This document shows, in pieces, positions 1-64,000 of a DNA stretch of 64,000 bases. The notes under the pieces are model-generated. The model was not told the DNA's origin. It saw only the letters and a program-made list of their open reading frames with translations, and searched no databases. The DNA is from a virus: positions 83,761 through 147,760 of the IMG/VR virus record IMGVR_UViG_3300035171_000016. One strand, 5' to 3'. Both the position numbers and the translations under genes were made by a program. Every line of letters starts with the position of its first letter. Within the stretch, counting starts at the first letter, position 1.

Positions 1-782
1 TTTTTATATCCTACTCTATCATATACTATGGATGTTATAATATCATTTTTATAGCCAGATGTCAACGCTAATTTTCTAATCCCGTCTTCAATAAAGGTCT
101 CACCTGTTATTAAATTAGTTAGTTTCCAATAAAAAGTATTACAATTTCTATTGTTTTTTAATTTTTTTGATATTTTTTCGTTTCTCTTATTTTTGTGAGG
201 TTCTACATTATTTTTTTTATCAAAAAATGCTTGATATTTTTTTAATATTAAACCTTTAAATCTTATAGAATTTACAATTGTACAATGTTTTATTCCTAAT
301 TCTTTGGCACAGTTATTTATTGATTCAAATTCCTTTAAAAAAAAGCCTTCTTTATTATATAGAAATACTTTTTTCTTATTCTTTGCGGATTTAATATGGT
401 TTTTTATACACTCCTTATTTTTTTTAAAGTTTTCTCCGCCATCTGTTAAATTGTAACCATACTCTTTTTCGTTTGATTTAAAAAATTTTATCCAATATGT
501 TTCTCGTTTTGCAAGATTTTTTAAAGATACTTCTTCTATTATAAGAAAATCAAATTTATCAAAACCATATTTTTTAATGGCTCTATGTATCGCCATCTGA
601 CCTCGCCCATTTATTCCATGATATAAATAAGACTTAAATCTTTTACTTAAATTGGTAGTTAAGCCTACATAAACCTTTCCATTTACTAGATTAGATAATT
701 TATAAATTAAACATTTTTTATAGTATATGCCATAGGTTTTATATCTTTTTCGTTCTAAATTTTTTATTTGTAATAATGTCAT
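1..782 (-). CDS. GIY-YIG homing endonuclease (C-terminus cut by window edge)
   Basis: The frame is open from an ATG at 782 to the window edge. The N-terminal third carries a GIY-YIG catalytic module: an IYKLSNLVNGKVYVG block followed by GRGQMAIHRAIKKYGFD, typical of phage GIY-YIG nucleases of the SegA/I-TevI type. Downstream come a YNLTDGGE segment and NUMOD-like repeats expected to bind DNA. These enzymes nick or cut a DNA target and drive their own spread. It lies downstream of the primase gene on the same strand, with 47 bases between. The family is clear; the 3' end and the full domain set are outside the window. Confidence 0.85.
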   Translation of the reverse strand, partial: MTLLQIKNLERKRYKTYGIYYKKCLIYKLSNLVNGKVYVGLTTNLSKRFKSYLYHGINGRGQMAIHRAIKKYGFDKFDFLIIEEVSLKNLAKRETYWIKFFKSNEKEYGYNLTDGGENFKKNKECIKNHIKSAKNKKKVFLYNKEGFFLKEFESINNCAKELGIKHCTIVNSIRFKGLILKKYQAFFDKKNNVEPHKNKRNEKISKKLKNNRNCNTFYWKLTNLITGETFIEDGIRKLALTSGYKNDIITSIVYDRVGYK

Positions 783-829
783 ATTTATGGATACACATAA
801 ACAAATCAGAAATACATATAAATATAAAA

Positions 830-1756
830 CTAATTTTTATACCATTCTAAGATTGAATCTTTTCCCTCGGCCATTAATTGCTCATTAAAGTCTTTATATG
901 GTTTTTTAGGAAGTTTAATTTTTATTTGTTTAGAATCAAAATATTTACTTAATCTTTTATATGCTTTATTTGCAGAATTAAGGCCAGCATTATCATTATT
1001 TGTAGCAATAATTATTTTAACATCTTGAATTTTAAGAAGATAATTAATTATCGGTAGGCCGCATTCAGTTCCAAACATACAGACAGAAGTTCTTATTCCA
1101 CAGGTCAAAAATGAAATAACATCTGATATTCCTTCAACCAAAATTATTTCCTTCTTTTCTTTTATGTCTTTATTATTTAAAAATAAAGGATAAACGGTAG
1201 ATTTTGAACCTCTTAAAATCCATTTCCACTCTTTATTATTTCCATTAATATCTCTTCCGGCCAACATTGTTATTTGGTTCTTAGAGTTCAATACAGGAAA
1301 AACATATTTGCCTTTTAAAATACCCTTGTCAGAAAAAACTCCGCCTCTGGTTTCTTGTAGAACTTCCTTGCTAATTCCTCTTGATTCCCAATAATCATAA
1401 ATAGGAACCAAGCTTTTAAAAATGTCGTCGGAAAAAATCTTAATTTGTTTGATTTTAGGACTAGGCGGCGGCAAAACTATATTATTTTTTTGTAAGTATT
1501 TTTCTAAATCTTCGGTAGATAATTGGTTAGTAACCAAAGAAATTAATCGTTTAATATCAAACTTGCTACCCTCTACGAAATCCAAACAAAGATTTTCTCC
1601 CCAATAAATAGCAACGCTTTTTGGGTCTTGTCCAGAACGCCATAATGCTGCCGTATTAAGATAGTTAGAACTTTCGCTAACAGGATAGCCATGAGTTAAT
1701 AGGATATTTTTAATAGCATCCTTATTTTTAAAGGAATATTCTCCAGAATTATACAT
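830..1756 (-). CDS. DNA primase, TOPRIM (DnaG-like) catalytic protein
   Basis: A 308-residue protein with a DnaG-type TOPRIM core. IILVEGISDVISFL near residue 205 gives the conserved glutamate, and ATNNDNAG about 50 residues later gives the acidic metal-binding motif. DnaG-family primases make RNA primers for lagging-strand synthesis. There is no CHC2 zinc ribbon at the N-terminus and no helicase domain, so recognition and helicase functions must come from elsewhere. The ATG at 1756 has an A/T-rich leader without a Shine-Dalgarno sequence. It follows a small membrane-protein gene by 3 bases and shares its promoter at 1957-1985. The TOPRIM assignment is firm; the primase role is inferred from the motif arrangement and the phage context. 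Confidence 0.82.
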   Translation of the reverse strand: MYNSGEYSFKNKDAIKNILLTHGYPVSESSNYLNTAALWRSGQDPKSVAIYWGENLCLDFVEGSKFDIKRLISLVTNQLSTEDLEKYLQKNNIVLPPPSPKIKQIKIFSDDIFKSLVPIYDYWESRGISKEVLQETRGGVFSDKGILKGKYVFPVLNSKNQITMLAGRDINGNNKEWKWILRGSKSTVYPLFLNNKDIKEKKEIILVEGISDVISFLTCGIRTSVCMFGTECGLPIINYLLKIQDVKIIIATNNDNAGLNSANKAYKRLSKYFDSKQIKIKLPKKPYKDFNEQLMAEGKDSILEWYKN

Positions 1757-1759
1757 ATT

Positions 1760-1948
1760 TTAAATTACTGCTAAAAGTCTAATAGGCCAATATAAAAGAT
1801 ATACTGGTAATAATATAGAATAAAATAATATTACAACTAATGAAGGATATTTAAAAGCAGTAGACATATCAATATAAACTGATTTCATATATCGTAAATC
1901 AGCCAAAAAGGTGATAAATCCTAAAGTTAAGTAAGCCTCTATTAGCAT
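1760..1948 (-). CDS. small membrane protein, unknown function
   Basis: A 62-residue protein with two hydrophobic stretches, near residues 3-17 and 36-60, which probably form two membrane segments. It is the first gene of the minus-strand primase unit and lies 8 bases after the -10 box of the promoter at 1957-1985. I recognise no family. Small early membrane proteins of phages often act in host takeover or superinfection exclusion, but nothing here shows that. Confidence 0.55.
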   Translation of the reverse strand: MLIEAYLTLGFITFLADLRYMKSVYIDMSTAFKYPSLVVILFYSILLPVYLLYWPIRLLAVI

Positions 1949-1956
1949 AGGATATT

Positions 1957-1985
1957 AATATAAGAGTTTAACATTAAAAAGTCAA
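1957..1985 (-). promoter_or_regulatory. early sigma70-like promoter for the primase unit
   Basis: On the minus strand TTGACT (1985-1980) and TATATT (1962-1957) are separated by exactly 17 bases, and the -10 box ends 8 bases before the ATG at 1948. This matches the promoter architecture of five other early genes in the window. Confidence 0.75.
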
Positions 1986-2541
1986 GACTTTAATATCTGC
2001 GTAGCAGTTTGAGATGAAAGACCTATCTTATTTATATAATTAATTGCGTAGCAAATATAATTAAAATTATAAGAATCATTTAAAATGGCCGCGATTTGAG
2101 CTTCTTATTCTTCTTTCAGAAGAACTGTCGTTCCGACAGAATTTAAGAGTAGTATAGTTTTATTTATCTATTACGAGCGATAGCGAGTTTATAATAAAAT
2201 ATTATACTCTTTCGTGTCAAGATACAAAAACTCCATATAATTTTAGGGATATGTAAAATATATCTTTAATATTAAGAACGTGCTAAGGTCGCCTATAAGC
2301 ACTTAATTTTACTATCTGTATTCGACTGTCGTGGCTTCTATTAAGAATTTGTATTCGCCACCCTATAATAAGACATCAATATAGTCTTTATTATAAAATA
2401 TACCTTAAATTAATAGTATTGGTTATCAGCTATTAATAGTATATAATCTTTTTGTTTGTTTAAAGTCTCCCCTTCTCTTTCCGCGAGCGGCGAGTTAAAT
2501 TTCCACCTTTCGGCGTTTCTTATGTTATGGGTCAAGACTCC
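1986..2541. other. hairpin-rich non-coding region
   Basis: About 560 bases with no convincing gene on either strand. Several GC-rich inverted repeats stand out of the AT background: CTGC-GTA-GCAG (1997-2007); TTGC-GTA-GCAA (2044-2054); a tandem hairpin at 2108-2139; GTGCT/AGCAC (about 2280-2302); GTGGC/GCCAC (about 2331-2361); and CCGCGAGCGG near 2480. Near 2502-2513 the minus strand reads CGCC-GAAA-GGTG, a GNRA-type tetraloop hairpin. I could not fold a tRNA. It could be a structured RNA, an origin or a recombination target; none is shown. Confidence 0.5.
2108..2139. repeat. two abutting perfect hairpins with identical TTC loops
   Basis: TTCTTCT-TTC-AGAAGAA (2108-2124) is followed with no gap by CTGTCG-TTC-CGACAG (2125-2139). 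Both stems are perfect (7 and 6 bp) and both loops are TTC. Neither is followed by a U run, so this is not an obvious terminator. Confidence 0.7.
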
Positions 2542-3006
2542 CTATTCTTTAATTTTAATAGAGTCAGATTTACTTATTTCGTTTTTTAGAAAATTTATAC
2601 GATTTAAAAGATTATTTTTCTTTTTTATATTTTTAGTACATACCTTATTAAGCTCTAAAAGAGCCGAAAGTCTTAATTTAGATAATTCTAACGGACTTAT
2701 TTTATTATTGTTACTAATTGATATAGTATCTTTTTTAAGTGTATTTATTTGTTTTTTGTTTAAAAATGGCTCGGAACCATATATAGAAATAGCTTTATGT
2801 GTAGATTTATGACATTTAAAACATAAAACAATTAAATCATCCATAGATGTTTTATACCAATTTTTATTATAAACTTTATGATGACAATTTAAGTTCTCGG
2901 TAGAGCGGCAATATTCGCATTTATTTCCAACCGAAAACTTCTTTTTTATCGAAAGGTTTTTCCAAAAACCGCTTTCTAAAAAAGCTCTGTAATTATTATT
3001 AGACAT
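2542..3006 (-). CDS. HNH endonuclease
   Basis: A 154-residue protein. The HNH/zinc module lies at residues 30-70: CEYC, then NLNCHHKVYNKN with the catalytic histidine pair, then LCFKCHKSTH with the second Cys pair and final histidine. HNH nucleases make single- or double-strand cuts; free-standing phage copies are usually mobile homing enzymes. The C-terminal half is lysine/asparagine-rich without a recognisable fold. It has its own promoter at 3021-3049 and is followed by the hairpin-rich region at 1986-2541. I see no interrupted exons beside it, so it is probably free-standing. Confidence 0.85.
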   Translation of the reverse strand: MSNNNYRAFLESGFWKNLSIKKKFSVGNKCEYCRSTENLNCHHKVYNKNWYKTSMDDLIVLCFKCHKSTHKAISIYGSEPFLNKKQINTLKKDTISISNNNKISPLELSKLRLSALLELNKVCTKNIKKKNNLLNRINFLKNEISKSDSIKIKE

Positions 3007-3020
3007 AAATTATTGCTATA

Positions 3021-3049
3021 ATATTAGAATCATTTAAACAAAAAGTCAA
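3021..3049 (-). promoter_or_regulatory. early promoter for the HNH gene
   Basis: On the minus strand TTGACT (3049-3044), a 17-base spacer and TAATAT (3026-3021). The -10 ends 14 bases before the ATG at 3006, longer than at the other early promoters. It is divergent from the promoter at 3073-3101. Confidence 0.7.
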
Positions 3050-3072
3050 CATCTTTTTAATTAATTTTATTC

Positions 3073-3101
3073 TTGACTTAATATCATATATAACATATAC
3101 T
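3073..3101 (+). promoter_or_regulatory. early sigma70-like promoter, start of the plus-strand early region
   Basis: TTGACT (3073-3078), 17 bases, TATACT (3096-3101). The -10 ends only 7 bases before the ATG at 3109, so the predicted transcription start is at or next to the start codon. Confidence 0.8.
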
Positions 3102-3108
3102 TATATCA

Positions 3109-3300
3109 ATGCCTAAAATATTGACTATCTTAGTGGATAAAATAAATCCAGAGCCAACAATAGAAGAAATGAAGGCTTTTGGTGTAAGATTTGATAGAAT
3201 TAGCTGGAATAAGCTAACTGGTAATAAGGAATTTATGAAAGTTTTTCCTAAAAATCTAAAACTAGCAGAGAAATTAGTTAATAATATATTAAATAATTAA
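3109..3300 (+). CDS. hypothetical early protein, 63 aa
   Basis: First gene of the plus-strand early region, directly behind a strong promoter. The 63-residue product is basic and helical at its C-terminus, with no motif I recognise. Its place as promoter-proximal leader gene fits an early host-takeover role, but that is position only. Confidence 0.6.
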   Translation: MPKILTILVDKINPEPTIEEMKAFGVRFDRISWNKLTGNKEFMKVFPKNLKLAEKLVNNILNN

Positions 3301-3322
3301 TTAATTAACTATAATATTAAAT

Positions 3323-3775
3323 ATGTCAATAATTGAAGCTCAATCTATTTTAACAGGCTGGTTCGTAAAGCATGACTCGATTAATAATGAACAATTTATC
3401 TCTATCGCTCCGAAAAAGACATTACCGAATGAGGCTGAGGCCGCGTTTTCGTTTGCTCTACAAGAATTTGAAAATAAAGGAATTGTCGGAAAGTTTATTG
3501 GTGTCAACGACAAGGGTAACTCATTATTTACTTGGTGTCTTAGGAGGCCCTTAATTCTCAATAGCCAAACATTAGTAATTAATGGACAAACGGCCCTATC
3601 AATAAGTAATTGTGTTAATTCATTTTACGAATCAATGGGTGATAAAGAAAATTTCTGCAATCCTTTGGAAATATGTCAAAACGATATAGATATTTTACTA
3701 GAAATAACCTCGCTTTTATCTGAACAAAATTTAGAAAAAAATAATAATAAAGAAAATATTAAAACTAATAATTAA
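3323..3775 (+). CDS. hypothetical early protein, 150 aa
   Basis: A soluble 150-residue protein with mixed alpha/beta composition and a polar Asn/Lys-rich tail. No family recognised. A TATAAT box (3310-3315) ends 7 bases before the ATG, the spacing seen at the early promoters, but no TTGAC-type -35 lies 17 bases upstream, so an extra start here is only possible. It sits between the leader gene and the dNMP kinase on one strand. Confidence 0.6.
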   Translation: MSIIEAQSILTGWFVKHDSINNEQFISIAPKKTLPNEAEAAFSFALQEFENKGIVGKFIGVNDKGNSLFTWCLRRPLILNSQTLVINGQTALSISNCVNSFYESMGDKENFCNPLEICQNDIDILLEITSLLSEQNLEKNNNKENIKTNN

Positions 3776-3793
3776 TTATAAATTGTAAACTAT

Positions 3794-4396
3794 ATGAGAA
3801 AAACTAATTTAATAGCATTATCATCAGCGGCAACCGGAGGAAAAGATACTCTGTATAATATTTTAGAAAAAATATTTAAACAATATAGTATTACATCCGA
3901 TAGGCTTGCTCTTGCTGACCCTCTTAAATCAGAGATAAATAGCTTCACGCAAGCTCAATATAATATTAGTGCATTTACTAAAGACCCCAAGGAAAAAGAG
4001 TTAATTAGACCGTTAATGGTTATTCATGGAAAAATTAAAAGAACTCAAACTAGTGGCAAATATTTTACCTCTTTAGCTCAGGAAAGATTAAATAGTAATA
4101 TTACTGATAATATATTAACAATTGTTACAGATATAAGATATTCCTCTTATTCTGAGGACGAACTTTATTGGTTGAAAAGTAATAATGGTATTTTAATACA
4201 TATCGAAAGAATAAATGTTGACGGCCAAATAATTGAGCCCGCTAACATTGATGAAAAAGAAAATGACCCTAAAATTAAATCAGCCGCCGATTACCATTTA
4301 CGCTGGCCAACTACAGACAATGAACAATTAAGAGAAGATTTTGTCAAAACACAACTTAAAGACTTAATTGAAAAAATTATCAATGAAAAAAATTAA
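3794..4396 (+). CDS. deoxynucleoside monophosphate kinase-like protein
   Basis: A 200-residue P-loop protein. SSAATGGKDTLY at residues 10-21 matches the GxxGxGKDT phosphate-binding loop of phage dNMP kinases (T4 gp1 type), and IVTDIRY near residue 113 matches the DxR block of that family. The expected reaction is ATP-dependent phosphorylation of dNMPs, including modified ones, to dNDPs. Phages with modified DNA bases often carry such kinases, which fits the base glycosyltransferase candidates at 19377-21022. Its end overlaps the next gene's ATG by 14 bases, suggesting coupled translation. Confidence 0.7.
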   Translation: MRKTNLIALSSAATGGKDTLYNILEKIFKQYSITSDRLALADPLKSEINSFTQAQYNISAFTKDPKEKELIRPLMVIHGKIKRTQTSGKYFTSLAQERLNSNITDNILTIVTDIRYSSYSEDELYWLKSNNGILIHIERINVDGQIIEPANIDEKENDPKIKSAADYHLRWPTTDNEQLREDFVKTQLKDLIEKIINEKN

Positions 4397-4994
4397 CTTT
4401 TCTAAATTAACGGAAAATCAATTAGTTAATAGAGTTCAGAATAAATGCTGTAACGATTCTATGCTAGAGTTGATTAACAGGCATACTAAATTGGTATGCT
4501 CTGTAATTCATCGCTTTTCTAGAAGAAATATTCATATAAAGATTAACGACCTACTTGACGACCAATATTTAATTTTTGATGATGCTGTTAAAACATTTAA
4601 TGTTAGAAAAAAAACTAAATTTACATCTTGGCTCTACGCAAGAACAAGATTTTGGATATTAAATAATCACAAAAATGAGGATAAATTGATTCATTTAGAA
4701 AATCAAGATATAGAAGATATTTTTAATAAAAATGAAAAATTTTATCATTCAAATGATTCTATGATTGAAAACAATAAATATATTTTTAATATTTTAGGTC
4801 AAGTTAAAGATAAGAGAATTATTGATATTTTTAAAATTAGATATTTTAATGATGCTGGAAAGTCTAAAACCCCTTGGAAGGAAATTGCTAATAAGTTTAA
4901 TTTAAGCATTACAAGAGTAATTTCTCTACATGAAGAGGGAAGAAAGATACTTTTAGATAAATTTAACAGTAAAAATAAAATGGATGTCCTATAA
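4383..4994 (+). CDS. sigma70-family RNA polymerase sigma factor
   Basis: A 203-residue protein with sigma region 2 in the first half: LINRHTKLVCSVIHRFSRR, then DLLDD, then FDDAVKTFNVRKKTKFTSWL with Arg/Trp residues like those that melt the -10 box. A region 4 helix-turn-helix follows near the C-terminus (TPWKEIANKFNLSITRVISL). Region 1.1 and a full region 3 are missing, as in short phage or ECF-like factors. It should redirect host RNA polymerase to phage promoters. I chose the ATG at 4383; an upstream TTG at 4368 is possible but lies deeper inside the kinase gene. A second sigma-like gene lies at 26429. Confidence 0.75.
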   Translation: MKKINFSKLTENQLVNRVQNKCCNDSMLELINRHTKLVCSVIHRFSRRNIHIKINDLLDDQYLIFDDAVKTFNVRKKTKFTSWLYARTRFWILNNHKNEDKLIHLENQDIEDIFNKNEKFYHSNDSMIENNKYIFNILGQVKDKRIIDIFKIRYFNDAGKSKTPWKEIANKFNLSITRVISLHEEGRKILLDKFNSKNKMDVL

Positions 4995-5010
4995 TATATA
5001 AAATAAACAT

Positions 5011-5271
5011 ATGCCAGACTTTGAACAATCACCAGTAAACAAACCCCAATATCAAAAATCTAATAGAAATCCAGAATCAGTTGGAGCTTGTTGGATTAAA
5101 CAAAACGGTAATGGAATTGATTACCTTTCAATGAAGATAGAGCTTAAAAACGGAGAGGTATTAAATATTAAAGGATTTCTAAATTCTGAAAAAGTTACCG
5201 GAGACGCAAAGCCAGAATATATCCTTTATCCAAGCAAGGGAATAGTAAAAGAAAGAAATGGAAACAAGTAA
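5011..5271 (+). CDS. hypothetical protein, 86 aa (weakly DUF736-like)
   Basis: A small beta-rich protein. The stretch GACWIKQNGNGIDYLSMKI recalls DUF736-like phage and plasmid proteins, which share a GAxW..G..Y.S(V/M)K pattern, but I hold the match as weak. A TATAAT lies about 15 bases upstream without a clear -35. It is followed one base later by the next ATG, so it is part of an operon. Confidence 0.55.
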   Translation: MPDFEQSPVNKPQYQKSNRNPESVGACWIKQNGNGIDYLSMKIELKNGEVLNIKGFLNSEKVTGDAKPEYILYPSKGIVKERNGNK

Positions 5272-5272
5272 T

Positions 5273-5485
5273 ATGACACCAGAAAATTTCTGCTATTGGC
5301 TACAAGGATGGATAGAGTTAAATAAAACCTCTAATAAAAATGCCAAAGCTTCAAAAGAAACATTAGAAATGATTGAAAATCATTTAAAGTTAGTTTTTTC
5401 TAATGTAACAGAATTTAAACCAATTCCCGTCTCTAATAACGGAATCCAACCAACTAGAGACGGAGTTCCCCAGTTATATTGTTAA
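5273..5485 (+). CDS. conserved phage protein of the MTPENFCYWLQG type
   Basis: A 70-residue protein beginning MTPENFCYWLQGWIEL, a pattern I recognise from many unrelated phages, always of unknown function. I prefer the ATG at 5273, one base after the preceding stop, over the in-frame ATG at 5258: the conserved family begins at MTPE, and the stop-AT-ATG layout recurs in this phage. Likely a small early accessory protein. Confidence 0.65.
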   Translation: MTPENFCYWLQGWIELNKTSNKNAKASKETLEMIENHLKLVFSNVTEFKPIPVSNNGIQPTRDGVPQLYC

Positions 5486-5487
5486 AT

Positions 5488-6576
5488 ATGAATTATACAT
5501 TTAATGTTCCCATAAATAATCTTTCATTCGGCTCTGTTTCTCTAAATATTCTTAGAGAATCATACGCAGCCGGTCACTCTCCATGTATTATTCCTATTGG
5601 TGGTCAGGTGGATATTTCTGCCCAAAAAGAAGATAAAGATTTTTTTAACTGGCTCCAATCATGTTTAAATAAAGGATTAAAATCTCATAAGAGAAGCTTT
5701 CCGGTATTAAAATTGTGGCATCTTTCGGGCGGCATAGAATCACTAAGTAATAAACAAGTATTATATACTTTCCATGAACTAGATGGCGTTACGCCAGAAG
5801 AAATTAATGCCGTACAAAATAATCATAAAGTATTATTTGCCTGCGATTATAACACAAATACGTTTAAAGACTACGGATGTACAAATGTAGAAACGGTTCC
5901 GCTTGGATTTGATAATATAAATTTTTATAACACTAATAAAGAATATTTTAATGATGGCAGAATATCATTTTTTATTGGCGGTAAGTGGGAGCCGGTAAGA
6001 AAACGTACAGATAAAGTTATTCAAGCTTGGATTAAAAAATTTGGAAATAATAAAAAATATTTCTTAAACTGTGCCATTCAAAATAATTTTGTAAATCCAG
6101 AACAGCATAACCAAATATATTCAAATATTACTAAAGGACAAAGATATGGAAACGTACAGTTTTTAGGATTTATGCCTAGAAATGATATTTATAATGATTT
6201 TATTAATTCTCACGAAATAGTACTAGGATTAGGAACAGAGTCTTGGGGCATTCCAGAATTTACAGCCACAGCATTAGGCAAGCATTCGATTATATCAAAT
6301 TATGCAGGACATAAACAATGGGCTAATAACGATAATTCTGTATTAGTTAATCCTTGTGCTAAAATTCCGGCATATGATAATATGTTTTTTCATCCTAATC
6401 AACCATTTAATCAGGGGAGTGTCTACGATTTTAACGAGGACGAATTAGTTAATGCTTTTGAATTAGCTATAAAGCGTGTTGAGGCCAATAAAGTTAATAT
6501 TGCCGGATTAGAACTACAAAAAGAATTTACCTATAAAAAAACCTTTGATAAAATATATCAATTATTAAGCGAATAA
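5488..6576 (+). CDS. glycosyltransferase, GT4-like (GT-B fold)
   Basis: A 362-residue protein with the layout of a retaining GT-B glycosyltransferase. The C-terminal nucleotide-sugar half includes ISFFIGGKWEPVRKRTD near residue 165, a central VQFLGFMPRNDIYNDF strand-helix unit, and TESWGIPEFTATALGK, which resembles the GT4 E-x7-E donor-binding motif. The N-terminal half has no signal peptide, so it is cytoplasmic. The ATG at 5488 is preferred over a TTG at 5479 that overlaps the previous stop. The acceptor is unknown: phage DNA, a virion protein or a host surface glycan are all possible. Confidence 0.7.
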   Translation: MNYTFNVPINNLSFGSVSLNILRESYAAGHSPCIIPIGGQVDISAQKEDKDFFNWLQSCLNKGLKSHKRSFPVLKLWHLSGGIESLSNKQVLYTFHELDGVTPEEINAVQNNHKVLFACDYNTNTFKDYGCTNVETVPLGFDNINFYNTNKEYFNDGRISFFIGGKWEPVRKRTDKVIQAWIKKFGNNKKYFLNCAIQNNFVNPEQHNQIYSNITKGQRYGNVQFLGFMPRNDIYNDFINSHEIVLGLGTESWGIPEFTATALGKHSIISNYAGHKQWANNDNSVLVNPCAKIPAYDNMFFHPNQPFNQGSVYDFNEDELVNAFELAIKRVEANKVNIAGLELQKEFTYKKTFDKIYQLLSE

Positions 6577-6577
6577 C

Positions 6578-6760
6578 ATGAATAATGACAAAACAATATA
6601 TTGTATTTGTGAAGATTGGCCAATTCAAAGTAAAATTATTGATAGTTTTATAGTTTTACAAGCGGTTCGTTCTGGGCAATACGATTTATATACTAAAAAG
6701 GGCGGAAAAGAATTTATATTTTGTCCGTTTTGTGGGTATAAACTAAAAAAGAATAAATAA
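6578..6760 (+). CDS. small zinc-ribbon protein
   Basis: A 60-residue protein with Cys pairs at both ends, CIC near residue 9 and CPFCGYK near residue 49, suggesting a zinc ribbon that bridges the chain. Its ATG lies one base after the glycosyltransferase stop. No specific family recognised; small phage zinc ribbons commonly bind nucleic acid or RNA polymerase. Confidence 0.55.
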   Translation: MNNDKTIYCICEDWPIQSKIIDSFIVLQAVRSGQYDLYTKKGGKEFIFCPFCGYKLKKNK

Positions 6761-6770
6761 TTAAATAAAT

Positions 6771-7010
6771 ATGAAAACCAATAAAAATTACATATTAAGA
6801 ACTGGTTTAGCATTAACATCTAGTAAAAGATTTCCTAAAAACTTAGAGTTGTCACAATTTGAATTAGATGGCACAGAAAAAGAAATATTTTATAAAATTA
6901 TGAGAAATACCGCTGCTGTATTTGCGGCACATTACTCAAATATTAACAACACAGATATAAATATAGAAATAAAAAAACTTATTAAAAAGTATAATATTAA
7001 AAATAAATAA
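6771..7010 (+). CDS. hypothetical protein, 79 aa
   Basis: A basic, mostly helical 79-residue protein with no recognised motif, tightly spaced in the early plus-strand operon (10 bases after one gene, one base before the next). Confidence 0.5.
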   Translation: MKTNKNYILRTGLALTSSKRFPKNLELSQFELDGTEKEIFYKIMRNTAAVFAAHYSNINNTDINIEIKKLIKKYNIKNK

Positions 7011-7011
7011 T

Positions 7012-7215
7012 ATGAAAATTAAAATTGAATCGGCCTGCGACGGAAAAGAGCTTATTGAAGATTTTATTAATAAATTAAAATCTAATAATATAGAAGCCCC
7101 TTGGAAAGAGGGTGCTGACCTACCTATTGGCGTTAGAATTATTGTTAAAAATAAAAACGACCAAGAAATAGAGATTAGTCCCGATAAATTAAAAATTGTA
7201 TTTAATAAAGGGTAA
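7012..7215 (+). CDS. hypothetical protein, 67 aa
   Basis: A 67-residue alpha/beta protein (KIKIESACDGKELIEDF at the N-terminus, IGVRIIVKNKNDQEIEI strands after). No family recognised. The stop-AT-ATG junction with the preceding gene supports it as a real operon member. Confidence 0.5.
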   Translation: MKIKIESACDGKELIEDFINKLKSNNIEAPWKEGADLPIGVRIIVKNKNDQEIEISPDKLKIVFNKG

Positions 7216-7237
7216 CCATTTATAAAGAAGATATATA

Positions 7238-7642
7238 ATGCCATACTACGATTTTCTAAATCATAAAACCGGAGAAATTAAAACTTTATTCTTTGGAATG
7301 AATGAAGATAAAATTTATGTTGATTCTGACGGATATGAATGGAAACGACAGTTTTCAGTTCCAATGGCGGCGATTGATACTCAAAATGACGCCTTTGATG
7401 ATAAAAAAAATCTAGAAAAAATTAAAAACACAAAAGGCTCTCTTGGAGATATTCTAGATTATTCAAAAGAACAGAGTATTAAAAGAGAAGAAAAGCTTGG
7501 AACTACAGACCCTAAAAAACAGGCTTACTATGATAAATATGCAGCGGACAGAAATGGTAAAAGACACCTTAATGAAAAAAAAGAAAAACTTGAGAAAACA
7601 ATAAAAGAAGTAACAATTAAATATAACAAAAGAAACAAATAA
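7238..7642 (+). CDS. FmdB-like small phage protein lacking the zinc cysteines
   Basis: A 134-residue protein. The first 45 residues (PYYDFLNHKTGEIKTLFF, then YEWKRQFSVP) resemble the FmdB/zinc-ribbon-like proteins common in phages that start MPxYDF..GE. Cysteines are absent, so metal binding is unlikely. The C-terminal two thirds is charged, lysine-rich and probably coiled-coil. It is the last gene before the strong terminator at 7665-7710, so it closes the first early operon. Function unknown. Confidence 0.55.
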   Translation: MPYYDFLNHKTGEIKTLFFGMNEDKIYVDSDGYEWKRQFSVPMAAIDTQNDAFDDKKNLEKIKNTKGSLGDILDYSKEQSIKREEKLGTTDPKKQAYYDKYAADRNGKRHLNEKKEKLEKTIKEVTIKYNKRNK

Positions 7643-7664
7643 TCTTTTCAGTACACTTGAAAAT

Positions 7665-7710
7665 ATCTGTTAATAACTTTTTTTAGTTTTTAGCAGATTT
7701 TTATTTTATT
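7665..7710 (+). terminator. strong intrinsic terminator
   Basis: A 14-position stem (7665-7678 with 7685-7698) has 12 Watson-Crick pairs, one G-T wobble and one mismatch. It encloses a six-T loop and is followed by TTTTATTTTATTT. It separates the early operon ending at 7642 from the ribonucleotide reductase gene, which has its own weak promoter at 7709-7737. Confidence 0.85.
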
Positions 7711-7737
7711 TAAACTTGTTTAGATGTATACTAATAT
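7709..7737 (+). promoter_or_regulatory. possible weak early promoter for nrdJ
   Basis: TAATAT (7732-7737) ends 6 bases before the ATG at 7744, as at the strong early promoters. Seventeen bases upstream is TTTAAA, a poor -35. The terminator just before makes an independent promoter likely. Confidence 0.5.
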
Positions 7738-7743
7738 CCTATT

Positions 7744-9876
7744 ATGAATAAAGAAAAAGAAGCGGTTAATTATTTAGAAGAAATTTCAAACTTTATATTT
7801 TTAAGTAAATATAGTAGATATAACGAAAAATTAGAAAGAAGAGAGTCTTGGGCAGAGGCGGTTGGTAGAGTAGAGCAAATGCATCTTAAAAAATACTCCT
7901 ATCTTTCAGAATTAGATAAAAAAATAATCTCAAAAGCTTTTGATTCGGTTAGAGATAAAAGAGTTGTTCCGTCAATGCGCTCCCTGCAATTTGGTGGTAA
8001 GGCTATCGAGGCCAAAAACGAAAGAATTTATAACTGTGCCGTTAGGCACGTTGATTCTCTAAGAGCTTTTTCAGAAGTATTTTATCTTCTCTTATGCGGG
8101 TGTGGAGTAGGTCTAGGATTATCTAAATATTTTCTTAATAGAATTCCTGACTTAGTTGGAGAAAAAGATAAGACCGGAACCGTATTAACTTATCAAGTTT
8201 TAGATTCTATTGAAGGCTGGGCCGATTCTTTAGAGGTATTATTAATGTGTTATTTTAAAAACACTCCTTTGACTGGAAGAAAAATTGTATTTGATTATTC
8301 TAAAATTAGACCAGAAGGTTCTCTACTTAAAACAGGCGGCGGTAAGGCACCCGGATATAAAGGTTTAAAGTTTTGCCATAAAAAGATTAAAGAACTTCTT
8401 GACCATGTTATAGAATATAAACATCAAAATCGTTTAAAATCTGTAGATGCCTATGATATAATCATGCACGCCGCCGACGCCGTATTAAGTGGCGGAGTAA
8501 GAAGAAGTTCTACAAGCGTTATCTTTGATAAGGATGACGAAGACATGATTAACGCAAAAGCTAAATTTAAAGTTGATAAGGTTTTTACTTTTCATTGTAT
8601 CGGAGAAGAAACTCTAGGCGGATTTACTAATAAAATTTATGAAGGTAAAATTAATTTTGAAGGAACTAGAAGAGAAATTCAAATTAAAGATTACGAACTA
8701 GAAGACCTACAAAAAAATAATCTAGTAAGTTGGAGCCATCTTTTTCCTCAAAGGGCTAGGTCTAATAACAGCGTATTATTACTAAGAGATAGTACCACTC
8801 AAAAAGAATTTAATGATATTCTTCAAAGAACCAAGCAGTTTGGCGAGCCCGGTTTCGTATGGGGGAACCATCCTTGGCAATTATTTAATCCATGTTTTGA
8901 AATAGGTTTTATTCCTGTAACAAAAGATGGTATTTGTGGAGTACAATTCTGTAATTTAAGCTCTCAAAACGGAAGAAAAATTACATCTTTGGAGGAATTC
9001 AGAGAATCGGTTGTGTCCGCTACTATTATTGGAACCTTACAGGCAGGATATACTCATTTTCCATACCTATCAAAAGCCGCAGAAGAGCTTACTAAAGAAG
9101 AGGCATTATTAGGCGTTAGTATTACTGGAATTATGGATAATCCAGATATTATCCTAAATCCTGACATACAAAAAGAAATGGCAAAATTAGCAGTACAAAT
9201 CAATAAAGAATGGAGCAAGAAAATAGGTATTAATCAGGCCGCAAGAATTACTTGTGTTAAACCAGAAGGTACTTCTAGTTTGGTATTAGGAACTGGTTCG
9301 GGAATCCATCCTCACCATGATAGAAGATATTTTAGAAGAGTAATGGCCAACAAAAATGAGAATATCTATAAACATTTTAAAAAGGTAAATTCTAAACTAG
9401 TTGAGCCTTCAGTTTGGTCTGCTACTAAAACGGATGATGTTATTACTTTTCCTATAGAAGTATCTAGTAAAGCTATTATCAAAAAGGATTTAAATGCCAT
9501 TAAGCATTTAGAGTACATTAAATCAACTCAACAAAACTGGGTTCTATCAGGAACCACAGAAGTTAATTCTAAGCCGGTAGAACACAATGTTAGCTGTACA
9601 GTTATCGTTAAAGATACAGAATGGGATAGCATTTCTAAATTTATCTATGAAAATAGAAGGTTTTATGCAGCTATTTCTTTCGTACCAGATGGTAGCGATA
9701 AAATATACCAACAATCTCCTATGGAAGCCGTAGTAGATGAAAAAGACGAAATTAATTGGAATAATATTATTGCTCATTTTAATAAGGTAGATTATAAGTC
9801 TCTTAAAGAAAACGACGATAATACCGCTCATATTCAGGAAATAGTTTGTGCTGGAGGGGCTTGTCAACTAATTTAA
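7744..9876 (+). CDS. nrdJ: class II (adenosylcobalamin-dependent) ribonucleotide reductase
   Basis: A 710-residue protein resembling the monomeric B12-dependent reductase of Lactobacillus leichmannii. It reduces ribonucleotides to deoxyribonucleotides to feed phage DNA synthesis. Visible active-site residues are the NPCFE block with N382, thiyl-radical C384 and E386, and the redox cysteines C98 (in YNCAVRHV) and C403. The C-terminal shuttle pair C702/C707 (CAGGAC) has the five-residue spacing known from the family. No inserted intein or intron is seen. The enzyme needs adenosylcobalamin, so the host must make or import B12. It forms its own transcription unit between a terminator and an HNH gene. 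Confidence 0.93.
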   Translation: MNKEKEAVNYLEEISNFIFLSKYSRYNEKLERRESWAEAVGRVEQMHLKKYSYLSELDKKIISKAFDSVRDKRVVPSMRSLQFGGKAIEAKNERIYNCAVRHVDSLRAFSEVFYLLLCGCGVGLGLSKYFLNRIPDLVGEKDKTGTVLTYQVLDSIEGWADSLEVLLMCYFKNTPLTGRKIVFDYSKIRPEGSLLKTGGGKAPGYKGLKFCHKKIKELLDHVIEYKHQNRLKSVDAYDIIMHAADAVLSGGVRRSSTSVIFDKDDEDMINAKAKFKVDKVFTFHCIGEETLGGFTNKIYEGKINFEGTRREIQIKDYELEDLQKNNLVSWSHLFPQRARSNNSVLLLRDSTTQKEFNDILQRTKQFGEPGFVWGNHPWQLFNPCFEIGFIPVTKDGICGVQFCNLSSQNGRKITSLEEFRESVVSATIIGTLQAGYTHFPYLSKAAEELTKEEALLGVSITGIMDNPDIILNPDIQKEMAKLAVQINKEWSKKIGINQAARITCVKPEGTSSLVLGTGSGIHPHHDRRYFRRVMANKNENIYKHFKKVNSKLVEPSVWSATKTDDVITFPIEVSSKAIIKKDLNAIKHLEYIKSTQQNWVLSGTTEVNSKPVEHNVSCTVIVKDTEWDSISKFIYENRRFYAAISFVPDGSDKIYQQSPMEAVVDEKDEINWNNIIAHFNKVDYKSLKENDDNTAHIQEIVCAGGACQLI

Positions 9877-9890
9877 TATTTCACAGTTGG

Positions 9891-9916
9891 TATATATGGT
9901 GTAAAAACCATATATG
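9891..9916 (+). promoter_or_regulatory. hairpin sequestering the start codon of the HNH gene
   Basis: ATATATGG (9892-9899) and CCATATAT (9908-9915) form a perfect 8-bp stem around an 8-base loop, extended by one T-G pair. The 3' arm contains the ATG at 9914-9916. Read-through mRNA from nrdJ would hide the start codon. T4 homing-endonuclease mRNAs use comparable translation-blocking hairpins. Confidence 0.65.
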
Positions 9917-10465
9917 AGAAGAAATAAAAAATTAAAACTTGACCTTACTGGACAAAAGTTTGGAGATTTAAGTGTTGTAACATGGACTAAATTTAAAAAT
10001 TTACATCGGGTGTGGATGTGCAAGTGTTCTTGTGGAAAAGAGCATGAGGTTCTTGGAACTCACCTAGTTTCTGGACTTACTAAATCGTGCGGATGTAAAA
10101 ACCATAAAAGTAAATCTGATAGCCCGTGTTGGACTGGATATGGAGATATAAGCGGAGGAATGTTTTCTGGAATTAAGTTAAGAGCCAAAAAATATAATAT
10201 TATATTTAATATTACGATAGAGTATATTTGGAATCTTTTTTTAGAACAAAAAAAGAAATGTGCGTTAAGTGGTATAGAAATAACAATGCCAGAAAAAAGC
10301 GGTTCTAGACCTACCGCATCTCTTGACAGAATTGATTCATCAAAGGGGTATATCGAGGGTAATGTTCAATGGGTTCATAAAGATGTAAATTGGATGAAAA
10401 ATAGCTTTAATCAAGATTATTTTATTTTTATATGCAAGCAAATAGCAAATAATAACACTATATAA
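9914..10465 (+). CDS. HNH endonuclease with N-terminal zinc finger
   Basis: A 183-residue protein. The N-terminus (LTGQKFGDLSVVTWTKF, CKCSCG, SCGCK) is a Cys4 zinc module found in many phage HNH proteins. The C-terminal nuclease follows, with CALSGIEI, then SLDRIDSSKGYIEGNVQWVH and an Asn/Lys pair, the beta-beta-alpha-metal pattern of this HNH subgroup. It is inserted directly after nrdJ, a favoured target of phage homing endonucleases. Start-codon sequestration at 9891-9916 suggests repressed translation from read-through transcripts. Probably a free-standing mobile gene. Confidence 0.85.
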   Translation: MRRNKKLKLDLTGQKFGDLSVVTWTKFKNLHRVWMCKCSCGKEHEVLGTHLVSGLTKSCGCKNHKSKSDSPCWTGYGDISGGMFSGIKLRAKKYNIIFNITIEYIWNLFLEQKKKCALSGIEITMPEKSGSRPTASLDRIDSSKGYIEGNVQWVHKDVNWMKNSFNQDYFIFICKQIANNNTI

Positions 10466-10487
10466 TTATTATTTATTTTATTATTAA

Positions 10488-10493
10488 GTGTAA
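10488..10493 (+). promoter_or_regulatory. late-type GTGTAA motif before the holin-like gene
   Basis: AAGTGTAAATTTATA lies 51 bases before the ATG at 10539. It is the same motif that precedes structural genes (for example 51254, 48903, 62256), and the only such site found between genes in the early region. Confidence 0.4.
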
Positions 10494-10538
10494 ATTTATA
10501 CAAATAAACATATAACAACTATTTAATACTAAAAAATA

Positions 10539-10790
10539 ATGAACGATATGGGAACAGATTCTCAATTACAGGAACTACAGAAAGAGTGGAGAGAAAGTAC
10601 ATCTAGAAAGCTAGATTATCTTACAGAGAAAATAGACGGCCTCCCCTCTTTATTTGCCAATCAATTAGAGTTTAAAACCCTAAAGAATGAAGTAGAAGAG
10701 CTTAAAACTTTCAGAAACAAGGCTCTTGGCGGCATTCTGGTATTTAATTTCCTTATTGCATTAATTGGATATTTAATAGGCCATCATTAA
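10539..10790 (+). CDS. coiled-coil/single-TM protein, possible holin-type lysis protein
   Basis: An 83-residue protein. Residues 8-60 form an amphipathic charged coiled coil, and residues 63-81 a single membrane segment ending GYLIGHH. This layout resembles XhlA/hemolysin-type accessory holins, but no signature proves it. A second in-frame ATG at 10548 is possible. The GTGTAA late-type motif upstream fits a late function such as lysis. No endolysin lies nearby in the window. Confidence 0.45.
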   Translation: MNDMGTDSQLQELQKEWRESTSRKLDYLTEKIDGLPSLFANQLEFKTLKNEVEELKTFRNKALGGILVFNFLIALIGYLIGHH

Positions 10791-10796
10791 ATAAAG

Positions 10797-10825
10797 TTGA
10801 CTATTTTCATATAAAACTATATAAT
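10797..10825 (+). promoter_or_regulatory. early sigma70-like promoter
   Basis: TTGACT (10797-10802), 17 bases, TATAAT (10820-10825), ending 6 bases before the ATG at 10832. A near-consensus promoter with essentially no leader. Confidence 0.82.
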
Positions 10826-10831
10826 TAATCA

Positions 10832-11626
10832 ATGTTGACATATGTTATTATAGACTATAATCGTCCCTTTGAGAGTGAATTATGTTTAAAATCTATACAT
10901 AAATACTCTAAATTCGATTATAAAATTGTATATCTCTCAAATGGCGGAGAGCAAGACTATGCTATTAACTTTTATAAAAATTCTCTAATAGATAAGTTAA
11001 TTCTAAGAAAAAAGAACTCTGGATGCGGACTCGCAATGAGAGAGGCTTTTAATGATTTTGACCTAGAATCCGATTATATTGCTTTAATTCAGTGTGACCA
11101 ATTCCTTATTAGAGAATACTCTAAAGAAGAGCTAGATTACCATATAAGCCTCTTAGAAAGTAAAAGGCACCTTTATATTGATTTGGCCGGAAATCAAGGC
11201 AATGGCAATCCTAGCGAAAGAGCGCACCTAATAAATAAATATGAGTACCGTAAGATTCCAAATACAATTGGTGGTCCCGGCCCATATGCTAATGAGGTTT
11301 GGACTGAAAAATCGTTTCAAGATTATATAAAAAATAATAATTTATCGTTTTTTACTTGCCCACTTTTATTTGCCGATAATGGTAAAATATCTAGAAGAGA
11401 ATATCCGTGTGGGGGAGAGCTGATTCAGTATACCGATGAAAAATCTGTTTTTATTACCAAGCCAATTAAAAATAGAGTAGATTTTCCAAACTTACATCTT
11501 ACCGATAAAGAATGGTCTGATATTATTCAAAATAAATGGATTAACGGTACTGTTCCAGAAATGCATAAAAAAGATAGCTTTTTATACTGGAGAGAACCAT
11601 ATACAACTAAAAATACAAATGTCTAA
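10832..11626 (+). CDS. glycosyltransferase, GT2-like (GT-A fold)
   Basis: A 264-residue protein opening with LTYVIIDYNRPFESELCLKSI, the start of a GT-A Rossmann-type nucleotide-sugar domain. An acidic position (LIQCDQF near residue 92) stands where a DxD motif is expected. No signal peptide or membrane segment is seen. It is promoter-proximal and overlaps the next, also transferase-like, gene by 8 bases, so the two may act together. Donor and acceptor cannot be read from the sequence. Confidence 0.65.
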   Translation: MLTYVIIDYNRPFESELCLKSIHKYSKFDYKIVYLSNGGEQDYAINFYKNSLIDKLILRKKNSGCGLAMREAFNDFDLESDYIALIQCDQFLIREYSKEELDYHISLLESKRHLYIDLAGNQGNGNPSERAHLINKYEYRKIPNTIGGPGPYANEVWTEKSFQDYIKNNNLSFFTCPLLFADNGKISRREYPCGGELIQYTDEKSVFITKPIKNRVDFPNLHLTDKEWSDIIQNKWINGTVPEMHKKDSFLYWREPYTTKNTNV

Positions 11627-12458
11627 AATATTCTTAGCAATATCAACCGGCGCAGGAGAAATAGAAAATATTAAAGAGTTAACAGCTAGTTTCTATAATT
11701 TTGATGGATTAGCAGTTACATATCATGGCACAAAAGAAGACGAGGAATATAAATTATTAGAAAATAGGAAAGGTAATGGATTTGTTGAAATAATTCCTTA
11801 TTTTGGACACCACGGACATGATTTAAATCATATTTTATTTAATCCTAAAATAGACCAATCTAGCTGGCTTTTATTAAGAGATAGTAGTGAAAGAGTAAAT
11901 CCAGACTTTGCCGCCAATATTAAAGATTTTATAAAAATGCTAGAATATAATGGTATAAATACTGTATATAATTATAGTAAATTATTACTTTTTAAAAGAT
12001 TTCCGCATCAATATTTTGTTAATAGTCCGCATTGGGGTTTGGTAGGAGTACAAGATAAGATGATTTCCATAGAAGCCTCTGGCCTTTTTAGCAGAGAAGA
12101 AGATTATTGTTATAGTATAAGAAATAGAAATAGAGATAAATATCATTTTGTATGGCATTATTTAAAATATTTCTCTAATATTCTTGATAGTAATCATTGT
12201 CTTTTAGGAAACGAAAAGAACCAAAACCAATTTCAAATTGATGAAGGGAACCGTAGACAATTTAGACGCTATTTAGAAACAAATAATTATCTCCCCTTAA
12301 CGCCGGAGAAATTTATTTGGATTTGTAATAATAAATTAGAAGATATTAAATATCTAATAAATAACAATAAAATACTAAATGATGCCTATAGATATTTAGT
12401 ATTAAAACAAACAGATTTTAATGATGACCACGATAATAATAATCTTGTTAAAATATGA
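11619..12458 (+). CDS. putative glycosyltransferase-related protein
   Basis: A 279-residue cytoplasmic protein. It begins SKIFLAISTGAGEIENIK and has LLLRDSSERVNPDF near residue 86, where the acidic/Ser pattern resembles the metal-binding region of GT-A enzymes. A His/aromatic-rich middle follows (FPHQYFVNSPHWGL). I do not recognise an exact family. Overlap with the GT2-like gene (8 bases) and with the next gene (ATGA) places it in the same operon, supporting a role in the same glycosylation. Confidence 0.5.
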   Translation: MSKIFLAISTGAGEIENIKELTASFYNFDGLAVTYHGTKEDEEYKLLENRKGNGFVEIIPYFGHHGHDLNHILFNPKIDQSSWLLLRDSSERVNPDFAANIKDFIKMLEYNGINTVYNYSKLLLFKRFPHQYFVNSPHWGLVGVQDKMISIEASGLFSREEDYCYSIRNRNRDKYHFVWHYLKYFSNILDSNHCLLGNEKNQNQFQIDEGNRRQFRRYLETNNYLPLTPEKFIWICNNKLEDIKYLINNNKILNDAYRYLVLKQTDFNDDHDNNNLVKI

Positions 12459-12712
12459 ATAAAAAAAACAAAACACTAATCAAAATAGTTGAAAAAGACT
12501 TAATGAAAGATGAAGTCTGGGGATATGCGTATGTAAATAAGAATCTAATTGAATTAGAACAATTAATGAAAGGTAGAAGAAGATTTTCTGTACTTATTCA
12601 CGAATTAGTTCATAAAGCGTTACCAGAGTTAACCGAAAAAGAAACAACAAGAGTTGAGAAAATTTTATTCAGAAACTTGTGGGCGCAAAATTATAGGAAA
12701 GTTGACCAATGA
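12455..12712 (+). CDS. minimal zincin-like protein (HELVH motif)
   Basis: An 85-residue protein whose centre reads LIHELVHKALPELTEKE, an HExxH metal-binding motif followed by a downstream glutamate, as in gluzincin/SprT-like metallopeptidases. The chain is far shorter than a normal protease, so it may be a stripped catalytic core or a non-catalytic metal site. It overlaps both neighbours by ATGA junctions. Protease activity is inference from the motif alone. Confidence 0.55.
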   Translation: MNKKNKTLIKIVEKDLMKDEVWGYAYVNKNLIELEQLMKGRRRFSVLIHELVHKALPELTEKETTRVEKILFRNLWAQNYRKVDQ

Positions 12713-13428
12713 TAAATTTAATAAATATTAAAACTTTAAAAACTGGCGAAGGTTTTGATGTATATATAGGTAGATATAATAAAGCTGGAGAATTTCCCGA
12801 ATCAATATGGAAAAATCCTTATATAATTGGCGTTCATGGCGATAGAGAGTTTTGTATAGAAAAATATAAATTATATTTAAATACAAGGCCAGATTTGCTT
12901 AGAAGATTAGGAGATTTAAAAAACAAAACTTTAGGGTGTTGGTGTGTCCCTGAGAAATGTCATGGAGAAATTTTAATAAAACTATCAGAAAGTAAATATA
13001 TCAGGAATTGGTTTAGTAATATGCTGCCATTTGACGAGCCAATGATTTATCAAGATATTATGTTTAAAACTCCTGAAAATTTTTATCAAGCTATGAAGCT
13101 TCCTAAGCATGATATTGCACTAAGAAAAGAGATAGCTGATATGCTTCCATTTGAAGCTAAAAAAGCAATTAGAGATAAATCTAAGTATAAATGGAGAGAA
13201 GACTGGTCACGAGAAAAGGCTCTTAAAATAATGAAATATACTTTAGATTTTAAATTTAAAAAAGGAACTTCTTGGTATAATAAACTAGTAATGACCGAAA
13301 ACTGGGAAATAACAGAATGGAATAACTGGGGAGATTTATATTGGGGCAAAGATATTAACACCGGAAAAGGAGAAAATAATCTAGGAAAAATTTTGATGGA
13401 AATTAGGAGTAATTATAAAAATGATTAA
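12709..13428 (+). CDS. DUF4326-NADAR fusion protein
   Basis: A 239-residue two-domain protein. Residues 15-100 match DUF4326: YIGRYNK, WKNPYIIG, then LGCWCVPEKCHGEIL. Residues 105-235 match NADAR (YbiA-like): TPENFYQAMK, KWREDW, then WGKDINTGKGENNLGKIL and a final MEIR. NADAR enzymes are N-glycosidases; characterised members act on riboflavin intermediates (YbiA) or remove ADP-ribose from guanine. In a phage it could erase a defensive ADP-ribosylation, recycle NAD-derived products or take part in base modification. It is translationally coupled to the zincin-like and nuclease genes. Domain assignment is firm; the role is open. Confidence 0.82.
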   Translation: MINLINIKTLKTGEGFDVYIGRYNKAGEFPESIWKNPYIIGVHGDREFCIEKYKLYLNTRPDLLRRLGDLKNKTLGCWCVPEKCHGEILIKLSESKYIRNWFSNMLPFDEPMIYQDIMFKTPENFYQAMKLPKHDIALRKEIADMLPFEAKKAIRDKSKYKWREDWSREKALKIMKYTLDFKFKKGTSWYNKLVMTENWEITEWNNWGDLYWGKDINTGKGENNLGKILMEIRSNYKND

Positions 13429-14131
13429 ATTAGAAGACATTTCTAGCGAAATTTCGTTTGATGAGCCAACCCATGTTTATAAAAATAAAAAAGGAAAAAT
13501 ATTAACCTCTGTTACAACCTGTCTCGGAGAATATAAAGAAAAGTTTGACCCGACAGGTATAATTGCTTTAATGTGTGCTAAAAGAGCCGGAATAAGCAAA
13601 GATGAAATGTTAAATAAATGGAAAATAGAAAATAAAAGAGCTTGTGACTACGGACACTCTGTTCACGCTCAAATTGAACATTTTTTAAAAACTCAAGAAA
13701 TAAAAGATACTCCAGAAAAGGATATAGTAGAAGACTTTTCTAAAATAGAATTTAAAGGTAAAATTTATTCAGAATTAAGATTAAAATCTGATAAGTTTTC
13801 ACTGGCGGGTACCTGTGATATAGCGACTCTTGATAAAAAAATGGTGTCAATCCATGATTTAAAGACCAACAAAGCTTTTAATATTAAATCTAAATATGGT
13901 AATAAATTTTTATATCCATTAAATGATTTAGATGAAAACCATTTAACTAGCTATTCTTTACAAATTATTATTTATGGAGAAATGGTAAAAGAACATGGGT
14001 ACGATTTTATACCCGGACAAATACTTTGGATTAATCCTAAAACTAGGAAAATTGAGAAATATGATGTATTAGACCTTAGAAAAGAGGCTAGTAGATTATT
14101 GCATCATTTCAAATCTATTCAAGATTTTTAA
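13421..14131 (+). CDS. PD-(D/E)XK exonuclease, Cas4/RecB-like
   Basis: A 236-residue protein with the ordered motifs of RecB/Cas4-type nucleases: a histidine region (RACDYGHSVHAQIE near residue 75), SLAGTCDIAT supplying the metal-binding Asp, VSIHDLKTNK with the D..xK core, and the QIIIYGEM helix (motif QxxxY). No Fe-S cysteine cluster is visible. In phages such nucleases process DNA ends for recombination or degrade host DNA. It overlaps the NADAR gene by 8 bases. Confidence 0.78.
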   Translation: MIKLEDISSEISFDEPTHVYKNKKGKILTSVTTCLGEYKEKFDPTGIIALMCAKRAGISKDEMLNKWKIENKRACDYGHSVHAQIEHFLKTQEIKDTPEKDIVEDFSKIEFKGKIYSELRLKSDKFSLAGTCDIATLDKKMVSIHDLKTNKAFNIKSKYGNKFLYPLNDLDENHLTSYSLQIIIYGEMVKEHGYDFIPGQILWINPKTRKIEKYDVLDLRKEASRLLHHFKSIQDF

Positions 14132-14135
14132 TATC

Positions 14136-14164
14136 TTGACTTTTTTTGTTTAATGAAATAGAAT
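14136..14164 (+). promoter_or_regulatory. early promoter that fixes the start of the next gene
   Basis: TTGACT (14136-14141), 17 bases, TAGAAT (14159-14164), ending 5 bases before the ATG at 14170. It overlaps an in-frame TTG at 14146, which therefore cannot be the start of transcripts made here. Confidence 0.78.
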
Positions 14165-14169
14165 ACTTT

Positions 14170-14634
14170 ATGGCTGCTAAAACTTTTTCGTTTTCTAAAC
14201 AATTAAAACAGGGCGAATTAGGCGAGCAATTCTTTATTAAATGTTATCATAATTTAAATCCAAGAAAAAGCTCTGCTAGAGAAGTGGATATTTTCATTAA
14301 TAAAAACGAAACTGTTGAACTAAAATCAGATAGCTATGGAGAGAATTTAACCGAAAACTTTTTTATAGAACTTGTAGGTAATACGGAATCAGGCAAGCTT
14401 GGAGGGGCTCATTTAGCATTAAAAAATGGACTAGATTACTTTGTATATCATTATACTCCAAATAAATCATTTTATTGGTTTCGTCCATCAGATTTAGTAG
14501 ATTTTATTGATAAAAATGGACATGAATTTAAAAGAAAAGAAGTTAAGAATGTAGGTTGGTCAAGTATTGGCCTACTTATACCACGCGATAAAATATCCCA
14601 CCTTATTATTAAAAAAGATATATTTAATGAATAA
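14170..14634 (+). CDS. putative small nuclease-like protein
   Basis: A 154-residue protein. LKQGELGEQFFIKCY near residue 13 (conserved Glu), AREVDIFINKNETVELKSDSYG near residues 38-60 (D-x(n)-E-x-K) and a following GGAHLALKNGLDYFVYHY suggest a PD-(D/E)XK-type fold like Holliday-junction or restriction-like nucleases. The start was moved to the ATG at 14170 because the promoter at 14136-14164 covers the upstream TTG. The nuclease call rests on motif pattern only. Confidence 0.55.
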   Translation: MAAKTFSFSKQLKQGELGEQFFIKCYHNLNPRKSSAREVDIFINKNETVELKSDSYGENLTENFFIELVGNTESGKLGGAHLALKNGLDYFVYHYTPNKSFYWFRPSDLVDFIDKNGHEFKRKEVKNVGWSSIGLLIPRDKISHLIIKKDIFNE

Positions 14635-14839
14635 TAATATTTTTACTTGTAAAATTGAAGATTTAAAAGATTTTAGTCTTGTAATTCCGACTAAAGACTG
14701 TTACTATTTACCTGATGATGTTATAGTTATAAACGAGCATAGAAAAGTTTTAACCTGTGCAAAAATTTCTTCTTATAATACTTTGATAAAAAAGTATATA
14801 GAAGTAGTCGAAGAACCAAAAACATATAGAAAAAAATAA
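14627..14839 (+). CDS. hypothetical protein, 70 aa
   Basis: A 70-residue beta-rich protein without a known motif. I use the ATG at 14627, which overlaps the previous gene by 8 bases; longer versions would lie almost wholly inside that gene. Ends in a basic TYRKK tail. Confidence 0.5.
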   Translation: MNNNIFTCKIEDLKDFSLVIPTKDCYYLPDDVIVINEHRKVLTCAKISSYNTLIKKYIEVVEEPKTYRKK

Positions 14840-14840
14840 T

Positions 14841-15044
14841 ATGGGAACAGCAGACAATATTCTAGAAAACATTAAACTTTTAGAAGACCAAAAACTTCAA
14901 TATATTCTTGCGGTCTGGACTCCAGAAACAAAGAATGATAAAGATGTTGTTAATTTGTATACTAATTTTGAAAAGGGCGAGGTAAAAAAACTTATAGAGG
15001 TTTTAAAAGGCGCGACGGTAGACGCCATTCAAAAAAAACCGTAA
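14841..15044 (+). CDS. hypothetical protein, 67 aa
   Basis: A 67-residue, probably all-helical protein. It sits one base after the previous stop and one base before the polymerase PHP gene. No family recognised. Confidence 0.5.
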   Translation: MGTADNILENIKLLEDQKLQYILAVWTPETKNDKDVVNLYTNFEKGEVKKLIEVLKGATVDAIQKKP

Positions 15045-15045
15045 T

Positions 15046-15804
15046 ATGAATAAAAATATTTTACCAATATTTTCTTCTCATTTTTCTTTAGGAAAGTCAA
15101 CTCTTACTTTGGAAAAACCAGAGCCGATAGAGGATAATAAGCCTATTTCAATTTTTTCTATAGCTAAAGAAAACAAGTTAACTGAAATTTATTTAGTTGA
15201 AAATAATTTTAGTGGTTTTATTCAGGCTTATAAAACGTCCAAAGATAATAAAATTAATCTTAAATTCGGATTAAAATTAGTAATTTGTAATGATTTAGCC
15301 GACAAATCCGAAGCCTCCTTTAAAACAGAGTCAAAGGTTATTATATGGATGAAAAATTCTGATGCTTATAAAGATTTAATTCGTATATATTCAAAGGCCG
15401 CGACTGATGGATTTTATTATTTACCAAGATTAGATTGGAAACATTTACAAGAAATGTTTACTAATAATTTAATACTTTCTATTCCTAGTTATGGTTCATT
15501 CTTACATAATAATCTTTTAAAGGGGTACGAGTGTGTTCCAGATTTCGGAAAATTAAAATATAATATAATGTATAGTAGGATGTCGCTTCCATTTGACTTT
15601 CTGATTGAGGAAAACCATAAGAACTATGCTAAAAATAATAATATTGAGATATTAGAAACACATCCTATTTATTTTTATAGCCTAAAACAGTTAGATTCAT
15701 ATATTTGCTTTAAGGCAATCCATAAAAGAGGTCAGTTTTCTGCTCCTAAAATTGATAATCACGGTTCTTCCGATTTTTGTTGGGAAAATTATAAAAATAA
15801 ATAG
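15046..15804 (+). CDS. detached PHP domain of a family C DNA polymerase
   Basis: A 252-residue protein aligning with the N-terminal PHP domain of DnaE/PolC-type polymerases. It runs PIFSSHFSLGKSTL (canonical HLHVHSEYSLLDG), SIFSIAKENKLTEIYLVENN (canonical AKExGxxALALTDHG), KFGLKLVICN, then SDAYKDLIRIYSKAATDGFY and LPRLDWKHL. Most PHP metal ligands are replaced: the DH pair is EN and the first HxH is reduced. It is therefore probably a structural, inactive PHP module. The catalytic core is encoded separately at 16547, with a proofreading exonuclease gene between them. The three products probably assemble into one replicase. Confidence 0.78.
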   Translation: MNKNILPIFSSHFSLGKSTLTLEKPEPIEDNKPISIFSIAKENKLTEIYLVENNFSGFIQAYKTSKDNKINLKFGLKLVICNDLADKSEASFKTESKVIIWMKNSDAYKDLIRIYSKAATDGFYYLPRLDWKHLQEMFTNNLILSIPSYGSFLHNNLLKGYECVPDFGKLKYNIMYSRMSLPFDFLIEENHKNYAKNNNIEILETHPIYFYSLKQLDSYICFKAIHKRGQFSAPKIDNHGSSDFCWENYKNK

Positions 15805-15890
15805 TTAGAAACAAAAAAAATATTTAATTATTTATATAAAAATATAAATTTCTCATTAAAAAGAAAACTTAATGAATTTAAAAAAATAAT

Positions 15891-16538
15891 ATGCTAGATT
15901 CCAAACTACTAAAATACAATATATCAAATTATAAATTTCTCTGTTTCGACGTTGAGAGCGAGGGATTAAATCTTCTAAAATCAAGGCCATGGGAAATCGC
16001 ATGGACTGTTTATCACGGCTATAATAAGATAGAAAGCCATCAACACTTCGTAAAATGGCACGAGCTTAATGTTTCTATTGGTGCGGCTAAGGCCACAGGA
16101 TTTAACCCGGCCATAATTGAAGAAAAAGGTGAAAATCCTAAAGATGTTATTGACTTATTTGATAATTATATATACAATAAGGAATACAAATTAATTACGG
16201 CTAATGGGCTAGGCTTTGATACCTATATTCATAATTTATCAAGAAAACTATTGGGATATAAAACTGATTATTCCTATTTAGATAGGATGTACGATATTTT
16301 ATCAATGGGTAGGGCCTATAGACTAGGAATAAAACCGCCGGAAGAAAAAAAAGATTTTTTAGCATGGCAATATCGCCTTTTGCAGATTTTTCAGAAAGGG
16401 CTAAAATGTAAAAACGCAGAGCTAGCTAGAGAGTTCGGTTTTGAAGTTGACGAATCAAAACTACATATTGGAGCATATGATTGCGAATTAACCGCATTTT
16501 CATTCTTTAATTTAATTAAAAAAATAGATATACAATAA
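15891..16538 (+). CDS. DnaQ-like 3'-5' proofreading exonuclease
   Basis: A 215-residue DEDDh-type exonuclease. LCFDVESEGLNL gives the D20-x-E22 pair, TANGLGFDTYIHN the second Asp, and HIGAYDCELTAF the final His...Asp. Such enzymes remove mismatched 3' ends during replication (epsilon subunit of Pol III). It lies between the PHP and polymerase-core genes, strong context for a proofreading role in the same complex. The 86 bases upstream are A/T-only rich with one AT hairpin (ATTTATAT/ATATAAAT) and no clear promoter. Confidence 0.83.
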   Translation: MLDSKLLKYNISNYKFLCFDVESEGLNLLKSRPWEIAWTVYHGYNKIESHQHFVKWHELNVSIGAAKATGFNPAIIEEKGENPKDVIDLFDNYIYNKEYKLITANGLGFDTYIHNLSRKLLGYKTDYSYLDRMYDILSMGRAYRLGIKPPEEKKDFLAWQYRLLQIFQKGLKCKNAELAREFGFEVDESKLHIGAYDCELTAFSFFNLIKKIDIQ

Positions 16539-16546
16539 TTAATATA

Positions 16547-19096
16547 ATGTTTACAGAGCAATTTCAAAAATACGACTTTCCATTATTAGGACTAGTAAGA
16601 TTACCTCAAGTAAAAATTACTGACGCCGAAAAGAATTCTATTGGCATTAACTTAAATTGTTCAAATTATGAGTTTTTAAGAGAACTAACAAAACAAAACT
16701 TCCAAAAAAATGAGCATAAACTGTCTAATCCAGATGCATATCAAAAAAGAGCGCAGTATGAATTAGAGATATTTGAGGAATTAGGATTTACTGATTACGT
16801 TTTATTGGTATGGAAAGTTATCAATAAATTAAAAGAGCTAGGCGGTTACAGAGACGCTGGGCGCGGTAGCTGTGTAGGCTCTTTTGTTTTTGCTTTGATT
16901 GGTATTACCGGAGTATTAGATGTTATTGATAAAGGTTTAATTTTTGAGCGTTTTATTTCTAGAGTAAGAAGTAAAAAAGAAATTATTGATGGAACTACAT
17001 ATCTTCATGGAGACCTTCTTTGCGATGCAGATTTAAATCTCGGAGGGTGCCGACAAGATATTATTGATTGGCTTAAACAGGAATATCAGGGTAAAATCTG
17101 TAAAATTGCAGCGTTTTCAACCCTTACTTCTAAAATTTTAATTAAGGATATATATAAAACATATGACGAGGTAAACGAGGATGAGGCCAAGAGAGTTGCC
17201 GACATGATTGAGAAACAATTTGGTATAGTTAACGATATTGAAGAAACTATTAAAGAAAATAAAGAATTTAAAAAATGGTCAGAAGCACATCCTAAAACAT
17301 TTGAAATTTGTTTACAACTAAGAGATTTATTGAGACAAAAAACTTCTCATGCTTCTGGATATTTTATATCATATTATGATTTAGACGGATTTGTCCCTGT
17401 TGAGCTAAATAAAGATAAGGAATTATCTCTAGCTTACGAAATGAATGACGCCTCTCAGTTAGGAACAAAATTAGACTTATTAGGTCTAACACAATGCGAA
17501 ATTCTTACTGAATTTTTCAAAACTATTCCAGAAAAACCAGACGATATTGAATTAGACACAAATCCAATTGTTTACGAAGCATTACAAAAAGATTTTTTGC
17601 CATATGGATTATATCAAATAAGTGCCGATTGTGCAAAAAGAGTTACAAATAAAGTAAGACCAAAAAATATTTCAGAATTAAGTGATATTAACGCAATAGC
17701 TAGACCCGGCGCATTAGATTATCTAGATTCATATGTAGATGGAACAGTAAAATCTCCTCATAAAATATTTGATGATATAGTTAAAGAAACTAGAGGCCTG
17801 TTTTTGTACCAAGAGCAATTAATGAAGGCTATTGTGGCAATCGGATTTACGTTAGACGACGCTGAAATAGTTAGAAAAATTGTTGGCAAAAAACAAAAGA
17901 AAGAGTTTCCAAAATGGGAGCAAAAAATTAAAGATAAAATTAAAGAAAATAATCTTCCATCAGAAGTTTATGAAATTGTTTGGAAGGTTTTAAACGATAG
18001 CTCTGGATATTCTTTTAATAAAAGTCATAGCTTAGGCGTGTCATATCTCGGAGCATTAACTGTTTGGGCAAAATATAAATATCCATTACAATTCTATACA
18101 GCCTGCCTAAATTCAGCTAAAAATCAGCCCGCTCCCACAGACGAAATAGCGGCTATTGAAAACGAATTAAAATATTTTAATATTAAATTATTACCACCGG
18201 ATATTATTAAGTCTAAAAATGAATTTACTATAGAAGATGGAAATATAAGATTTTCATTACAGTCTATTAAAGGAATTGCTAATAAAACATTAGAAAAAAT
18301 TCAAAACTTTAAACACGAATATTCTTCTAAATTTGATATATTTAATGCCGCCAACGAAGCAAAGTTAGGTATTGGAGTTCTATCGGCTTTAATACAATCT
18401 GGCTGTTTAAGTAGCTATTGCAAGGATATAACTCGCTCACAGCTAGTTAAAGAGGCTCAGTTATATAATTTATTAACAGACAAGGAAAAGAAAAGAGTTA
18501 TTGAAATTGGAGAACAATTTAATTATGATTTAGTTGGAATTATTAAATATTTATCTTCTCCACAAAACGGCTCAGAAAAATCTTTTATTAAGAATAGTAG
18601 AATGGAAACAATAAGAAAGAAATTTAAAGGATATTACGAAATTTATAAACAAAATAGCAAAAATGAAAAGCTTGCTCAAAATTTTTATGAATTTTCCTTG
18701 CTAGGATTTACTTTTTCTGATACATTATATAGTATATTAAAGGAAGAATATAAAGATGTAATGCCAATAAATCAAGTAATTGGTGAGCTAGATAATACTA
18801 AAGTTCAGGTATGCGGACGTATTAGTGATATTCGCTCTGGGACTTCAAAAAATAAAAATAAATATATTAAAGCTAAACTTGAAGATGGTAGCGGAAATAG
18901 TATTAATATAATGATAATGGAAAGAAATTTTAGTCTCAATGAAGAGCTAAACGATGGTAAAAAACTAGAAGATGGAGATATTATCATGGCAGAAGGAACT
19001 AAAAAGCCAGATATTATCTTCTGTGATAAGATAGTATCCCAAAAAATTAAAATATATCAAAAACTAAGCGAATTAAAAAATAGCGAAAAAATATAA
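16547..19096 (+). CDS. dnaE: family C DNA polymerase catalytic subunit (PHP-less DnaE core)
   Basis: An 849-residue protein that starts where the palm/thumb of DnaE normally begins. AGRGSCVGSF (residues 104-113) matches the GRGSxxGSL motif. The catalytic aspartates are D160 and D162 (LLCDADLN, canonical PDxDxD) and D309 (KLDLLGL, canonical FDFLGL). Fingers with the SGYSFNKSHS block follow, then a C-terminal OB domain (VQVCGRISDIRSGTSKNKNK). It polymerises the phage genome. The N-terminal PHP part is missing and supplied by the gene at 15046. All three catalytic Asp are kept, so it should be active. Confidence 0.9.
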   Translation: MFTEQFQKYDFPLLGLVRLPQVKITDAEKNSIGINLNCSNYEFLRELTKQNFQKNEHKLSNPDAYQKRAQYELEIFEELGFTDYVLLVWKVINKLKELGGYRDAGRGSCVGSFVFALIGITGVLDVIDKGLIFERFISRVRSKKEIIDGTTYLHGDLLCDADLNLGGCRQDIIDWLKQEYQGKICKIAAFSTLTSKILIKDIYKTYDEVNEDEAKRVADMIEKQFGIVNDIEETIKENKEFKKWSEAHPKTFEICLQLRDLLRQKTSHASGYFISYYDLDGFVPVELNKDKELSLAYEMNDASQLGTKLDLLGLTQCEILTEFFKTIPEKPDDIELDTNPIVYEALQKDFLPYGLYQISADCAKRVTNKVRPKNISELSDINAIARPGALDYLDSYVDGTVKSPHKIFDDIVKETRGLFLYQEQLMKAIVAIGFTLDDAEIVRKIVGKKQKKEFPKWEQKIKDKIKENNLPSEVYEIVWKVLNDSSGYSFNKSHSLGVSYLGALTVWAKYKYPLQFYTACLNSAKNQPAPTDEIAAIENELKYFNIKLLPPDIIKSKNEFTIEDGNIRFSLQSIKGIANKTLEKIQNFKHEYSSKFDIFNAANEAKLGIGVLSALIQSGCLSSYCKDITRSQLVKEAQLYNLLTDKEKKRVIEIGEQFNYDLVGIIKYLSSPQNGSEKSFIKNSRMETIRKKFKGYYEIYKQNSKNEKLAQNFYEFSLLGFTFSDTLYSILKEEYKDVMPINQVIGELDNTKVQVCGRISDIRSGTSKNKNKYIKAKLEDGSGNSINIMIMERNFSLNEELNDGKKLEDGDIIMAEGTKKPDIIFCDKIVSQKIKIYQKLSELKNSEKI

Positions 19097-19102
19097 ACTA
19101 TT

Positions 19103-19360
19103 ATGAATAAAAAACCACTATTATCAACTTTAGGTTCTAATGAAAATGGAGACTGGAAACAAGAATGGAAAGATATGCCAGAATTTATTCAGGAAAAGCA
19201 AAGACCATATAAAATGCTTATAGTAAGATTTGAAACAAAAGAAGATTATGAAGATTTTCAAAAAAGAATTGAACAAAAACTTACGGATAAGACTAAAAGT
19301 ATCTGGCACCCAGAATTAGAGCGCGGCGAGCATTCTGATAAAAGATATGTAGACGAATAA
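19103..19360 (+). CDS. conserved small phage protein (WKDMPEF / KTKSIWHP pattern)
   Basis: An 85-residue protein with a W-x-DMPEFIQEK block, a KMLIVRFETKEDYEDF strand-helix and a DKTKSIWHPE motif. I recognise this pattern from proteins and domains carried by many phages and mobile elements, often beside DNA-modification or ParB-like genes; its function is not settled. It sits between the polymerase and the tandem base-glycosyltransferase candidates. Confidence 0.6.
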   Translation: MNKKPLLSTLGSNENGDWKQEWKDMPEFIQEKQRPYKMLIVRFETKEDYEDFQKRIEQKLTDKTKSIWHPELERGEHSDKRYVDE

Positions 19361-19376
19361 TAAATATTAATTATTT

Positions 19377-20126
19377 ATGTTTACAGTATATATACCCTCT
19401 CTTAAAAGGTTTGATATAAAAAATGGTACTGCTAAACTTATGCAGGACAATAATATTAACTATAAATTAGTTGTAGAGCCACATGAATTTATAAGTTATT
19501 GTAATAATTTTGGAGAAAATAATGTTATTAGTATAGACCGCTCTGGATTAGGAGAGGCATATGTTAGAAATTGGATTAAAAAATATTCAAAATCAATTAA
19601 GGAACAGTGGCATTGGCAATTAGATGATGATATTAGTAGTTTTTGTTATAGAAGATTTCAACAAAAAAGACAGGCTATTTCTGCCAAAAATGCTTTATTA
19701 GATGTAGAAATAGAAACTATTAAATATAACAATGTTTCAGAGTCGGGTATTAATTTTGATTCTTGGAGGCCGGGGAATATATCTATAATTATTAATAGGC
19801 CGGTATATAGATGTGTTTTAATTAAAAATGATAATAATATAGAATGGCGAGAATTTGTTCCATTTTGCGACTGGGACTATTCTATGCAACTATTAAATAA
19901 CGGATTTTCAATATTAAAATTTGACCATATTAGATTAAAATCTCCTAAACCCGGAACCTTTGCTGGTGGATTAGACTATTTATATGCAAAAAATAATATT
20001 AGAAATAATATACAAAGTCAGTTAATTAAGGAGTGGCCAGAGTGCTATTTAAGCGAAAGTAAATCCGGTAAATGGATTAATGCTAGAAAATTTTTTAAAC
20101 TACATAATAACCCACTAAATAAATGA
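19377..20126 (+). CDS. TET-associated-type glycosyltransferase (TAGT-like), copy 1
   Basis: A 249-residue protein with the order of motifs seen in its neighbour at 20123: an N-terminal TVYIPSLKR strand, NYKLVVEPHEF, then GLGEAYVRNWIKK and the acidic HWQLDDDI motif that should bind metal and nucleotide sugar. A later RCVLIKN..WREFVPFCDWD block resembles the donor/acceptor pocket. This is the pattern of the TET-associated glycosyltransferases predicted to sugar-modify oxidised pyrimidines in phage DNA (Iyer, Aravind and colleagues). It overlaps copy 2 by an ATGA junction, so the two are translated together and may modify DNA sequentially or as a heterodimer. Confidence 0.68.
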   Translation: MFTVYIPSLKRFDIKNGTAKLMQDNNINYKLVVEPHEFISYCNNFGENNVISIDRSGLGEAYVRNWIKKYSKSIKEQWHWQLDDDISSFCYRRFQQKRQAISAKNALLDVEIETIKYNNVSESGINFDSWRPGNISIIINRPVYRCVLIKNDNNIEWREFVPFCDWDYSMQLLNNGFSILKFDHIRLKSPKPGTFAGGLDYLYAKNNIRNNIQSQLIKEWPECYLSESKSGKWINARKFFKLHNNPLNK

Positions 20127-21022
20127 ATCCAAACTATCCATTATATATTGTATCTAAAAGTCGCTGGGAAAGCCGATTAACAAGCAAGGCGTTAGAGAGA
20201 ATGGATGTTCCCTATTATATAGTAGTAGAGGCTCACCAATATAATGAATATGCATCCGTTATAGATAAGAATAAGATATTAATTTTACCACAAGAATTTT
20301 TAGATAACTACGATACTTGCGATGAACTCGGTAATACTAAAAGCAAGGGTCCCGGAGCAGCTAGAAATTTTGCATGGGAACACTCTATTAAAAATGGATT
20401 TAAGAGACATTGGGTACTAGATGATAATATTCCATTGTTTTATAGATTAAATAGAAATACTAGAATAATCGTTAATACCGGCTCAATTTTTAAAGCTGCC
20501 GAAGATTTTGTAGATAGATATGAAAACTTATTGGTTTCTGGATTTAATTATAGATTCTTTTGCAAACAAACAGAGCCTCTTCCGCCTTATTATCTTAATA
20601 CCAGAGTTTATTCGTGTTTATTAATTCAAAATGATGCTCCCTATAGATGGAGAGGAAGATATAATGAAGATACCGATTTATCTTTAAGAGTTTTAAAAGA
20701 CGGACATTGTACATTACAATTTAATGCCTTTCTTCAGGGTAAGGTGGCTACTCAAACAGTAGCGGGTGGAAATACTGAGGAATTTTATAAAAACGAAGGT
20801 ACTATCAATAAATCCAAAATGCAAGTTGATTTACATCCAGATGTATCAAAGCTTGTTTGGAAATTCGGTAGGTGGCATCATCATGTAGATTATAGCTCAT
20901 TTCAAAAAAATAATAAATTAATAAAAAAGAAAAATTTAAATATAGAAGATAAAATAAATAATTATGGAATGAAATTGGTAGATATTAAAGATAAAAACAT
21001 TGACAAAACTAACATATCCTGA
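20123..21022 (+). CDS. TET-associated-type glycosyltransferase (TAGT-like), copy 2
   Basis: A 299-residue protein with the clearer family signature: YIVSKSRWESRLTSKALE, VPYYIVVEAHQYNEY, GPGAARNFAWEHS, then RHWVLDDNI with the acidic motif, FYRLNRNTR, and YNEDTDLSLRVLKDG. TAGT proteins are predicted GT-A enzymes that glycosylate hydroxymethylated or otherwise modified bases in phage DNA. No TET/JBP oxygenase or hydroxymethylase is present in this window; the base-modifying partner must lie elsewhere. The last 35 residues are a charged, lysine-rich tail that overlaps the promoter of the next gene. Confidence 0.78.
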   Translation: MNPNYPLYIVSKSRWESRLTSKALERMDVPYYIVVEAHQYNEYASVIDKNKILILPQEFLDNYDTCDELGNTKSKGPGAARNFAWEHSIKNGFKRHWVLDDNIPLFYRLNRNTRIIVNTGSIFKAAEDFVDRYENLLVSGFNYRFFCKQTEPLPPYYLNTRVYSCLLIQNDAPYRWRGRYNEDTDLSLRVLKDGHCTLQFNAFLQGKVATQTVAGGNTEEFYKNEGTINKSKMQVDLHPDVSKLVWKFGRWHHHVDYSSFQKNNKLIKKKNLNIEDKINNYGMKLVDIKDKNIDKTNIS

Positions 21023-21028
21023 TAATAT
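21000..21028 (+). promoter_or_regulatory. early promoter with consensus -35
   Basis: TTGACA (21000-21005), 17 bases, TAATAT (21023-21028), ending 6 bases before the ATG at 21035. The -35 lies inside the 3' end of the upstream glycosyltransferase gene. Confidence 0.82.
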
Positions 21029-21034
21029 ATAAAT

Positions 21035-21469
21035 ATGCCTAAACTAACTATTGCCGAAGTACAAGAAGCCCTAGCTCGCTCTAATGTAGAACCAAAACAG
21101 CAAGAGTCGGTTCTTAATCATTTACAAGAGGTTATTAAAGAGCTAGAAGACGAAAAAGAGCAACAAAATCCTACAGTTAAAGTAAAAAACGAGTTTGGAG
21201 TAATTATTCTTGATGAAAATGGAGATATTAAGGTAGATACTGCTGCGCTTATTTATCAGATAAAGGTAGGAGAAGACCACGGTACGGTATTCCAGCGCAT
21301 TAGAGACGCCGTAAAAGAATTTAATCTAACTAAAAAAGGCCTAAAGCATCCTGTCAAATCGGTAACAGAAGCCTTTCAAGCAATCGCGCCTAAGATTTTT
21401 AAGAACCAAGGTATCATTCGTAAAACTAAAGAAATTACCAGAGTATTAAAAACTAATAATAAAATTTAA
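21035..21469 (+). CDS. hypothetical protein with coiled-coil start, 144 aa
   Basis: A 144-residue protein. Residues 1-45 are a charged helical/coiled-coil segment (QQESVLNHLQEVIKELED), then a mixed domain and a basic C-terminus. It has its own strong promoter and no known family. Better GC at third positions than its AT-rich neighbours suggests good expression. Position before the putative ssDNA-binding gene hints at replication or nucleoid roles. Confidence 0.6.
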   Translation: MPKLTIAEVQEALARSNVEPKQQESVLNHLQEVIKELEDEKEQQNPTVKVKNEFGVIILDENGDIKVDTAALIYQIKVGEDHGTVFQRIRDAVKEFNLTKKGLKHPVKSVTEAFQAIAPKIFKNQGIIRKTKEITRVLKTNNKI

Positions 21470-21470
21470 C

Positions 21471-21499
21471 TTGACTTTTCTATAAAATTAAATTAATAT
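21471..21499 (+). promoter_or_regulatory. early promoter for the 21506-22529 genes
   Basis: TTGACT (21471-21476), 17 bases, TAATAT (21494-21499), ending 6 bases before the ATG at 21506. It begins one base after the stop of the preceding gene. Confidence 0.82.
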
Positions 21500-21505
21500 A
21501 AATAT

Positions 21506-21697
21506 ATGCCTAAAAATACAAATAAAACAATCCGTTATTTCGGTGAAATCGTTATGCGCCCTAATGGTCGCTATCAAGTAAAACATATCCAACGCCTTAT
21601 CGGTGTCAACCAACATCGCCGCAAGTGGGTTGATGTTAGTGGCTCTGAATTTGCTAAGGAACTAAATAAAGCAAATGTTTTAGCCCCTAAACACTAA
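21506..21697 (+). CDS. small basic protein, 63 aa
   Basis: A strongly basic 63-residue protein (GEIVMRPNGRYQVKHIQRL, NQHRRKWVDVSG) with GC-rich codons (CGC, GGT) unlike most of the window. High codon quality, a strong promoter and basic charge suggest an abundant nucleic-acid-binding protein. No family recognised. Confidence 0.6.
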   Translation: MPKNTNKTIRYFGEIVMRPNGRYQVKHIQRLIGVNQHRRKWVDVSGSEFAKELNKANVLAPKH

Positions 21698-21706
21698 TAT
21701 ATAATT

Positions 21707-22273
21707 ATGCCTAGCCAATTTTTTTCACCTAATGCCAAAATTTCAGGAGGAGCGGCTTTCTTCTCCTTTAATTCTAAGGATGGCTCAGTTTATATCAAAT
21801 TACTTAAACAGATAGCTAATAATCCAAATAAGAAAGGTAATTTTGACGGAGCGAATCCAGTAAATATTAAACTTTCTCAAGATGAGGCCGCTGATTTTGT
21901 CCGCGCCGTTAGAACCAGCGGAGAATCTAAATTCTTTCATAAGTTCGAGGCCAATACAACCTCTGGCTCTTTAAAGTTTTATACTATTCCAGCTAAGGAT
22001 AACTTTCCTGCTCGTAGCGGTTTTGGTTTATCTGTGAAGAAATCCGCAGATGGAAAGGAAACAGAAATTAAGGTAGGATTTACTCTCGGTTCTGCCGAAA
22101 GACTATCTATTTTCTTAACAAATGCTTTAACGCATATTATGGACGCTGAATACTCACAGGACATTAAGGACGCAAAGGAGTATGCCGAAAAGAAAAAGAA
22201 TGCCGCATCGGTATCTGTTCCAGACGAAGCTAAAGAAGATGTTAAAGAAACAGAAGAAGAAATCGAATTTTAA
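21707..22273 (+). CDS. candidate single-stranded DNA-binding protein
   Basis: A 188-residue protein. The core (residues 10-150) alternates strands and helices in a way that recalls PUR/whirly-type ssDNA-binding folds (AAFFSFNSKDGSVYIKL, GFGLSVKKSADGKETEIKV). The tail from residue 165 is acidic and ends EEIEF. An acidic tail with terminal Phe is the hallmark of SSB proteins that recruit partners. Codons are GC-rich and the promoter strong, as expected for an abundant replication protein. The fold assignment is tentative; a second acidic-F protein lies at 28578. Confidence 0.5.
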   Translation: MPSQFFSPNAKISGGAAFFSFNSKDGSVYIKLLKQIANNPNKKGNFDGANPVNIKLSQDEAADFVRAVRTSGESKFFHKFEANTTSGSLKFYTIPAKDNFPARSGFGLSVKKSADGKETEIKVGFTLGSAERLSIFLTNALTHIMDAEYSQDIKDAKEYAEKKKNAASVSVPDEAKEDVKETEEEIEF

Positions 22274-22283
22274 TTAAAAAATT

Positions 22284-22529
22284 ATGGCACATGGAAAAAG
22301 TTTAGAACTTAATAAGATTAAACCCGCTGACACAACTATTGGTTCATACGCTAAAGTTGGAAATAAAATGTTTAGAGAGTTTGTCGCTGGAGATATTGTT
22401 TATTCTAGAGACGGAACTACTAAATATTTGGTTCAAAAAGACGGTAGCTTTAGAAGAGTTACTGCTGCAATGGAAAATCTAACTAAGATTGTTAAAAAGG
22501 TTAGCGATAACGAGTCTAAAGAAAATTAA
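22284..22529 (+). CDS. hypothetical protein, 81 aa
   Basis: An 81-residue protein with a central beta segment (MFREFVAGDIVYSRDGTTKY), 10 bases after the putative ssDNA-binding gene and probably on the same mRNA. Its last bases overlap the convergent terminase gene. Unknown function. Confidence 0.55.
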   Translation: MAHGKSLELNKIKPADTTIGSYAKVGNKMFREFVAGDIVYSRDGTTKYLVQKDGSFRRVTAAMENLTKIVKKVSDNESKEN

Positions 22530-24388
22530 TAGGTAGTCTTACCCATCATAATCGGCATCCATAGGTTTGCCGATTTTTTTACGTCTCCAGCTCTATTCAT
22601 ATCAAAGTAAGCTTTAGCGGCTTCTATTGCTAATAAAAGACTAGTATAGCCGTCTTTACGAGCACGGTTAGCACTTTTATTTCTTTTTAGAGTTACTGGC
22701 AAATCAAAAATCTGGCCACCAGAAGGCGAGTTACGAATTTCTATTAAACTAGCCTGTTTTTTAATTTGATAAACAAGGTCGTCTTCATTTGAAATTAAAT
22801 CTACTATAAACTTGTTTTTATTTTCGCTTTCTTCAAATGGGTATGGAATTCCGCTTGTTATAGCAGATTCATAATCGTTATGAGAGGTTAGTCTAGAAGC
22901 AAACCAGATTTTTTTAGTATTTATCCACGTTTGTAGTTGTTCATTAATTCTTCTGATAGACTGTTGGTTAAAAACGTGTTTAAAACAAATTTTATTATTA
23001 CTTAAATTGTATTCTTTTTTGAAATCTAACAACATTCTATTATAATCGTCACCATGAAGTTCTCCATTATATTCTAATAGATTAACCTTGAATTTGTTAT
23101 CTTGAAACAAAGCAGACTCATTACAGCTAGAGGTAAATCCGCCATCAGCATTATCAAAGCATATCATTTGAATATTAAAAGCTTTTAATAGATAATAAAA
23201 ATATTTGATATGTTCTTTTAAGTCTTTTCCGGCTTCCATATACGAATGGACTACTGTTGCCGTTTCATTTTCTGGATTTAATTTCAAAACACACATTGCG
23301 AAGAAATCTGAACTAGGACTATTAGAAAACGATGGGTCGCATCCTAAAACATAAATATCCTCTGATTTTCCTCTAATTTCCATACATGGAGAATCAGAAT
23401 CTTTAACAGTTAATTCATGCATTTTCTTAGCCGAAAAATAAGAATCGCTACCATCTGTAAAATGTGCGCCAAATTCTCTTTGAAAGATTGGGTCATGTTC
23501 GCCCATAGAGCTAGCTTCTTCAATAACACTCTTTTCAATAAAGAGTTTCGGAAGAGCCTTATAACCTATTTGAGCAACGAAATAGGTAGCATCAACTACC
23601 TTATCTTCCGCTAAAATATTCTCTATCCATTCTTGAAATGTTTTATAACATGGCTCAAAAGTATAAGACGCGCTGGTTAAGCATATCATTCTTGCCGAAG
23701 ATGGGAATACCATCCTATCCTTTTCCTCTATCTTTCCTTCTTTAACAAGTTCGTCTTCCTCGTCTGCCTGACGAATACGCTCTCCGACATTTGACGGAAC
23801 CAACAAGAACGGCATTAATACTTTTTTAACAACCTCTTCTGAAAAAAGTAGATATTCATCTAAAATAAGTAATTGGGCGCGAAAACCACGAAGCTTATCA
23901 GAGTTCATGGGAATTGCTCTGATAATTCCGCCATTCAAAGCGATTTCAAATGCATCATTTCTCTTACTTTTTGCGCCGAAACATTCTTTAAGTAAGAAAC
24001 CTTCTTTTGAGTCTATTATTTTTTCCAAATTGTTAAAGATATGTCTAGCTGTACGAAATGTCGGGCCGCATATAACAACATTAGTTCCCGGATTGAATAA
24101 AGGATATAAGAATGCTATAATGGCAGCTATAAAGCTTTTTGAAGCACCACGAGAGGCCACAATCATTGAAAAATTTCTATTAAAAAGAGCTTTTAATAAA
24201 ATCTCTTGATATGTAGCTAGAGTTACTTTTCTTTTAGTTAATAATTCCAAACCAAAACCAAGATTTGCTCTTAAAAACTTTCCGAGTGCGGCCATAGCCT
24301 GCTTATCGGTAAGCTCTCCTTTTAAATCTAAAATAGATTGATTTATATTTGGATATTTTTTCTCGTATTTTTTAGGGAAATATAACAT
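22526..24388 (-). CDS. terL: terminase large subunit
   Basis: A 620-residue packaging motor. The N-terminal ATPase has a Walker A-like VASRGASKS (78-85) and Walker B LLILDEY (D177, E178), followed by a LTSAS coupling motif near 237. The C-terminal RNase H-fold nuclease has D351 (LGCDPSFS), the ICFDNADGG block (D412/D415) and a late Asp region near DGYTSLLLAIEA. It translocates and cuts the genome into proheads. It is convergent with the early genes, overlapping by 4 bases, and starts 3 bases after the ERCC4-type nuclease gene. Confidence 0.93.
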   Translation of the reverse strand: MLYFPKKYEKKYPNINQSILDLKGELTDKQAMAALGKFLRANLGFGLELLTKRKVTLATYQEILLKALFNRNFSMIVASRGASKSFIAAIIAFLYPLFNPGTNVVICGPTFRTARHIFNNLEKIIDSKEGFLLKECFGAKSKRNDAFEIALNGGIIRAIPMNSDKLRGFRAQLLILDEYLLFSEEVVKKVLMPFLLVPSNVGERIRQADEEDELVKEGKIEEKDRMVFPSSARMICLTSASYTFEPCYKTFQEWIENILAEDKVVDATYFVAQIGYKALPKLFIEKSVIEEASSMGEHDPIFQREFGAHFTDGSDSYFSAKKMHELTVKDSDSPCMEIRGKSEDIYVLGCDPSFSNSPSSDFFAMCVLKLNPENETATVVHSYMEAGKDLKEHIKYFYYLLKAFNIQMICFDNADGGFTSSCNESALFQDNKFKVNLLEYNGELHGDDYNRMLLDFKKEYNLSNNKICFKHVFNQQSIRRINEQLQTWINTKKIWFASRLTSHNDYESAITSGIPYPFEESENKNKFIVDLISNEDDLVYQIKKQASLIEIRNSPSGGQIFDLPVTLKRNKSANRARKDGYTSLLLAIEAAKAYFDMNRAGDVKKSANLWMPIMMGKTTY

Positions 24389-24391
24389 ATT

Positions 24392-25300
24392 TTAAATAAA
24401 CTTATTATCTATCATATATTGAAAATCAATTTTTCTAGGGTCATTTTTTAATTTATATAAATTAATAATAAATTCGGATGCTTTAACTCTTCCATCTACG
24501 CAACAAATTTGTACATTTTCAAACTTTAATAACAAATCTCTTATTCTATGTAATATATAATCTGGCGTTGCCTCGCTTCTTATATATTTTAAATGATTAA
24601 ATCCAAATAAATTAGATATTTTTGATTCTATAAGAATAATTATATTGGCATTACTATCTTTAGCTCTTTGCATTTCTCTACATAACCTGTCAAATCCAGA
24701 ACTCAAAGAGCTAATAGCATCCTGTAAACTTTTTCTTTCGATAAAAATATTAAATTTATTATTTCTTGCCGAATAATCACCAAAATCTAATTTAATTATT
24801 TCTTTATTAGTTTTTATATCTAATACCGACTGCTCTCTAGTATCTATTAATATTTCTGGTTCAATATTGTTATATTCTAATATTTGATTATAATCATATC
24901 TAACATCTAAAGAAATTTCATCGCATATATTTTCATAACTATTTTTTCCATAAAAATTATGAAAAAATTTAATTGATGGATAACATAAAGTTCTTAATTC
25001 AAAATTAGAAGGAGCATAAATATATCCTTTTAATATTTTTCTCTTATTAAGCCAATTAGTAAGATATAAAAGTCCTTCTTCTTTTGTTTTAGATTGTAAA
25101 TATTTTTTTAAGTTATCTTTACCTACAAAATCTGACGTTAAATATTGTTCTGGAGATTTAAATGGAATTAATTCACCAGTAAACAAATCTAAAGATTCGT
25201 AAAATTTTTGATAATAATCTGATTCTTTAGTACGGTGCTTTTTCCAAAAATGTGCTCGCTCCGTAAATTCTTCTCCACATATTTTACAAATATTATCCAT
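24392..25300 (-). CDS. ERCC4/XPF-type nuclease with N-terminal zinc finger
   Basis: A 302-residue protein. Residues 1-25 hold a C2H2-like finger (CKICGEEFTERAHFWKKH). The ERCC4 nuclease core starts near residue 150: EILIDTREQ, then LDFGDYS and the catalytic FIERKSLQDAISS, followed by RLCREMQRAK and IIILIES. These are the GDxxxxxxxERKxxxD residues of the family. XPF-like nucleases cut branched DNA. Standing between terminase and a packaging-region protein, it may resolve replication intermediates before packaging. It overlaps its upstream neighbour by 8 bases. Confidence 0.82.
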   Translation of the reverse strand: MDNICKICGEEFTERAHFWKKHRTKESDYYQKFYESLDLFTGELIPFKSPEQYLTSDFVGKDNLKKYLQSKTKEEGLLYLTNWLNKRKILKGYIYAPSNFELRTLCYPSIKFFHNFYGKNSYENICDEISLDVRYDYNQILEYNNIEPEILIDTREQSVLDIKTNKEIIKLDFGDYSARNNKFNIFIERKSLQDAISSLSSGFDRLCREMQRAKDSNANIIILIESKISNLFGFNHLKYIRSEATPDYILHRIRDLLLKFENVQICCVDGRVKASEFIINLYKLKNDPRKIDFQYMIDNKFI

Positions 25301-26426
25301 TTATAACTAAATCCTCATCAATTCCAAATATTCTTACTATTGCCTCGTCTAGTTCAGAAAATCTAGTAAGTTCACCTTTAATTTTTGTATTTCTTTCTTC
25401 TGCCATTTTAACTAATGCGGTTCTTCTTTCTTCGTTTTTCATTTCTTCTACAATGTTTAATAGAGTAAAAGATGCCCCAACCCTTTCATTTAATTTTTCA
25501 CTTCTTTCTTGTGTTAATGATTTATAAAGAGAATTTTGTCTTTTTATACATTCGTCTCTATCTTTTCTAGCATTTTTTACTACCTCTACTATAGCCATTG
25601 ATACTTTACCGTCCTCTTCTACTGCTCTGTTTTGTTCTCTATTAAGCATATTAATATCGTTTTCTATTTGAGAGCCTATAACAATTTCAGAGCATAGGAG
25701 AATATACTGGTCAACATTTTCCTGAGTTAAATCGTCTTTATTAAAACAATATTTTATAAAACTAGACTCAAATAATTCCTTATCAGATTGAGATTCGTAA
25801 GAATCTATTTGGTGTTTAAATCTATAAGATGCCAAATATCCAATTAAAGCTTCTATTTGTTTTTTCTGAGAGGGTGTTAATTTTTTAGTATCCCAATTTT
25901 TAGTTTCATCAACATATTTTTTAATTCTAGAGACCGCTCTTTCTGGACTTCTAGGGGGAAAATAATTACTATCTATTTCTTCTCCATACATAGGCTTTCC
26001 ATCTAAAGTTCTCAGATATGAATTAATTTCTCTTACCTCTGAGGTAGACGGCCCTATCCCATAACCAAATAATTCTCTAGCCATCTCCATTGCCTTCATA
26101 GTAGAATAATTATTTTTAATATATTCTTTATGTTCTGGCGAAAGTTCAAAACTTTTTTTAGTTGATGCTAATTTAATAACTTCCCCAGAAAATCCACTAC
26201 CAACAAGAAATTCTTTAATTAAAGAAGCCTGTTTAGACCTTCCATCTAATTCATCGTTAGGAAAAGCTAATTTTAATAACTCTGGAATAGATGGCGGAGT
26301 TTTTGACTCGTCTTTCCATCTATTTAAAATCAATTCTTTTTGTAAAGAAGACAAAAATATTTCTTTAACTTCATTTTTTTTAAATGGAGTTTGTTCGCTA
26401 GTTTCTATATCCCAAATATCAGGCAT
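25293..26426 (-). CDS. hypothetical protein of the packaging region, 377 aa (possible small terminase)
   Basis: A 377-residue, largely helical protein. It has an HTH-like segment near residue 95 (SPEHKEYIKNNYSTMKAM) and a long charged coiled coil in the C-terminal half (AIVEVVKNARKDRDECIK onward). Position directly upstream of the ERCC4 nuclease and terminase, with coupled translation, makes a DNA-recognition/small-terminase role plausible, but it is much longer than typical small terminases and no signature is seen. Confidence 0.5.
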   Translation of the reverse strand: MPDIWDIETSEQTPFKKNEVKEIFLSSLQKELILNRWKDESKTPPSIPELLKLAFPNDELDGRSKQASLIKEFLVGSGFSGEVIKLASTKKSFELSPEHKEYIKNNYSTMKAMEMARELFGYGIGPSTSEVREINSYLRTLDGKPMYGEEIDSNYFPPRSPERAVSRIKKYVDETKNWDTKKLTPSQKKQIEALIGYLASYRFKHQIDSYESQSDKELFESSFIKYCFNKDDLTQENVDQYILLCSEIVIGSQIENDINMLNREQNRAVEEDGKVSMAIVEVVKNARKDRDECIKRQNSLYKSLTQERSEKLNERVGASFTLLNIVEEMKNEERRTALVKMAEERNTKIKGELTRFSELDEAIVRIFGIDEDLVING

Positions 26427-26428
26427 AT

Positions 26429-27133
26429 TTAAATAAAATCTATTTTATCTTTAACCTCTCTAGCTATCTTAATTATATTTCGTTTAATTTGCTGTATTCT
26501 AGCATATCCCGGTTTTCTATTTTTTTCGTGGCTAACAAACCCCATATCTTTAGCTACTTGTTCTTCTGATAAATTTTTGATATACAAAGCCTCATATATT
26601 AACCACATAGATAGCTTTAATTTCTTTTTCATTTCGTCGTGAAATATTAATATATATTTCTCTGAATCAATGTGGCTGGATGGCATTTCCATTACTTCAT
26701 TTGTATGATTTTCGGTAGAAACCGGAAGTTTAACATTATGAGCATATTTTTTACCATTTTCCCATTTTTTATATAATGGACAATTAGAATCTTGTTTTCC
26801 GTTTACAGTCCAGTCACATCCATCTGAGCCGGTATTAAATACGCACTTTAAACATGGCCTAGAGCAAGAATCATATACGTTTCTTTTAAGATTTCGTAAT
26901 TGATTATTAATAATTGTATTAATCCACGGTTCTACCTGTTTGGTACTATCAAATAAATGCCACTTCTTAAATAAATGAATCCTAATTATTTGTTCAATAT
27001 CCTCCCAGTCTATTGAAGATATGATTTTTAATTGCCATTTATGCTTATTTCTAGATAACAAATTATCTATAATAGGTAACGATTCCTCAAATGTTATATT
27101 TTTTTTAGCTTCCGTATTTGGAGTTTCTTCCAT
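26429..27133 (-). CDS. second sigma-like factor with a cysteine cluster
   Basis: A 234-residue protein. IDWEDIEQIIRIHLFKKW, then HLFDSTKQVEPWINTIINN and QLRNLKRN match sigma region 2, the core- and -10-binding part. A Cys-rich insert follows (CSRPCLKCVFN, GCDW, NCPLYKKWENGK), probably a zinc site. Then comes a C-terminal HTH like region 4 (SEEQVAKDMGFVSHEKN, RIQQIKRNIIK). The factor should direct RNA polymerase to phage promoters. It sits in the packaging operon and is a good candidate to read the GTGTAA-type late motif, by analogy with T4 gp55. The insert distinguishes it from the factor at 4383. Confidence 0.68.
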   Translation of the reverse strand: MEETPNTEAKKNITFEESLPIIDNLLSRNKHKWQLKIISSIDWEDIEQIIRIHLFKKWHLFDSTKQVEPWINTIINNQLRNLKRNVYDSCSRPCLKCVFNTGSDGCDWTVNGKQDSNCPLYKKWENGKKYAHNVKLPVSTENHTNEVMEMPSSHIDSEKYILIFHDEMKKKLKLSMWLIYEALYIKNLSEEQVAKDMGFVSHEKNRKPGYARIQQIKRNIIKIAREVKDKIDFI

Positions 27134-27166
27134 AGATAAGTTTATTTTATTTTGATATTCTATGGA

Positions 27167-27661
27167 TTATTCGATTTCAATACTATCTCTTTGTTTTTTT
27201 GAGCTACTTAAAAATTCATTTTTAAATTGAGCCTTAGCATTTTCTATTTGAGCTTGTTTTTCTGCCTTAGAAAGTCTTTTCTTAGATTGGGGTTTTGGTT
27301 TAGGAGTAAAATCTTTATCTATTCCTCTATAACCCTCGGCAAAAACCTCTGTAGAGCTTTGTCTATTTGGCCGTAAATTATCAACATTAAAATTACATTC
27401 AATTTTATCAATTTTTGGAACAGAAGTAGCGTCATTTTCTATATCATCATCATCGGATGTCTGAATAGGCTTATTTACAGGTCTGAGATTATTAGATGTT
27501 ATTGACGGGGTAAGCGTAAAAGACGGTTTGTTGGCCGCTGGGAGCGGTTTAGACGAGGCAGATGACTCAAGATATGGTTTACCACACTTAGAACAAAAGT
27601 TTGGCTTAGAAACAGACCATTCAGTACCAAAGTTACATTTTAAACAGTAGATTTTTGCCAT
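27167..27661 (-). CDS. zinc-ribbon protein with disordered linker
   Basis: A 164-residue protein. The N-terminal zinc ribbon is YCLKCNFG ... FCSKCGKPY (residues 5-30), followed by about 100 residues of Pro/Ser/Asn-rich, probably disordered linker and a lysine-rich helix at the end. It is the first gene of the unit leading into the second sigma factor and terminase. It may act with RNA polymerase or DNA; no family recognised. Confidence 0.55.
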   Translation of the reverse strand: MAKIYCLKCNFGTEWSVSKPNFCSKCGKPYLESSASSKPLPAANKPSFTLTPSITSNNLRPVNKPIQTSDDDDIENDATSVPKIDKIECNFNVDNLRPNRQSSTEVFAEGYRGIDKDFTPKPKPQSKKRLSKAEKQAQIENAKAQFKNEFLSSSKKQRDSIEIE

Positions 27662-27715
27662 AACATTAATATATAATAAATTATAGTGTATTTATATGAT
27701 AATTAAACTAAATAA

Positions 27716-27746
27716 ATAAAAAAAGACAGATTATTGGTCCGTCTTG
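27716..27746 (-). terminator. intrinsic terminator on the minus strand
   Basis: On the minus strand AAGACGGA (27745-27738) pairs with TCTGTCTT (27730-27723), with one mismatch and a 7-base loop, and is followed by TTTTTATTTATT. It ends the unit containing the gene at 27790-28554. Confidence 0.72.
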
Positions 27747-27750
27747 TGTA

Positions 27751-27756
27751 TTACAC
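27751..27756 (-). promoter_or_regulatory. GTGTAA motif next to the terminator
   Basis: The minus strand reads TTTAGTGTAATAC here, like the late motif. It lies immediately upstream of the terminator at 27745-27716, so a transcript begun here would start with that hairpin. A promoter role for the gene at 27661 is therefore doubtful. Confidence 0.25.
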
Positions 27757-27789
27757 TAAATTATTAAATATTTAAATATTTATATATTA

Positions 27790-28554
27790 TTATACGCTAG
27801 GCATCTTTTTTAGCCTCTCTATAAAAGAGAATACTAGGTCTTTAGGAAGGTCTTCTATAGTTTTATATTCAGGCTTGAAGGTATTTTCGGCCTTCATTTT
27901 ATCTTCTAGATGCTTAAACAAAACACCCTTAGCCTTCATAATATCACAAAGAAGCTTAACCTGTCTTTGAGGAACTATCGCCGGTCTAGATACCTGTTGC
28001 TCCGCTTCTCCGGTAGACGCCCCTAATTCCTCGCGTGATACAATATTAATATTTAAACAGTTTCTTACGGCTCGGCAAAAAGCTCTATTAGTGGCAATTT
28101 CTAGCAAGTATTTGGTTGCAAAATTACTAGTATTCCCTAAATGAGCGCAAGCGTTATCTTGAAACAATAGGCTAATATTTTCAGATTCGTAATTAGGAAT
28201 TAATTCTAATTCACAATTAACAGCTACATATTCTGGATTAGCCTCTTTAATATTATATTTTACGGATTTAAAACCTCTTAACTTAGCTAGATATTTAATA
28301 CCGCCTAATAGAATAATTAAATCGGTATCCTTTACATTATCTTTAATAATATCTATTTCTGAATATGGTTTTCCGTATTGTTTTTCTATTCTTTCCCTAT
28401 GTTTTGGGTCGTTATTAATATAGAGGTATTGAATGGGAACCATACTCCTATAATCTATAAGACCATCTTGAGTAAATTTATATTCAATTCCTTTTATTAA
28501 GCCGTTTTCGTCGCGCTCAACTTTTTTTAAAATATTTGGTTTAATTTCTTCCAT
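27790..28554 (-). CDS. candidate single-strand annealing/recombination protein
   Basis: A 254-residue protein. The central part (LGGIKYLAKLRGFKSVKYN, VNCELELIPNY, then EIATNRAFCRAVRNCLNIN) resembles phage Rad52/Erf-like annealing proteins, whose family has a closely similar NRAFxRAVRN helix. The C-terminal part (QRQVKLLCDIMKAKGV) looks like a small helical module typical for these proteins. Pairing with the SSB-like protein encoded just upstream supports a recombination role. Family placement is by eye and moderate. Confidence 0.5.
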   Translation of the reverse strand: MEEIKPNILKKVERDENGLIKGIEYKFTQDGLIDYRSMVPIQYLYINNDPKHRERIEKQYGKPYSEIDIIKDNVKDTDLIILLGGIKYLAKLRGFKSVKYNIKEANPEYVAVNCELELIPNYESENISLLFQDNACAHLGNTSNFATKYLLEIATNRAFCRAVRNCLNINIVSREELGASTGEAEQQVSRPAIVPQRQVKLLCDIMKAKGVLFKHLEDKMKAENTFKPEYKTIEDLPKDLVFSFIERLKKMPSV

Positions 28555-28577
28555 AGGTATAAATTTTAACTTAAAAA

Positions 28578-28916
28578 TTAAAATTCATTATCATCTTCTG
28601 GCTGAGCTAATGGCGCAGAAGGCTTTTTGGCTACGGTAGCCGACTTTTTAGGAGCGGCAACAGAAGAACTTTGGGTCTTCGGCTTCCAATCATCTACATA
28701 AATACTGTGGGTGTCCCCATTCTTGCCCGGAGCCAGCTTTTTTGAAATTACTAACTTAACATATCCTTTTTCATTAGGAGAGAGAGATTTAAAACTTTCT
28801 AAGAACTTTTCTGGCAAAATGCTTAATTTTAAAATTGAGCCGCCATTATCAAAGATTTTTTCTTCTACCCAAACGCCATTGATATAAGTTTTAGTCGTAT
28901 TACTTGAATTATTCAT
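28578..28916 (-). CDS. candidate ssDNA-binding protein, acidic-Phe tail
   Basis: A 112-residue protein. A compact beta-rich core (ILKLSILPEKFLESF, GYVKLVISKKLAPGKNGDTH, IYVDDWKP) is followed by an Ala/Lys/Pro linker and a C-terminus ending EDDNEF. The acidic tip with terminal Phe is the typical SSB interaction tail. It is upstream of, and probably cotranscribed with, the annealing-protein candidate. Confidence 0.5.
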   Translation of the reverse strand: MNNSSNTTKTYINGVWVEEKIFDNGGSILKLSILPEKFLESFKSLSPNEKGYVKLVISKKLAPGKNGDTHSIYVDDWKPKTQSSSVAAPKKSATVAKKPSAPLAQPEDDNEF

Positions 28917-28960
28917 TTATTTTTTTATTTATTGTTAATTAATCTATTTAAAGTATATCA

Positions 28961-30151
28961 TTAGACCTTATCAGTGTCAAGCTTTTCAAGAAAATACATG
29001 AATTCGCTTTCTTCCCACAATAATTCTAATTTTTCATTAATAATTTTAATTGGTTCATTTATTGTTGGATTAATATTTCTTCCAATAATATAATCTTGAT
29101 AACTAGCAAAAAACTTTCCGCCGCCAAGGATTAATTTACTAGATTTATAATATAAATTATCAATATTAATATTTTTTAATTTATCGGGCATTTCTTTTGA
29201 TATAACCACAATTGGAGAATAATCTAAATAATCTAATTTAATATTATTTAATTTTTCTTGATTTAATTCTGATATTAATTGATATGGAATTTTTAAAGAT
29301 ATTAATTGTTTAATAAAATCTGGATTATTATTTTCGGCTATACAATAAACAATACCAGAAATATTTTTCTTATATTTTTGTAGAATATTTAGCGGAATTT
29401 CTTTTGTTGTAATAATTTGACAAGGATTTAAGGCTAATTGATTTTGCAGTATAGCCAAATTAAAATTCCAATCAATTCTCATTACTAGATTTTGAGCATT
29501 TAGTTTTTTTACGTCTATTACGTCTGTAACAGCGGATTCTAAAAATTTATTATTAAATAAATCTCCAATATATAAGGTATTATATGGATAATTAAAATTA
29601 TCGTTTAATAACTTAATGACTGATTTAGCAATTTGCTCTGGTTTAATTTCGTTAATTTGTTTATTTGGTCCCTCGTCTAACGAAAACATTGGATTTTTAG
29701 ATTTTCTATCTGGTTCTAAAATAATTTGTTTGGATTTGTCACCAAAATAAGGACGAACACAATTAGAAAAATTATTAGAGATTAGGTCAACTAATGGTAT
29801 ATTATAATGTCCAGCTAAATGCGCTCCAACTGAATCTGTACATAAAACTAGCTTTGATTTGCTGATAATATATTGGAATTGGCCCCAATTAGTGCTTCCT
29901 TGTAGATGCCTACAATATTTTAGCGGCCTTTCGTCTTTTGCGCCTAGCTGTAAAATTTCTATATTATTTTTTTGTAAGTAAGGATAGATTAAATCTAAAA
30001 CCTCTTCCCAGTAACTATAATTTTTAGATGGTTTGCTCCAAGGTTGGATAACTATATAGTCATTAGGCAACCCTGGGTAGAATTTTTCACAAGTATGAAT
30101 CTTGTCAATTTTTTGTCCTGACGTTAAACTATAATTTTGCATTATATTCAT
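28961..30151 (-). CDS. C-terminal half of a GT9 glycosyltransferase, separated by a homing endonuclease
   Basis: A 396-residue protein. Residues 25-175 form the C-terminal (donor-binding) half of a heptosyltransferase-like GT9 enzyme: DYIVIQPWSKPSKNYSYW, ILQLGAKDERP, then SKLVLCTDSVGAHLAGHYN with the conserved D-S-x-x-x-H. The N-terminal GT9 half ends the gene at 31014; a LAGLIDADG gene lies between. Residues 190-396 are a further domain of unknown type. The first in-frame ATGs (30151, 30142) lie just after the endonuclease stop, so it may be made as a separate subunit that reassembles with the other half. Confidence 0.7.
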   Translation of the reverse strand: MNIMQNYSLTSGQKIDKIHTCEKFYPGLPNDYIVIQPWSKPSKNYSYWEEVLDLIYPYLQKNNIEILQLGAKDERPLKYCRHLQGSTNWGQFQYIISKSKLVLCTDSVGAHLAGHYNIPLVDLISNNFSNCVRPYFGDKSKQIILEPDRKSKNPMFSLDEGPNKQINEIKPEQIAKSVIKLLNDNFNYPYNTLYIGDLFNNKFLESAVTDVIDVKKLNAQNLVMRIDWNFNLAILQNQLALNPCQIITTKEIPLNILQKYKKNISGIVYCIAENNNPDFIKQLISLKIPYQLISELNQEKLNNIKLDYLDYSPIVVISKEMPDKLKNINIDNLYYKSSKLILGGGKFFASYQDYIIGRNINPTINEPIKIINEKLELLWEESEFMYFLEKLDTDKV

Positions 30152-30161
30152 AATAAGATAT

Positions 30162-31010
30162 TTAAATTTTCCATTTTTTAAGAGTTTTATTTTTATGTAA
30201 TTGTTTTAATTTATTTAAATATCGCACTTTTCTATCTAACGATAAATATAAATTATCTTTATATAAATAATCCATAATTATCATTATATTATTAATTCCA
30301 TAAATATTCATATAATGAACATCTTTTTTAGAAACGGTAATATAGTTCTTAATTTTTAATTTATTTTTAATAAAATTAGATATTTGCTCTATAATTTTTC
30401 TAGAACCGGAGCAAATGTAAAACTGAGTATTTAAATAATTAGTTTTTTTACCTTTAACTAAATAATAGTTAATACAACCATCGCCTTCAAAATAACCTCT
30501 TAAAAAATATGGCATCAAAGACTGTTTTATATTAGGCATTTCTACGGTTTTTGATTTATTTTGGACACATCCCAATCTTGCTAAATCCTCGCATATTTTA
30601 TGACTTCTAATGCTTAATCTTAATAAATTTTTTTTATTTTTGAGTTTACTCCTATCAATAAATAATAATGGCCTATCTGTTTCAATAATTTTTTGTAATT
30701 TATTTAAAACTATCCTATCGCCCTCTTGTATAGAAATGTGGAAATCTCCATCTTTTAAGTTATTATATCCATCACTAAACGCCCATCCTAAGAAGTATGC
30801 CTTATCTAAAGTATTAATATTATTGAAAATATTATGATTAATATTATATTTTCTATACGCTCCAACAGCTCTAGATTTTATATTAAATTTTCTTAAAATA
30901 TTCATAATAGTTACCGCGCTAGTATTATATCTAGCTCCTATTTTACTCAAACTCAATCCTTTATTATATAAATTAATAATGATAGGATATTTTCTTTTAT
31001 CTATTTTCAT
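30162..31010 (-). CDS. LAGLIDADG homing endonuclease inserted in a glycosyltransferase gene
   Basis: A 282-residue protein. An N-terminal resolvase-like HTH (IINLYNKGLSLSKIGARYN) is followed by two LAGLIDADG helices: AYFLGWAFSDGYN near residue 70 and YFLRGYFEGDGCI near residue 165, each supplying a catalytic Asp. It starts 3 bases after the stop of the GT4/GT9-N gene and ends 10 bases before the GT9-C gene. Almost all of the insert is coding, leaving no room for a group I intron core, and no intein splicing domain is present. It therefore looks like a free-standing endonuclease gene that has split its host gene. Confidence 0.87.
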   Translation of the reverse strand: MKIDKRKYPIIINLYNKGLSLSKIGARYNTSAVTIMNILRKFNIKSRAVGAYRKYNINHNIFNNINTLDKAYFLGWAFSDGYNNLKDGDFHISIQEGDRIVLNKLQKIIETDRPLLFIDRSKLKNKKNLLRLSIRSHKICEDLARLGCVQNKSKTVEMPNIKQSLMPYFLRGYFEGDGCINYYLVKGKKTNYLNTQFYICSGSRKIIEQISNFIKNKLKIKNYITVSKKDVHYMNIYGINNIMIIMDYLYKDNLYLSLDRKVRYLNKLKQLHKNKTLKKWKI

Positions 31011-31013
31011 AGT

Positions 31014-32960
31014 TTATACGGGGACAAAAACCGAATTATTTGATAAATAATTAAGAAATTTTTGGGTTCCGGCAGCAACAAAACAATATCCATTAAACAT
31101 ACCCTTTCTCTCTCCCTGACCAATACAATATATTTCAGATTGCATAAAATCTTGATAAGGCAATACTTTATCGAGATACGGATTTAAGTCAAATAACTCC
31201 GAAAACTCTGGTTTAGTTGCCAAATATAAATTCCATTCTTCGCTAGGATATGATTCTCTAAAAGATTTAAGAGTTGCGGATACATATAAACAATCCCCTG
31301 CGGACTCTGGACATACAATTAAAAATTGTTTTTTGCCATTATTTATTAACAAAGACTCAAAAGGAATTTGCGGCTGTACTTTTTGATTATGTTCCATTGC
31401 CGCCCTACGGAATGAATTTACTAGACTTTCTCTCAATTTTCTTTTTTCTCCATCTTGAGATAGAAATTTCATCCAATGCTGTTTACCACTATCATTTTCC
31501 GGCAAATTCATATTCAGAATTTCTTTATAACAGTGGTCAATAAACTCAATATCGGATTGCTTATCTTCTATTCTAGCATTAATATTTTTCAGTTCTTTCT
31601 TTCTATTAAAATAAGAGTCCCAATCAATCTTTTTGCAAGAATCAAAAAAAGATTCTAATTTGCCAGCAATAACATTGGCGTCAAAGTTTTCAACCGTCCA
31701 TTTTCTTGCTCTTTCTGTAATATCTTTCTTTTTTTCTGGAGAAAGATTATAAACAAGCTCATAAAATTCAGTAATTGATTTAATATCAGGCACGAATTTT
31801 TTAAAACCAGTTCCAACCTCTCTAGTATAGGTACCCCTTAGAGAAAAAACGAAATCATTTTTGACATAATCTTCTCCACAAGAATATGGGAAAGAGGCAA
31901 ATGGTATTCCAGCCAGCATTGATTCTTGGCTTGTTAATTCGCTTCCACCACTATTAGGACAGCTACAAGAGCCATCGGCCAAATTATAAATTTTATTTAA
32001 ATCTTTTTCGTTGATGGTACTAGTAATTCCTGCGCTAATTCTACTTTTCTTTGATTTACAGGTAGGACAGTCCAAATCTTCTCCGTCATGCGGGGCTACT
32101 TCCCATTCTTGACAATTTTTACAAAAATATGTGCATAAAACATCTTCCTTGTTAAGTTTAAGTTCATCTCTAATTCTATCAATTGGCCAGCCGTTAGGTT
32201 CGGTAAAAGAAGTATGTAATAATAATCTTACTTTCTTATCAGGATTTTTTAGTTTAAATTCTTTTAAACCCTCTAGAAGAGCCCATGCTTGTTTTCTTAA
32301 TTGGTTTCTAAATACATAAATAATAACTTTTTCATCATCATTAATATTAAATTTACGTCTTAATTCTAATCTTTCTTTATTTGGTAGAGGATAGAAATCG
32401 TCAGTATTGAAAGCTGGAAATAGTGTTTTACAATGTCCATATTTTTCAATATTTTCTTCTTTTAATGCTCTTTCTGCAAAGCTAGACCAAAAATACATAT
32501 TAGGACAATTTTCTGCCCATGTTTTAAAATTAGGTAAAATAGGCTCAGAATCAGCGGTTGTCCATTGAATAAAATTTTGTTTAATATGTTTATACCAGTC
32601 TTGACTTATATAAGATTCTTCACTAGAACTCCAAATATCATCTGCGTGAATAACGCAATCTAACCTGTTTTCTGTAACAAATTTTTCCACTACATTGTTT
32701 CCATAACTAACCCACCTTCTATATCCTTCATCCTGATTAAATCTGTTCTGGTCAAAATTAACCATTGTACCAAAGCTTTTCCAAGGATATTTTTGAAAAC
32801 TGGGGTCATTATCTGAAAATCCTTGATTTAGAAAGTATATATCATATTTATTTGTCTTATAAATAATTGGTAGCCAAGCTTTTACGCATCTAGCTAAACC
32901 TGTTTTTAAAGAGATATTATTGGTAATTATACCAATTTTAAGTTTGTCTTCCATGTACAT
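31014..32960 (-). CDS. GT4 glycosyltransferase fused to the N-terminal half of a GT9 domain
   Basis: A 648-residue protein. Residues 8-420 are a GT4-like GT-B enzyme (IGIITNNISLKTGLARCVK at the start; SGGSELTSQESMLAGIPFA as the E-x7-E-type donor motif) with an inserted zinc ribbon (CKNCQEWEVAP, DCPTCKSK). From about residue 540 the chain becomes the N-terminal half of a GT9 heptosyltransferase-like domain (FLIVCPESAGDCLYVSATL, DLNPYLDKVLPY) and stops at FVPV. The missing GT9 half is encoded at 28961. Possible starts are the ATGs at 32960 and 32954. Substrate unknown; a surface glycan or DNA sugar chain are both possible. Confidence 0.78.
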   Translation of the reverse strand: MYMEDKLKIGIITNNISLKTGLARCVKAWLPIIYKTNKYDIYFLNQGFSDNDPSFQKYPWKSFGTMVNFDQNRFNQDEGYRRWVSYGNNVVEKFVTENRLDCVIHADDIWSSSEESYISQDWYKHIKQNFIQWTTADSEPILPNFKTWAENCPNMYFWSSFAERALKEENIEKYGHCKTLFPAFNTDDFYPLPNKERLELRRKFNINDDEKVIIYVFRNQLRKQAWALLEGLKEFKLKNPDKKVRLLLHTSFTEPNGWPIDRIRDELKLNKEDVLCTYFCKNCQEWEVAPHDGEDLDCPTCKSKKSRISAGITSTINEKDLNKIYNLADGSCSCPNSGGSELTSQESMLAGIPFASFPYSCGEDYVKNDFVFSLRGTYTREVGTGFKKFVPDIKSITEFYELVYNLSPEKKKDITERARKWTVENFDANVIAGKLESFFDSCKKIDWDSYFNRKKELKNINARIEDKQSDIEFIDHCYKEILNMNLPENDSGKQHWMKFLSQDGEKRKLRESLVNSFRRAAMEHNQKVQPQIPFESLLINNGKKQFLIVCPESAGDCLYVSATLKSFRESYPSEEWNLYLATKPEFSELFDLNPYLDKVLPYQDFMQSEIYCIGQGERKGMFNGYCFVAAGTQKFLNYLSNNSVFVPV

Positions 32961-33014
32961 ATAATATTATTTATATTTAAAAATTAAACTAATTTAATAT
33001 AATATTTTGATAAT

Positions 33015-33044
33015 ATGGAATAAAAAGGAATAATCTTATTCCAT
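33015..33044. promoter_or_regulatory. operator-like palindrome before the portal gene
   Basis: ATGGAATAA (33015-33023) and TTATTCCAT (33036-33044) form a perfect 9-bp inverted repeat. A third GGAATAA lies between them at 33028-33034, in direct orientation with the first. The site lies in the divergent intergenic region and ends 3 bases before the late-type motif at 33048. Confidence 0.5.
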
Positions 33045-33047
33045 TTA

Positions 33048-33053
33048 GTGTAT
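33048..33053 (+). promoter_or_regulatory. late-type promoter motif (GTGTAT) of the portal unit
   Basis: TTTAGTGTATATATTAAT directly precedes the ATG at 33062 and matches the GTGTAA-type motif of other structural genes with one change. Confidence 0.5.
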
Positions 33054-33061
33054 ATATTAAT

Positions 33062-35155
33062 ATGAAAAAATTAGCCGAATTTGCAAGAGAAAATAAATTA
33101 AACTATAAGAACCTATGGCGAGAAGTTAAAAATGGCACGGCCTCTATTAAAACCACAACTAAAAATGGAAGAATTTATGTACAGGAAGAGGCCACGGCCT
33201 CTAAGTTGGCCAAATTTGTAGATAATGAAGGCAAATTCTATACTCCAGTTTTGTCCGGTAAGGATACTATTGTCGCGTCATCAACTCGCAGAAACGCTGC
33301 CGCTACTAGTACTCCAACTGATGAATATTATAATATTTCTAATGGTTTAACTCCATTTAATAATGCGTCTCAAAGAACTGGTGGAGACGGCGGTGGTATG
33401 TTTCCGGTTGCAGAGGCTATTCTTTTAACTCAAAAGGCTTATTATAATTTTTCAGTTTTTAGAAATATCATAGACTTTATGACAGAGTTTTCATGCTCTA
33501 AGATATTCTTACAAGGCGGCAATGCAAAAGCTCGTAATTTCTTTGAAAATTTCTTTGATTCTATCAATATTAATGCTCTACAAGACAAATTTTTTAGAGA
33601 AATGTATAGGTCAGGGAATTGTCTAGTATATCGTTTTCAGGTAAAAGCAAAACAAGAAGATATAGATAGATTAAATAAAATCTACGGAGCAACAGCCGCC
33701 GCTCTAACTCTTCCGTCTAAATATATACTAATTAATCCATATGATATTGGCGTTCAATCTAATATAGTTTTCGGCTCCAATGTAATTTTCTTTAAAAGAC
33801 TTAATGGTTATGAAGTAAATCGTTTAAGAGCTTCCGAAACCCCAGAAGAAAAGCAGTTTTTTGATAGTCTACCAGAAGTAACACAAAAACAAATTAAGGC
33901 CGGTTCTGGAACAGTATTAATTCCGCTAGACCCGGAAAGATTATATGGAGTTTTCTTTAAAAAGAGTGACTACGAATCTATGGCAATTCCAATGGGTTAT
34001 CCAGTTCTAAAGGATATTGAATGGAAGGCCGAAATGAAGAGAGTTGACATGGCTGTAGCTAGAACAATGCAACAAGTTGTTTTATTGGTAAACATGGGAT
34101 ACGAATCTAAAGATGGAACTTATATGTTTGATGGTAAGGCGGCAGAATCAATGCAAACATTATTTGCTAGCGAATCAGTAGGTAAAGTACTAGTTGCCGA
34201 CTTTACTACCAAATTAACATGGGCTATTCCAGCAATCGGAGACTTTCTTGACCCTAAGAAATATGAAATAGTTAACCAAGATATTAAAGAAGGATTAAAT
34301 TATATATTAACCGGAGGCGATTCTAAGTTTGCTAATCAATTTATATCTGTAAAGCTTTTCGTAGAAAGACTTAAAAGCGGAAGAGAAATGTTTTTGAATG
34401 AATTTCTTATTCCAGAAATGAAAAAAATATCTGAAAATATGGGTTTTAAATCTTGCCCTACTCCAAAATTTGAAGATATTGATTTAAGAGACGAGGCAGA
34501 ATGGGAAAGAATTGTAACTCAATTAGGTTCTTTAGGTATACTTACTCCCCAAGAAACTTTAGAGGCTATGAATTCCGGTAGACTTCCTACCGCCGAAGAA
34601 TCTATAGAACATCAAAACGAATATCGAGCGCAAAGAGACAAGGGTTTATACGAACCACTAGTAGGCGGCCCTTATGATACGGCCAAGCTAGCTAAATTAA
34701 CGGCTGCTCAAAAACCAGCAGCGCAAACAAATCCATCAGATTTAGGTGGTCGCCCGGGAAATGTAAAAACCAAACAAACTACTAAAAAAGTAGGTATTTC
34801 TAGAGGCTCTATACAAGAAGAGATGGCTATTCAAAGTTTATATTCTTTATCTAAAATTAAAGATAATTTAATATTAGCTGCCAACCTTAAAGAAAAAGTA
34901 AAGCAATACTATGCAAAAGCAAAAAATATTAAAAAATTTAATGACCAACAAATGTTCATTATTAATGAAATAAGCGAATTAATTATAGCTGACTGCAAAC
35001 CAAATGAATGGGAACTTAATATCGAGAAATATATTAAAGAGCCAATCGCCTCTAACGAAAAGAATATTAAGGAAATAGAAGAAATAGCTTTAGAACATTC
35101 TCTACCTCATTCTTTAGCCGCTATTTTACTTAATAGTAAATTAGAAAAAATCTAA
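33062..35155 (+). CDS. portal protein
   Basis: A 697-residue protein with the composition and order of a large phage portal. It has a membrane-free helical entry (AILLTQKAYYNFSVFRNIID), then FFREMYRSGNCLVYRF, PSKYILINPYDIGV and a crown region near residues 330-460. The C-terminal extension has a Pro/Thr/Lys linker and a helical tail. The portal forms the dodecameric DNA channel that docks terminase and tail. The first 45 residues (LAEFARENKLNYKNLWREVK) look like an excisionase-type winged HTH, unusual for a portal. The portal call rests on pattern and on its place in the structural region. Confidence 0.72.
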   Translation: MKKLAEFARENKLNYKNLWREVKNGTASIKTTTKNGRIYVQEEATASKLAKFVDNEGKFYTPVLSGKDTIVASSTRRNAAATSTPTDEYYNISNGLTPFNNASQRTGGDGGGMFPVAEAILLTQKAYYNFSVFRNIIDFMTEFSCSKIFLQGGNAKARNFFENFFDSININALQDKFFREMYRSGNCLVYRFQVKAKQEDIDRLNKIYGATAAALTLPSKYILINPYDIGVQSNIVFGSNVIFFKRLNGYEVNRLRASETPEEKQFFDSLPEVTQKQIKAGSGTVLIPLDPERLYGVFFKKSDYESMAIPMGYPVLKDIEWKAEMKRVDMAVARTMQQVVLLVNMGYESKDGTYMFDGKAAESMQTLFASESVGKVLVADFTTKLTWAIPAIGDFLDPKKYEIVNQDIKEGLNYILTGGDSKFANQFISVKLFVERLKSGREMFLNEFLIPEMKKISENMGFKSCPTPKFEDIDLRDEAEWERIVTQLGSLGILTPQETLEAMNSGRLPTAEESIEHQNEYRAQRDKGLYEPLVGGPYDTAKLAKLTAAQKPAAQTNPSDLGGRPGNVKTKQTTKKVGISRGSIQEEMAIQSLYSLSKIKDNLILAANLKEKVKQYYAKAKNIKKFNDQQMFIINEISELIIADCKPNEWELNIEKYIKEPIASNEKNIKEIEEIALEHSLPHSLAAILLNSKLEKI

Positions 35156-35160
35156 TTTTT

Positions 35161-36474
35161 ATGGCCAATAGGAAGATATATAATCAGGCCGGAATCGCTG
35201 TTTCTAGCGACTCCTCTGGATATTGCTTTCTTGATTTTTCGGGAAATAGAACTAATTCAATATATTCTAATATTAACGGTTTAACTGGATATTCTTATAA
35301 TTTAGTAAAACCGCTAACTAGAATAGTTGATGTTAGTTATGGATTTTCCGAAAGCAGAATAGATGTTAAAAACATGGGTAATTTTGGAACTATTGCTAGG
35401 CCATCAATAGTTTCCACACCAATAACATTAAGATTTTCATATTATTTAATGGGTTTAATAAACGAAGCAAGGCTTGGTTTTATTTTTGCCCAGCCATCTG
35501 GAAATAATGTTAACAATCCTTCTATATACGATAATATATGTCCTATATCTGGATTTTTAGATAGAACGTATCAGCCAGATTATAATGATTCATTTATTAA
35601 TTATGCCGGAGCAAATGAATACTGGAATAATACTCATAGAGACTGCAAGAATTTTTTTGTTATAACTAAAATAGGAGAATCGGATTTAAAATCATCTCCA
35701 TCAATAACCCAAACATTAAATAATACAACCGGAACCATTCTAAAAGATAATATTTATGTATATGAATTTGGAAATTGCTATTTAAATTCATATAAAGCCT
35801 CTGCTTCGGTAGGTAATTTTCCAGTAGCTTCTGTAGATTATACTTGTTATAATGTAATGTATATAAGCGGAGGCTCTGGACAAAATATTCCAGCAGTAAA
35901 TCCTAAAGATTTTACCTTGTTAAGCGGAATTACATACAATTTACCGCCCATGTCTAGTGGAGAATTATCTACTATATTATTACCCGGAGATATTACTTTA
36001 AATATAATGGAAACCGGAAATAACCAAATAACAAATCTTCCTATTAGTTTTTCTGATATTAAAGTTCAAAATTTTGATATAGATATAAATTTAAATAGAG
36101 AGCCTTTATATAATTTAGGATACCGCCTTCCTATGGATAATATTGTTAATTATCCGGCATATGCAAACCTATCTTTATCTGCAATAGTAGGAAATACATC
36201 TACCGGCTCTTTTATTGATTTTATTAATAAAGATACCGAATATGATATTTCAGTTAATATGAAATATTCTAGGAATAGCAATATTACTGGCACGGCGATA
36301 TTATATAGATTTTTAAGTGCCAAATTTAATAATATTCAAATATCAGAATCTATTTCAAATAAAAAAATGGTTAGTTTTAATGTTTCTAATGAGATGAACC
36401 CAACTACAAATAGTAAGGGATTTTTCATTTCTGGACAATTAGGAGTACCAAATAATAATAAACCTTTATATTAA
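35161..36474 (+). CDS. tail tube-like structural protein (paralogue of 46431-47606)
   Basis: A 437-residue protein. Its C-terminal half shares an ordered pattern with the major tail tube candidate: LLPGDITLN against LRPGDINLN, KVQNFDIDINLNREPLYNLG against KVQSYSLSFNLNLEDLAQLG, and SAIVGNTSTGSFIDF against NALAGDFQTGSLVEI. AT-rich codons suggest much lower expression than the paralogue, so it may be a minor tube, initiator or tip component. It lies 5 bases after the portal gene. Confidence 0.62.
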   Translation: MANRKIYNQAGIAVSSDSSGYCFLDFSGNRTNSIYSNINGLTGYSYNLVKPLTRIVDVSYGFSESRIDVKNMGNFGTIARPSIVSTPITLRFSYYLMGLINEARLGFIFAQPSGNNVNNPSIYDNICPISGFLDRTYQPDYNDSFINYAGANEYWNNTHRDCKNFFVITKIGESDLKSSPSITQTLNNTTGTILKDNIYVYEFGNCYLNSYKASASVGNFPVASVDYTCYNVMYISGGSGQNIPAVNPKDFTLLSGITYNLPPMSSGELSTILLPGDITLNIMETGNNQITNLPISFSDIKVQNFDIDINLNREPLYNLGYRLPMDNIVNYPAYANLSLSAIVGNTSTGSFIDFINKDTEYDISVNMKYSRNSNITGTAILYRFLSAKFNNIQISESISNKKMVSFNVSNEMNPTTNSKGFFISGQLGVPNNNKPLY

Positions 36475-37331
36475 TGAATATTAAATTTACCGTATCAGCA
36501 GAAAAAAATAATAATAAAATAATTTCTTCCTCAGAAGATAAGTTTGCCGGAGTAGTAAAAGGTAGTTTAATTAAAATAGAAAACGATTCTATTCTTCATA
36601 CTGTCCAATCAAAAGAATCATTTTTTTATATTAAAGATTTTTTAGTACAAAATTCAAAAATTATTGTTATTGAAGATGATACAAAGATAAATCTACAATC
36701 TGGAGACTCGCTTAAAATAACATATAAAGAATATGAATCAAAATTTATTATTGACGTTTTAAATGGCGGAGTAGGATATAATGTAGGAGATATTATTACA
36801 GTAAAAGATGGAGTAGTAAATATTGATATATCAAGCGGACTATCAAACCCAACTACTTTAGAAGTTATAGAAGTTAATATGGATGGGGCTATTCAAAAAC
36901 TAGGCATAAAAGAATCTGGAAGATATATAACGCCCCCAAGTAATCCTATAAAAACATATTCAAAAAATGGAAATAATTGCGAAATTGAATTAAAATATTT
37001 AGAGCTTTCTAATAGAGCTTTTATAGAAAAAGAAATAGATAATATTTATTTTTCAAATGGCCAAACATTTATAGTTTTAAATTCTTCTTTACCATTAAAC
37101 TTAAAAAATGGAAAGCTATCGGTAGAAAAAGCTATTGTTACTCTTTCTGAAAACTATAATGGAGAAACTAGAAAAAACCTATCATATGAAATATTTAGAG
37201 ACTTTACTCCAAACCTTAGAATACCTCTTTTAGTAAGGGGTTCTCTATCTCACGAAACAGTTTATAATAAAGGCTGTTTAATTTTAGATGCCGAAATCCA
37301 AAAAATTAAAGATAAACTAGGTATTTCTTAA
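36474..37331 (+). CDS. tail/baseplate-like structural protein, 285 aa
   Basis: A 285-residue beta-rich protein. VLNGGVGYNVGDIITVKDG near residue 95 is the GxGYxxGD module often found in phage baseplate and virion proteins. The start codon shares one base with the upstream stop (TAATG), indicating coupling to the tail tube paralogue. It ends 2 bases before the convergent tape measure gene. Exact role unknown. Confidence 0.52.
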   Translation: MNIKFTVSAEKNNNKIISSSEDKFAGVVKGSLIKIENDSILHTVQSKESFFYIKDFLVQNSKIIVIEDDTKINLQSGDSLKITYKEYESKFIIDVLNGGVGYNVGDIITVKDGVVNIDISSGLSNPTTLEVIEVNMDGAIQKLGIKESGRYITPPSNPIKTYSKNGNNCEIELKYLELSNRAFIEKEIDNIYFSNGQTFIVLNSSLPLNLKNGKLSVEKAIVTLSENYNGETRKNLSYEIFRDFTPNLRIPLLVRGSLSHETVYNKGCLILDAEIQKIKDKLGIS

Positions 37332-37333
37332 TA

Positions 37334-40300
37334 TTAAGTTCTTTTAGGAGCGAAGGTTTGATGTAAGATTCCTCCCGGTCTGCTTTGTTGAGTCATTTCT
37401 TTTACTATCATTCCTTTAATATTATCGGCTACTTTCGATAGAACATCCTTGCTATCTTTTTCTGACGTTCCATTTTTAGAATCTGAACTTGATTTAGAGT
37501 CGCTAGATGTTACTTCTCCGGTATGATGCATAGAAACATTTACAGCCACATGATTGGTAACATTAGACTGTGGTTTAGAATCACTATTTTTATTTCCATT
37601 CGTTGATAGTTTTTCTTTAATTTGGTTTAAAGCATTTATAATTTTAGTTGTTCCATCGTCTGAATTAGATTGTCCGCCAACATATCCTCCATCGGCATAT
37701 TTAGCTGTAGAATTGAGAGATTTAAAGAAACTAGTTCCGTATTTATTAACCGTTTGTGGGCTCATTACATACTCTCCGCCCATAACCATAGCACTAAACT
37801 TATCAGAAGAGTTTTCGCCGCCAAAATAACCGCCGCCAGCAAATTTAGGAATTAATCCGCCACTAGCTCTACTTGTTAGTCCAAAACCATAAGGGTTATA
37901 GCTTTGAGTTCCATATGAATTAATACTATTAATAGTAGTATTATTTCCAGCAAAATTATTTGCGGCAGAGGAATTTAATGGGCCTTGGCCTTGATTTAAA
38001 GCTGATATTTGGTTGTCTGTAGGATTATTACTATTGCTAACTTGAGCAAACGCACCAACAACATTACCAACGGCACCCAAATAAGCCAATCCTAAATTTA
38101 AATTTTGAGAAAACTTAAAGGCATCTAATTGTTTTTGATACTCTCTTTCGGCTAACCTTTTATTAAGGGCGTACTTTTCTCTTGAAAACTTTAATTTATT
38201 TTGAGGATTATTATCATCTGTTTGTCCTATAGCGGATAATAATGAACTTGTTTTAAAAGAGCCCTTTCCTTTATTAATTAAAAATGCATTAGCTAATGTT
38301 ATGTCGGTAGAGCTTCCGTTTATTGAAATGGAATCACTAGTAACACCCGGAAAAGAATTCTTTTTCTTGGGTCTATTAATAAATGCTCCCGGCTGCCTAA
38401 ACGAGTCCCTTTGTTCCCCTGTTCCGTTTAGGTGATTTAGATTATCAACACCAATACGATTTACTGCGTTTTTATTAATAACAAATTCCCCGCCGCTTAA
38501 AAATGCCGGAACATCATCTCTTACTCCAGAACCCATATTTACAAATCCGCCTTTAGCAAATTTAGGAATATATCCACCAGAAGCTTTTCTATTAGGCGGA
38601 GTAGCCGATGGTATTATACTAGGAGCAAAAGAAGCTATACCTTTAAAGGCAGCACCAAATAACGAGTTAATTCCAATATTTATAGCCTTAGAAGCTAAAC
38701 TTTGGGCTAATGATATACCTAAATCTCTAAATGCCTCGCTTGCATTTTTTGCGCCTTTAGTTATCTCTAATAAATTATAAGATAAATCATTTTTGATTTC
38801 CGCTGAAAATTCCTGCAATCCAACAACAGAATCTTTTAGAAAAGTAGACGTATTATATTGGAATGGAGCCGCAGCCGCTTGTGCGAAGCTAGCCCCAGTT
38901 AAAGCTGTACCACCAATTCCGTTTCCGCGCTGAGAAGCCGCACCAATATTATTTTCTAAGTTTTTAGCAGCGATTCTATCAGTAAAAGCTAATTGAATAT
39001 CTAAATTTTTATTCTGATTTTCAATTTCATCGTTAATATTTTTTTGTTTTTCTTCTAATGCTGTAGAAGCAGATATTAAATTTTCTAATATTACTTCTTG
39101 AGTTTCTAGTTCTGCGCCAGCAGGAAGAGAAGAGATTTTTGATTTCGTGCCGTTAATTAAACTATCTATTCCGCTTTTATTTATATTATTAAAATCTACA
39201 TCCGAAACCGTACCTGATAAATTAGTTGATAGGTTTTTCCTTTGCGTTGCTAGTTCCGCTTCATATGATTGCGCTCTTTGTATAGCAGCAACTTGGAATG
39301 GATTTGCACCAACCTCGCTTCTTTGTAATCCAGAAATTTTATTTATTGAATTTCTATCAATAATTCCACTCTGTCTAATATTATTTTGTGCTTTAGCGAA
39401 TTGTACGTTTAAAAATTTTTCATTATTATTAAACTCGGCTAATCCTTTAGCATCATTTGAAGCAAGATTAGAACGTAAAACAGACAAGTCTTTAATATAC
39501 TTTAATAATGAACCATTTATTTTTTCTTTTATAGAAACTAGTTCGTCCTGAATTGACTTTATAGTTTTATCGTCTAGAGATAGATTGGAAATATTATCTA
39601 TTTTCCCCCCTAATAAAGTATTTTTTAAATCACCTTCTGGTAATTTACTTATTTTATTTAAAGACGTTCCAGATATTTTTTTATCATTAGAATTTAAATC
39701 GCTAATAACGGTATTTATTAATGCTTGACTCCCTTTAACAAGACTAACATTTTCTATTTGTTTTGCTATTTGATAGTTTATTTGTTCTGGTGAATTTGAA
39801 TTAATATTTCCAAAAACAGAAGAAACAAAAGATGAAGATTTTTTAAATCCAGAATTTATAGATTCGGCATCGCCATTTAATTTATTTTTTTCAATACTAT
39901 CTTTTAATAATTTTAATAAATCATTTTTACCAGATACTAATCCTTCGTTACTTGATATAGATAACTCTGCTTTTAGTTGTTTTTGAGCCTTATCAAACTC
40001 GTCTTTATCTTGAGCTAATTTTTCTTGAAAGGAGACATAATTTTTAAAATAAGAATTATCTCCAGAATTTAAAATAGATATTTGATTTGCGCCTTGACGA
40101 TTTATAGCCCTAACATCTATATTGCTTACATCTCTACTTAAACCTTTTAATATTTTAATATCAAAATTATTTAAAGATTTACTAGAAGACTCTAAAAATT
40201 TTATTAAATCAGAATTAATAGTTTCTAAAGCATCATCGTATAACTGAATATTTTTATCAATAACTTTTGAATTTTCTTTATTTGCATTAATATTTGAAGA

Positions 40301-43300
40301 ACTAAATTTTCCAAATAATACTTTTGAAAGAAAATCTGGGTTATTTTTACCCGCCTCGCTTACTTGTTGAGATATATCTCCAAACTGAGAGCCGAAACCC
40401 TTTGAAGATAAAATAGGCTTTAACGCTGAAAGGAATCCAGATAGACCGCCAGACCTAGATGATTGAATTTGCTCTAAATCTTTAGGACTTAATACGTCTT
40501 GTAATGACTGGCCAGAAGTATTTAGTCTTGTTAATAAAGAACTAGAAAATTGTTGAACCCTCTCTAAGTCGGTAGACTCTCTATCCAATCTTTTTCCTCT
40601 AAGATACTGTCCAATTACTGGGTCATTTTCTGAATTACCAGCTCTAGCACTTGTAGTAAAAAACCCTCTTTCAAAACTTTCAAACCCGCCGGGTTTAGAT
40701 GTTGAATTTAATATGCTAGCATCTTTACCAGAATTAATATTTTGACTATTAATAGTTTGAGCAATATCAGCGATATTATTAGCTTCGGAAAAATTTCCAC
40801 TTGTAACGGCGGACTGTATTCTTCCGCGAAATTCAGACGGAATACCTGCAAAGGCTATATTTTTTTGACCCTCTAGTAATCTTTTTTGTAAAGCAGTAGC
40901 GGATAAATCATTTCCAATACTTGCTAGCTGCTGAGAAATAGAAACGTAAGAGCTTAAAGAAACCGATGTTTTTTGTGCCGAATCGGTTAATAGCTCTAAT
41001 CTCTTTGATAAATCTGGAAGGGTATCAGAGAACGCTTTAAATACAGTAGGTAATTCCAGTAACGCTCCCACTCCGGCTCCGGCTACGGCTCCTAGCGGAT
41101 TTCCTCCAGATAATCCTAACCCAGTTAAAGCATATGAGCCTATATTTCCAGCGGCACCAATAGAAGCGTTTGCTCCACGAGCCGTAGTAGAATTGTTTCC
41201 AATTAATCCTTCTGCGGTATTTTGAATTACTCCCGTTAAAATAGGAAGAGCAAAAGAACCTAATAATGCCTGTCCAGCAACTCTTTGCCTTGCCCTCTGA
41301 AACGATGCGTTTTCTCCTAAATTTTCAGATTCTTTAGATAGTTTATTATCTTTAAATACAGAATTAAAAATATTTAATTTATCCAATTTTGATTGGAAAA
41401 TTTTACTTCTATTTTGAAGTTCTTCTTCGATTATCTGGTCTTCTTGAAGTGAAAGACCTCTATTTAACTCGGCTCTTCCGGGGCCAAGTAATTCATCTCC
41501 AGATACTCCAGATTGAAAAATTCTACTAGATAACGCTCCGCCTTCATTTAATACTTTTGTTACTCCGGCAACATTAGAAGCTCCATTATCAATAGTTCTT
41601 ATTCCTCTGGTAGTAATTTTGCCACTAGAAGGGTCTTTAGTTATATCTAAAACCTTAGTAGTATAACTTAATTTTTGAGTATTTTGTATTATTTGAGATT
41701 TAAACTTTTGCATCTCTTCGGAACTTTCACTCGCTCCTTTAGATACTAAACTTAAATATTCATCTATTTGTTTATTAATGATATTAGCCTCTCTAATACC
41801 CTTAAATCTTACATCTTCTCTTAATAGTTGTTGTTCTCCATTAACTCCGGTAGGCAAAAGAATGCTTTGGTTAACAGTTCTTTGGTTTGCAATATTAAAT
41901 CTATTGGCTTGTGCATCTAAAATCTTTTTATTATTAGCAAGATTAAATATAGCATTACCTATTACTGACGTTTCAGAGTTTCCTGCTCCAGAAAAGCTTG
42001 GATAAAATTGAAATGCTCCCGGATTAAAGCTTTTAGTTTTTTGTTCAGCCGTACCAAAGTTTACATCCGACGCTTTTGTAATAGCTTTTATAAAATTATC
42101 TAGCGACTCCGTAGATTTCTTTAAGCTAATATTTAAATCAAGGGTGCTTTTACTTATCTCTGGTAATTGTATAGCATTTTTACCAGTTCCGGCTCCAAGT
42201 AATAAAGGAAAGGGTTTTTCTGGTGGAGGCGTTCCGTATCTAACAGAATCGGGGGCTAAACTAGCTGGATTAAAAATAGGCTTAGCTTTTTTAAATTCTT
42301 CTGGAACTAGATTAGAAGGTAATAGATTAAAAGGGTATGGAATATCCGCAAAATTAGGAATATTTCCTGCTTTTTTAGGGTCATTTCCGCTTCTTCTAGA
42401 CCTATTAATACCCTGTTGAAGACCAAGCGGCTCATCTTTGGTATTATAAATACCAATTCCTAAAGGATTATCGGCAGAAATAAGCTCTCCAGAACTTCCT
42501 ACTCTAATCTGAGAAGGATTAATACCTGCCTTTGTTTCTCTTTCTATAGCGTCTGATAAAGCACTAAAACCCGGAATATTTTTAGCTCTACTATTACCAG
42601 TTATTTTTTCATTGGTAATTACAAACGGGGCCGCAGTTGCTCCAACGCCTCCTAATGAAAATTTAGATATTATTTCAGCTACTCTTGCCGCCGCAGCAGC
42701 ATTGGCATTTAGTTGGGCATTTTGTTTTGCTAAAATTTCACTAACAACCTGTTGAACTTTATAAGTTTCGTTTCCTGCTGCGTTTATTTTTTGTATAGCA
42801 CCCGGTTCAGATTGTAATAAGTCTAAAATAATTCTTTCGTTTCTTGCTCTTGCACTAGATACTTCGAGAATAGTTGCAAATGATTTTGCTGCTTGAACTG
42901 TAAATGTAGCAAATAATTTACTAACTAAGGTACCCGCCAACACTAGGCCCGGCCCAGATAAATAGTTTCCTAATCCCTTTAATATTCCCGTTCCTAGATT
43001 TTCCCCAATATCAGAAGTAGCAGCAAAATCAGTAAATTTAAATAGATTTTTTAATGCGGGGGCAATTGATAAATTACCTACTTTTGCTCCAAATTGCTGT
43101 AGATTATTTAAAGATTGGTTTAGTTCCGAGGCCAATGTTTTATTAAGCTCTGCTTGGCGTCTTGCAGCTTGGTCAGAAGAGTTTGCGGAAGTAGATAGAG
43201 CACGTTCATAGATAGAACTCTGTTTCCCTAAATCTTGCAATATAGCTCTAAATTGGTTTGCTTGAAATAGTCCCGAACTTAATTGTACAATTTGTTCTCT

Positions 43301-44203
43301 TTGGGCATCCGAAAGCGTTTTATATGCTTGTGCCGTATTTTTTAGAATAGCATCAGATGATAAAATTTTTCCATTAACATCTTCGGTTAAAATTCCTAAC
43401 TGTTTAAGATTATCTAGAACTTCTGGACGCTGTACTCGTTGAAATATAGATTTTAATGCGTTGCCGATAACCGCGCCACCACGCTGCGTTTGTTGTTGCG
43501 CGGAGGTAACTAGGGCTATAAGAGAGTCAAAGCTTACCCCGGTATCCTGAGCGGTAGAGCCTACACGTTGTAAGGCTTGGGCTAAATCTCCCGAACTCAC
43601 AGAAAACTGAGCGTCTACAGTTGCTAATTTATTTACTAGTACTGTAGAATCTAAAGCAACATCATTAAAACTGTTTAAAGCGGCTGTAATGGCCTTTGTG
43701 GACTCTACAACATCTAATCCACTTAAACGGGTAAGAGTAAGCGCATCTTTGGTTCTTTTTAAGGTTTCTGATACAGATAAGCCTTGACGAGAGAATTCTA
43801 GGGCAGACGAGGCGGCAATTTTAAATGATTGTCCCGTTTCATTAGCTACTTTAAAAAGAGATGTAGAAAAACCTTCTAGTTGCTTACTACTTAATCCAAA
43901 AATATTATTAATATCAGCTAATTCTTTTTGTACTTCGATAGTAGACCTAATTAGAGCGTCCATCGCCCTAGAGATTAGATAAACCTGCCCGGCAGTAGCA
44001 CCGAAAGAAATAACACGGGCACCAGCGGATTGTAGAGCCTTCTCGAACTCTCCAACTTTCGTACTAATCTGTCCTAATCCAGAGGCGTCTACTCTAACTC
44101 TTACAGGTCTAGCCTCAAGACGCCTAACAGCATCAAAAGTCTGTGACTCAAGAAGCTTAGTATTTGCACCTATTACTAATTCTGCATCAAATTGACCGGC
44201 CAT
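37334..44203 (-). CDS. tail tape measure protein
   Basis: The longest gene in the window, 2289 residues. The N-terminal 350 residues match the TP901-type tape measure core (FGATAGQVYLISRAMDALI, ASSALEFSRQGLSVSETLK, LAQALQRVGSTAQDTGVSF, QRGGAVIGNALKSIFQRV). A small hydrophobic Gly-rich region lies near residue 1000. The C-terminus has two related segments with the GGEFVINKNAVNRIG / GGEYVMSPQTVNKYG pattern typical of these proteins. It sets tail length (about 340 nm by the usual 0.15 nm per residue) and helps deliver DNA. The genes just upstream probably encode its assembly chaperones. A late-type motif lies at 44246-44251. Confidence 0.93.
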   Translation of the reverse strand: MAGQFDAELVIGANTKLLESQTFDAVRRLEARPVRVRVDASGLGQISTKVGEFEKALQSAGARVISFGATAGQVYLISRAMDALIRSTIEVQKELADINNIFGLSSKQLEGFSTSLFKVANETGQSFKIAASSALEFSRQGLSVSETLKRTKDALTLTRLSGLDVVESTKAITAALNSFNDVALDSTVLVNKLATVDAQFSVSSGDLAQALQRVGSTAQDTGVSFDSLIALVTSAQQQTQRGGAVIGNALKSIFQRVQRPEVLDNLKQLGILTEDVNGKILSSDAILKNTAQAYKTLSDAQREQIVQLSSGLFQANQFRAILQDLGKQSSIYERALSTSANSSDQAARRQAELNKTLASELNQSLNNLQQFGAKVGNLSIAPALKNLFKFTDFAATSDIGENLGTGILKGLGNYLSGPGLVLAGTLVSKLFATFTVQAAKSFATILEVSSARARNERIILDLLQSEPGAIQKINAAGNETYKVQQVVSEILAKQNAQLNANAAAAARVAEIISKFSLGGVGATAAPFVITNEKITGNSRAKNIPGFSALSDAIERETKAGINPSQIRVGSSGELISADNPLGIGIYNTKDEPLGLQQGINRSRRSGNDPKKAGNIPNFADIPYPFNLLPSNLVPEEFKKAKPIFNPASLAPDSVRYGTPPPEKPFPLLLGAGTGKNAIQLPEISKSTLDLNISLKKSTESLDNFIKAITKASDVNFGTAEQKTKSFNPGAFQFYPSFSGAGNSETSVIGNAIFNLANNKKILDAQANRFNIANQRTVNQSILLPTGVNGEQQLLREDVRFKGIREANIINKQIDEYLSLVSKGASESSEEMQKFKSQIIQNTQKLSYTTKVLDITKDPSSGKITTRGIRTIDNGASNVAGVTKVLNEGGALSSRIFQSGVSGDELLGPGRAELNRGLSLQEDQIIEEELQNRSKIFQSKLDKLNIFNSVFKDNKLSKESENLGENASFQRARQRVAGQALLGSFALPILTGVIQNTAEGLIGNNSTTARGANASIGAAGNIGSYALTGLGLSGGNPLGAVAGAGVGALLELPTVFKAFSDTLPDLSKRLELLTDSAQKTSVSLSSYVSISQQLASIGNDLSATALQKRLLEGQKNIAFAGIPSEFRGRIQSAVTSGNFSEANNIADIAQTINSQNINSGKDASILNSTSKPGGFESFERGFFTTSARAGNSENDPVIGQYLRGKRLDRESTDLERVQQFSSSLLTRLNTSGQSLQDVLSPKDLEQIQSSRSGGLSGFLSALKPILSSKGFGSQFGDISQQVSEAGKNNPDFLSKVLFGKFSSSNINANKENSKVIDKNIQLYDDALETINSDLIKFLESSSKSLNNFDIKILKGLSRDVSNIDVRAINRQGANQISILNSGDNSYFKNYVSFQEKLAQDKDEFDKAQKQLKAELSISSNEGLVSGKNDLLKLLKDSIEKNKLNGDAESINSGFKKSSSFVSSVFGNINSNSPEQINYQIAKQIENVSLVKGSQALINTVISDLNSNDKKISGTSLNKISKLPEGDLKNTLLGGKIDNISNLSLDDKTIKSIQDELVSIKEKINGSLLKYIKDLSVLRSNLASNDAKGLAEFNNNEKFLNVQFAKAQNNIRQSGIIDRNSINKISGLQRSEVGANPFQVAAIQRAQSYEAELATQRKNLSTNLSGTVSDVDFNNINKSGIDSLINGTKSKISSLPAGAELETQEVILENLISASTALEEKQKNINDEIENQNKNLDIQLAFTDRIAAKNLENNIGAASQRGNGIGGTALTGASFAQAAAAPFQYNTSTFLKDSVVGLQEFSAEIKNDLSYNLLEITKGAKNASEAFRDLGISLAQSLASKAINIGINSLFGAAFKGIASFAPSIIPSATPPNRKASGGYIPKFAKGGFVNMGSGVRDDVPAFLSGGEFVINKNAVNRIGVDNLNHLNGTGEQRDSFRQPGAFINRPKKKNSFPGVTSDSISINGSSTDITLANAFLINKGKGSFKTSSLLSAIGQTDDNNPQNKLKFSREKYALNKRLAEREYQKQLDAFKFSQNLNLGLAYLGAVGNVVGAFAQVSNSNNPTDNQISALNQGQGPLNSSAANNFAGNNTTINSINSYGTQSYNPYGFGLTSRASGGLIPKFAGGGYFGGENSSDKFSAMVMGGEYVMSPQTVNKYGTSFFKSLNSTAKYADGGYVGGQSNSDDGTTKIINALNQIKEKLSTNGNKNSDSKPQSNVTNHVAVNVSMHHTGEVTSSDSKSSSDSKNGTSEKDSKDVLSKVADNIKGMIVKEMTQQSRPGGILHQTFAPKRT

Positions 44204-44245
44204 ATAATATATTTACTACCTTATACTCTTTAAACTACCAATTAT

Positions 44246-44251
44246 TTACAC
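44246..44251 (-). promoter_or_regulatory. late-type GTGTAA motif before the tape measure gene
   Basis: The minus strand reads ATATGTGTAAATAATT, 42 bases upstream of the ATG at 44203, in the short gap after the chaperone-like gene. Confidence 0.5.
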
Positions 44252-44279
44252 ATATTAAAGAATATATTAAATTAAATGA

Positions 44280-45269
44280 TTATCCGGTCATATTGAATAA
44301 ATCGTCTTTTGTTAGCATTCCGTTACTCTTTTTACCTATTTCTTTACCAATATTCATTACTCTAGAAGTATCAATACCTAACATTTCCATATCTTTCTTT
44401 GTCGCCCCCATAATACTTCCCATTCCTCCATCAGCATTTTCATCATCTTTTAATATTCCTGACTTTTCGGCGTTTTGAGTAATTTCAAACCATTCGATAG
44501 TATCATCAACATTTTCTGACATTTCTTTAGGAATTTTATCTCCATATTGACCAGTTAAATTCTTAAAATATCTTCCCCATGCAAATAAATTAGTTTGATG
44601 GTTAGTTAAACTTACTATTGGCTTGCCATAAAAATAATAAGCATTATCTCCGCACATATAAAATAGATTAGTAAAGAATGAAGATATAGCTATTTTTTTT
44701 ATATTTTCTTCCTGAAATTTATCTTGATATTTTTGATATAAAGTTATTAATTCTTCATATTCAGAACTTGAAGTATCATCAATTTCTAACCTTTCTTTAA
44801 ATTCCGAATCTTTATAAAAAGAACTTACTATTTGAAAATGAAAAGCCTGCTGATTAGCATATTTTTCTGCTGTCGAGCCAATTAAATAATCTTTTTTTAT
44901 AAACAGAGCATCTAAGTGATTTTCTGAGTCAGCTATCTCTTTTCTCCAAGTTTTTCTTTTAGAATATAAGAATTCTCTAGAAAGGTTCTCTCTTGCTCCC
45001 CGTATAAACTCTTTAGTATTATTAAAATCATCTTCTTCTTTTTTAGTCCATAAACCTTCGGAAATAATGATTTTTTCTCTGTTTTTATTTGTAGGTATAT
45101 TTTGTTCGATAGCCCTAGAAAAGAAATAAGAGTATTGTTTTTCTATTTTAATAGAGTCTAAATGAGATTGGTGTTTAATATATAAATCACCAAATTTTTC
45201 ACTGTTTTCTATTGAAAAACCGTTAATTAATTCAGAAAAAATTAAATGAGACTTTTCGGAATATTTCAT
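44280..45269 (-). CDS. putative tail assembly chaperone, 329 aa
   Basis: A 329-residue charged helical protein in the classic chaperone position between tail tube and tape measure genes. It shares the short SEGLWTKKEED pattern with YEGLWSKIWVKK in the upstream gene, hinting at distant relation. The C-terminus is polar, with DENADGGMGSIMGATKKD. No slippery heptamer was seen at the junction with the upstream gene, so it is probably translated from its own ATG. The call is by position. Confidence 0.5.
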   Translation of the reverse strand: MKYSEKSHLIFSELINGFSIENSEKFGDLYIKHQSHLDSIKIEKQYSYFFSRAIEQNIPTNKNREKIIISEGLWTKKEEDDFNNTKEFIRGARENLSREFLYSKRKTWRKEIADSENHLDALFIKKDYLIGSTAEKYANQQAFHFQIVSSFYKDSEFKERLEIDDTSSSEYEELITLYQKYQDKFQEENIKKIAISSFFTNLFYMCGDNAYYFYGKPIVSLTNHQTNLFAWGRYFKNLTGQYGDKIPKEMSENVDDTIEWFEITQNAEKSGILKDDENADGGMGSIMGATKKDMEMLGIDTSRVMNIGKEIGKKSNGMLTKDDLFNMTG

Positions 45270-45274
45270 TCATA

Positions 45275-46027
45275 TTACGAAGATTTTTTAATTAGTCCGT
45301 TAACTTCTCCAGCAGCAAAAATTTCATCAAACTCTTCTTGTTTTTCCGCCTTACCAAAGGCCCATAAAGTAGAAGCAAGTAAAAGCTTTTGAATAACTTC
45401 ATAATCAAAAGAGTCGTCACTTAACTCCAATTCTTCATATTTTTTAACTCTATCTTCAAATTTACCATTTCCAAAAACAGGCTCAAACTTTCCATTATTA
45501 TCCTTATATGATAAGAATAACATCCACCAAACAGCGGTTCTATCGCTAGCTACTTTTTCGGCAGTATGTTCATATAACATTGAATTGCCACTTTTTTCTT
45601 CGATAGATTGTAGTTCTGCTAGAATAGATAAAATTTCATCATTTAAAGTTTTAATTTCGTCTTTATTATCCTCTGGTTTTTCATTAAGTTTATTAAGTTC
45701 AGATTTCTTAACCCAAATCTTTGACCAAAGGCCTTCATATACTTTTTTTTCCTCGCTACCTAAAATGCCACCATCATCAACAAAGCGTTTTCTTAATTGA
45801 ATAGTAGAAAAAATTCCACGTTTAATACATTCTGCAACAATACTTTCATAATATAAAGTAGATTCTTGTTTTAAAGAAAATGATGGCTTAGATAGAATAT
45901 AATTATATGGAACTTTTTCTGTTGCTTTTTCAAGAACAGTTATATCTTTTCCATCCGCATCTTGTTTAATTACTTGTACGTCTTTAGAAATCTCTTTTAA
46001 AACCGAAAATTTTACAATATGTTTCAT
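45275..46027 (-). CDS. putative tail assembly chaperone, 250 aa
   Basis: A 250-residue protein with an N-terminal beta part (KHIVKFSVLKEISKDVQV) and a helical remainder with a coiled coil (KKSELNKLNEKPEDNKDE). It is second upstream of the tape measure, as the G-type chaperone is in lambda-like phages. Its stop lies 5 bases before the next ATG. Function inferred from gene order only. Confidence 0.5.
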   Translation of the reverse strand: MKHIVKFSVLKEISKDVQVIKQDADGKDITVLEKATEKVPYNYILSKPSFSLKQESTLYYESIVAECIKRGIFSTIQLRKRFVDDGGILGSEEKKVYEGLWSKIWVKKSELNKLNEKPEDNKDEIKTLNDEILSILAELQSIEEKSGNSMLYEHTAEKVASDRTAVWWMLFLSYKDNNGKFEPVFGNGKFEDRVKKYEELELSDDSFDYEVIQKLLLASTLWAFGKAEKQEEFDEIFAAGEVNGLIKKSS

Positions 46028-46048
46028 GTATTATTATATATTTATTTT

Positions 46049-46345
46049 TTATTTATTAAAGTTTTTATTATCATTATTTACATCTTTACTATCGCATACT
46101 AATTTTTGAATTTCTTCTAATTCTCTTACGGCTGTATTTAATGTATCTAATATATGTTTTCTATCTCTCTGGTAGTCAATAATAGAATTTTCATAGTCTC
46201 CCACTCCCATTTTAATAAATGTATTTTCTAATTGTTTAATATATATAATTCTTGCCTCTAGAGTAGTAAGAAATACGCTAGTTAAATTTTTTAATTTTCT
46301 AATAGCAGAAAACAATACGACGCTATTCAATTTATTAGAATCCAT
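46049..46345 (-). CDS. hypothetical structural-region protein, 98 aa
   Basis: A 98-residue all-helical protein with a coiled-coil look (RKHILDTLNTAVRELEEIQ) between tail tube and chaperone-like genes. No family recognised. Confidence 0.5.
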   Translation of the reverse strand: MDSNKLNSVVLFSAIRKLKNLTSVFLTTLEARIIYIKQLENTFIKMGVGDYENSIIDYQRDRKHILDTLNTAVRELEEIQKLVCDSKDVNNDNKNFNK

Positions 46346-46379
46346 ATAAACAAACCTTTAAACCAACACCGTAACCTTT

Positions 46380-46400
46380 ATAGCGGAATAGAACCGCTAT
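46380..46400 (-). other. RNA hairpin downstream of the tail tube gene
   Basis: ATAGCGG (46380-46386) and CCGCTAT (46394-46400) form a perfect 7-bp stem with a 7-base loop, 30 bases after the stop of the tail tube gene. The minus-strand transcript shows no U run after it, so it is more likely an mRNA-stabilising or partial-attenuation element than a terminator. Confidence 0.5.
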
Positions 46401-46430
46401 TTTAACAAATCTTGCTAGTCTAATTACTAA

Positions 46431-47606
46431 TTAGATATTAGCGCAAATACCAGACATGAATACATTGTGAGCTAAATCACTAGGCCCGCCAATAGTAGTC
46501 TTGAATGAATAATCAACGGTCTTATTACTTCCGATTGATAATCCGTATTTCTGGCTTTCTAGTTTAGCACCTTTTAGTTGATAGAAAACTACAGGATTAT
46601 TAGTACCCGGAGCATTAATAGTAATAGACGGGTTAAAGTCTAAATTATTATTATAAATTTCAACTAAACTACCAGTTTGGAAGTCACCAGCCAAAGCGTT
46701 AACAGTTAGAGTAGCTTCAACAGGGAACTTAGGAAGCTTTGCGTAATAGAATTTAGAACCTAGTTGAGCTAAATCTTCTAGATTTAAGTTAAATGACAAG
46801 CTGTAGCTCTGTACCTTTAAGTCTGTAGGGGCAGAGAAACCATCGCCAGCAGATAGACCCATGTTAAGGTTAATATCACCCGGACGAAGAACGCTTAGTC
46901 CAGTAACATTCGTTAGCGCGGTATTATTAAACGAGGTAACACCAGTAGGAAGTAAATATCCATATCCAGTAATAGCAGTACCACTAGAAGGCGTAATTGC
47001 CGGAGTAATAGCTACGTTACCAGTATTTGCCTGCCAGAGATGCTGCGCTTGAGTATTAAGAGCTACAAGCGAGACATCAACCGTAGGAAAGTCTAAAACG
47101 CGACCCTGCGCCGTATATGAACCAATAAACGTATTACCAAACGAAACTACGTCATAATCAGTAGGATTAGTATCGTCAGCGTCTTGACCTTCTGCAAGAG
47201 TTTTAATGAAGTAGTTCTTAGAGTTAACAACACCAGCTAAGATACCGGATAGACATCCGATTTGAGCTGCGTCACCAGCCTTGTTTACGTTAAAACCTAT
47301 TAAATTTTCATTAACTAGGTTAGCCTGAATATATGAAAAACTTAACTGAACATCTGGCGGGTCAATAGGAACAAGGTCAACCTGAGACAATTCACCAAAC
47401 TGGTTAACGATTTTTAACTTCTTATCCCATCCATTATCACATTTTTGTACTCTATAAAGCTGTGCGATAAGGCTCTGACCAGAAGCGATACTTCCAGAAA
47501 TAAGTCCTAAAGTAGCCGGTAGTTGTAGAGGCCCGGTAGCGGAATTGTTGCCGGTAGGCCCAACGAATAATGCGTCTCCCGCGTAAAGCTGTCTATTTCT
47601 TGCCAT
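46431..47606 (-). CDS. major tail tube protein
   Basis: A 391-residue Gly/Asn/Leu-rich protein without charged coiled coils, typical of a beta-barrel tail tube subunit. Codons are markedly GC-richer than neighbours (frequent GGT, GTA, ACC, CGC), as for the capsid, consistent with very high expression. Order tube, chaperones, tape measure is the usual siphovirus order. It shares a C-terminal pattern with the plus-strand protein at 35161. A GTGTAA late motif (47650-47655) and a 3' hairpin (46380-46400) flank it. Confidence 0.72.
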   Translation of the reverse strand: MARNRQLYAGDALFVGPTGNNSATGPLQLPATLGLISGSIASGQSLIAQLYRVQKCDNGWDKKLKIVNQFGELSQVDLVPIDPPDVQLSFSYIQANLVNENLIGFNVNKAGDAAQIGCLSGILAGVVNSKNYFIKTLAEGQDADDTNPTDYDVVSFGNTFIGSYTAQGRVLDFPTVDVSLVALNTQAQHLWQANTGNVAITPAITPSSGTAITGYGYLLPTGVTSFNNTALTNVTGLSVLRPGDINLNMGLSAGDGFSAPTDLKVQSYSLSFNLNLEDLAQLGSKFYYAKLPKFPVEATLTVNALAGDFQTGSLVEIYNNNLDFNPSITINAPGTNNPVVFYQLKGAKLESQKYGLSIGSNKTVDYSFKTTIGGPSDLAHNVFMSGICANI

Positions 47607-47649
47607 ATATATTATATTTTATTGTTAAATTCTTGATGTCTTCTTTTAA

Positions 47650-47655
47650 TTACAC
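47650..47655 (-). promoter_or_regulatory. late-type GTGTAA motif before the tail tube gene
   Basis: The minus strand reads GATTTAGTGTAATTAAAAG, 43 bases upstream of the ATG at 47606. Confidence 0.52.
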
Positions 47656-47699
47656 TAAATCTGTCCTTGTGAAATTATTTTTTATTTTATAAATGGCAT

Positions 47700-47981
47700 T
47701 TATTTATCATTTTTCCATGATTTAGGAATAGGACAGGAATGTTTTTCCATTTTACTTTTTACTTTTTTCATAAAGGTTTCGTGGCTCATTTTTCCTTTAT
47801 ATCTACCCCAAGCTCTAACTGCTGCCTCTAAATCCACACATTCTTTACCCTTCCTAATAGGAAAAGACTTTCTTTCTTCGTCTAAGTATTCTGTTGTTTT
47901 TGAGTTTCTTTCTTTATAACTAACATATGCTGCATTTGAATCATCGGCGGCATTAATTTCAAAAATATGTATATTCTTCAT
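47700..47981 (-). CDS. hypothetical protein, 93 aa (DUF6582-like pattern)
   Basis: A basic 93-residue protein. DEERKSFPIRKG, then DLEAAVRAWGRYKG and a lysine-rich end resemble the short phage pattern (FPI..xx..V..AVRAWGRYKG) that I associate with DUF6582-like proteins, often found near head or protease genes. Function unknown. It has its own late-type motif at 48001-48006. Confidence 0.52.
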   Translation of the reverse strand: MKNIHIFEINAADDSNAAYVSYKERNSKTTEYLDEERKSFPIRKGKECVDLEAAVRAWGRYKGKMSHETFMKKVKSKMEKHSCPIPKSWKNDK

Positions 47982-48000
47982 AAAAGATATTTTATATATA

Positions 48001-48006
48001 TTACAC
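48001..48006 (-). promoter_or_regulatory. late-type GTGTAA motif
   Basis: The minus strand reads ACAGGTGTAATATATAT, 19 bases upstream of the ATG at 47981. Confidence 0.48.
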
Positions 48007-48032
48007 CTGTTTGTATAGTTTTTATAATTAAA

Positions 48033-48893
48033 TTAACTAGTATTTCTTACTCTTGCTATTTTTAATGTAATAAATGAGAAAAATGATTCATTAGTCATTT
48101 TTTGAATATCTGCCGCCATAGCTCTTTTACCGAAATCACTTATTTCGACAGATTCTATTAAGGCCCCTAGGCCCTGAGCAACTCTATTTCCTACTATACC
48201 TGTGTAGTTATAAGGAATATTATTCTTAAATCCTCCTAAATTATTAAATGGAAATTCATTTGAATTTAATAATGGTATATATTCATTCATTGCATCTTTA
48301 AAATTAGAACAAATAGCATCTAATTGAAACTGAGACTCTGCAAAAACATAACAATTTATTTCAGAATTTGTCTTTTTTAGTCCACCTAATGCCCATGGCT
48401 CATTATTTCCTAATTCATTTTTAACAAAAATAACAGGATAAGCAAATTGATTATTTAATACTCCTGTAGGAATTTGAGGTAATTTAGGCCGTAAAGACAT
48501 TTTAGTTTCAAATAATATAGTCATATCTGAAAAGCTTGCCACTATAGCAGGAACTTCATTAAAAGAATATATTCCAGAAATAGGAGAATTTATTTGTATA
48601 GAATCTGGGATATATACGTTTCCATTGTAATAATCAATACTAACTCCGCTTTGACCGTTAGCTACAAAAGAGTTACCAATATATACTCCCGTCATTACAG
48701 TACAATTAGGTACGGAAATATCACTACAGAGAGGTTTAAACGAGCTAGAATAGGTTTTAAAGCCATTAAATGTTTGTTGTATAGGGTAGAACTGGCCCGT
48801 GGTAGTATAAAATGCTTGCCCCTGAGTTAATAGGCGATTATTAAGATAGAGTATAGTACTCGAAACTAATAAATTTTCATAAGTAGCTAACAT
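48033..48893 (-). CDS. neck/tail-completion-region structural protein, 286 aa
   Basis: A 286-residue beta-rich protein (ENLLVSSTILYLNNRLL at the start, many Asn/Ser/Tyr) encoded between connector-like genes and the tail tube, where tail terminator or completion proteins normally lie. No signature identified. Preceded by a late-type motif (48903-48908) 9 bases before its ATG. Confidence 0.5.
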   Translation of the reverse strand: MLATYENLLVSSTILYLNNRLLTQGQAFYTTTGQFYPIQQTFNGFKTYSSSFKPLCSDISVPNCTVMTGVYIGNSFVANGQSGVSIDYYNGNVYIPDSIQINSPISGIYSFNEVPAIVASFSDMTILFETKMSLRPKLPQIPTGVLNNQFAYPVIFVKNELGNNEPWALGGLKKTNSEINCYVFAESQFQLDAICSNFKDAMNEYIPLLNSNEFPFNNLGGFKNNIPYNYTGIVGNRVAQGLGALIESVEISDFGKRAMAADIQKMTNESFFSFITLKIARVRNTS

Positions 48894-48902
48894 ATCTTTA
48901 TT

Positions 48903-48908
48903 TTACAC
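48903..48908 (-). promoter_or_regulatory. late-type GTGTAA motif
   Basis: The minus strand reads AAATAGTGTAAAATAAAG, only 9 bases before the ATG at 48893. It overlaps the stop of the upstream gene at position 48908. Confidence 0.52.
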
Positions 48909-49531
48909 TATTTGAACCTAGCTATAAATTTATCAAGTATGTCTTTTAAATAGTTCTTTTGAGGAGTAAACTCTGCCTTATTTTTTACATCTCCCTTTGA
49001 TTGTAAACCTGTACCACTTCTACTATTTTCGGTTTTAAAACCCTCAGACCAAAAAATATATTTAGCTAAATATGTAATTCCGTTTTCTATCATATCAAGC
49101 CAAGAGCGGTTTGTCCACTCAGCTATACCAAAATCATCAACCGAAGAATATATTTCTTTTTTAGATGGCACCCTAACTCTAAATGCAAAATTAACCTTAT
49201 TATTATCTATTGAAACTTTAGGTTTTTCATCCATTGAAATAGACTCTTTTAACACCTCTTTTAAATTTTCAATAGGTTCGGCCCCCTCATAAAAACCTAT
49301 TGCTGCGGCTATATTTCCTTTTGATATAATTTCACTTTGTGTAATTGCTGGGTTTTCACAGGCAGCAACAACTTGTTTACTAACTTCGCTATTATCAATA
49401 TCTTCTTCTAGTCCTTTTAAAGCAAAAACAAACCTTGTATTAGCTGCATTTTTAGCTAATCCCTGAAATCTTTTACTACTAGCAACTGATTCATTTAGCT
49501 TTTTTTTTATAGAAATAGTATTGATTACCAT
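48908..49531 (-). CDS. hypothetical connector-region protein, 207 aa
   Basis: A 207-residue protein with a helical start (KKKLNESVASSKRFQGLAK), a mid-region WTNRSWLDMIENGITYLAKY and a basic end. Gene order suggests a neck or tail-completion function. No known motif. Confidence 0.48.
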   Translation of the reverse strand: MVINTISIKKKLNESVASSKRFQGLAKNAANTRFVFALKGLEEDIDNSEVSKQVVAACENPAITQSEIISKGNIAAAIGFYEGAEPIENLKEVLKESISMDEKPKVSIDNNKVNFAFRVRVPSKKEIYSSVDDFGIAEWTNRSWLDMIENGITYLAKYIFWSEGFKTENSRSGTGLQSKGDVKNKAEFTPQKNYLKDILDKFIARFK

Positions 49532-49535
49532 ATAA

Positions 49536-49994
49536 TTATTTAGTAGAGGTTAGCCTGAAATAATAATATTTTAAACCAATAAAATTTTGAACTTTATAAG
49601 TATTTTCTTGGTTATATGCCTGACCATCAACAATTAACATTTGTGTTAAACCATTTAATATAAAATTTTTACAATCTTCTTGGACTTTTATTAAAATTTG
49701 ATTAGAATCAATATTAAATTTTAATTGAGCAAACTGGTTGCTATTCATTTGATTTGGATATATAATAATGGCCGGAAATACTCCAGTAATAGGTGGGTTA
49801 TAAGATATATCCGATAAATTAATCGTATCAGCTCCATAGCCCGGAAATACTACCTCTCCAGAATTTATTATTGTTTGAACTGGAGATTTAATAATATTTA
49901 TATAATTATTAGATTGTGCCCCAAATAAATCGAAATGCTGCCCAAATATTCCAGTAATTTCGGATTGCTGACTTGATGTAACTAATTGAGCCAT
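49536..49994 (-). CDS. hypothetical connector-region protein, 152 aa
   Basis: A 152-residue beta-rich protein without charged helices, tightly packed between connector-like genes (4 and 7 bases). Probably a head-tail joining or completion component by position only. Confidence 0.48.
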   Translation of the reverse strand: MAQLVTSSQQSEITGIFGQHFDLFGAQSNNYINIIKSPVQTIINSGEVVFPGYGADTINLSDISYNPPITGVFPAIIIYPNQMNSNQFAQLKFNIDSNQILIKVQEDCKNFILNGLTQMLIVDGQAYNQENTYKVQNFIGLKYYYFRLTSTK

Positions 49995-50001
49995 TTAATT
50001 A

Positions 50002-50535
50002 TTAAATAATGTCTTGTTCGTATAAATCTCCAGACTCTCTTATTTGAGACTGATATGAAACAAAAATATCATCACCAGTAACATCTTTTGCGGTTTGATT
50101 TCTCATTTTATATTTATTAACTAAATTCTTTAAATCCTGATTAATAGATTTTCTTAAATCCAAGTAAACTCTAGCCAACTGATGTCTTTCTGTAAATCTA
50201 ACAATTCCTCCATCAGATTGTATTTGAGAAATAGAATTAACGGCTCCAACTCCAGTTAGATTTCTTATTAGCCGATTATAATAAGAAAGCATATAAATAT
50301 ATTTATATACATTAGCAGCATCGTCATTAATTAAACAATTAATATTTTTTCCATCTATTAGTTCTAGAAAATTTACTCCTTGCGTATTATTTAAAGTAAA
50401 ACAGGTTCCAAGCATATTGTTTAAATCGTTAACATTAGAACGATAATAAGCTATTAACGATGGAATAGAAATATTAGTAGCTTCTTCGGCCATTTCATTT
50501 TTAAATATATTAGTTGCCCAATCTACAGCTTTCAT
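50002..50535 (-). CDS. putative head-tail connector/adaptor protein, 177 aa
   Basis: A 177-residue helical protein. SIPSLIAYYRSNVNDLNNML and later RLIRNLTGVGAVNSI resemble phage head-tail adaptor proteins with short helical bundles. Place and size agree with an adaptor ring below the portal. Assignment tentative. Confidence 0.48.
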   Translation of the reverse strand: MKAVDWATNIFKNEMAEEATNISIPSLIAYYRSNVNDLNNMLGTCFTLNNTQGVNFLELIDGKNINCLINDDAANVYKYIYMLSYYNRLIRNLTGVGAVNSISQIQSDGGIVRFTERHQLARVYLDLRKSINQDLKNLVNKYKMRNQTAKDVTGDDIFVSYQSQIRESGDLYEQDII

Positions 50536-50559
50536 ATTATTATTTATTTTGTTATTAAA

Positions 50560-51207
50560 TTAAGAAATATTCCAATAGTATCCATCACAACTTAATATAT
50601 AAGCTTCTCCGCTATTAGCTTGAAAAGTTGTAGTGGCCGAAGATGAATAAATTTTATCATTTTGTTGTCCAGATAAAGTAATAGACGCTCCTCCACGATT
50701 TTTTATCAAATATAAAGTTCCATTTGATGTAGATATAAGAGGCAAAGTCCAAACAACATTTGAAACACCTGTAAAAAAATAACTTTCGTAAGAACTTAAA
50801 GTAATATTTGACGATGTTACTATATATGTTGGCGTAGGCGGTATAGGAGCATTTCCCGTTTGCTGTTGCGTTGAATAGGTTGATGGAAAAATATTAAAAT
50901 CTCCATCTAATACTCTAGTAACCGAACTATTATTATATATTTCTATATCGTAAATAAACGAACCCGCTGGCAAGGACATAGTATCAGATGAAGAGCCGCT
51001 TATAGATAATATTCCACTTTCAAATGGAGATACGGTATTAACATTTAATTTAAGTATATATCCAGTATCTCCCCACTGATTTTTGACATATCCTTGTGCC
51101 GCAAAACCACTAAAATTTATATACGAGCCATTACTATCTTGACAATTTACATATGTCAAAAAACTTGTTCCAGCAACCAAATTAAAATCATAAGAAGTAT
51201 TACTCAT
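50560..51207 (-). CDS. virion fibre-like protein sharing a C-terminal module with 51286-52125
   Basis: A 215-residue beta-rich protein (SYDFNLVAGTSFLTYVNCQ; a BppU-like N-terminal look). Its last 65 residues, VVWTLPLIS, LIKNRG, ANSGEAYILSCDG, YYWNI, are clearly homologous to the C-terminus of the divergent fibre gene. Such shared ends are typical of receptor-binding or trimerisation modules. The late-type motif at 51235-51230 precedes it. Confidence 0.6.
   Translation of the reverse strand: MSNTSYDFNLVAGTSFLTYVNCQDSNGSYINFSGFAAQGYVKNQWGDTGYILKLNVNTVSPFESGILSISGSSSDTMSLPAGSFIYDIEIYNNSSVTRVLDGDFNIFPSTYSTQQQTGNAPIPPTPTYIVTSSNITLSSYESYFFTGVSNVVWTLPLISTSNGTLYLIKNRGGASITLSGQQNDKIYSSSATTTFQANSGEAYILSCDGYYWNIS
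50600..50616 (-). repeat. 17-base inverted repeat, left copy
   Basis: TAAGCTTCTCCGCTATT on the plus strand; perfect inverse of 52069-52085. It lies in the conserved C-terminal module. Confidence 0.85.
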
Positions 51208-51229
51208 ATATACATTTTATCTTTATAAT

Positions 51230-51259
51230 TTACACTATTAAAAACCTGTATTAGTGTAA
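51230..51259. promoter_or_regulatory. back-to-back late-type promoter motifs
   Basis: TTTACACTA and TAGTGTAAA form a perfect 9-bp inverted repeat (51229-51260) around a 14-base centre. GTGTAA faces left at 51235-51230 for the gene at 51207 and right at 51254-51259 for the gene at 51286. This is the cleanest example of the late motif. Confidence 0.62.
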
Positions 51260-51285
51260 ATAAATTATATATTAAGTAAATAAAT

Positions 51286-52125
51286 ATGTCCACAACACAA
51301 GTTCAATGGAGAAGAGGCTCTGGAAGTACCATTAATACGTTTATTGGAGCTTCTGGAGAAATAGTAGTAAATACCGATACTAACCAAATTGTCGTTCAGG
51401 ATAATCTTACAGCCGGTGGATGGACTGGCGCAAGAATTATTGATTTAAATAATATGTCTGGTAAAATTACCAGTGGTATTAATATTACAAATGTAGCAAA
51501 CGTAGTATATCAAACCGGAAACCAAACCATATCTGGAACTAAAGTTTTTAATAGTGCGATTAACGACACTAGTAATTTTCAAACAATAGACTTAAATAAT
51601 AGAATATTATCAGATAGTACGTCTAGTTTATCTATAGATTATAATAATAGGTATTTAGTAGAGCCTATTAGCAATCCTAAAGCCTCTTTAGACTGGGGTA
51701 ACAGAAGATTAAACAATTTAGCTGGCAATGTATCTATAGACTGGGCAACTGGGACTATGCTAGATACATCTGCGGCATTATCAATTAGCTATCAATCAAG
51801 AATATTGTCAGGTTCTTGGTATATACAATCTGGCTTATTTACTCAAGCCATAGCTCTTTCTCCGGCCTTAAATAGTTCATCTATTACTTTATCTAGGTCT
51901 CCATTTTATATAAATAATAGCACGTCAAATGTTACTTGGACTCTTCCTTTAATAAGTAGCTGTACTGGAAAGGTTTATCAAATTAAAAATCGTGGAGCAC
52001 AGGTTACCCTTACTGGCTCATCTAATGATTTATTTTTTGCCCAATATCCTGTAATATCTTTTACAGTAAATAGCGGAGAAGCTTACCAATTAGCTAATGA
52101 CGGAACTTATTGGAATATAATGTAA
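51286..52125 (+). CDS. tail fibre-like protein with DW-x-x-R repeats
   Basis: A 279-residue protein. The N-terminus VQWRRGSGSTINTFIGASGE and a following DTNQIVVQD are the common phage fibre start (FRRGT...GxxGEVTVDTD). Residues 100-180 contain diverged repeats (IDLNNRILSD, IDYNNRYLVE, LDWGNRRLNN, IDWATGTMLD, ISYQSRILSG), a beta-repeat seen in fibres. The last 65 residues match the end of the divergent gene at 50560. It is an isolated plus-strand gene in a minus-strand region, probably a receptor-binding or side fibre. Confidence 0.72.
   Translation: MSTTQVQWRRGSGSTINTFIGASGEIVVNTDTNQIVVQDNLTAGGWTGARIIDLNNMSGKITSGINITNVANVVYQTGNQTISGTKVFNSAINDTSNFQTIDLNNRILSDSTSSLSIDYNNRYLVEPISNPKASLDWGNRRLNNLAGNVSIDWATGTMLDTSAALSISYQSRILSGSWYIQSGLFTQAIALSPALNSSSITLSRSPFYINNSTSNVTWTLPLISSCTGKVYQIKNRGAQVTLTGSSNDLFFAQYPVISFTVNSGEAYQLANDGTYWNIM
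52069..52085 (+). repeat. 17-base inverted repeat, right copy
   Basis: AATAGCGGAGAAGCTTA; perfect inverse of 50600-50616. A second 13-base pair (51985-51997 with 50691-50703) lies in the same modules. Confidence 0.85.
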
Positions 52126-52133
52126 TTAACCTA

Positions 52134-53984
52134 TTAAGGTTTAATTAAAAGGTACCCTCCAACCGTAGGAGTACTTGTAGGTAAATATGGTAAAAATGAC
52201 CACCCAGTAGAAGTCCAATAAAAAGTAGCTGTTCCATTATTAGGCAAAAGAAGGCTAGAACCAATTGGGTTATCGCTTAAATCCGTAGCTTGTACAAAAA
52301 CTGAATTTCCATTATTGTTATTATTTGTAATTGTAAAAGTATTATTAATTATATTTAATCCTACACAATCGGAAGACTTAGGAAGATATATTAACCCGTT
52401 GTTAGCAAAGTGAGTAGATTGTATTGAGGCCGTTTTATAATCTAATAGATTTACAGCATCATAACAACATACATTATAAGCATCAAAAGCATTATAACCA
52501 GCATCGGTAAAAAATGCCGGATTATTTATTGCATTATTTAGTCTTCCGCCTATATTTCCATATAATACTACATTAGTCATATGAGAGGAATCAAAGTTAG
52601 CATATAAACCACCAGAAATATTATTTGACACTAAACAATTTATAACATTATTACCAGCTTCTCCTCCGCCAACTTGCACCGCCGTTGAACAGTTTAATGT
52701 ATTATCATTAATTATAATATTAGCATTTGGATAAGCGAAAGGAATTACTCCAGCGGTACTCCCAAGCGTTGCTCCAGTTCCTCCGTTTACGGTATTATTA
52801 CAAAATCTAATATTGCTACCAGAAGCAGTTAACATAGCAATATCCGACATTGCATTAAAAGTATTATTAGAAATAATATACCAACTATTTGTTCCTGTTC
52901 CTCCGTTAAAAGCTATACCACGCATTCCCCAAATTGTGTTATTCATAAACCAACTAGTTCCATGATTATTTCTAAGTTGATAATATTCTTCAACTTGAGA
53001 CATATTTGTGAACAGGCATCCGGTAGTAGTTTTTGCTGGATATATATTCATTGCCGTAGCATTATTGTCTCTAAATATACAATTAGTAATAAATGCGAAT
53101 CCATTGGTTGAACTACCTACTGATTTCATTACTTCTCCTCGCCAATTTTGAAATATACAATTAGTAAGATTAATATTTTCGTATCTATTAGCGTCTGATA
53201 TATCTACAAGGGCATCATGTGTTTGGTCCCATCCTGTTCCATCCACAACACTAGCTGGTTGAGGAGTATTAACAGAAAAACCATTTTGAAGGCCGCCATC
53301 AATAGTCATACTAGAAAGGCTAAAGTAAATAGATGGGGACGTATCTGGAAGAACAAACATAAAACCTCTATAAACTTCACCAGTAGACCGGCCAGTAAAT
53401 GAAAAATTAGTATATACTCCCCATGCCCCGTCTCCCGTTAATGTTGTTGCTGTTCTGCCCGCGCCAATCCAGTTAACATGATTAGTACAATATATGTCTC
53501 CCATATACCAAGCTCCAAAAGGAGTTCCTAATTGTTGATATGAGATTAAAAGATAATTACCCGCTGGAATAGTTATAGTAGTTCCAGTTCCTAATGCATC
53601 GTGTGCGGCCTGAAAAGCATTGACATTATTAGTTCCTATAATACAATACAATCCAGTTCCGGTAAGCATTGCGGGAGTTGATAAGGTAGCATTTGCCCCG
53701 CTTACAGACGAAAGAGTGGCAACTAAATCTTGATGATTTGGAAGAGTAGTTAAATTACCAGCCCCAAATATTTCAACAGTTTCCCCTAATCTTAAAGATA
53801 CATTTTGAGAAAAGGTGACAGACGTGGAATTACTAGTAGTATTAACGGTTAGGTTAGTGCAGTCTCCAATAGCTCCATATGTAGAAACATCTAATGAAAA
53901 TGCAGGAATAGGAGCAATAATCATTAAAAATATTAACTTTATAATATAGTTAATTATTTTTTTATGAGAAAAAAAATATTTCAT
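52134..53984 (-). CDS. secreted pectate-lyase-like beta-helix protein
   Basis: A 616-residue protein. A basic/hydrophobic N-terminal stretch (residues 8-29, IINYIIKLIFLMIIAPIPAF) looks like a Sec signal or membrane anchor. Then LDVSTYGAIGDCTNLTV, VNAFQAAHDALG and TTITIPAGNYLL follow, the opening of Pectate_lyase_3 / right-handed beta-helix proteins. The rest is Asn/Thr-rich coil repeats (NCIFRDNNA, NNTFNAMSD). The ATG at 53984 overlaps the upstream stop (ATGA); a longer start at 54008 would lie inside that gene. Family members are phage tailspikes or polysaccharide lyases. A signal peptide is unusual for a virion spike, so export is implied. Confidence 0.7.
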   Translation of the reverse strand: MKYFFSHKKIINYIIKLIFLMIIAPIPAFSLDVSTYGAIGDCTNLTVNTTSNSTSVTFSQNVSLRLGETVEIFGAGNLTTLPNHQDLVATLSSVSGANATLSTPAMLTGTGLYCIIGTNNVNAFQAAHDALGTGTTITIPAGNYLLISYQQLGTPFGAWYMGDIYCTNHVNWIGAGRTATTLTGDGAWGVYTNFSFTGRSTGEVYRGFMFVLPDTSPSIYFSLSSMTIDGGLQNGFSVNTPQPASVVDGTGWDQTHDALVDISDANRYENINLTNCIFQNWRGEVMKSVGSSTNGFAFITNCIFRDNNATAMNIYPAKTTTGCLFTNMSQVEEYYQLRNNHGTSWFMNNTIWGMRGIAFNGGTGTNSWYIISNNTFNAMSDIAMLTASGSNIRFCNNTVNGGTGATLGSTAGVIPFAYPNANIIINDNTLNCSTAVQVGGGEAGNNVINCLVSNNISGGLYANFDSSHMTNVVLYGNIGGRLNNAINNPAFFTDAGYNAFDAYNVCCYDAVNLLDYKTASIQSTHFANNGLIYLPKSSDCVGLNIINNTFTITNNNNNGNSVFVQATDLSDNPIGSSLLLPNNGTATFYWTSTGWSFLPYLPTSTPTVGGYLLIKP

Positions 53985-54496
53985 TGTGGAACTAGGCCAC
54001 ATTTCCAACTCATATAAACTCCGCTTACTGAGCTTATACTATTATTGGTACATAGCAAACAACATAGGGTAGTCGAACTAACTGTAAAAGAACTTGTTGT
54101 ATTAGAACATAAATTTGCTACCTGTGCCGAAGCACCCCCAACTAGGGTAGCTCTCATTGCTTCAACTCCATTTGTTAAAATAATAAATGATAGATTTGTT
54201 CCACTATTTACTGCTGGATATGTATAATTTACCCAAAAATTCGTATAAGTGCCGTATGCCAGAGGAAGCTCCATTGATGTTCTTGACGAATTATGAGCCA
54301 TTGAGCCAACTGGGTTTATATAATCTAAACTTGAGTTATTATTAATATTAAAAGAACCACCACCAGTAGAGCCGCTAAACCCTATAGTTTCTCCTTTAGA
54401 TGGTATTTGCGTACTATATATATATCCAGAAAAACTATTAGTACAAATACTCAAAAAAATAACTAAATAAAAATATTTTTTTATTATTTTAAACAT
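53981..54496 (-). CDS. secreted small beta protein, 171 aa
   Basis: A 171-residue protein with a typical signal peptide (FKIIKKYFYLVIFLSICTNS then FSG), followed by a Gly/Asn/Ser/Thr-rich beta domain and several Cys near the C-terminus (LCCLLCTNN). No family recognised. It is sandwiched between two other signal-peptide genes and translation-coupled to the downstream one, so the three are probably exported together. Confidence 0.62.
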   Translation of the reverse strand: MFKIIKKYFYLVIFLSICTNSFSGYIYSTQIPSKGETIGFSGSTGGGSFNINNNSSLDYINPVGSMAHNSSRTSMELPLAYGTYTNFWVNYTYPAVNSGTNLSFIILTNGVEAMRATLVGGASAQVANLCSNTTSSFTVSSTTLCCLLCTNNSISSVSGVYMSWKCGLVPQ

Positions 54497-54514
54497 TTTC
54501 GTTAATAATTAATA

Positions 54515-56572
54515 TTACTGCGTAATTTGAACCCATGTAGCTGATGCTCCCGCTGGGTTTGTTATATTAAGAACATCGCCCCATCTTAACATAAAACTTC
54601 CTCCTGTTTGTGGAGTGGCAACCGTTCTATTATTTATACCAATACCACTATGAGAAGTACTTAATAAATTAAATTGCATTAATGGAGCATAATAGTTTGT
54701 ATAATTCATTGTTCCGCTAACGGCAACTGCTGTTGATATACCGTAGTTGGTCTGGAAGAACGGATGCTCAACTGGCCAAGGGATTTTATTCATCAGATTT
54801 ACTGCTGCCTGTTGATATACAACATTGTTTGTAGGGTTAGCCGGATGGACATTATCAATACTAATAATATTCATCAGACTGTCATTACAATATCTCCATT
54901 CCGGCGATGAGTAAGCCAATAGCGGCCAATCGGCTACCCGAGCGTTATACTCCACCAAATTAAAATTGTTCGACAGTTGAAATCCAGCAGCCGATGAACC
55001 GAATCTCATAGTCTGTCTAAATATCACATCCCAGCCATTTGTTACGCATTCGGTATAGTAATTTGTAAAATAGCTGAACGTATTTGAAGGCGCAACCCAG
55101 CCCCCCGCATTTGCCATTACCTGATTTCTGCCTAAGTCTGTAATGACTTTCCTGTTCAGGAACTTTGATTTAGGAAGCAGAAATAAATTATCATGCTTCA
55201 TCGAAATGGTGGAACCATTATTAAAGGCGATGTTGGATATGGTGGTAAAACCAGAGCCGCCATTGGCGTTATTGATTGGCAATACTTCTTTGCCTGCTGC
55301 TGTCCAGTTTCCGCTATTTCCGTAGTAGTAGTAGTAAATAAACTGAGACTTGGATGATTGCGAGGTGCCTTGAACGATGGTTCCATCAATAGCCGAGTTA
55401 TCCATGATTGAGTCCCCTTCAATGCAAACAGCAGTATCTCCATCGAATAGCCAAGACGCGATTGCATAAGAATCGGCTAACATATTGGTGTCATATCCAC
55501 CATTAAACAGTAATACAGATTCTACTTCAATTTGCGATGCAAAGTTTCCAAGTGCTAGGATGGAAGCATTGTCCAAAGCTAGATTAAGTAAGTTGTACCC
55601 GTTAGTCGTGGTGATAGCAGAAATACCGGCATTTGTGAAAACTAATTGCTTATAGCTACCGCTCCAACCAGCGATGTTACCATCATATCCCGCCATGTAA
55701 TGATTAAGGCCGTCCGTTGTTAAGGTATATGTATGACGTAAAAGAGGTAGAATATTGATTACTCCAGACTGACCCGCTGGGCTCCAGCCATTATCATTAA
55801 GAATGGATGCCGAGTTTGTATACTGACCATAATAGGTTCCGATTGGATTCCCTGCGGCAAAAGGAACAATTTGACCCCAAAAACTGCAAAACCCTTCAGG
55901 ATTTTCGTAGGTTAAGTCGTCATTATTATTGGTGTTTTTTAGTGACCAAACAAGCGAGTGATAAGAGCTATTCTGCGATGACTCCATTGCCGTTCCTGGC
56001 TGACGAAAGGTTACGGCAATAGTGAAGTTAGTTCCAACAGAGCATGGAAACCTAAGAAATACATTGGCATTTGTAGTACCATCTACGTTATTAAATAACT
56101 TTATACCAAATGAAGTTTGAACCGCACCATTATTTGTATAAGGATTCCCAAAATAAGATAAATTTGTACCATTTGGATTCCATCGTGCCGGAAAAATAAG
56201 CGCATCATTCAGAGCTCTTCCGCGTTTGATTATTTCATTTTGGAAACCAACTGCCCAATCTATACTAAGAGCATCATTTACTCCCTGACGTTTTAGCCAA
56301 GTTAATGCATTTGTATCATTATACGGCTGAGAAGCATTTGTAATTCCCGGGCCAACATTTAAATTAGTACCAGATACGTTAAACTGTCCCACGTTTGGTG
56401 TTAAAACACTACTTGCAGGAATTCCGCTATCTACGACCCCGCCAGTACCATTACCTCTAAAAAGATTAGTAGTAGAAGGAAAGCCACCATTAGGAATATA
56501 TGCCGCAGTACCAGTTAAACAGATACTTAGTAAAGCTACTAAACCAAAAATTTTCTTGAAATTATTAAACAT
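54515..56572 (-). CDS. secreted SGNH-type hydrolase with LamG-like region
   Basis: A 685-residue protein with a clear signal peptide (FKKIFGLVALLSICLTGTAA). Residues 165-370 look like a concanavalin/LamG-type beta-sandwich. An SGNH (GDSL-like) esterase follows, with block I CIEGDSIMDNS near residue 380, a block III-like ITDLGRNQ, and block V SIDNVHPANP with the Asp and His near residue 590. Such enzymes remove acetyl or other ester groups from polysaccharides. Sampled stretches near 55200 have about 45 percent GC, well above the surrounding genes. That points to recent acquisition or strong expression. A late-type motif precedes it at 56581-56586. Confidence 0.7.
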   Translation of the reverse strand: MFNNFKKIFGLVALLSICLTGTAAYIPNGGFPSTTNLFRGNGTGGVVDSGIPASSVLTPNVGQFNVSGTNLNVGPGITNASQPYNDTNALTWLKRQGVNDALSIDWAVGFQNEIIKRGRALNDALIFPARWNPNGTNLSYFGNPYTNNGAVQTSFGIKLFNNVDGTTNANVFLRFPCSVGTNFTIAVTFRQPGTAMESSQNSSYHSLVWSLKNTNNNDDLTYENPEGFCSFWGQIVPFAAGNPIGTYYGQYTNSASILNDNGWSPAGQSGVINILPLLRHTYTLTTDGLNHYMAGYDGNIAGWSGSYKQLVFTNAGISAITTTNGYNLLNLALDNASILALGNFASQIEVESVLLFNGGYDTNMLADSYAIASWLFDGDTAVCIEGDSIMDNSAIDGTIVQGTSQSSKSQFIYYYYYGNSGNWTAAGKEVLPINNANGGSGFTTISNIAFNNGSTISMKHDNLFLLPKSKFLNRKVITDLGRNQVMANAGGWVAPSNTFSYFTNYYTECVTNGWDVIFRQTMRFGSSAAGFQLSNNFNLVEYNARVADWPLLAYSSPEWRYCNDSLMNIISIDNVHPANPTNNVVYQQAAVNLMNKIPWPVEHPFFQTNYGISTAVAVSGTMNYTNYYAPLMQFNLLSTSHSGIGINNRTVATPQTGGSFMLRWGDVLNITNPAGASATWVQITQ

Positions 56573-56580
56573 AAATTTAA

Positions 56581-56586
56581 TTACAC
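56581..56586 (-). promoter_or_regulatory. late-type GTGTAA motif of the secreted cassette
   Basis: The minus strand reads AAACGTGTAATTAAATTT, 8 bases before the ATG at 56572. Confidence 0.5.
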
Positions 56587-56619
56587 GTTTATCCTTTATA
56601 TACTTGACAATAACTAAAA

Positions 56620-57009
56620 TTATTTAGCAGCCGACATAATTTCTAAACCAATTTTTTGCTTTTCTTTAGAAAGTTGCTGAGTAGTAAATTTAGTCGGAGT
56701 TTTATATGCAAGAGCATACTTATCAAACTCAACTAATAACTGTTTCTTTAAACGAGTAATATCAGAAATAGGAATTAGGCCCGCGCGGATTGCATGGTCA
56801 CGAATTTCGGCGGTATTGAAGGATTCTAGCTTAGATACATATTCGGCCTTATCTAAAGTTCCATATTTACCAAGTCCATCCGCTCCTAGTAGAATTTCTA
56901 ACTTTGTTGAGCCTACCGGCTGTTCGATTAAACGTCCATCAGTCTGCTCTAGGTCTGAAAGCTTGGTAATCTTTTTAGCGGTCTTAGATGATTTATTTGA
57001 ATTTTTCAT
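56620..57009 (-). CDS. hypothetical structural-region protein, 129 aa
   Basis: A basic, helical 129-residue protein with GC-rich codons like those of the capsid genes, suggesting high expression. KLESFNTAEIRDHAIRAGLI looks like a SAP/HeH-type helical segment, and the C-terminus is a lysine-rich coil. Probably a head assembly or DNA-associated virion component; not identified. Confidence 0.52.
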   Translation of the reverse strand: MKNSNKSSKTAKKITKLSDLEQTDGRLIEQPVGSTKLEILLGADGLGKYGTLDKAEYVSKLESFNTAEIRDHAIRAGLIPISDITRLKKQLLVEFDKYALAYKTPTKFTTQQLSKEKQKIGLEIMSAAK

Positions 57010-57094
57010 AATTTTATTCTTATTTTATAATAGCCTTATACATGAATAATTAAAGTATTAAAATTAATTTTAAAACATAAGTACTCTTTAATCT

Positions 57095-57100
57095 TTACAC
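57095..57100 (-). promoter_or_regulatory. late-type GTGTAA motif
   Basis: The minus strand reads TTCAGTGTAAAGATTAAAG, 85 bases upstream of the ATG at 57009, just after the homing endonuclease gene. Confidence 0.42.
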
Positions 57101-57140
57101 TGAAAAAGAGTTTAGTGAAATAAAATAGTAAAATAATATT

Positions 57141-58073
57141 CTATGATACTTTATCGTTAACTATAGGCACGGGCATATATTGGTTTATTTCTTCTGATTT
57201 TAATATCTTGAATAATTCAGGATGTTTTAATTTTTGTTCTTCGATATATTTAAGAATTTCTGGATTTTCCCATTTACGAGCGAGTTTAGGAACAGGAAAC
57301 TGGCGGAGATAGTCTATAATAATGGCGGCGGCAATATCTTGTATAGCAAAATAATAACATCCATTTTTCATTTTAGTATCCTTACTCTTTTTTACTGAAT
57401 ACCCATTTTTATAAATGTTATTTAGCTTACTATGAATCCATTCGACTACAGGAGATATGGCCGCTACAAAACCTATAGATATTCTGTTTTGATTTTTATA
57501 TTTAAATATCCATCCATCACCATCTATGGCACCAATAATATAAGCATATTCTAAATACTCATTATTTATATTGGGCGGCTGTAATGTATATGTTTTTCTA
57601 GGAGTAATATTAAAATGTCTAAATAAATCTTCGTGCCACTTTTTAGCTTTATGTATGGCAATATAACAAACTTCCATTAAATCATCACTTTTATATTTTT
57701 TTCTAGTATGAACCACAACCCTTCCGTTAAAACCTACTTCTTTTTTAAAATTATGCAATAAATCTACGTCTTTAGATGATAAATTTATTTGAAATAAACT
57801 TCCGTTTGTTCCTAGATTTCCGTCTGTTGCTATAAATCCTCCATAATAACAATTAATTAGATTTAAATTTTTCCAATAATCATTATTTATGGTATATTTT
57901 GAATCTCTATATCCACTTACTAAACCTAGTTTAATAGATTTTTTTTGTAATGAAGAAGCGGTTCTGTTTGGAAAATATTGTATCATTTTATTAAAACTTA
58001 ATTTTCCAGTTAATTCTTTTAGTTTATTTTCTTCTTCTTTAGACCAATTATTATATGTTAATGTAGCTCTCAT
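57141..58073 (-). CDS. LAGLIDADG homing endonuclease
   Basis: A 310-residue protein. An N-terminal Myb/SANT-like helix unit (WSKEEENKLKELTGK, NRTASSLQKKSIKLG) should bind DNA. Two LAGLIDADG helices follow, CYYGGFIATDGNLG near residue 76 and YAYIIGAIDGDGWI near residue 175, each with the catalytic Asp. It is AT-rich, unlike the capsid genes around it. It sits just behind the capsid terminator and has a TATAAT-type -10 box 5 bases before its ATG, giving it expression independent of the late genes. Probably a free-standing mobile insert. Confidence 0.85.
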   Translation of the reverse strand: MRATLTYNNWSKEEENKLKELTGKLSFNKMIQYFPNRTASSLQKKSIKLGLVSGYRDSKYTINNDYWKNLNLINCYYGGFIATDGNLGTNGSLFQINLSSKDVDLLHNFKKEVGFNGRVVVHTRKKYKSDDLMEVCYIAIHKAKKWHEDLFRHFNITPRKTYTLQPPNINNEYLEYAYIIGAIDGDGWIFKYKNQNRISIGFVAAISPVVEWIHSKLNNIYKNGYSVKKSKDTKMKNGCYYFAIQDIAAAIIIDYLRQFPVPKLARKWENPEILKYIEEQKLKHPELFKILKSEEINQYMPVPIVNDKVS

Positions 58074-58078
58074 ATTTT

Positions 58079-58107
58079 ATTATAGTAACTTGTCTAGTGT
58101 TATTAAA
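58079..58107 (-). promoter_or_regulatory. possible early promoter of the homing endonuclease
   Basis: On the minus strand TTTAAT, 17 bases, TATAAT (58084-58079), ending 5 bases before the ATG at 58073. The -10 is perfect, the -35 poor. Confidence 0.5.
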
Positions 58108-58120
58108 CCATAAAAGTATA

Positions 58121-58149
58121 ATAAAAAACTCCAGCTTTTAACTGGAGTT
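58121..58149 (-). terminator. intrinsic terminator after the capsid gene
   Basis: On the minus strand AACTCCAG (58149-58142), a 7-base loop, CTGGAGTT (58134-58127) and then a T-rich run. The perfect 8-bp stem lies 20 bases after the capsid stop. It closes the highly expressed head operon. Confidence 0.88.
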
Positions 58150-58168
58150 TGTGATAAACTTTATATTA

Positions 58169-59308
58169 TTATAGGCACAATCCTAATACAGCCCTTGAAT
58201 CTAGGGCAACTCTGCCTTCCCGTACCTGTGCCCAGAAACCAATCTTGTCAGAGCGAAGCGGGAACGAATCGTCAACATTGACGGTTACAGTACCACCAGT
58301 ATCGCCGCCAGTTTCAACTGCGCGAGCAAATGCTTTGCGAGTTAGGTCAACACCTACGCAAATTTCGTTGGTAGAGGTGCTGAACGTGCTGCCAGCCGGG
58401 TTAATGTTACCAGTAGCATAAACACCGAATAGGTTGTTATACTTACCACCGATACCAAGTTCGTTTAGGTCGGTAATGTTGATACCGAAGATGTCAGACG
58501 TACCAGCAGATTCGTAAATCTGTTGACGAACGGCATCAGGTAGAGCAACCGCAGTCGTATTAGTATAGTTAGCAACCGTAGCACCAACAGCCGTCGGGCC
58601 TAGCTTGGTGTTCATCGGGTTGTAAGCAAACGCACGAATCTGAGCTTTTACTTCGGGAGATACGAATAAATCCGTAATACCTTTTGAGTAAGGAGCAGTA
58701 GGAGTACCGTTAGCGTATGAGGCGTTAATTCTGCGAGCCTTAGTAATTAACTTGCTTAGGTCATCAAGAAGGAAAACACCAGTTGTGCTAGCAGCAGCTA
58801 CGTTACCAGTAGCAGTACCATTAACTAGCTGAGTAGCACCACCAAGAGCGGCTAGAATAACAGCCCATCCTTGTAGTTCCTGCTTAACTAGAATTTCGTT
58901 AATCATTCTCTCTACAGAGTTAGAAAGAATCGGTAGGTTGGACTTACGAGCGAATTTCTTACGGAACGATACAGCAGAGCTAATATCGTAGTAGGAAACG
59001 CGAGCTTCGTCGCTAGAATACATTTCGGAAGTCGGAAGACCGCCACCCATTGACGAACTCCAAACCTGAACAGCGTTTACGCCTTCACCGTGGAGGAAAT
59101 CAAGAGGAATTGACGGAGCCTCGTCTTCACCGAACGCATAGTCATTATAAATTAATGACGCCGTACCGGACTGCATTAGAACGAGTTGGATAACAGGCCA
59201 AATACCGGCAGCAAAAGCTTCGGCGGCTTCCATAGAGACCTGACCGTTGCGGCTACCCATAGCCTTGACTAGTTCAATGTGTTCAGGTGTATTTTTTAGT
59301 TCAATCAT
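58169..59308 (-). CDS. major capsid protein (HK97-fold)
   Basis: A 379-residue protein. Features typical of HK97-fold capsids are an N-terminal helix, an E-loop region around residues 90-120 (YYDISSAVSFRKKFARKSN), a spine helix region (ERMINEILVKQELQGWAVI), a P-domain strand (KGITDLFVSPEVKAQIRAF) and the final FWAQVREGRVALDSRAVLG stretch. Codons are the GC-richest of the window, fitting the most abundant virion protein. It is followed by a strong terminator and preceded by decoration and protease-scaffold genes, the standard head module. Confidence 0.87.
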   Translation of the reverse strand: MIELKNTPEHIELVKAMGSRNGQVSMEAAEAFAAGIWPVIQLVLMQSGTASLIYNDYAFGEDEAPSIPLDFLHGEGVNAVQVWSSSMGGGLPTSEMYSSDEARVSYYDISSAVSFRKKFARKSNLPILSNSVERMINEILVKQELQGWAVILAALGGATQLVNGTATGNVAAASTTGVFLLDDLSKLITKARRINASYANGTPTAPYSKGITDLFVSPEVKAQIRAFAYNPMNTKLGPTAVGATVANYTNTTAVALPDAVRQQIYESAGTSDIFGINITDLNELGIGGKYNNLFGVYATGNINPAGSTFSTSTNEICVGVDLTRKAFARAVETGGDTGGTVTVNVDDSFPLRSDKIGFWAQVREGRVALDSRAVLGLCL

Positions 59309-59353
59309 ATTATTTTTTCTTTAAATTGTTATATTTTTTATTAAATATTGATA

Positions 59354-59905
59354 TTAGTAATTTACATCAAGATGAACCATGATATAACCATTGCTATCCA
59401 TCGGGCCATAGAACTTACCAACCTTGGTTGATAGAGTTGAAGAGCCAGTTGTGGTAATCGTGCTACCATCATTAAATAGATAAGCAGTTTCGCCACCTTT
59501 AGCATTTGCAGCATGAGCACCGCTATATTCTACGAAACCACGGCGAACAATCGGAATCGCCCAACCAGACGGACGAGCCTGCATACGTTCGGCCTTGTCA
59601 GGATGAAGAATAAGCTTTTCGCCGTTTTCGTCAGTTTCACGAGCATCGTAAAGTAGGAAACCTACTACGTTATCACCGGAGGCGGTACAAACACCAACCT
59701 GCGCTTGAACACCGTAACGGTTTGAAATGAAGTTTTGATATGTCGCGCCAACTGAGCCGTATGAGCTAGGGCCAGCTTGGTCAGCATAAAAACCAGAAAC
59801 GATTTTAACCGGAGTACCTTTAAGGGTCGGATACGTTCCGCTGAAAGCAAAGAACGGGATAATTTCGTGGTCGCTAATGTCGCGTAGGGGTCTTAAATTA
59901 GGCAT
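59354..59905 (-). CDS. putative head decoration protein
   Basis: A 183-residue beta-rich protein (EIIPFFAFSGTYPTLKGTPV, VGVCTASGDNVVGFLLYD, GWAIPIVRRGFVEYSG) with GC-rich, high-expression codons. It lies directly between protease-scaffold and capsid genes, the usual place of a capsid decoration or stabilisation protein. The leader is A-rich without SD; a TTGTAA variant of the late motif lies about 45 bases upstream. Identity by position and composition. Confidence 0.6.
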   Translation of the reverse strand: MPNLRPLRDISDHEIIPFFAFSGTYPTLKGTPVKIVSGFYADQAGPSSYGSVGATYQNFISNRYGVQAQVGVCTASGDNVVGFLLYDARETDENGEKLILHPDKAERMQARPSGWAIPIVRRGFVEYSGAHAANAKGGETAYLFNDGSTITTTGSSTLSTKVGKFYGPMDSNGYIMVHLDVNY

Positions 59906-59988
59906 AATATTTTTTTATTTTTATTTTTACTTGATGTTATTTACAATTTATTTTTTAAATGTGAAATTTTATTTTAATATTTCTTTAA

Positions 59989-61839
59989 TTATTTACGGTT
60001 CTTACGTTTATCTACAATTTCCCAACCTTCTACACCGAAAGCTTTCTTAGCTCTTTCAGCAAGAGATTCCTGTTTTGCGGCAGCATTAGGAATAAGATTC
60101 TTTTTGTCTTCTTCGCCATTTTTAAGGGCGTCATCAACACTAGCCTTAGCTTCTTTCTTGTTGCCGTCTTTGTCTTCTTGATTATCATCTTTTCCGCCGT
60201 CCTTAGCGTCTTCTTCTTTAGCTTTCTTGCTCTTCTTTTTAGCAGCTAGGAGAACATCAATTTCAGCTAGATAAGCGTTAAACTCATCATCAGAAGCAAG
60301 AGTTTTGACCTTATTAGCGACGATTTCTTTTTGCTTATCATCTAGGTCAAATGAATTTTCGATAGACTCCATACGAGCAGAGAACGCATCAAGCTGTTCG
60401 CGTTCTTGATTAGCTTTAAGAAGCTTATTATGCTCCGCCGTAACTTTTTCTAGATTTTCTTGAATTTCTTTTACAGACTTATTTAATTTTTCGGCGTTTT
60501 CATTGGCAGCTTTAATAGCGTTGTCCTTTTCGGCAATCTTGCTGGTAAAGTCTTCTGAAATTTTCTTAATACCATCTTCTACTAATTGTTTAGCACTAGA
60601 AGCAAACAATTCTTTAATCCCTGAGGAATTAATTTCTTTTAAATTCTCGTCCGTAAGTTGTTCAATTTTGTCAATTTTCATTGGTAGTATATTTTTTTCG
60701 TTATTAGTTATTACATCTGTTTCATTAGCTTGTGAAATATTATTTTTAATATTATCTAATTTAGCTAAACATTCTTTACATCCATTTTCAACAATTTCAA
60801 TATTTTTGGAAGATTCCATACATCTACACTGTGAAATTATAGTTCCACAAGAACATTTAACGGTCTTATGTTCGTGTGCAAAAGATTCAATATTATTTGA
60901 TAATTTAATATCCTTTATCTCATTAATATTAAGCTCTTTAGATAGTATAGAGCAATTATGAATACTAATATTAGCAACAATGGAACCATCGTTCATTTCA
61001 ATATCACAGATATGATAACCCATACCTGATTCTGGTAGATTTTTTAGTTTTTCAATTAATTCATCATTTAAATTAATAGAAGCATTAGATTCTTCCGCTT
61101 TAACTACAATCGGGTCTAATTGTCCAGCCGGATTTTCAACCAATCCAACACCCAAACAAACAACTTCTCCGATTGGAACGCGGCCTATTTTTTTACCATC
61201 ATCGGTAAATCCGTTTCCGCCATAAGCCAATAATTTCTTAGATAATTCGTTAATTTCTTTCTGGTCAGTTATTAGTTTTCCTTCTGCAAAATCATATTTA
61301 TTTTTATCAATAATTAATAAATTATATTCATCAAAAGCCACTTCCCAAGAGCAATAAACCTTACCTTTTAATTCAGAGGTAGATTCATTAATATTCTTAA
61401 TTGCGTCGGCAAGTTCTGGATTTGGGGCGCACCAAATTATACCAGTTATAGTTACTGCTAAAGGCTCGGTCATTTTTTCCGCTACTTCTGCGCTGATTTC
61501 TTTTCCAGTTTTAATATCTGTATATTTAGAATCAACAATAACCCCAACAAGATTTTTACGAGAATGCTCTAAATCTATAAAACCTAATGGAGCACTTTCT
61601 TTTAATTTTGCTCCTTCTGGCATTTGTACGCCATCAGAATTCAAATTTAATTTATTTATTAAAAAAGCTTCTGATTCAAATAACTGGAAACCAATGTTTT
61701 CCGTAAGATTTACGTCTTTAGGAAGTAGTTTAGATAAATTAGAATTTTTAGAAGCAAAAGATAAAATTCTTTCTGTATTATTTGAATCTACAGGAAGAAT
61801 TTTTGCCGCAAAAGTTATTTTATGTTTAAATTCTTTCAT
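59989..61839 (-). CDS. prohead protease fused to capsid scaffold, with Cys-rich insert
   Basis: A 616-residue protein. Residues 60-245 resemble prohead proteases (FIDLEHSRKNLVGVIVDSKY with a candidate catalytic His; GRVPIGEVVCLGVGLVENPA near the end). Residues 265-370 are an accessory insert: a MNDGSIVANISIHNCSIL strand pair, then HKTVKCSCGTIISQCRCM and GCKECL, a Cys-rich motif also seen in other phage proteins. Residues 400-590 are a long acidic/lysine coiled coil typical of scaffolds, with a polar end. Self-cleavage of the scaffold from the protease during maturation is expected. Codons become GC-rich in the scaffold part. Confidence 0.72.
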   Translation of the reverse strand: MKEFKHKITFAAKILPVDSNNTERILSFASKNSNLSKLLPKDVNLTENIGFQLFESEAFLINKLNLNSDGVQMPEGAKLKESAPLGFIDLEHSRKNLVGVIVDSKYTDIKTGKEISAEVAEKMTEPLAVTITGIIWCAPNPELADAIKNINESTSELKGKVYCSWEVAFDEYNLLIIDKNKYDFAEGKLITDQKEINELSKKLLAYGGNGFTDDGKKIGRVPIGEVVCLGVGLVENPAGQLDPIVVKAEESNASINLNDELIEKLKNLPESGMGYHICDIEMNDGSIVANISIHNCSILSKELNINEIKDIKLSNNIESFAHEHKTVKCSCGTIISQCRCMESSKNIEIVENGCKECLAKLDNIKNNISQANETDVITNNEKNILPMKIDKIEQLTDENLKEINSSGIKELFASSAKQLVEDGIKKISEDFTSKIAEKDNAIKAANENAEKLNKSVKEIQENLEKVTAEHNKLLKANQEREQLDAFSARMESIENSFDLDDKQKEIVANKVKTLASDDEFNAYLAEIDVLLAAKKKSKKAKEEDAKDGGKDDNQEDKDGNKKEAKASVDDALKNGEEDKKNLIPNAAAKQESLAERAKKAFGVEGWEIVDKRKNRK

Positions 61840-61859
61840 TTTAAATAAAAGAATATCAA

Positions 61860-62234
61860 TTATTTACTAGCAGTATCGCCTTTAACGATAAAGAGGTCTT
61901 GAGAAGCATAAATCTTCTTCTTGGAAGCCTCAAAGTCGTCGGCCAAGCCTAACGCAGCAAGGGCTTTATTCATTTTACCAGCACCATTAATAGCGGGTAA
62001 ATGACCAACCGAGTGACCATCCTGATAAGCATACATTGAAGCTGAAATTCTATCCATTCTGCTATGTAAATTTTCAGCAACGCTATAAATAGCCCTCATA
62101 CAATCGTTAAATTGAGATTTGTTATCTACTTTATCGCTAGATACTGAGTCGGAAGCGATTAATTTTTGTAATTTTCCTAGTTCGCTAGCAAAAGACTGAG
62201 ATAATTCCGATAATTCTTGGCGTTCTTTGTTCAT
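61860..62234 (-). CDS. hypothetical head-region protein, 124 aa
   Basis: A 124-residue helical protein with moderately GC-rich codons. QSFASELGKLQKLIASDSVS and a C-terminal AGKMNKALAALGLADDFE segment show no known family. It is the first gene of the head unit and is preceded by a late-type motif at 62256-62261. Confidence 0.55.
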   Translation of the reverse strand: MNKERQELSELSQSFASELGKLQKLIASDSVSSDKVDNKSQFNDCMRAIYSVAENLHSRMDRISASMYAYQDGHSVGHLPAINGAGKMNKALAALGLADDFEASKKKIYASQDLFIVKGDTASK

Positions 62235-62255
62235 AAATAGTATATTTTTATTATT

Positions 62256-62261
62256 TTACAC
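62256..62261 (-). promoter_or_regulatory. late-type GTGTAA motif of the head unit
   Basis: The minus strand reads AAAATGTGTAAAATAAT, 21 bases before the ATG at 62234. Confidence 0.52.
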
Positions 62262-62265
62262 ATTT

Positions 62266-62982
62266 TTAGCTAAATTTATTCCAATCTTTTTCAAACCAAT
62301 TAAGTATATCATTATTTTGTCTAATATTAGTCTTTAAATGTAAGATTTTGGTATTATAATCAGGCCTTTTTGGGTAGTAATAGTAATTATATTCATCTGT
62401 AGTTAATATTTTTATCTTAATGCCGTCTAAATTAAAAATGTTACCATAACATGACTCGTTTAATTCTGAACACCTTAATACTAATCTATTTATCGCTTCT
62501 TGGTCAGAAAAATACATAGTATTATTAATTTCTTCAATCCATAAATCTATAAATTTTAAAGTATTTGCATTATATTTAAAAAATATTACTCCAGCATTTA
62601 TAAAACCGCTCCATAACGGATATGGAGTTGCTTTTTCGTTCTGTCTTCGCATAGTAAAGGCAATATCGAAATCATCATTAAATACCTTGTCATAGTTTTT
62701 AATAGCAAAGGCATCTGCGTCCATCCATGTAATATTTTGTTTGTATTTATTTAATGCCGATTTAATAATTAGTGGTTTATATGGAATTACCCCAACCATA
62801 TCTTTAGACTCTAGTTTATTCGCATCTATTTTTTTATAAAAATCATTTAAATTAAAAACCTCTCCAATACTCATAGTACCTTCTATGTCATAAATAGTAG
62901 GATTATATCCTAGTTTTTTATTTTGAATTGTAGATAGCTCTAAAATCCTTTTATAGTCTTTACTGGCGGCAGTAATAATCAT
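62266..62982 (-). CDS. glycosyltransferase, GT77-like (GT-A fold)
   Basis: A 238-residue protein. ITWMDADAFAIKNYD near residue 85 contains the DxD metal/nucleotide-sugar motif, and WSGFINAGVIFFKYN near residue 125 matches the NxGxxxFR-type block of GT77/GT8-like enzymes. FSDQEAINRLVLR and the ILHLKTN His complete the pattern. It is cytoplasmic and lies among virion genes, so a structural protein may be its acceptor. Confidence 0.72.
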   Translation of the reverse strand: MIITAASKDYKRILELSTIQNKKLGYNPTIYDIEGTMSIGEVFNLNDFYKKIDANKLESKDMVGVIPYKPLIIKSALNKYKQNITWMDADAFAIKNYDKVFNDDFDIAFTMRRQNEKATPYPLWSGFINAGVIFFKYNANTLKFIDLWIEEINNTMYFSDQEAINRLVLRCSELNESCYGNIFNLDGIKIKILTTDEYNYYYYPKRPDYNTKILHLKTNIRQNNDILNWFEKDWNKFS

Positions 62983-62995
62983 AATTTATTTAATA

Positions 62996-64000
62996 TTAGC
63001 TATTAGTTATTCTACGATTATTAATTAAAATTGAATTACCACCAACTCCACCCGCTTGACTCATTATTTCTCCAGTAAACGTAGAGTATTTAGTTAAGTT
63101 AAGGGGTCTAGCCGTATATAGTACGGTAGTTAGATTATGATTTTGATTTACTGAAAATATTTGACAGTCAGAACCTAACATTCCAGTAGGATTTGCATAT
63201 CCAGAATATTGAAATGAATAAATTGTATGGCCACCAATAGTAACACTACCAGCAGATATATCATTATAGACAATAGCATTGTCACTTAAATATAATCCAG
63301 TAGAAATATCTATTCCATTAGAAAGAGCAATAGCATCTAAGCTATCATAAAAACTTAAACTTATATAAAGCTTATTTGAACCACGAAATTTAGATGCCGC
63401 TGTTGGATGAAATATATGACCGCCACTAGGGTCAAAATCAAATCTTGTTTTAGACACACATTTATAAAATCCGGTTCTTACTGCCGTTTCTAATTTGGGA
63501 AATTGTCCAGTCCAAGCATAAATATATCCACCTACTAAATTAGAATTAAAAGCCCCGCTCATGTATAAAATATTAATTCCGCCATTTGAATCCATATAGT
63601 TTAAGCTATCATATCCCGTTCCAGAATTAAGAGTAAATCCTGTTCCTAAATAATATCCAGTATTTAAAGATGGTTGGGTTGGAATATTATTACCCATTTC
63701 TATTCCGGTTTGTCTTGGATTATGAATAGCTATTACATCATAGCCCTGATTAAAAGCTACCCATCCATTTTCACTCGCCCCCCCTACCAGATTTCCAGCA
63801 GAAGTATTTCCATTGGTATCATGCGCCTCAATAACCACCTGATAATCTCGATATGGCCCGCCTGATATTGATGCGTTAGTATCTAAATCAAAAGTCCATT
63901 GTCCTTGATGCGTATTTCCGTCAATAATTAAACCCGTAGCTTCGTATAAAATGTTTTGACTAGGAATCCTAGAATATTGTTCTAATCCATTTAAGCTTCT
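62996..64000 (-). CDS. virion fibre/tail-surface protein (5' end outside window)
   Basis: The frame is open to the window edge; a GTG at 63838 is internal, because coding sequence of the same character (LIIDGNTHQGQWTFDLDTN) continues upstream. The visible 330 or so residues are Gly/Asn/Ser/Tyr-rich beta structure with a LamG-like look (YKCVSKTRFDFDPSGG, KLYISLSFYDSLDAI). Typical for carbohydrate-binding tail or fibre proteins. It is followed 13 bases later by the GT77-like glycosyltransferase gene, a possible modifier. Confidence 0.6.
   Translation of the reverse strand, partial: RSLNGLEQYSRIPSQNILYEATGLIIDGNTHQGQWTFDLDTNASISGGPYRDYQVVIEAHDTNGNTSAGNLVGGASENGWVAFNQGYDVIAIHNPRQTGIEMGNNIPTQPSLNTGYYLGTGFTLNSGTGYDSLNYMDSNGGINILYMSGAFNSNLVGGYIYAWTGQFPKLETAVRTGFYKCVSKTRFDFDPSGGHIFHPTAASKFRGSNKLYISLSFYDSLDAIALSNGIDISTGLYLSDNAIVYNDISAGSVTIGGHTIYSFQYSGYANPTGMLGSDCQIFSVNQNHNLTTVLYTARPLNLTKYSTFTGEIMSQAGGVGGNSILINNRRITNS

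What the first reader, a model, noticed from the sequence alone, without database searches (positions are those of the whole stretch)
52134..56572. Three-gene cassette of Sec-exported proteins with an SGNH esterase and a beta-helix lyase-like protein
All three genes begin with convincing signal peptides, which virion tail proteins normally lack. The first encodes an SGNH-type hydrolase with a LamG-like part, the third a pectate-lyase-type beta-helix. The middle one is unknown, Cys-containing and translation-coupled. The first gene is clearly GC-richer than its surroundings and has a late-type promoter motif. The set could de-esterify and trim host surface or extracellular polysaccharide at lysis, or block superinfection. 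I know of no described phage system of this form.
Basis: partly seen in the sequence, partly recalled or inferred. Interest (0 to 1): 0.75.

Follow-up and report, generated by a model that had tools for sequence, protein, structure and literature searches.

The report
Phage cassette of exported fibre-like proteins
A large uncultivated tailed phage carries, in the spot where its relatives keep surface-fibre genes, three neighbouring genes whose proteins start with export signals and look like sugar-polymer-modifying enzymes and binders, suggesting that it secretes part of its fibre toolkit into or out of the host instead of building it into the particle.

Summary
On the minus strand, 56572-52134 carries three ORFs (685, 171 and 616 aa), each with a convincing Sec leader and no other membrane segment. 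Gene 1 has a complete SGNH motif set (S388/N483/D573/H576) after a LamG-like stretch. Gene 3 has right-handed beta-helix rung periodicity. Genes 2 and 3 overlap by ATGA. No database recognises any of them.

About 170 relatives, found through the capsid gene, show that the cassette sits in the lineage's variable fibre slot. Signal-peptide genes occupy that slot in only three phages, and in runs: 3 here, 7 in a 172-kb relative (two fibre-head/LamG/beta-helix triplets plus one), 2 in a third. All seven keep their leaders, so export looks rare but repeated and selected.

The late-promoter motif is not enriched. High GC is confined to the enzyme core of gene 1, whose ends are phage-like: a chimera. 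Most likely use: late Sec export of glycan-binding/hydrolysing proteins acting on host glycan around lysis (about 40%). Superinfection exclusion, late virion decoration, or captured host genes remain open. Structure predictions failed for lack of homologues, and the host is unknown.

The parts
54515..56572 (-). Gene 1, 685 aa: Sec leader (aa 1-24), fibre-like N-part, LamG-like stretch (about aa 165-378), SGNH-type hydrolase (about aa 380-600), C-terminal head-like part
   Evidence: no Pfam, NCBIfam, phage or plasmid match and only a non-significant PDB hit
56501..56572 (-). Predicted signal peptide of gene 1 (MFNNFKKIFGLVALLSICLTGTAA)
   Evidence: hydropathy/-3,-1 rule, no SignalP available
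54773..55435 (-). SGNH-type core of gene 1: GDS S388 (55411-55409), GRN N483 (55126-55124), D573 (54856-54854), H576 (54847-54845); codons 401-500 are the second-highest GC3 window of 491 in the genome
53981..54496 (-). Gene 2, 171 aa: Sec leader related to that of gene 1 (13 of 27 positions identical, gap-free), small N/T-rich domain with 5 Cys in the mature part
54428..54496 (-). Predicted signal peptide of gene 2
52134..53984 (-). Gene 3, 616 aa: Sec leader (aa 1-30, 53984-53895), start of pectate-lyase-like type (DVSTYGAIGD ... NAFQAAHDAL ... TIPAGNYLLIS), right-handed beta-helix
   Evidence: ATGA overlap with gene 2
52335..53162 (-). Beta-helix rung region of gene 3 (motifs such as NLTNCIF, FITNCIF, FMNNTIW, IISNNTF, mostly 23-31 residues apart)
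56620..57009 (-). Conserved small virion-module gene that marks the upstream edge of the variable slot
   Evidence: homologue in 77 of the first 84 relatives
51286..52125 (+). Mtd_N-type fibre gene without leader, convergent with gene 3; shares its C-terminal domain with 50560-51207
50560..51207 (-). Fibre-adaptor gene (phrog_1084 / L-shaped tail fibre assembly type) without leader; downstream side of the slot
58169..59308 (-). Major capsid protein by position and conservation; used to find relatives
58126..58150 (-). Intrinsic-terminator-like hairpin after the capsid gene; no other minus-strand one before the end of gene 3
   Evidence: consensus match only

Best explanation
The cassette is a set of fibre/spike-type proteins that the phage sends through the host Sec pathway instead of assembling into the virion in the cytoplasm. 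Steps shown by sequence: three adjacent genes, each with a cleavable-type leader, sit in the lineage's fibre slot inside the structural module; gene 1 carries an SGNH active-site motif set, gene 3 a beta-helix; relatives carry unrelated runs of leader-bearing fibre-head, LamG-like and beta-helix proteins in the same slot. Steps inferred: expression with the neighbouring late genes; export to the periplasm (and outside at lysis); LamG-like and head domains bind host surface or matrix glycan, the SGNH domain removes ester groups (probably O-acetyl) and the beta-helix protein binds or cleaves the backbone; the result is that progeny leave a cell whose debris and matrix no longer trap them. Gene 1 looks like a chimera: a foreign enzyme core set between a leader/N-part and a C-part of phage composition.
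For: Leaders and no further TM. SGNH motifs in canonical order and context; the loose pattern occurs in 21 of 20,000 shuffles of gene 1. Beta-helix rungs. Slot context from about 170 relatives. Parallel runs of leader-bearing genes: G001/L036 with 7 genes including two duplicated triplets, all leaders kept at 30-48% protein identity; L046 with 2. Fibre-like composition of genes 1-3 (9-12% N, low charge) as in the neighbouring leaderless fibre proteins. Genes 2 and 3 are Cys-rich (3.4%, 2.05%) against 0.56% for the structural module, as expected for proteins folding in an oxidising compartment. Only one region of gene 1 is compositionally foreign.
Against: No enzymatic, export or timing data. 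Gene 1 and gene 3 domains are below every HMM cut-off; AF2 without homologues failed (pLDDT 30 and 38) and Foldseek gave nothing significant. The Cys content of the phage's other proteins averages 1.43%, so gene 3 is only moderately above it and gene 1 is below it. Most relatives have no such genes, so the function is dispensable for the lineage. In a diderm host, Sec alone leaves the proteins in the periplasm until lysis.
Confidence: 0.4

Rival explanations
1. Superinfection exclusion or receptor masking: the exported proteins bind or alter the glycan receptor of the infected cell so that further particles do not adsorb, in the manner of T5 Llp but with glycan as the target.
For: T5 encodes an exported receptor-jamming lipoprotein, and such proteins are thought to stop secondary infection and unproductive binding to lysed cell fragments (PMC9586334); receptor binding and receptor masking with the same specificity is an economical use of fibre domains; the cassette lies in the fibre slot.
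Against: Exclusion proteins are described as expressed early (PMC9586334), whereas this cassette lies in the structural module; no lipobox of standard form; three or seven large proteins are more than exclusion needs.
Confidence: 0.18
2. Virion components after all: the leader is a membrane or assembly device, or exported trimers attach to particles during or after lysis as spikes.
For: Fibre-like composition and slot; relatives fill the slot with leaderless fibre genes; some leader-bearing proteins of relatives resemble phage fibre heads (by eye).
Against: Tailed-phage particles assemble in the cytoplasm; leaders are kept across all seven copies in G001; ordinary leaderless fibre genes lie next to the cassette.
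Confidence: 0.17
3. Recently captured host secretory genes: leaders are leftovers, the slot is a landing site, and function is host-like (for instance modifying environmental glycans) or transient.
For: Foreign GC3 in the gene 1 core; no shared homology among the three phages' sets; rare across relatives.
Against: Ends of gene 1, and all of genes 2 and 3, have phage composition; genes 1 and 2 share a related leader; G001 duplicated whole triplets and kept the leaders; no cellular relative found, though those scans reach close relatives only.
Confidence: 0.17
4. Chance hydrophobic N-termini or mis-called starts.
For: Hydropathy rules used here are cruder than SignalP.
Against: Three in a row (P = 0.0035), seven in a row in a relative, canonical leader form.
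Confidence: 0.04

Closest known systems
Tailspike depolymerases with beta-helix fold (P22, Phi92 colanidase, Klebsiella K1 lyase)
   Same: Beta-helix protein of similar size encoded among phage structural genes; those folds top the (non-significant) Foldseek list
   Different: Tailspikes have no signal peptide and carry a virion-binding N-domain; gene 3 starts with a Sec leader and has no detectable sequence relation
Soluble phage capsule/matrix enzymes (Bacillus phage phiNIT1 levanase and poly-gamma-glutamate hydrolase)
   Same: Phage-coded soluble enzymes that act on host extracellular polymer (reference in PMC6966330)
   Different: The phage GH32 enzymes are reported to lack a signal peptide (PMC4595243); I know of no leader-bearing cassette of them in a fibre slot
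T5 Llp and Cor-type superinfection-exclusion lipoproteins
   Same: Exported phage proteins acting at the host envelope on the receptor (PMC9586334)
   Different: Small lipoproteins binding an outer-membrane transporter; expressed early; no enzyme or glycan domains
SGNH/GDSL hydrolases (carbohydrate esterases)
   Same: Complete S-N-D-H motif set in gene 1
   Different: No HMM match; joined to a LamG-like part and a phage-composition C-part behind a leader
Leader-bearing runs in phages G001 (L036/L165/L166) and L046
   Same: Same slot of the same virion module, runs of leader-bearing fibre-head, LamG-like, beta-helix (G001) or fibre-like (L046) proteins
   Different: No sequence homology with the window's three proteins at E 0.1; no SGNH domain seen

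Membership tests
SGNH hydrolase superfamily | Ser in GDS block I, Asn in GxN block III, Asp and His in DxxH block V, in order and spacing | tested here: met
   S388, N483, D573, H576 with hydrophobic strand before GDS and HP...A context after DxxH
SGNH hydrolase superfamily | Profile match to GDSL/SGNH families | tested here: not met
   No Pfam match even at E 10 for the excised domain, no NCBIfam match at E 1. Filed as SGNH-type by motif only
SGNH hydrolase superfamily | Alpha/beta/alpha flavodoxin-like fold | tested here: inconclusive
   AF2 on a single sequence failed, pLDDT 29.6
Pectate-lyase-like right-handed beta-helix | Repeated rungs of about 22-27 residues with Asn/Cys ladders | tested here: met
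   11 rung motifs against 1.7 expected, mostly 23-31 residues apart
Pectate-lyase-like right-handed beta-helix | Match to PF12708 or related profile | tested here: not met
   No match for gene 3; the G001 counterparts do match PF12708 above cut-off
Phage tailspike (virion depolymerase) | Leaderless N-terminal virion-binding domain | tested here: not met
   N-termini are Sec-type leaders in all three
Phage tailspike (virion depolymerase) | Present in purified virions | not testable with these tools
   needs proteomics
T5 Llp/Cor-type superinfection exclusion | Signal peptide II lipobox, small lipoprotein | tested here: not met
   LSIC in genes 1 and 2 has Ile at -1, not G/A/S; mature proteins are about 147-661 aa; gene 3 has no Cys at the site
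T5 Llp/Cor-type superinfection exclusion | Blocks adsorption of related phage | not testable with these tools
   needs phage assay
Sec signal-peptide-I proteins | Charged n-region, hydrophobic core, small residues at -3/-1, no further TM | tested here: met
   no SignalP was available

The most novel reading that the evidence does not exclude
A lineage of large tailed phages repeatedly converts its variable fibre locus into a secretion locus: fibre-head, glycan-binding and glycan-cleaving domains are given Sec leaders, duplicated as cassettes and exported, so that the phage changes the glycan surface or matrix around its host rather than its own particle.
Probability: 0.35. Interest if true: 0.75.

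Novelty: new variant of a known kind. Interest (0 to 1): 0.55.

Why it matters
Phage glycan-active enzymes are thought of as virion spikes that open the way in. A locus that swaps between virion fibres and exported fibre-like enzymes would show that phages also evolve the same domains for work outside the particle: exit, spreading through a matrix, or closing the cell to competitors. Here are three natural cases in one capsid-defined lineage whose other members have a leaderless slot, so the question can be put to direct test.

Tried and rejected
Homologue searches: genes 1 and 3 in IMG/VR and sequenced phages, gene 3 in GTDB genomes, gene 1 in plasmids, all without a relative; the IMG/VR and GTDB scans use exact 8-residue seeds and reach close relatives only. 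Gene 2 was searched only against families, PDB and the fetched loci. A profile search of the G001 beta-helix family in GTDB and IMG/VR found only G001 itself, so no host or donor could be named. Structure prediction of gene 1 and gene 3 without homologues gave unusable models; the Foldseek list for gene 3 has no significant hit and is not used as evidence. Gene 2 against the G001 373-aa protein: no relation. Late-promoter motif: rejected. High expression as the cause of gene 1 GC: its codon use is not that of MCP/tube/decoration (LLR -0.146 against 0.13 to 0.33, though those three built the reference), so an imported core fits better.

Full report
Setting. The window is bases 83,761-147,760 of a 147,760-base IMG/VR virus record. 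Its minus strand carries a virion module. It runs prohead-protease-like 61839-59989, decoration-like 59905-59354, major capsid 59308-58169, homing endonuclease 58073-57141, a small conserved gene 57009-56620, the three genes in question, fibre genes, connectors, tail tube 47606-46431 and tape measure 44203-37334. Some names rest on position and conservation only.

Check of the observation. The three ORFs exist at the stated place. Gene 3 starts at ATG 53984, overlapping the gene 2 stop (ATGA). All three N-termini have the form of Sec signal peptides, and no other hydrophobic segment is present. In the whole record 6 of 179 ORFs pass the same leader test and three of these are this run; the run has P = 0.0035 under shuffling. 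The leaders of genes 1 and 2 agree at 13 of 27 positions without gaps, against at most 10 for gene 1 and 8 for gene 2 with any other leader in the lineage, and 0 of 100,000 region-wise shuffles reach 13. They probably arose by duplication.

Domains. Gene 1 carries GDS (S388), GRN (N483) and DNVH (D573, H576) in contexts typical of SGNH hydrolases; a loose form of this pattern appears in 21 of 20,000 shuffles of the same protein. A LamG-like stretch (about aa 165-378) was recognised by eye only. Gene 3 begins like pectate-lyase-type proteins and has 11 beta-helix rung motifs against 1.7 expected. Gene 2 is a small N/T-rich protein with 5 cysteines in its mature part. No Pfam, NCBIfam, PDB, sequenced-phage or IMG/VR match supports any of these assignments, and structure prediction without homologues failed.

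Composition. Gene 1 is 40% G+C, but the capsid, decoration and tube genes are 40-47%. Within gene 1 the excess lies in the enzyme half: GC3 is 0.49 at codons 401-500, second of 491 windows in the genome, while codons 1-200 and 601-685 have 0.19-0.23, the phage norm. Codon choice is not that of the capsid set. A foreign enzyme core between phage-like ends is the simplest reading. The 'late promoter' motif is at chance level upstream of genes. Shine-Dalgarno sites are also near chance level and G is depleted upstream of starts, a pattern known to me from Bacteroidota (established knowledge; the host is not shown).

Relatives. Capsid searches gave 84, then 138, then about 170 loci. They share protease, decoration, capsid and small gene; between the small gene and the connectors lies a variable slot filled mostly with leaderless fibre-like genes, collagen-like repeats, Mtd-type and adaptor genes, or nothing. 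Leader-bearing genes in the slot occur in only two others. G001 (172 kb; L036, L165, L166) has seven in a row: 254, 255, 609, 602, 373, 257 and 637 aa. 254 is related to 373, 255 to 257, and 609 to 602 and 637, so a triplet of head-like, LamG-like and beta-helix proteins was duplicated; the beta-helix proteins match PF12708, while 'head-like' and 'LamG-like' are readings by eye. The 257-aa protein's leader (MVKILNLIFLFLLSTQCFSQQ) was also read by eye; it fell below the script's threshold. L046 has two, beside an Mtd-like fibre gene that shares its C-terminal domain with the window's. In its close relative L167 (80% capsid identity) the same place has one long Mtd-type fibre and no leaders. The window's proteins are not detectably homologous to those of G001 or L046; the likeness is of place, leader and fold class. 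Many loci are cut by contig ends, so the true frequency may be higher.

Mechanism. Shown: leaders, motifs, slot, repeated runs. Inferred: late expression with neighbours (no minus-strand terminator-like site lies between the small gene and the end of gene 3, consensus only), export, glycan binding, de-esterification and backbone cleavage or binding, release of progeny from debris and matrix. The Cys-rich genes 2 and 3 (3.4% and 2.05%, structural module 0.56%, other ORFs 1.43%) fit folding outside the cytoplasm but do not prove it. Superinfection exclusion, virion decoration and host-gene capture stay open, with the weights given.

Comparison with the known. Virion tailspikes share folds but lack leaders. 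The Bacillus phage GH32 enzymes are reported without signal peptide (PMC4595243). T5 Llp is exported but is a small early lipoprotein that jams a protein receptor (PMC9586334). Library searches for phage-coded secreted depolymerases, or leaders on fibre proteins, found no matching description; this is a search of open papers only.

Verdict. A real feature, a new variant of known phage glycan-active and exported proteins, with a plausible but untested role.

Noticed in passing
G001 (IMGVR_UViG_3300021440_000014), C1:43092-52115 minus; L036:17185-21087, L166:8482-17505: Seven consecutive leader-bearing genes in the fibre slot, including a duplicated head/LamG-like/beta-helix triplet: a larger version of the window's cassette and probably the better case to study.
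   Followed up: partly
window 51286-52125 (+) and 50560-51207 (-): Two divergent fibre genes share an 85-aa C-terminal domain in opposite orientation (DNA identity 60%), a possible source of domain exchange.
   Followed up: partly
window 57141-58073 (-); L025:11208-12092: A LAGLIDADG-type endonuclease sits between the capsid and small genes; a 44% identical one occupies the same place in relative L025.
   Followed up: no
G000:C1:43849-44646 (-), L004:3849-4646: A 265-aa beta-helix/NosD-like protein (PF13229, PF05048) with a hydrophobic N-terminus lies far from the virion genes; perhaps another exported or anchored beta-helix protein.
   Followed up: partly
whole record G000: Shine-Dalgarno sites near chance level and strong G depletion upstream of starts, as I know it from Bacteroidota.
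   Followed up: partly
G000:C1:21784-22359 (-): A 191-aa gene with the highest GC3 window of the genome (0.50), likely a recent import.
   Followed up: no
IMG/VR: The capsid defines a group of more than 540 contig hits, the longest seen 203 kb, without any match among 50,697 sequenced phage records.
   Followed up: partly
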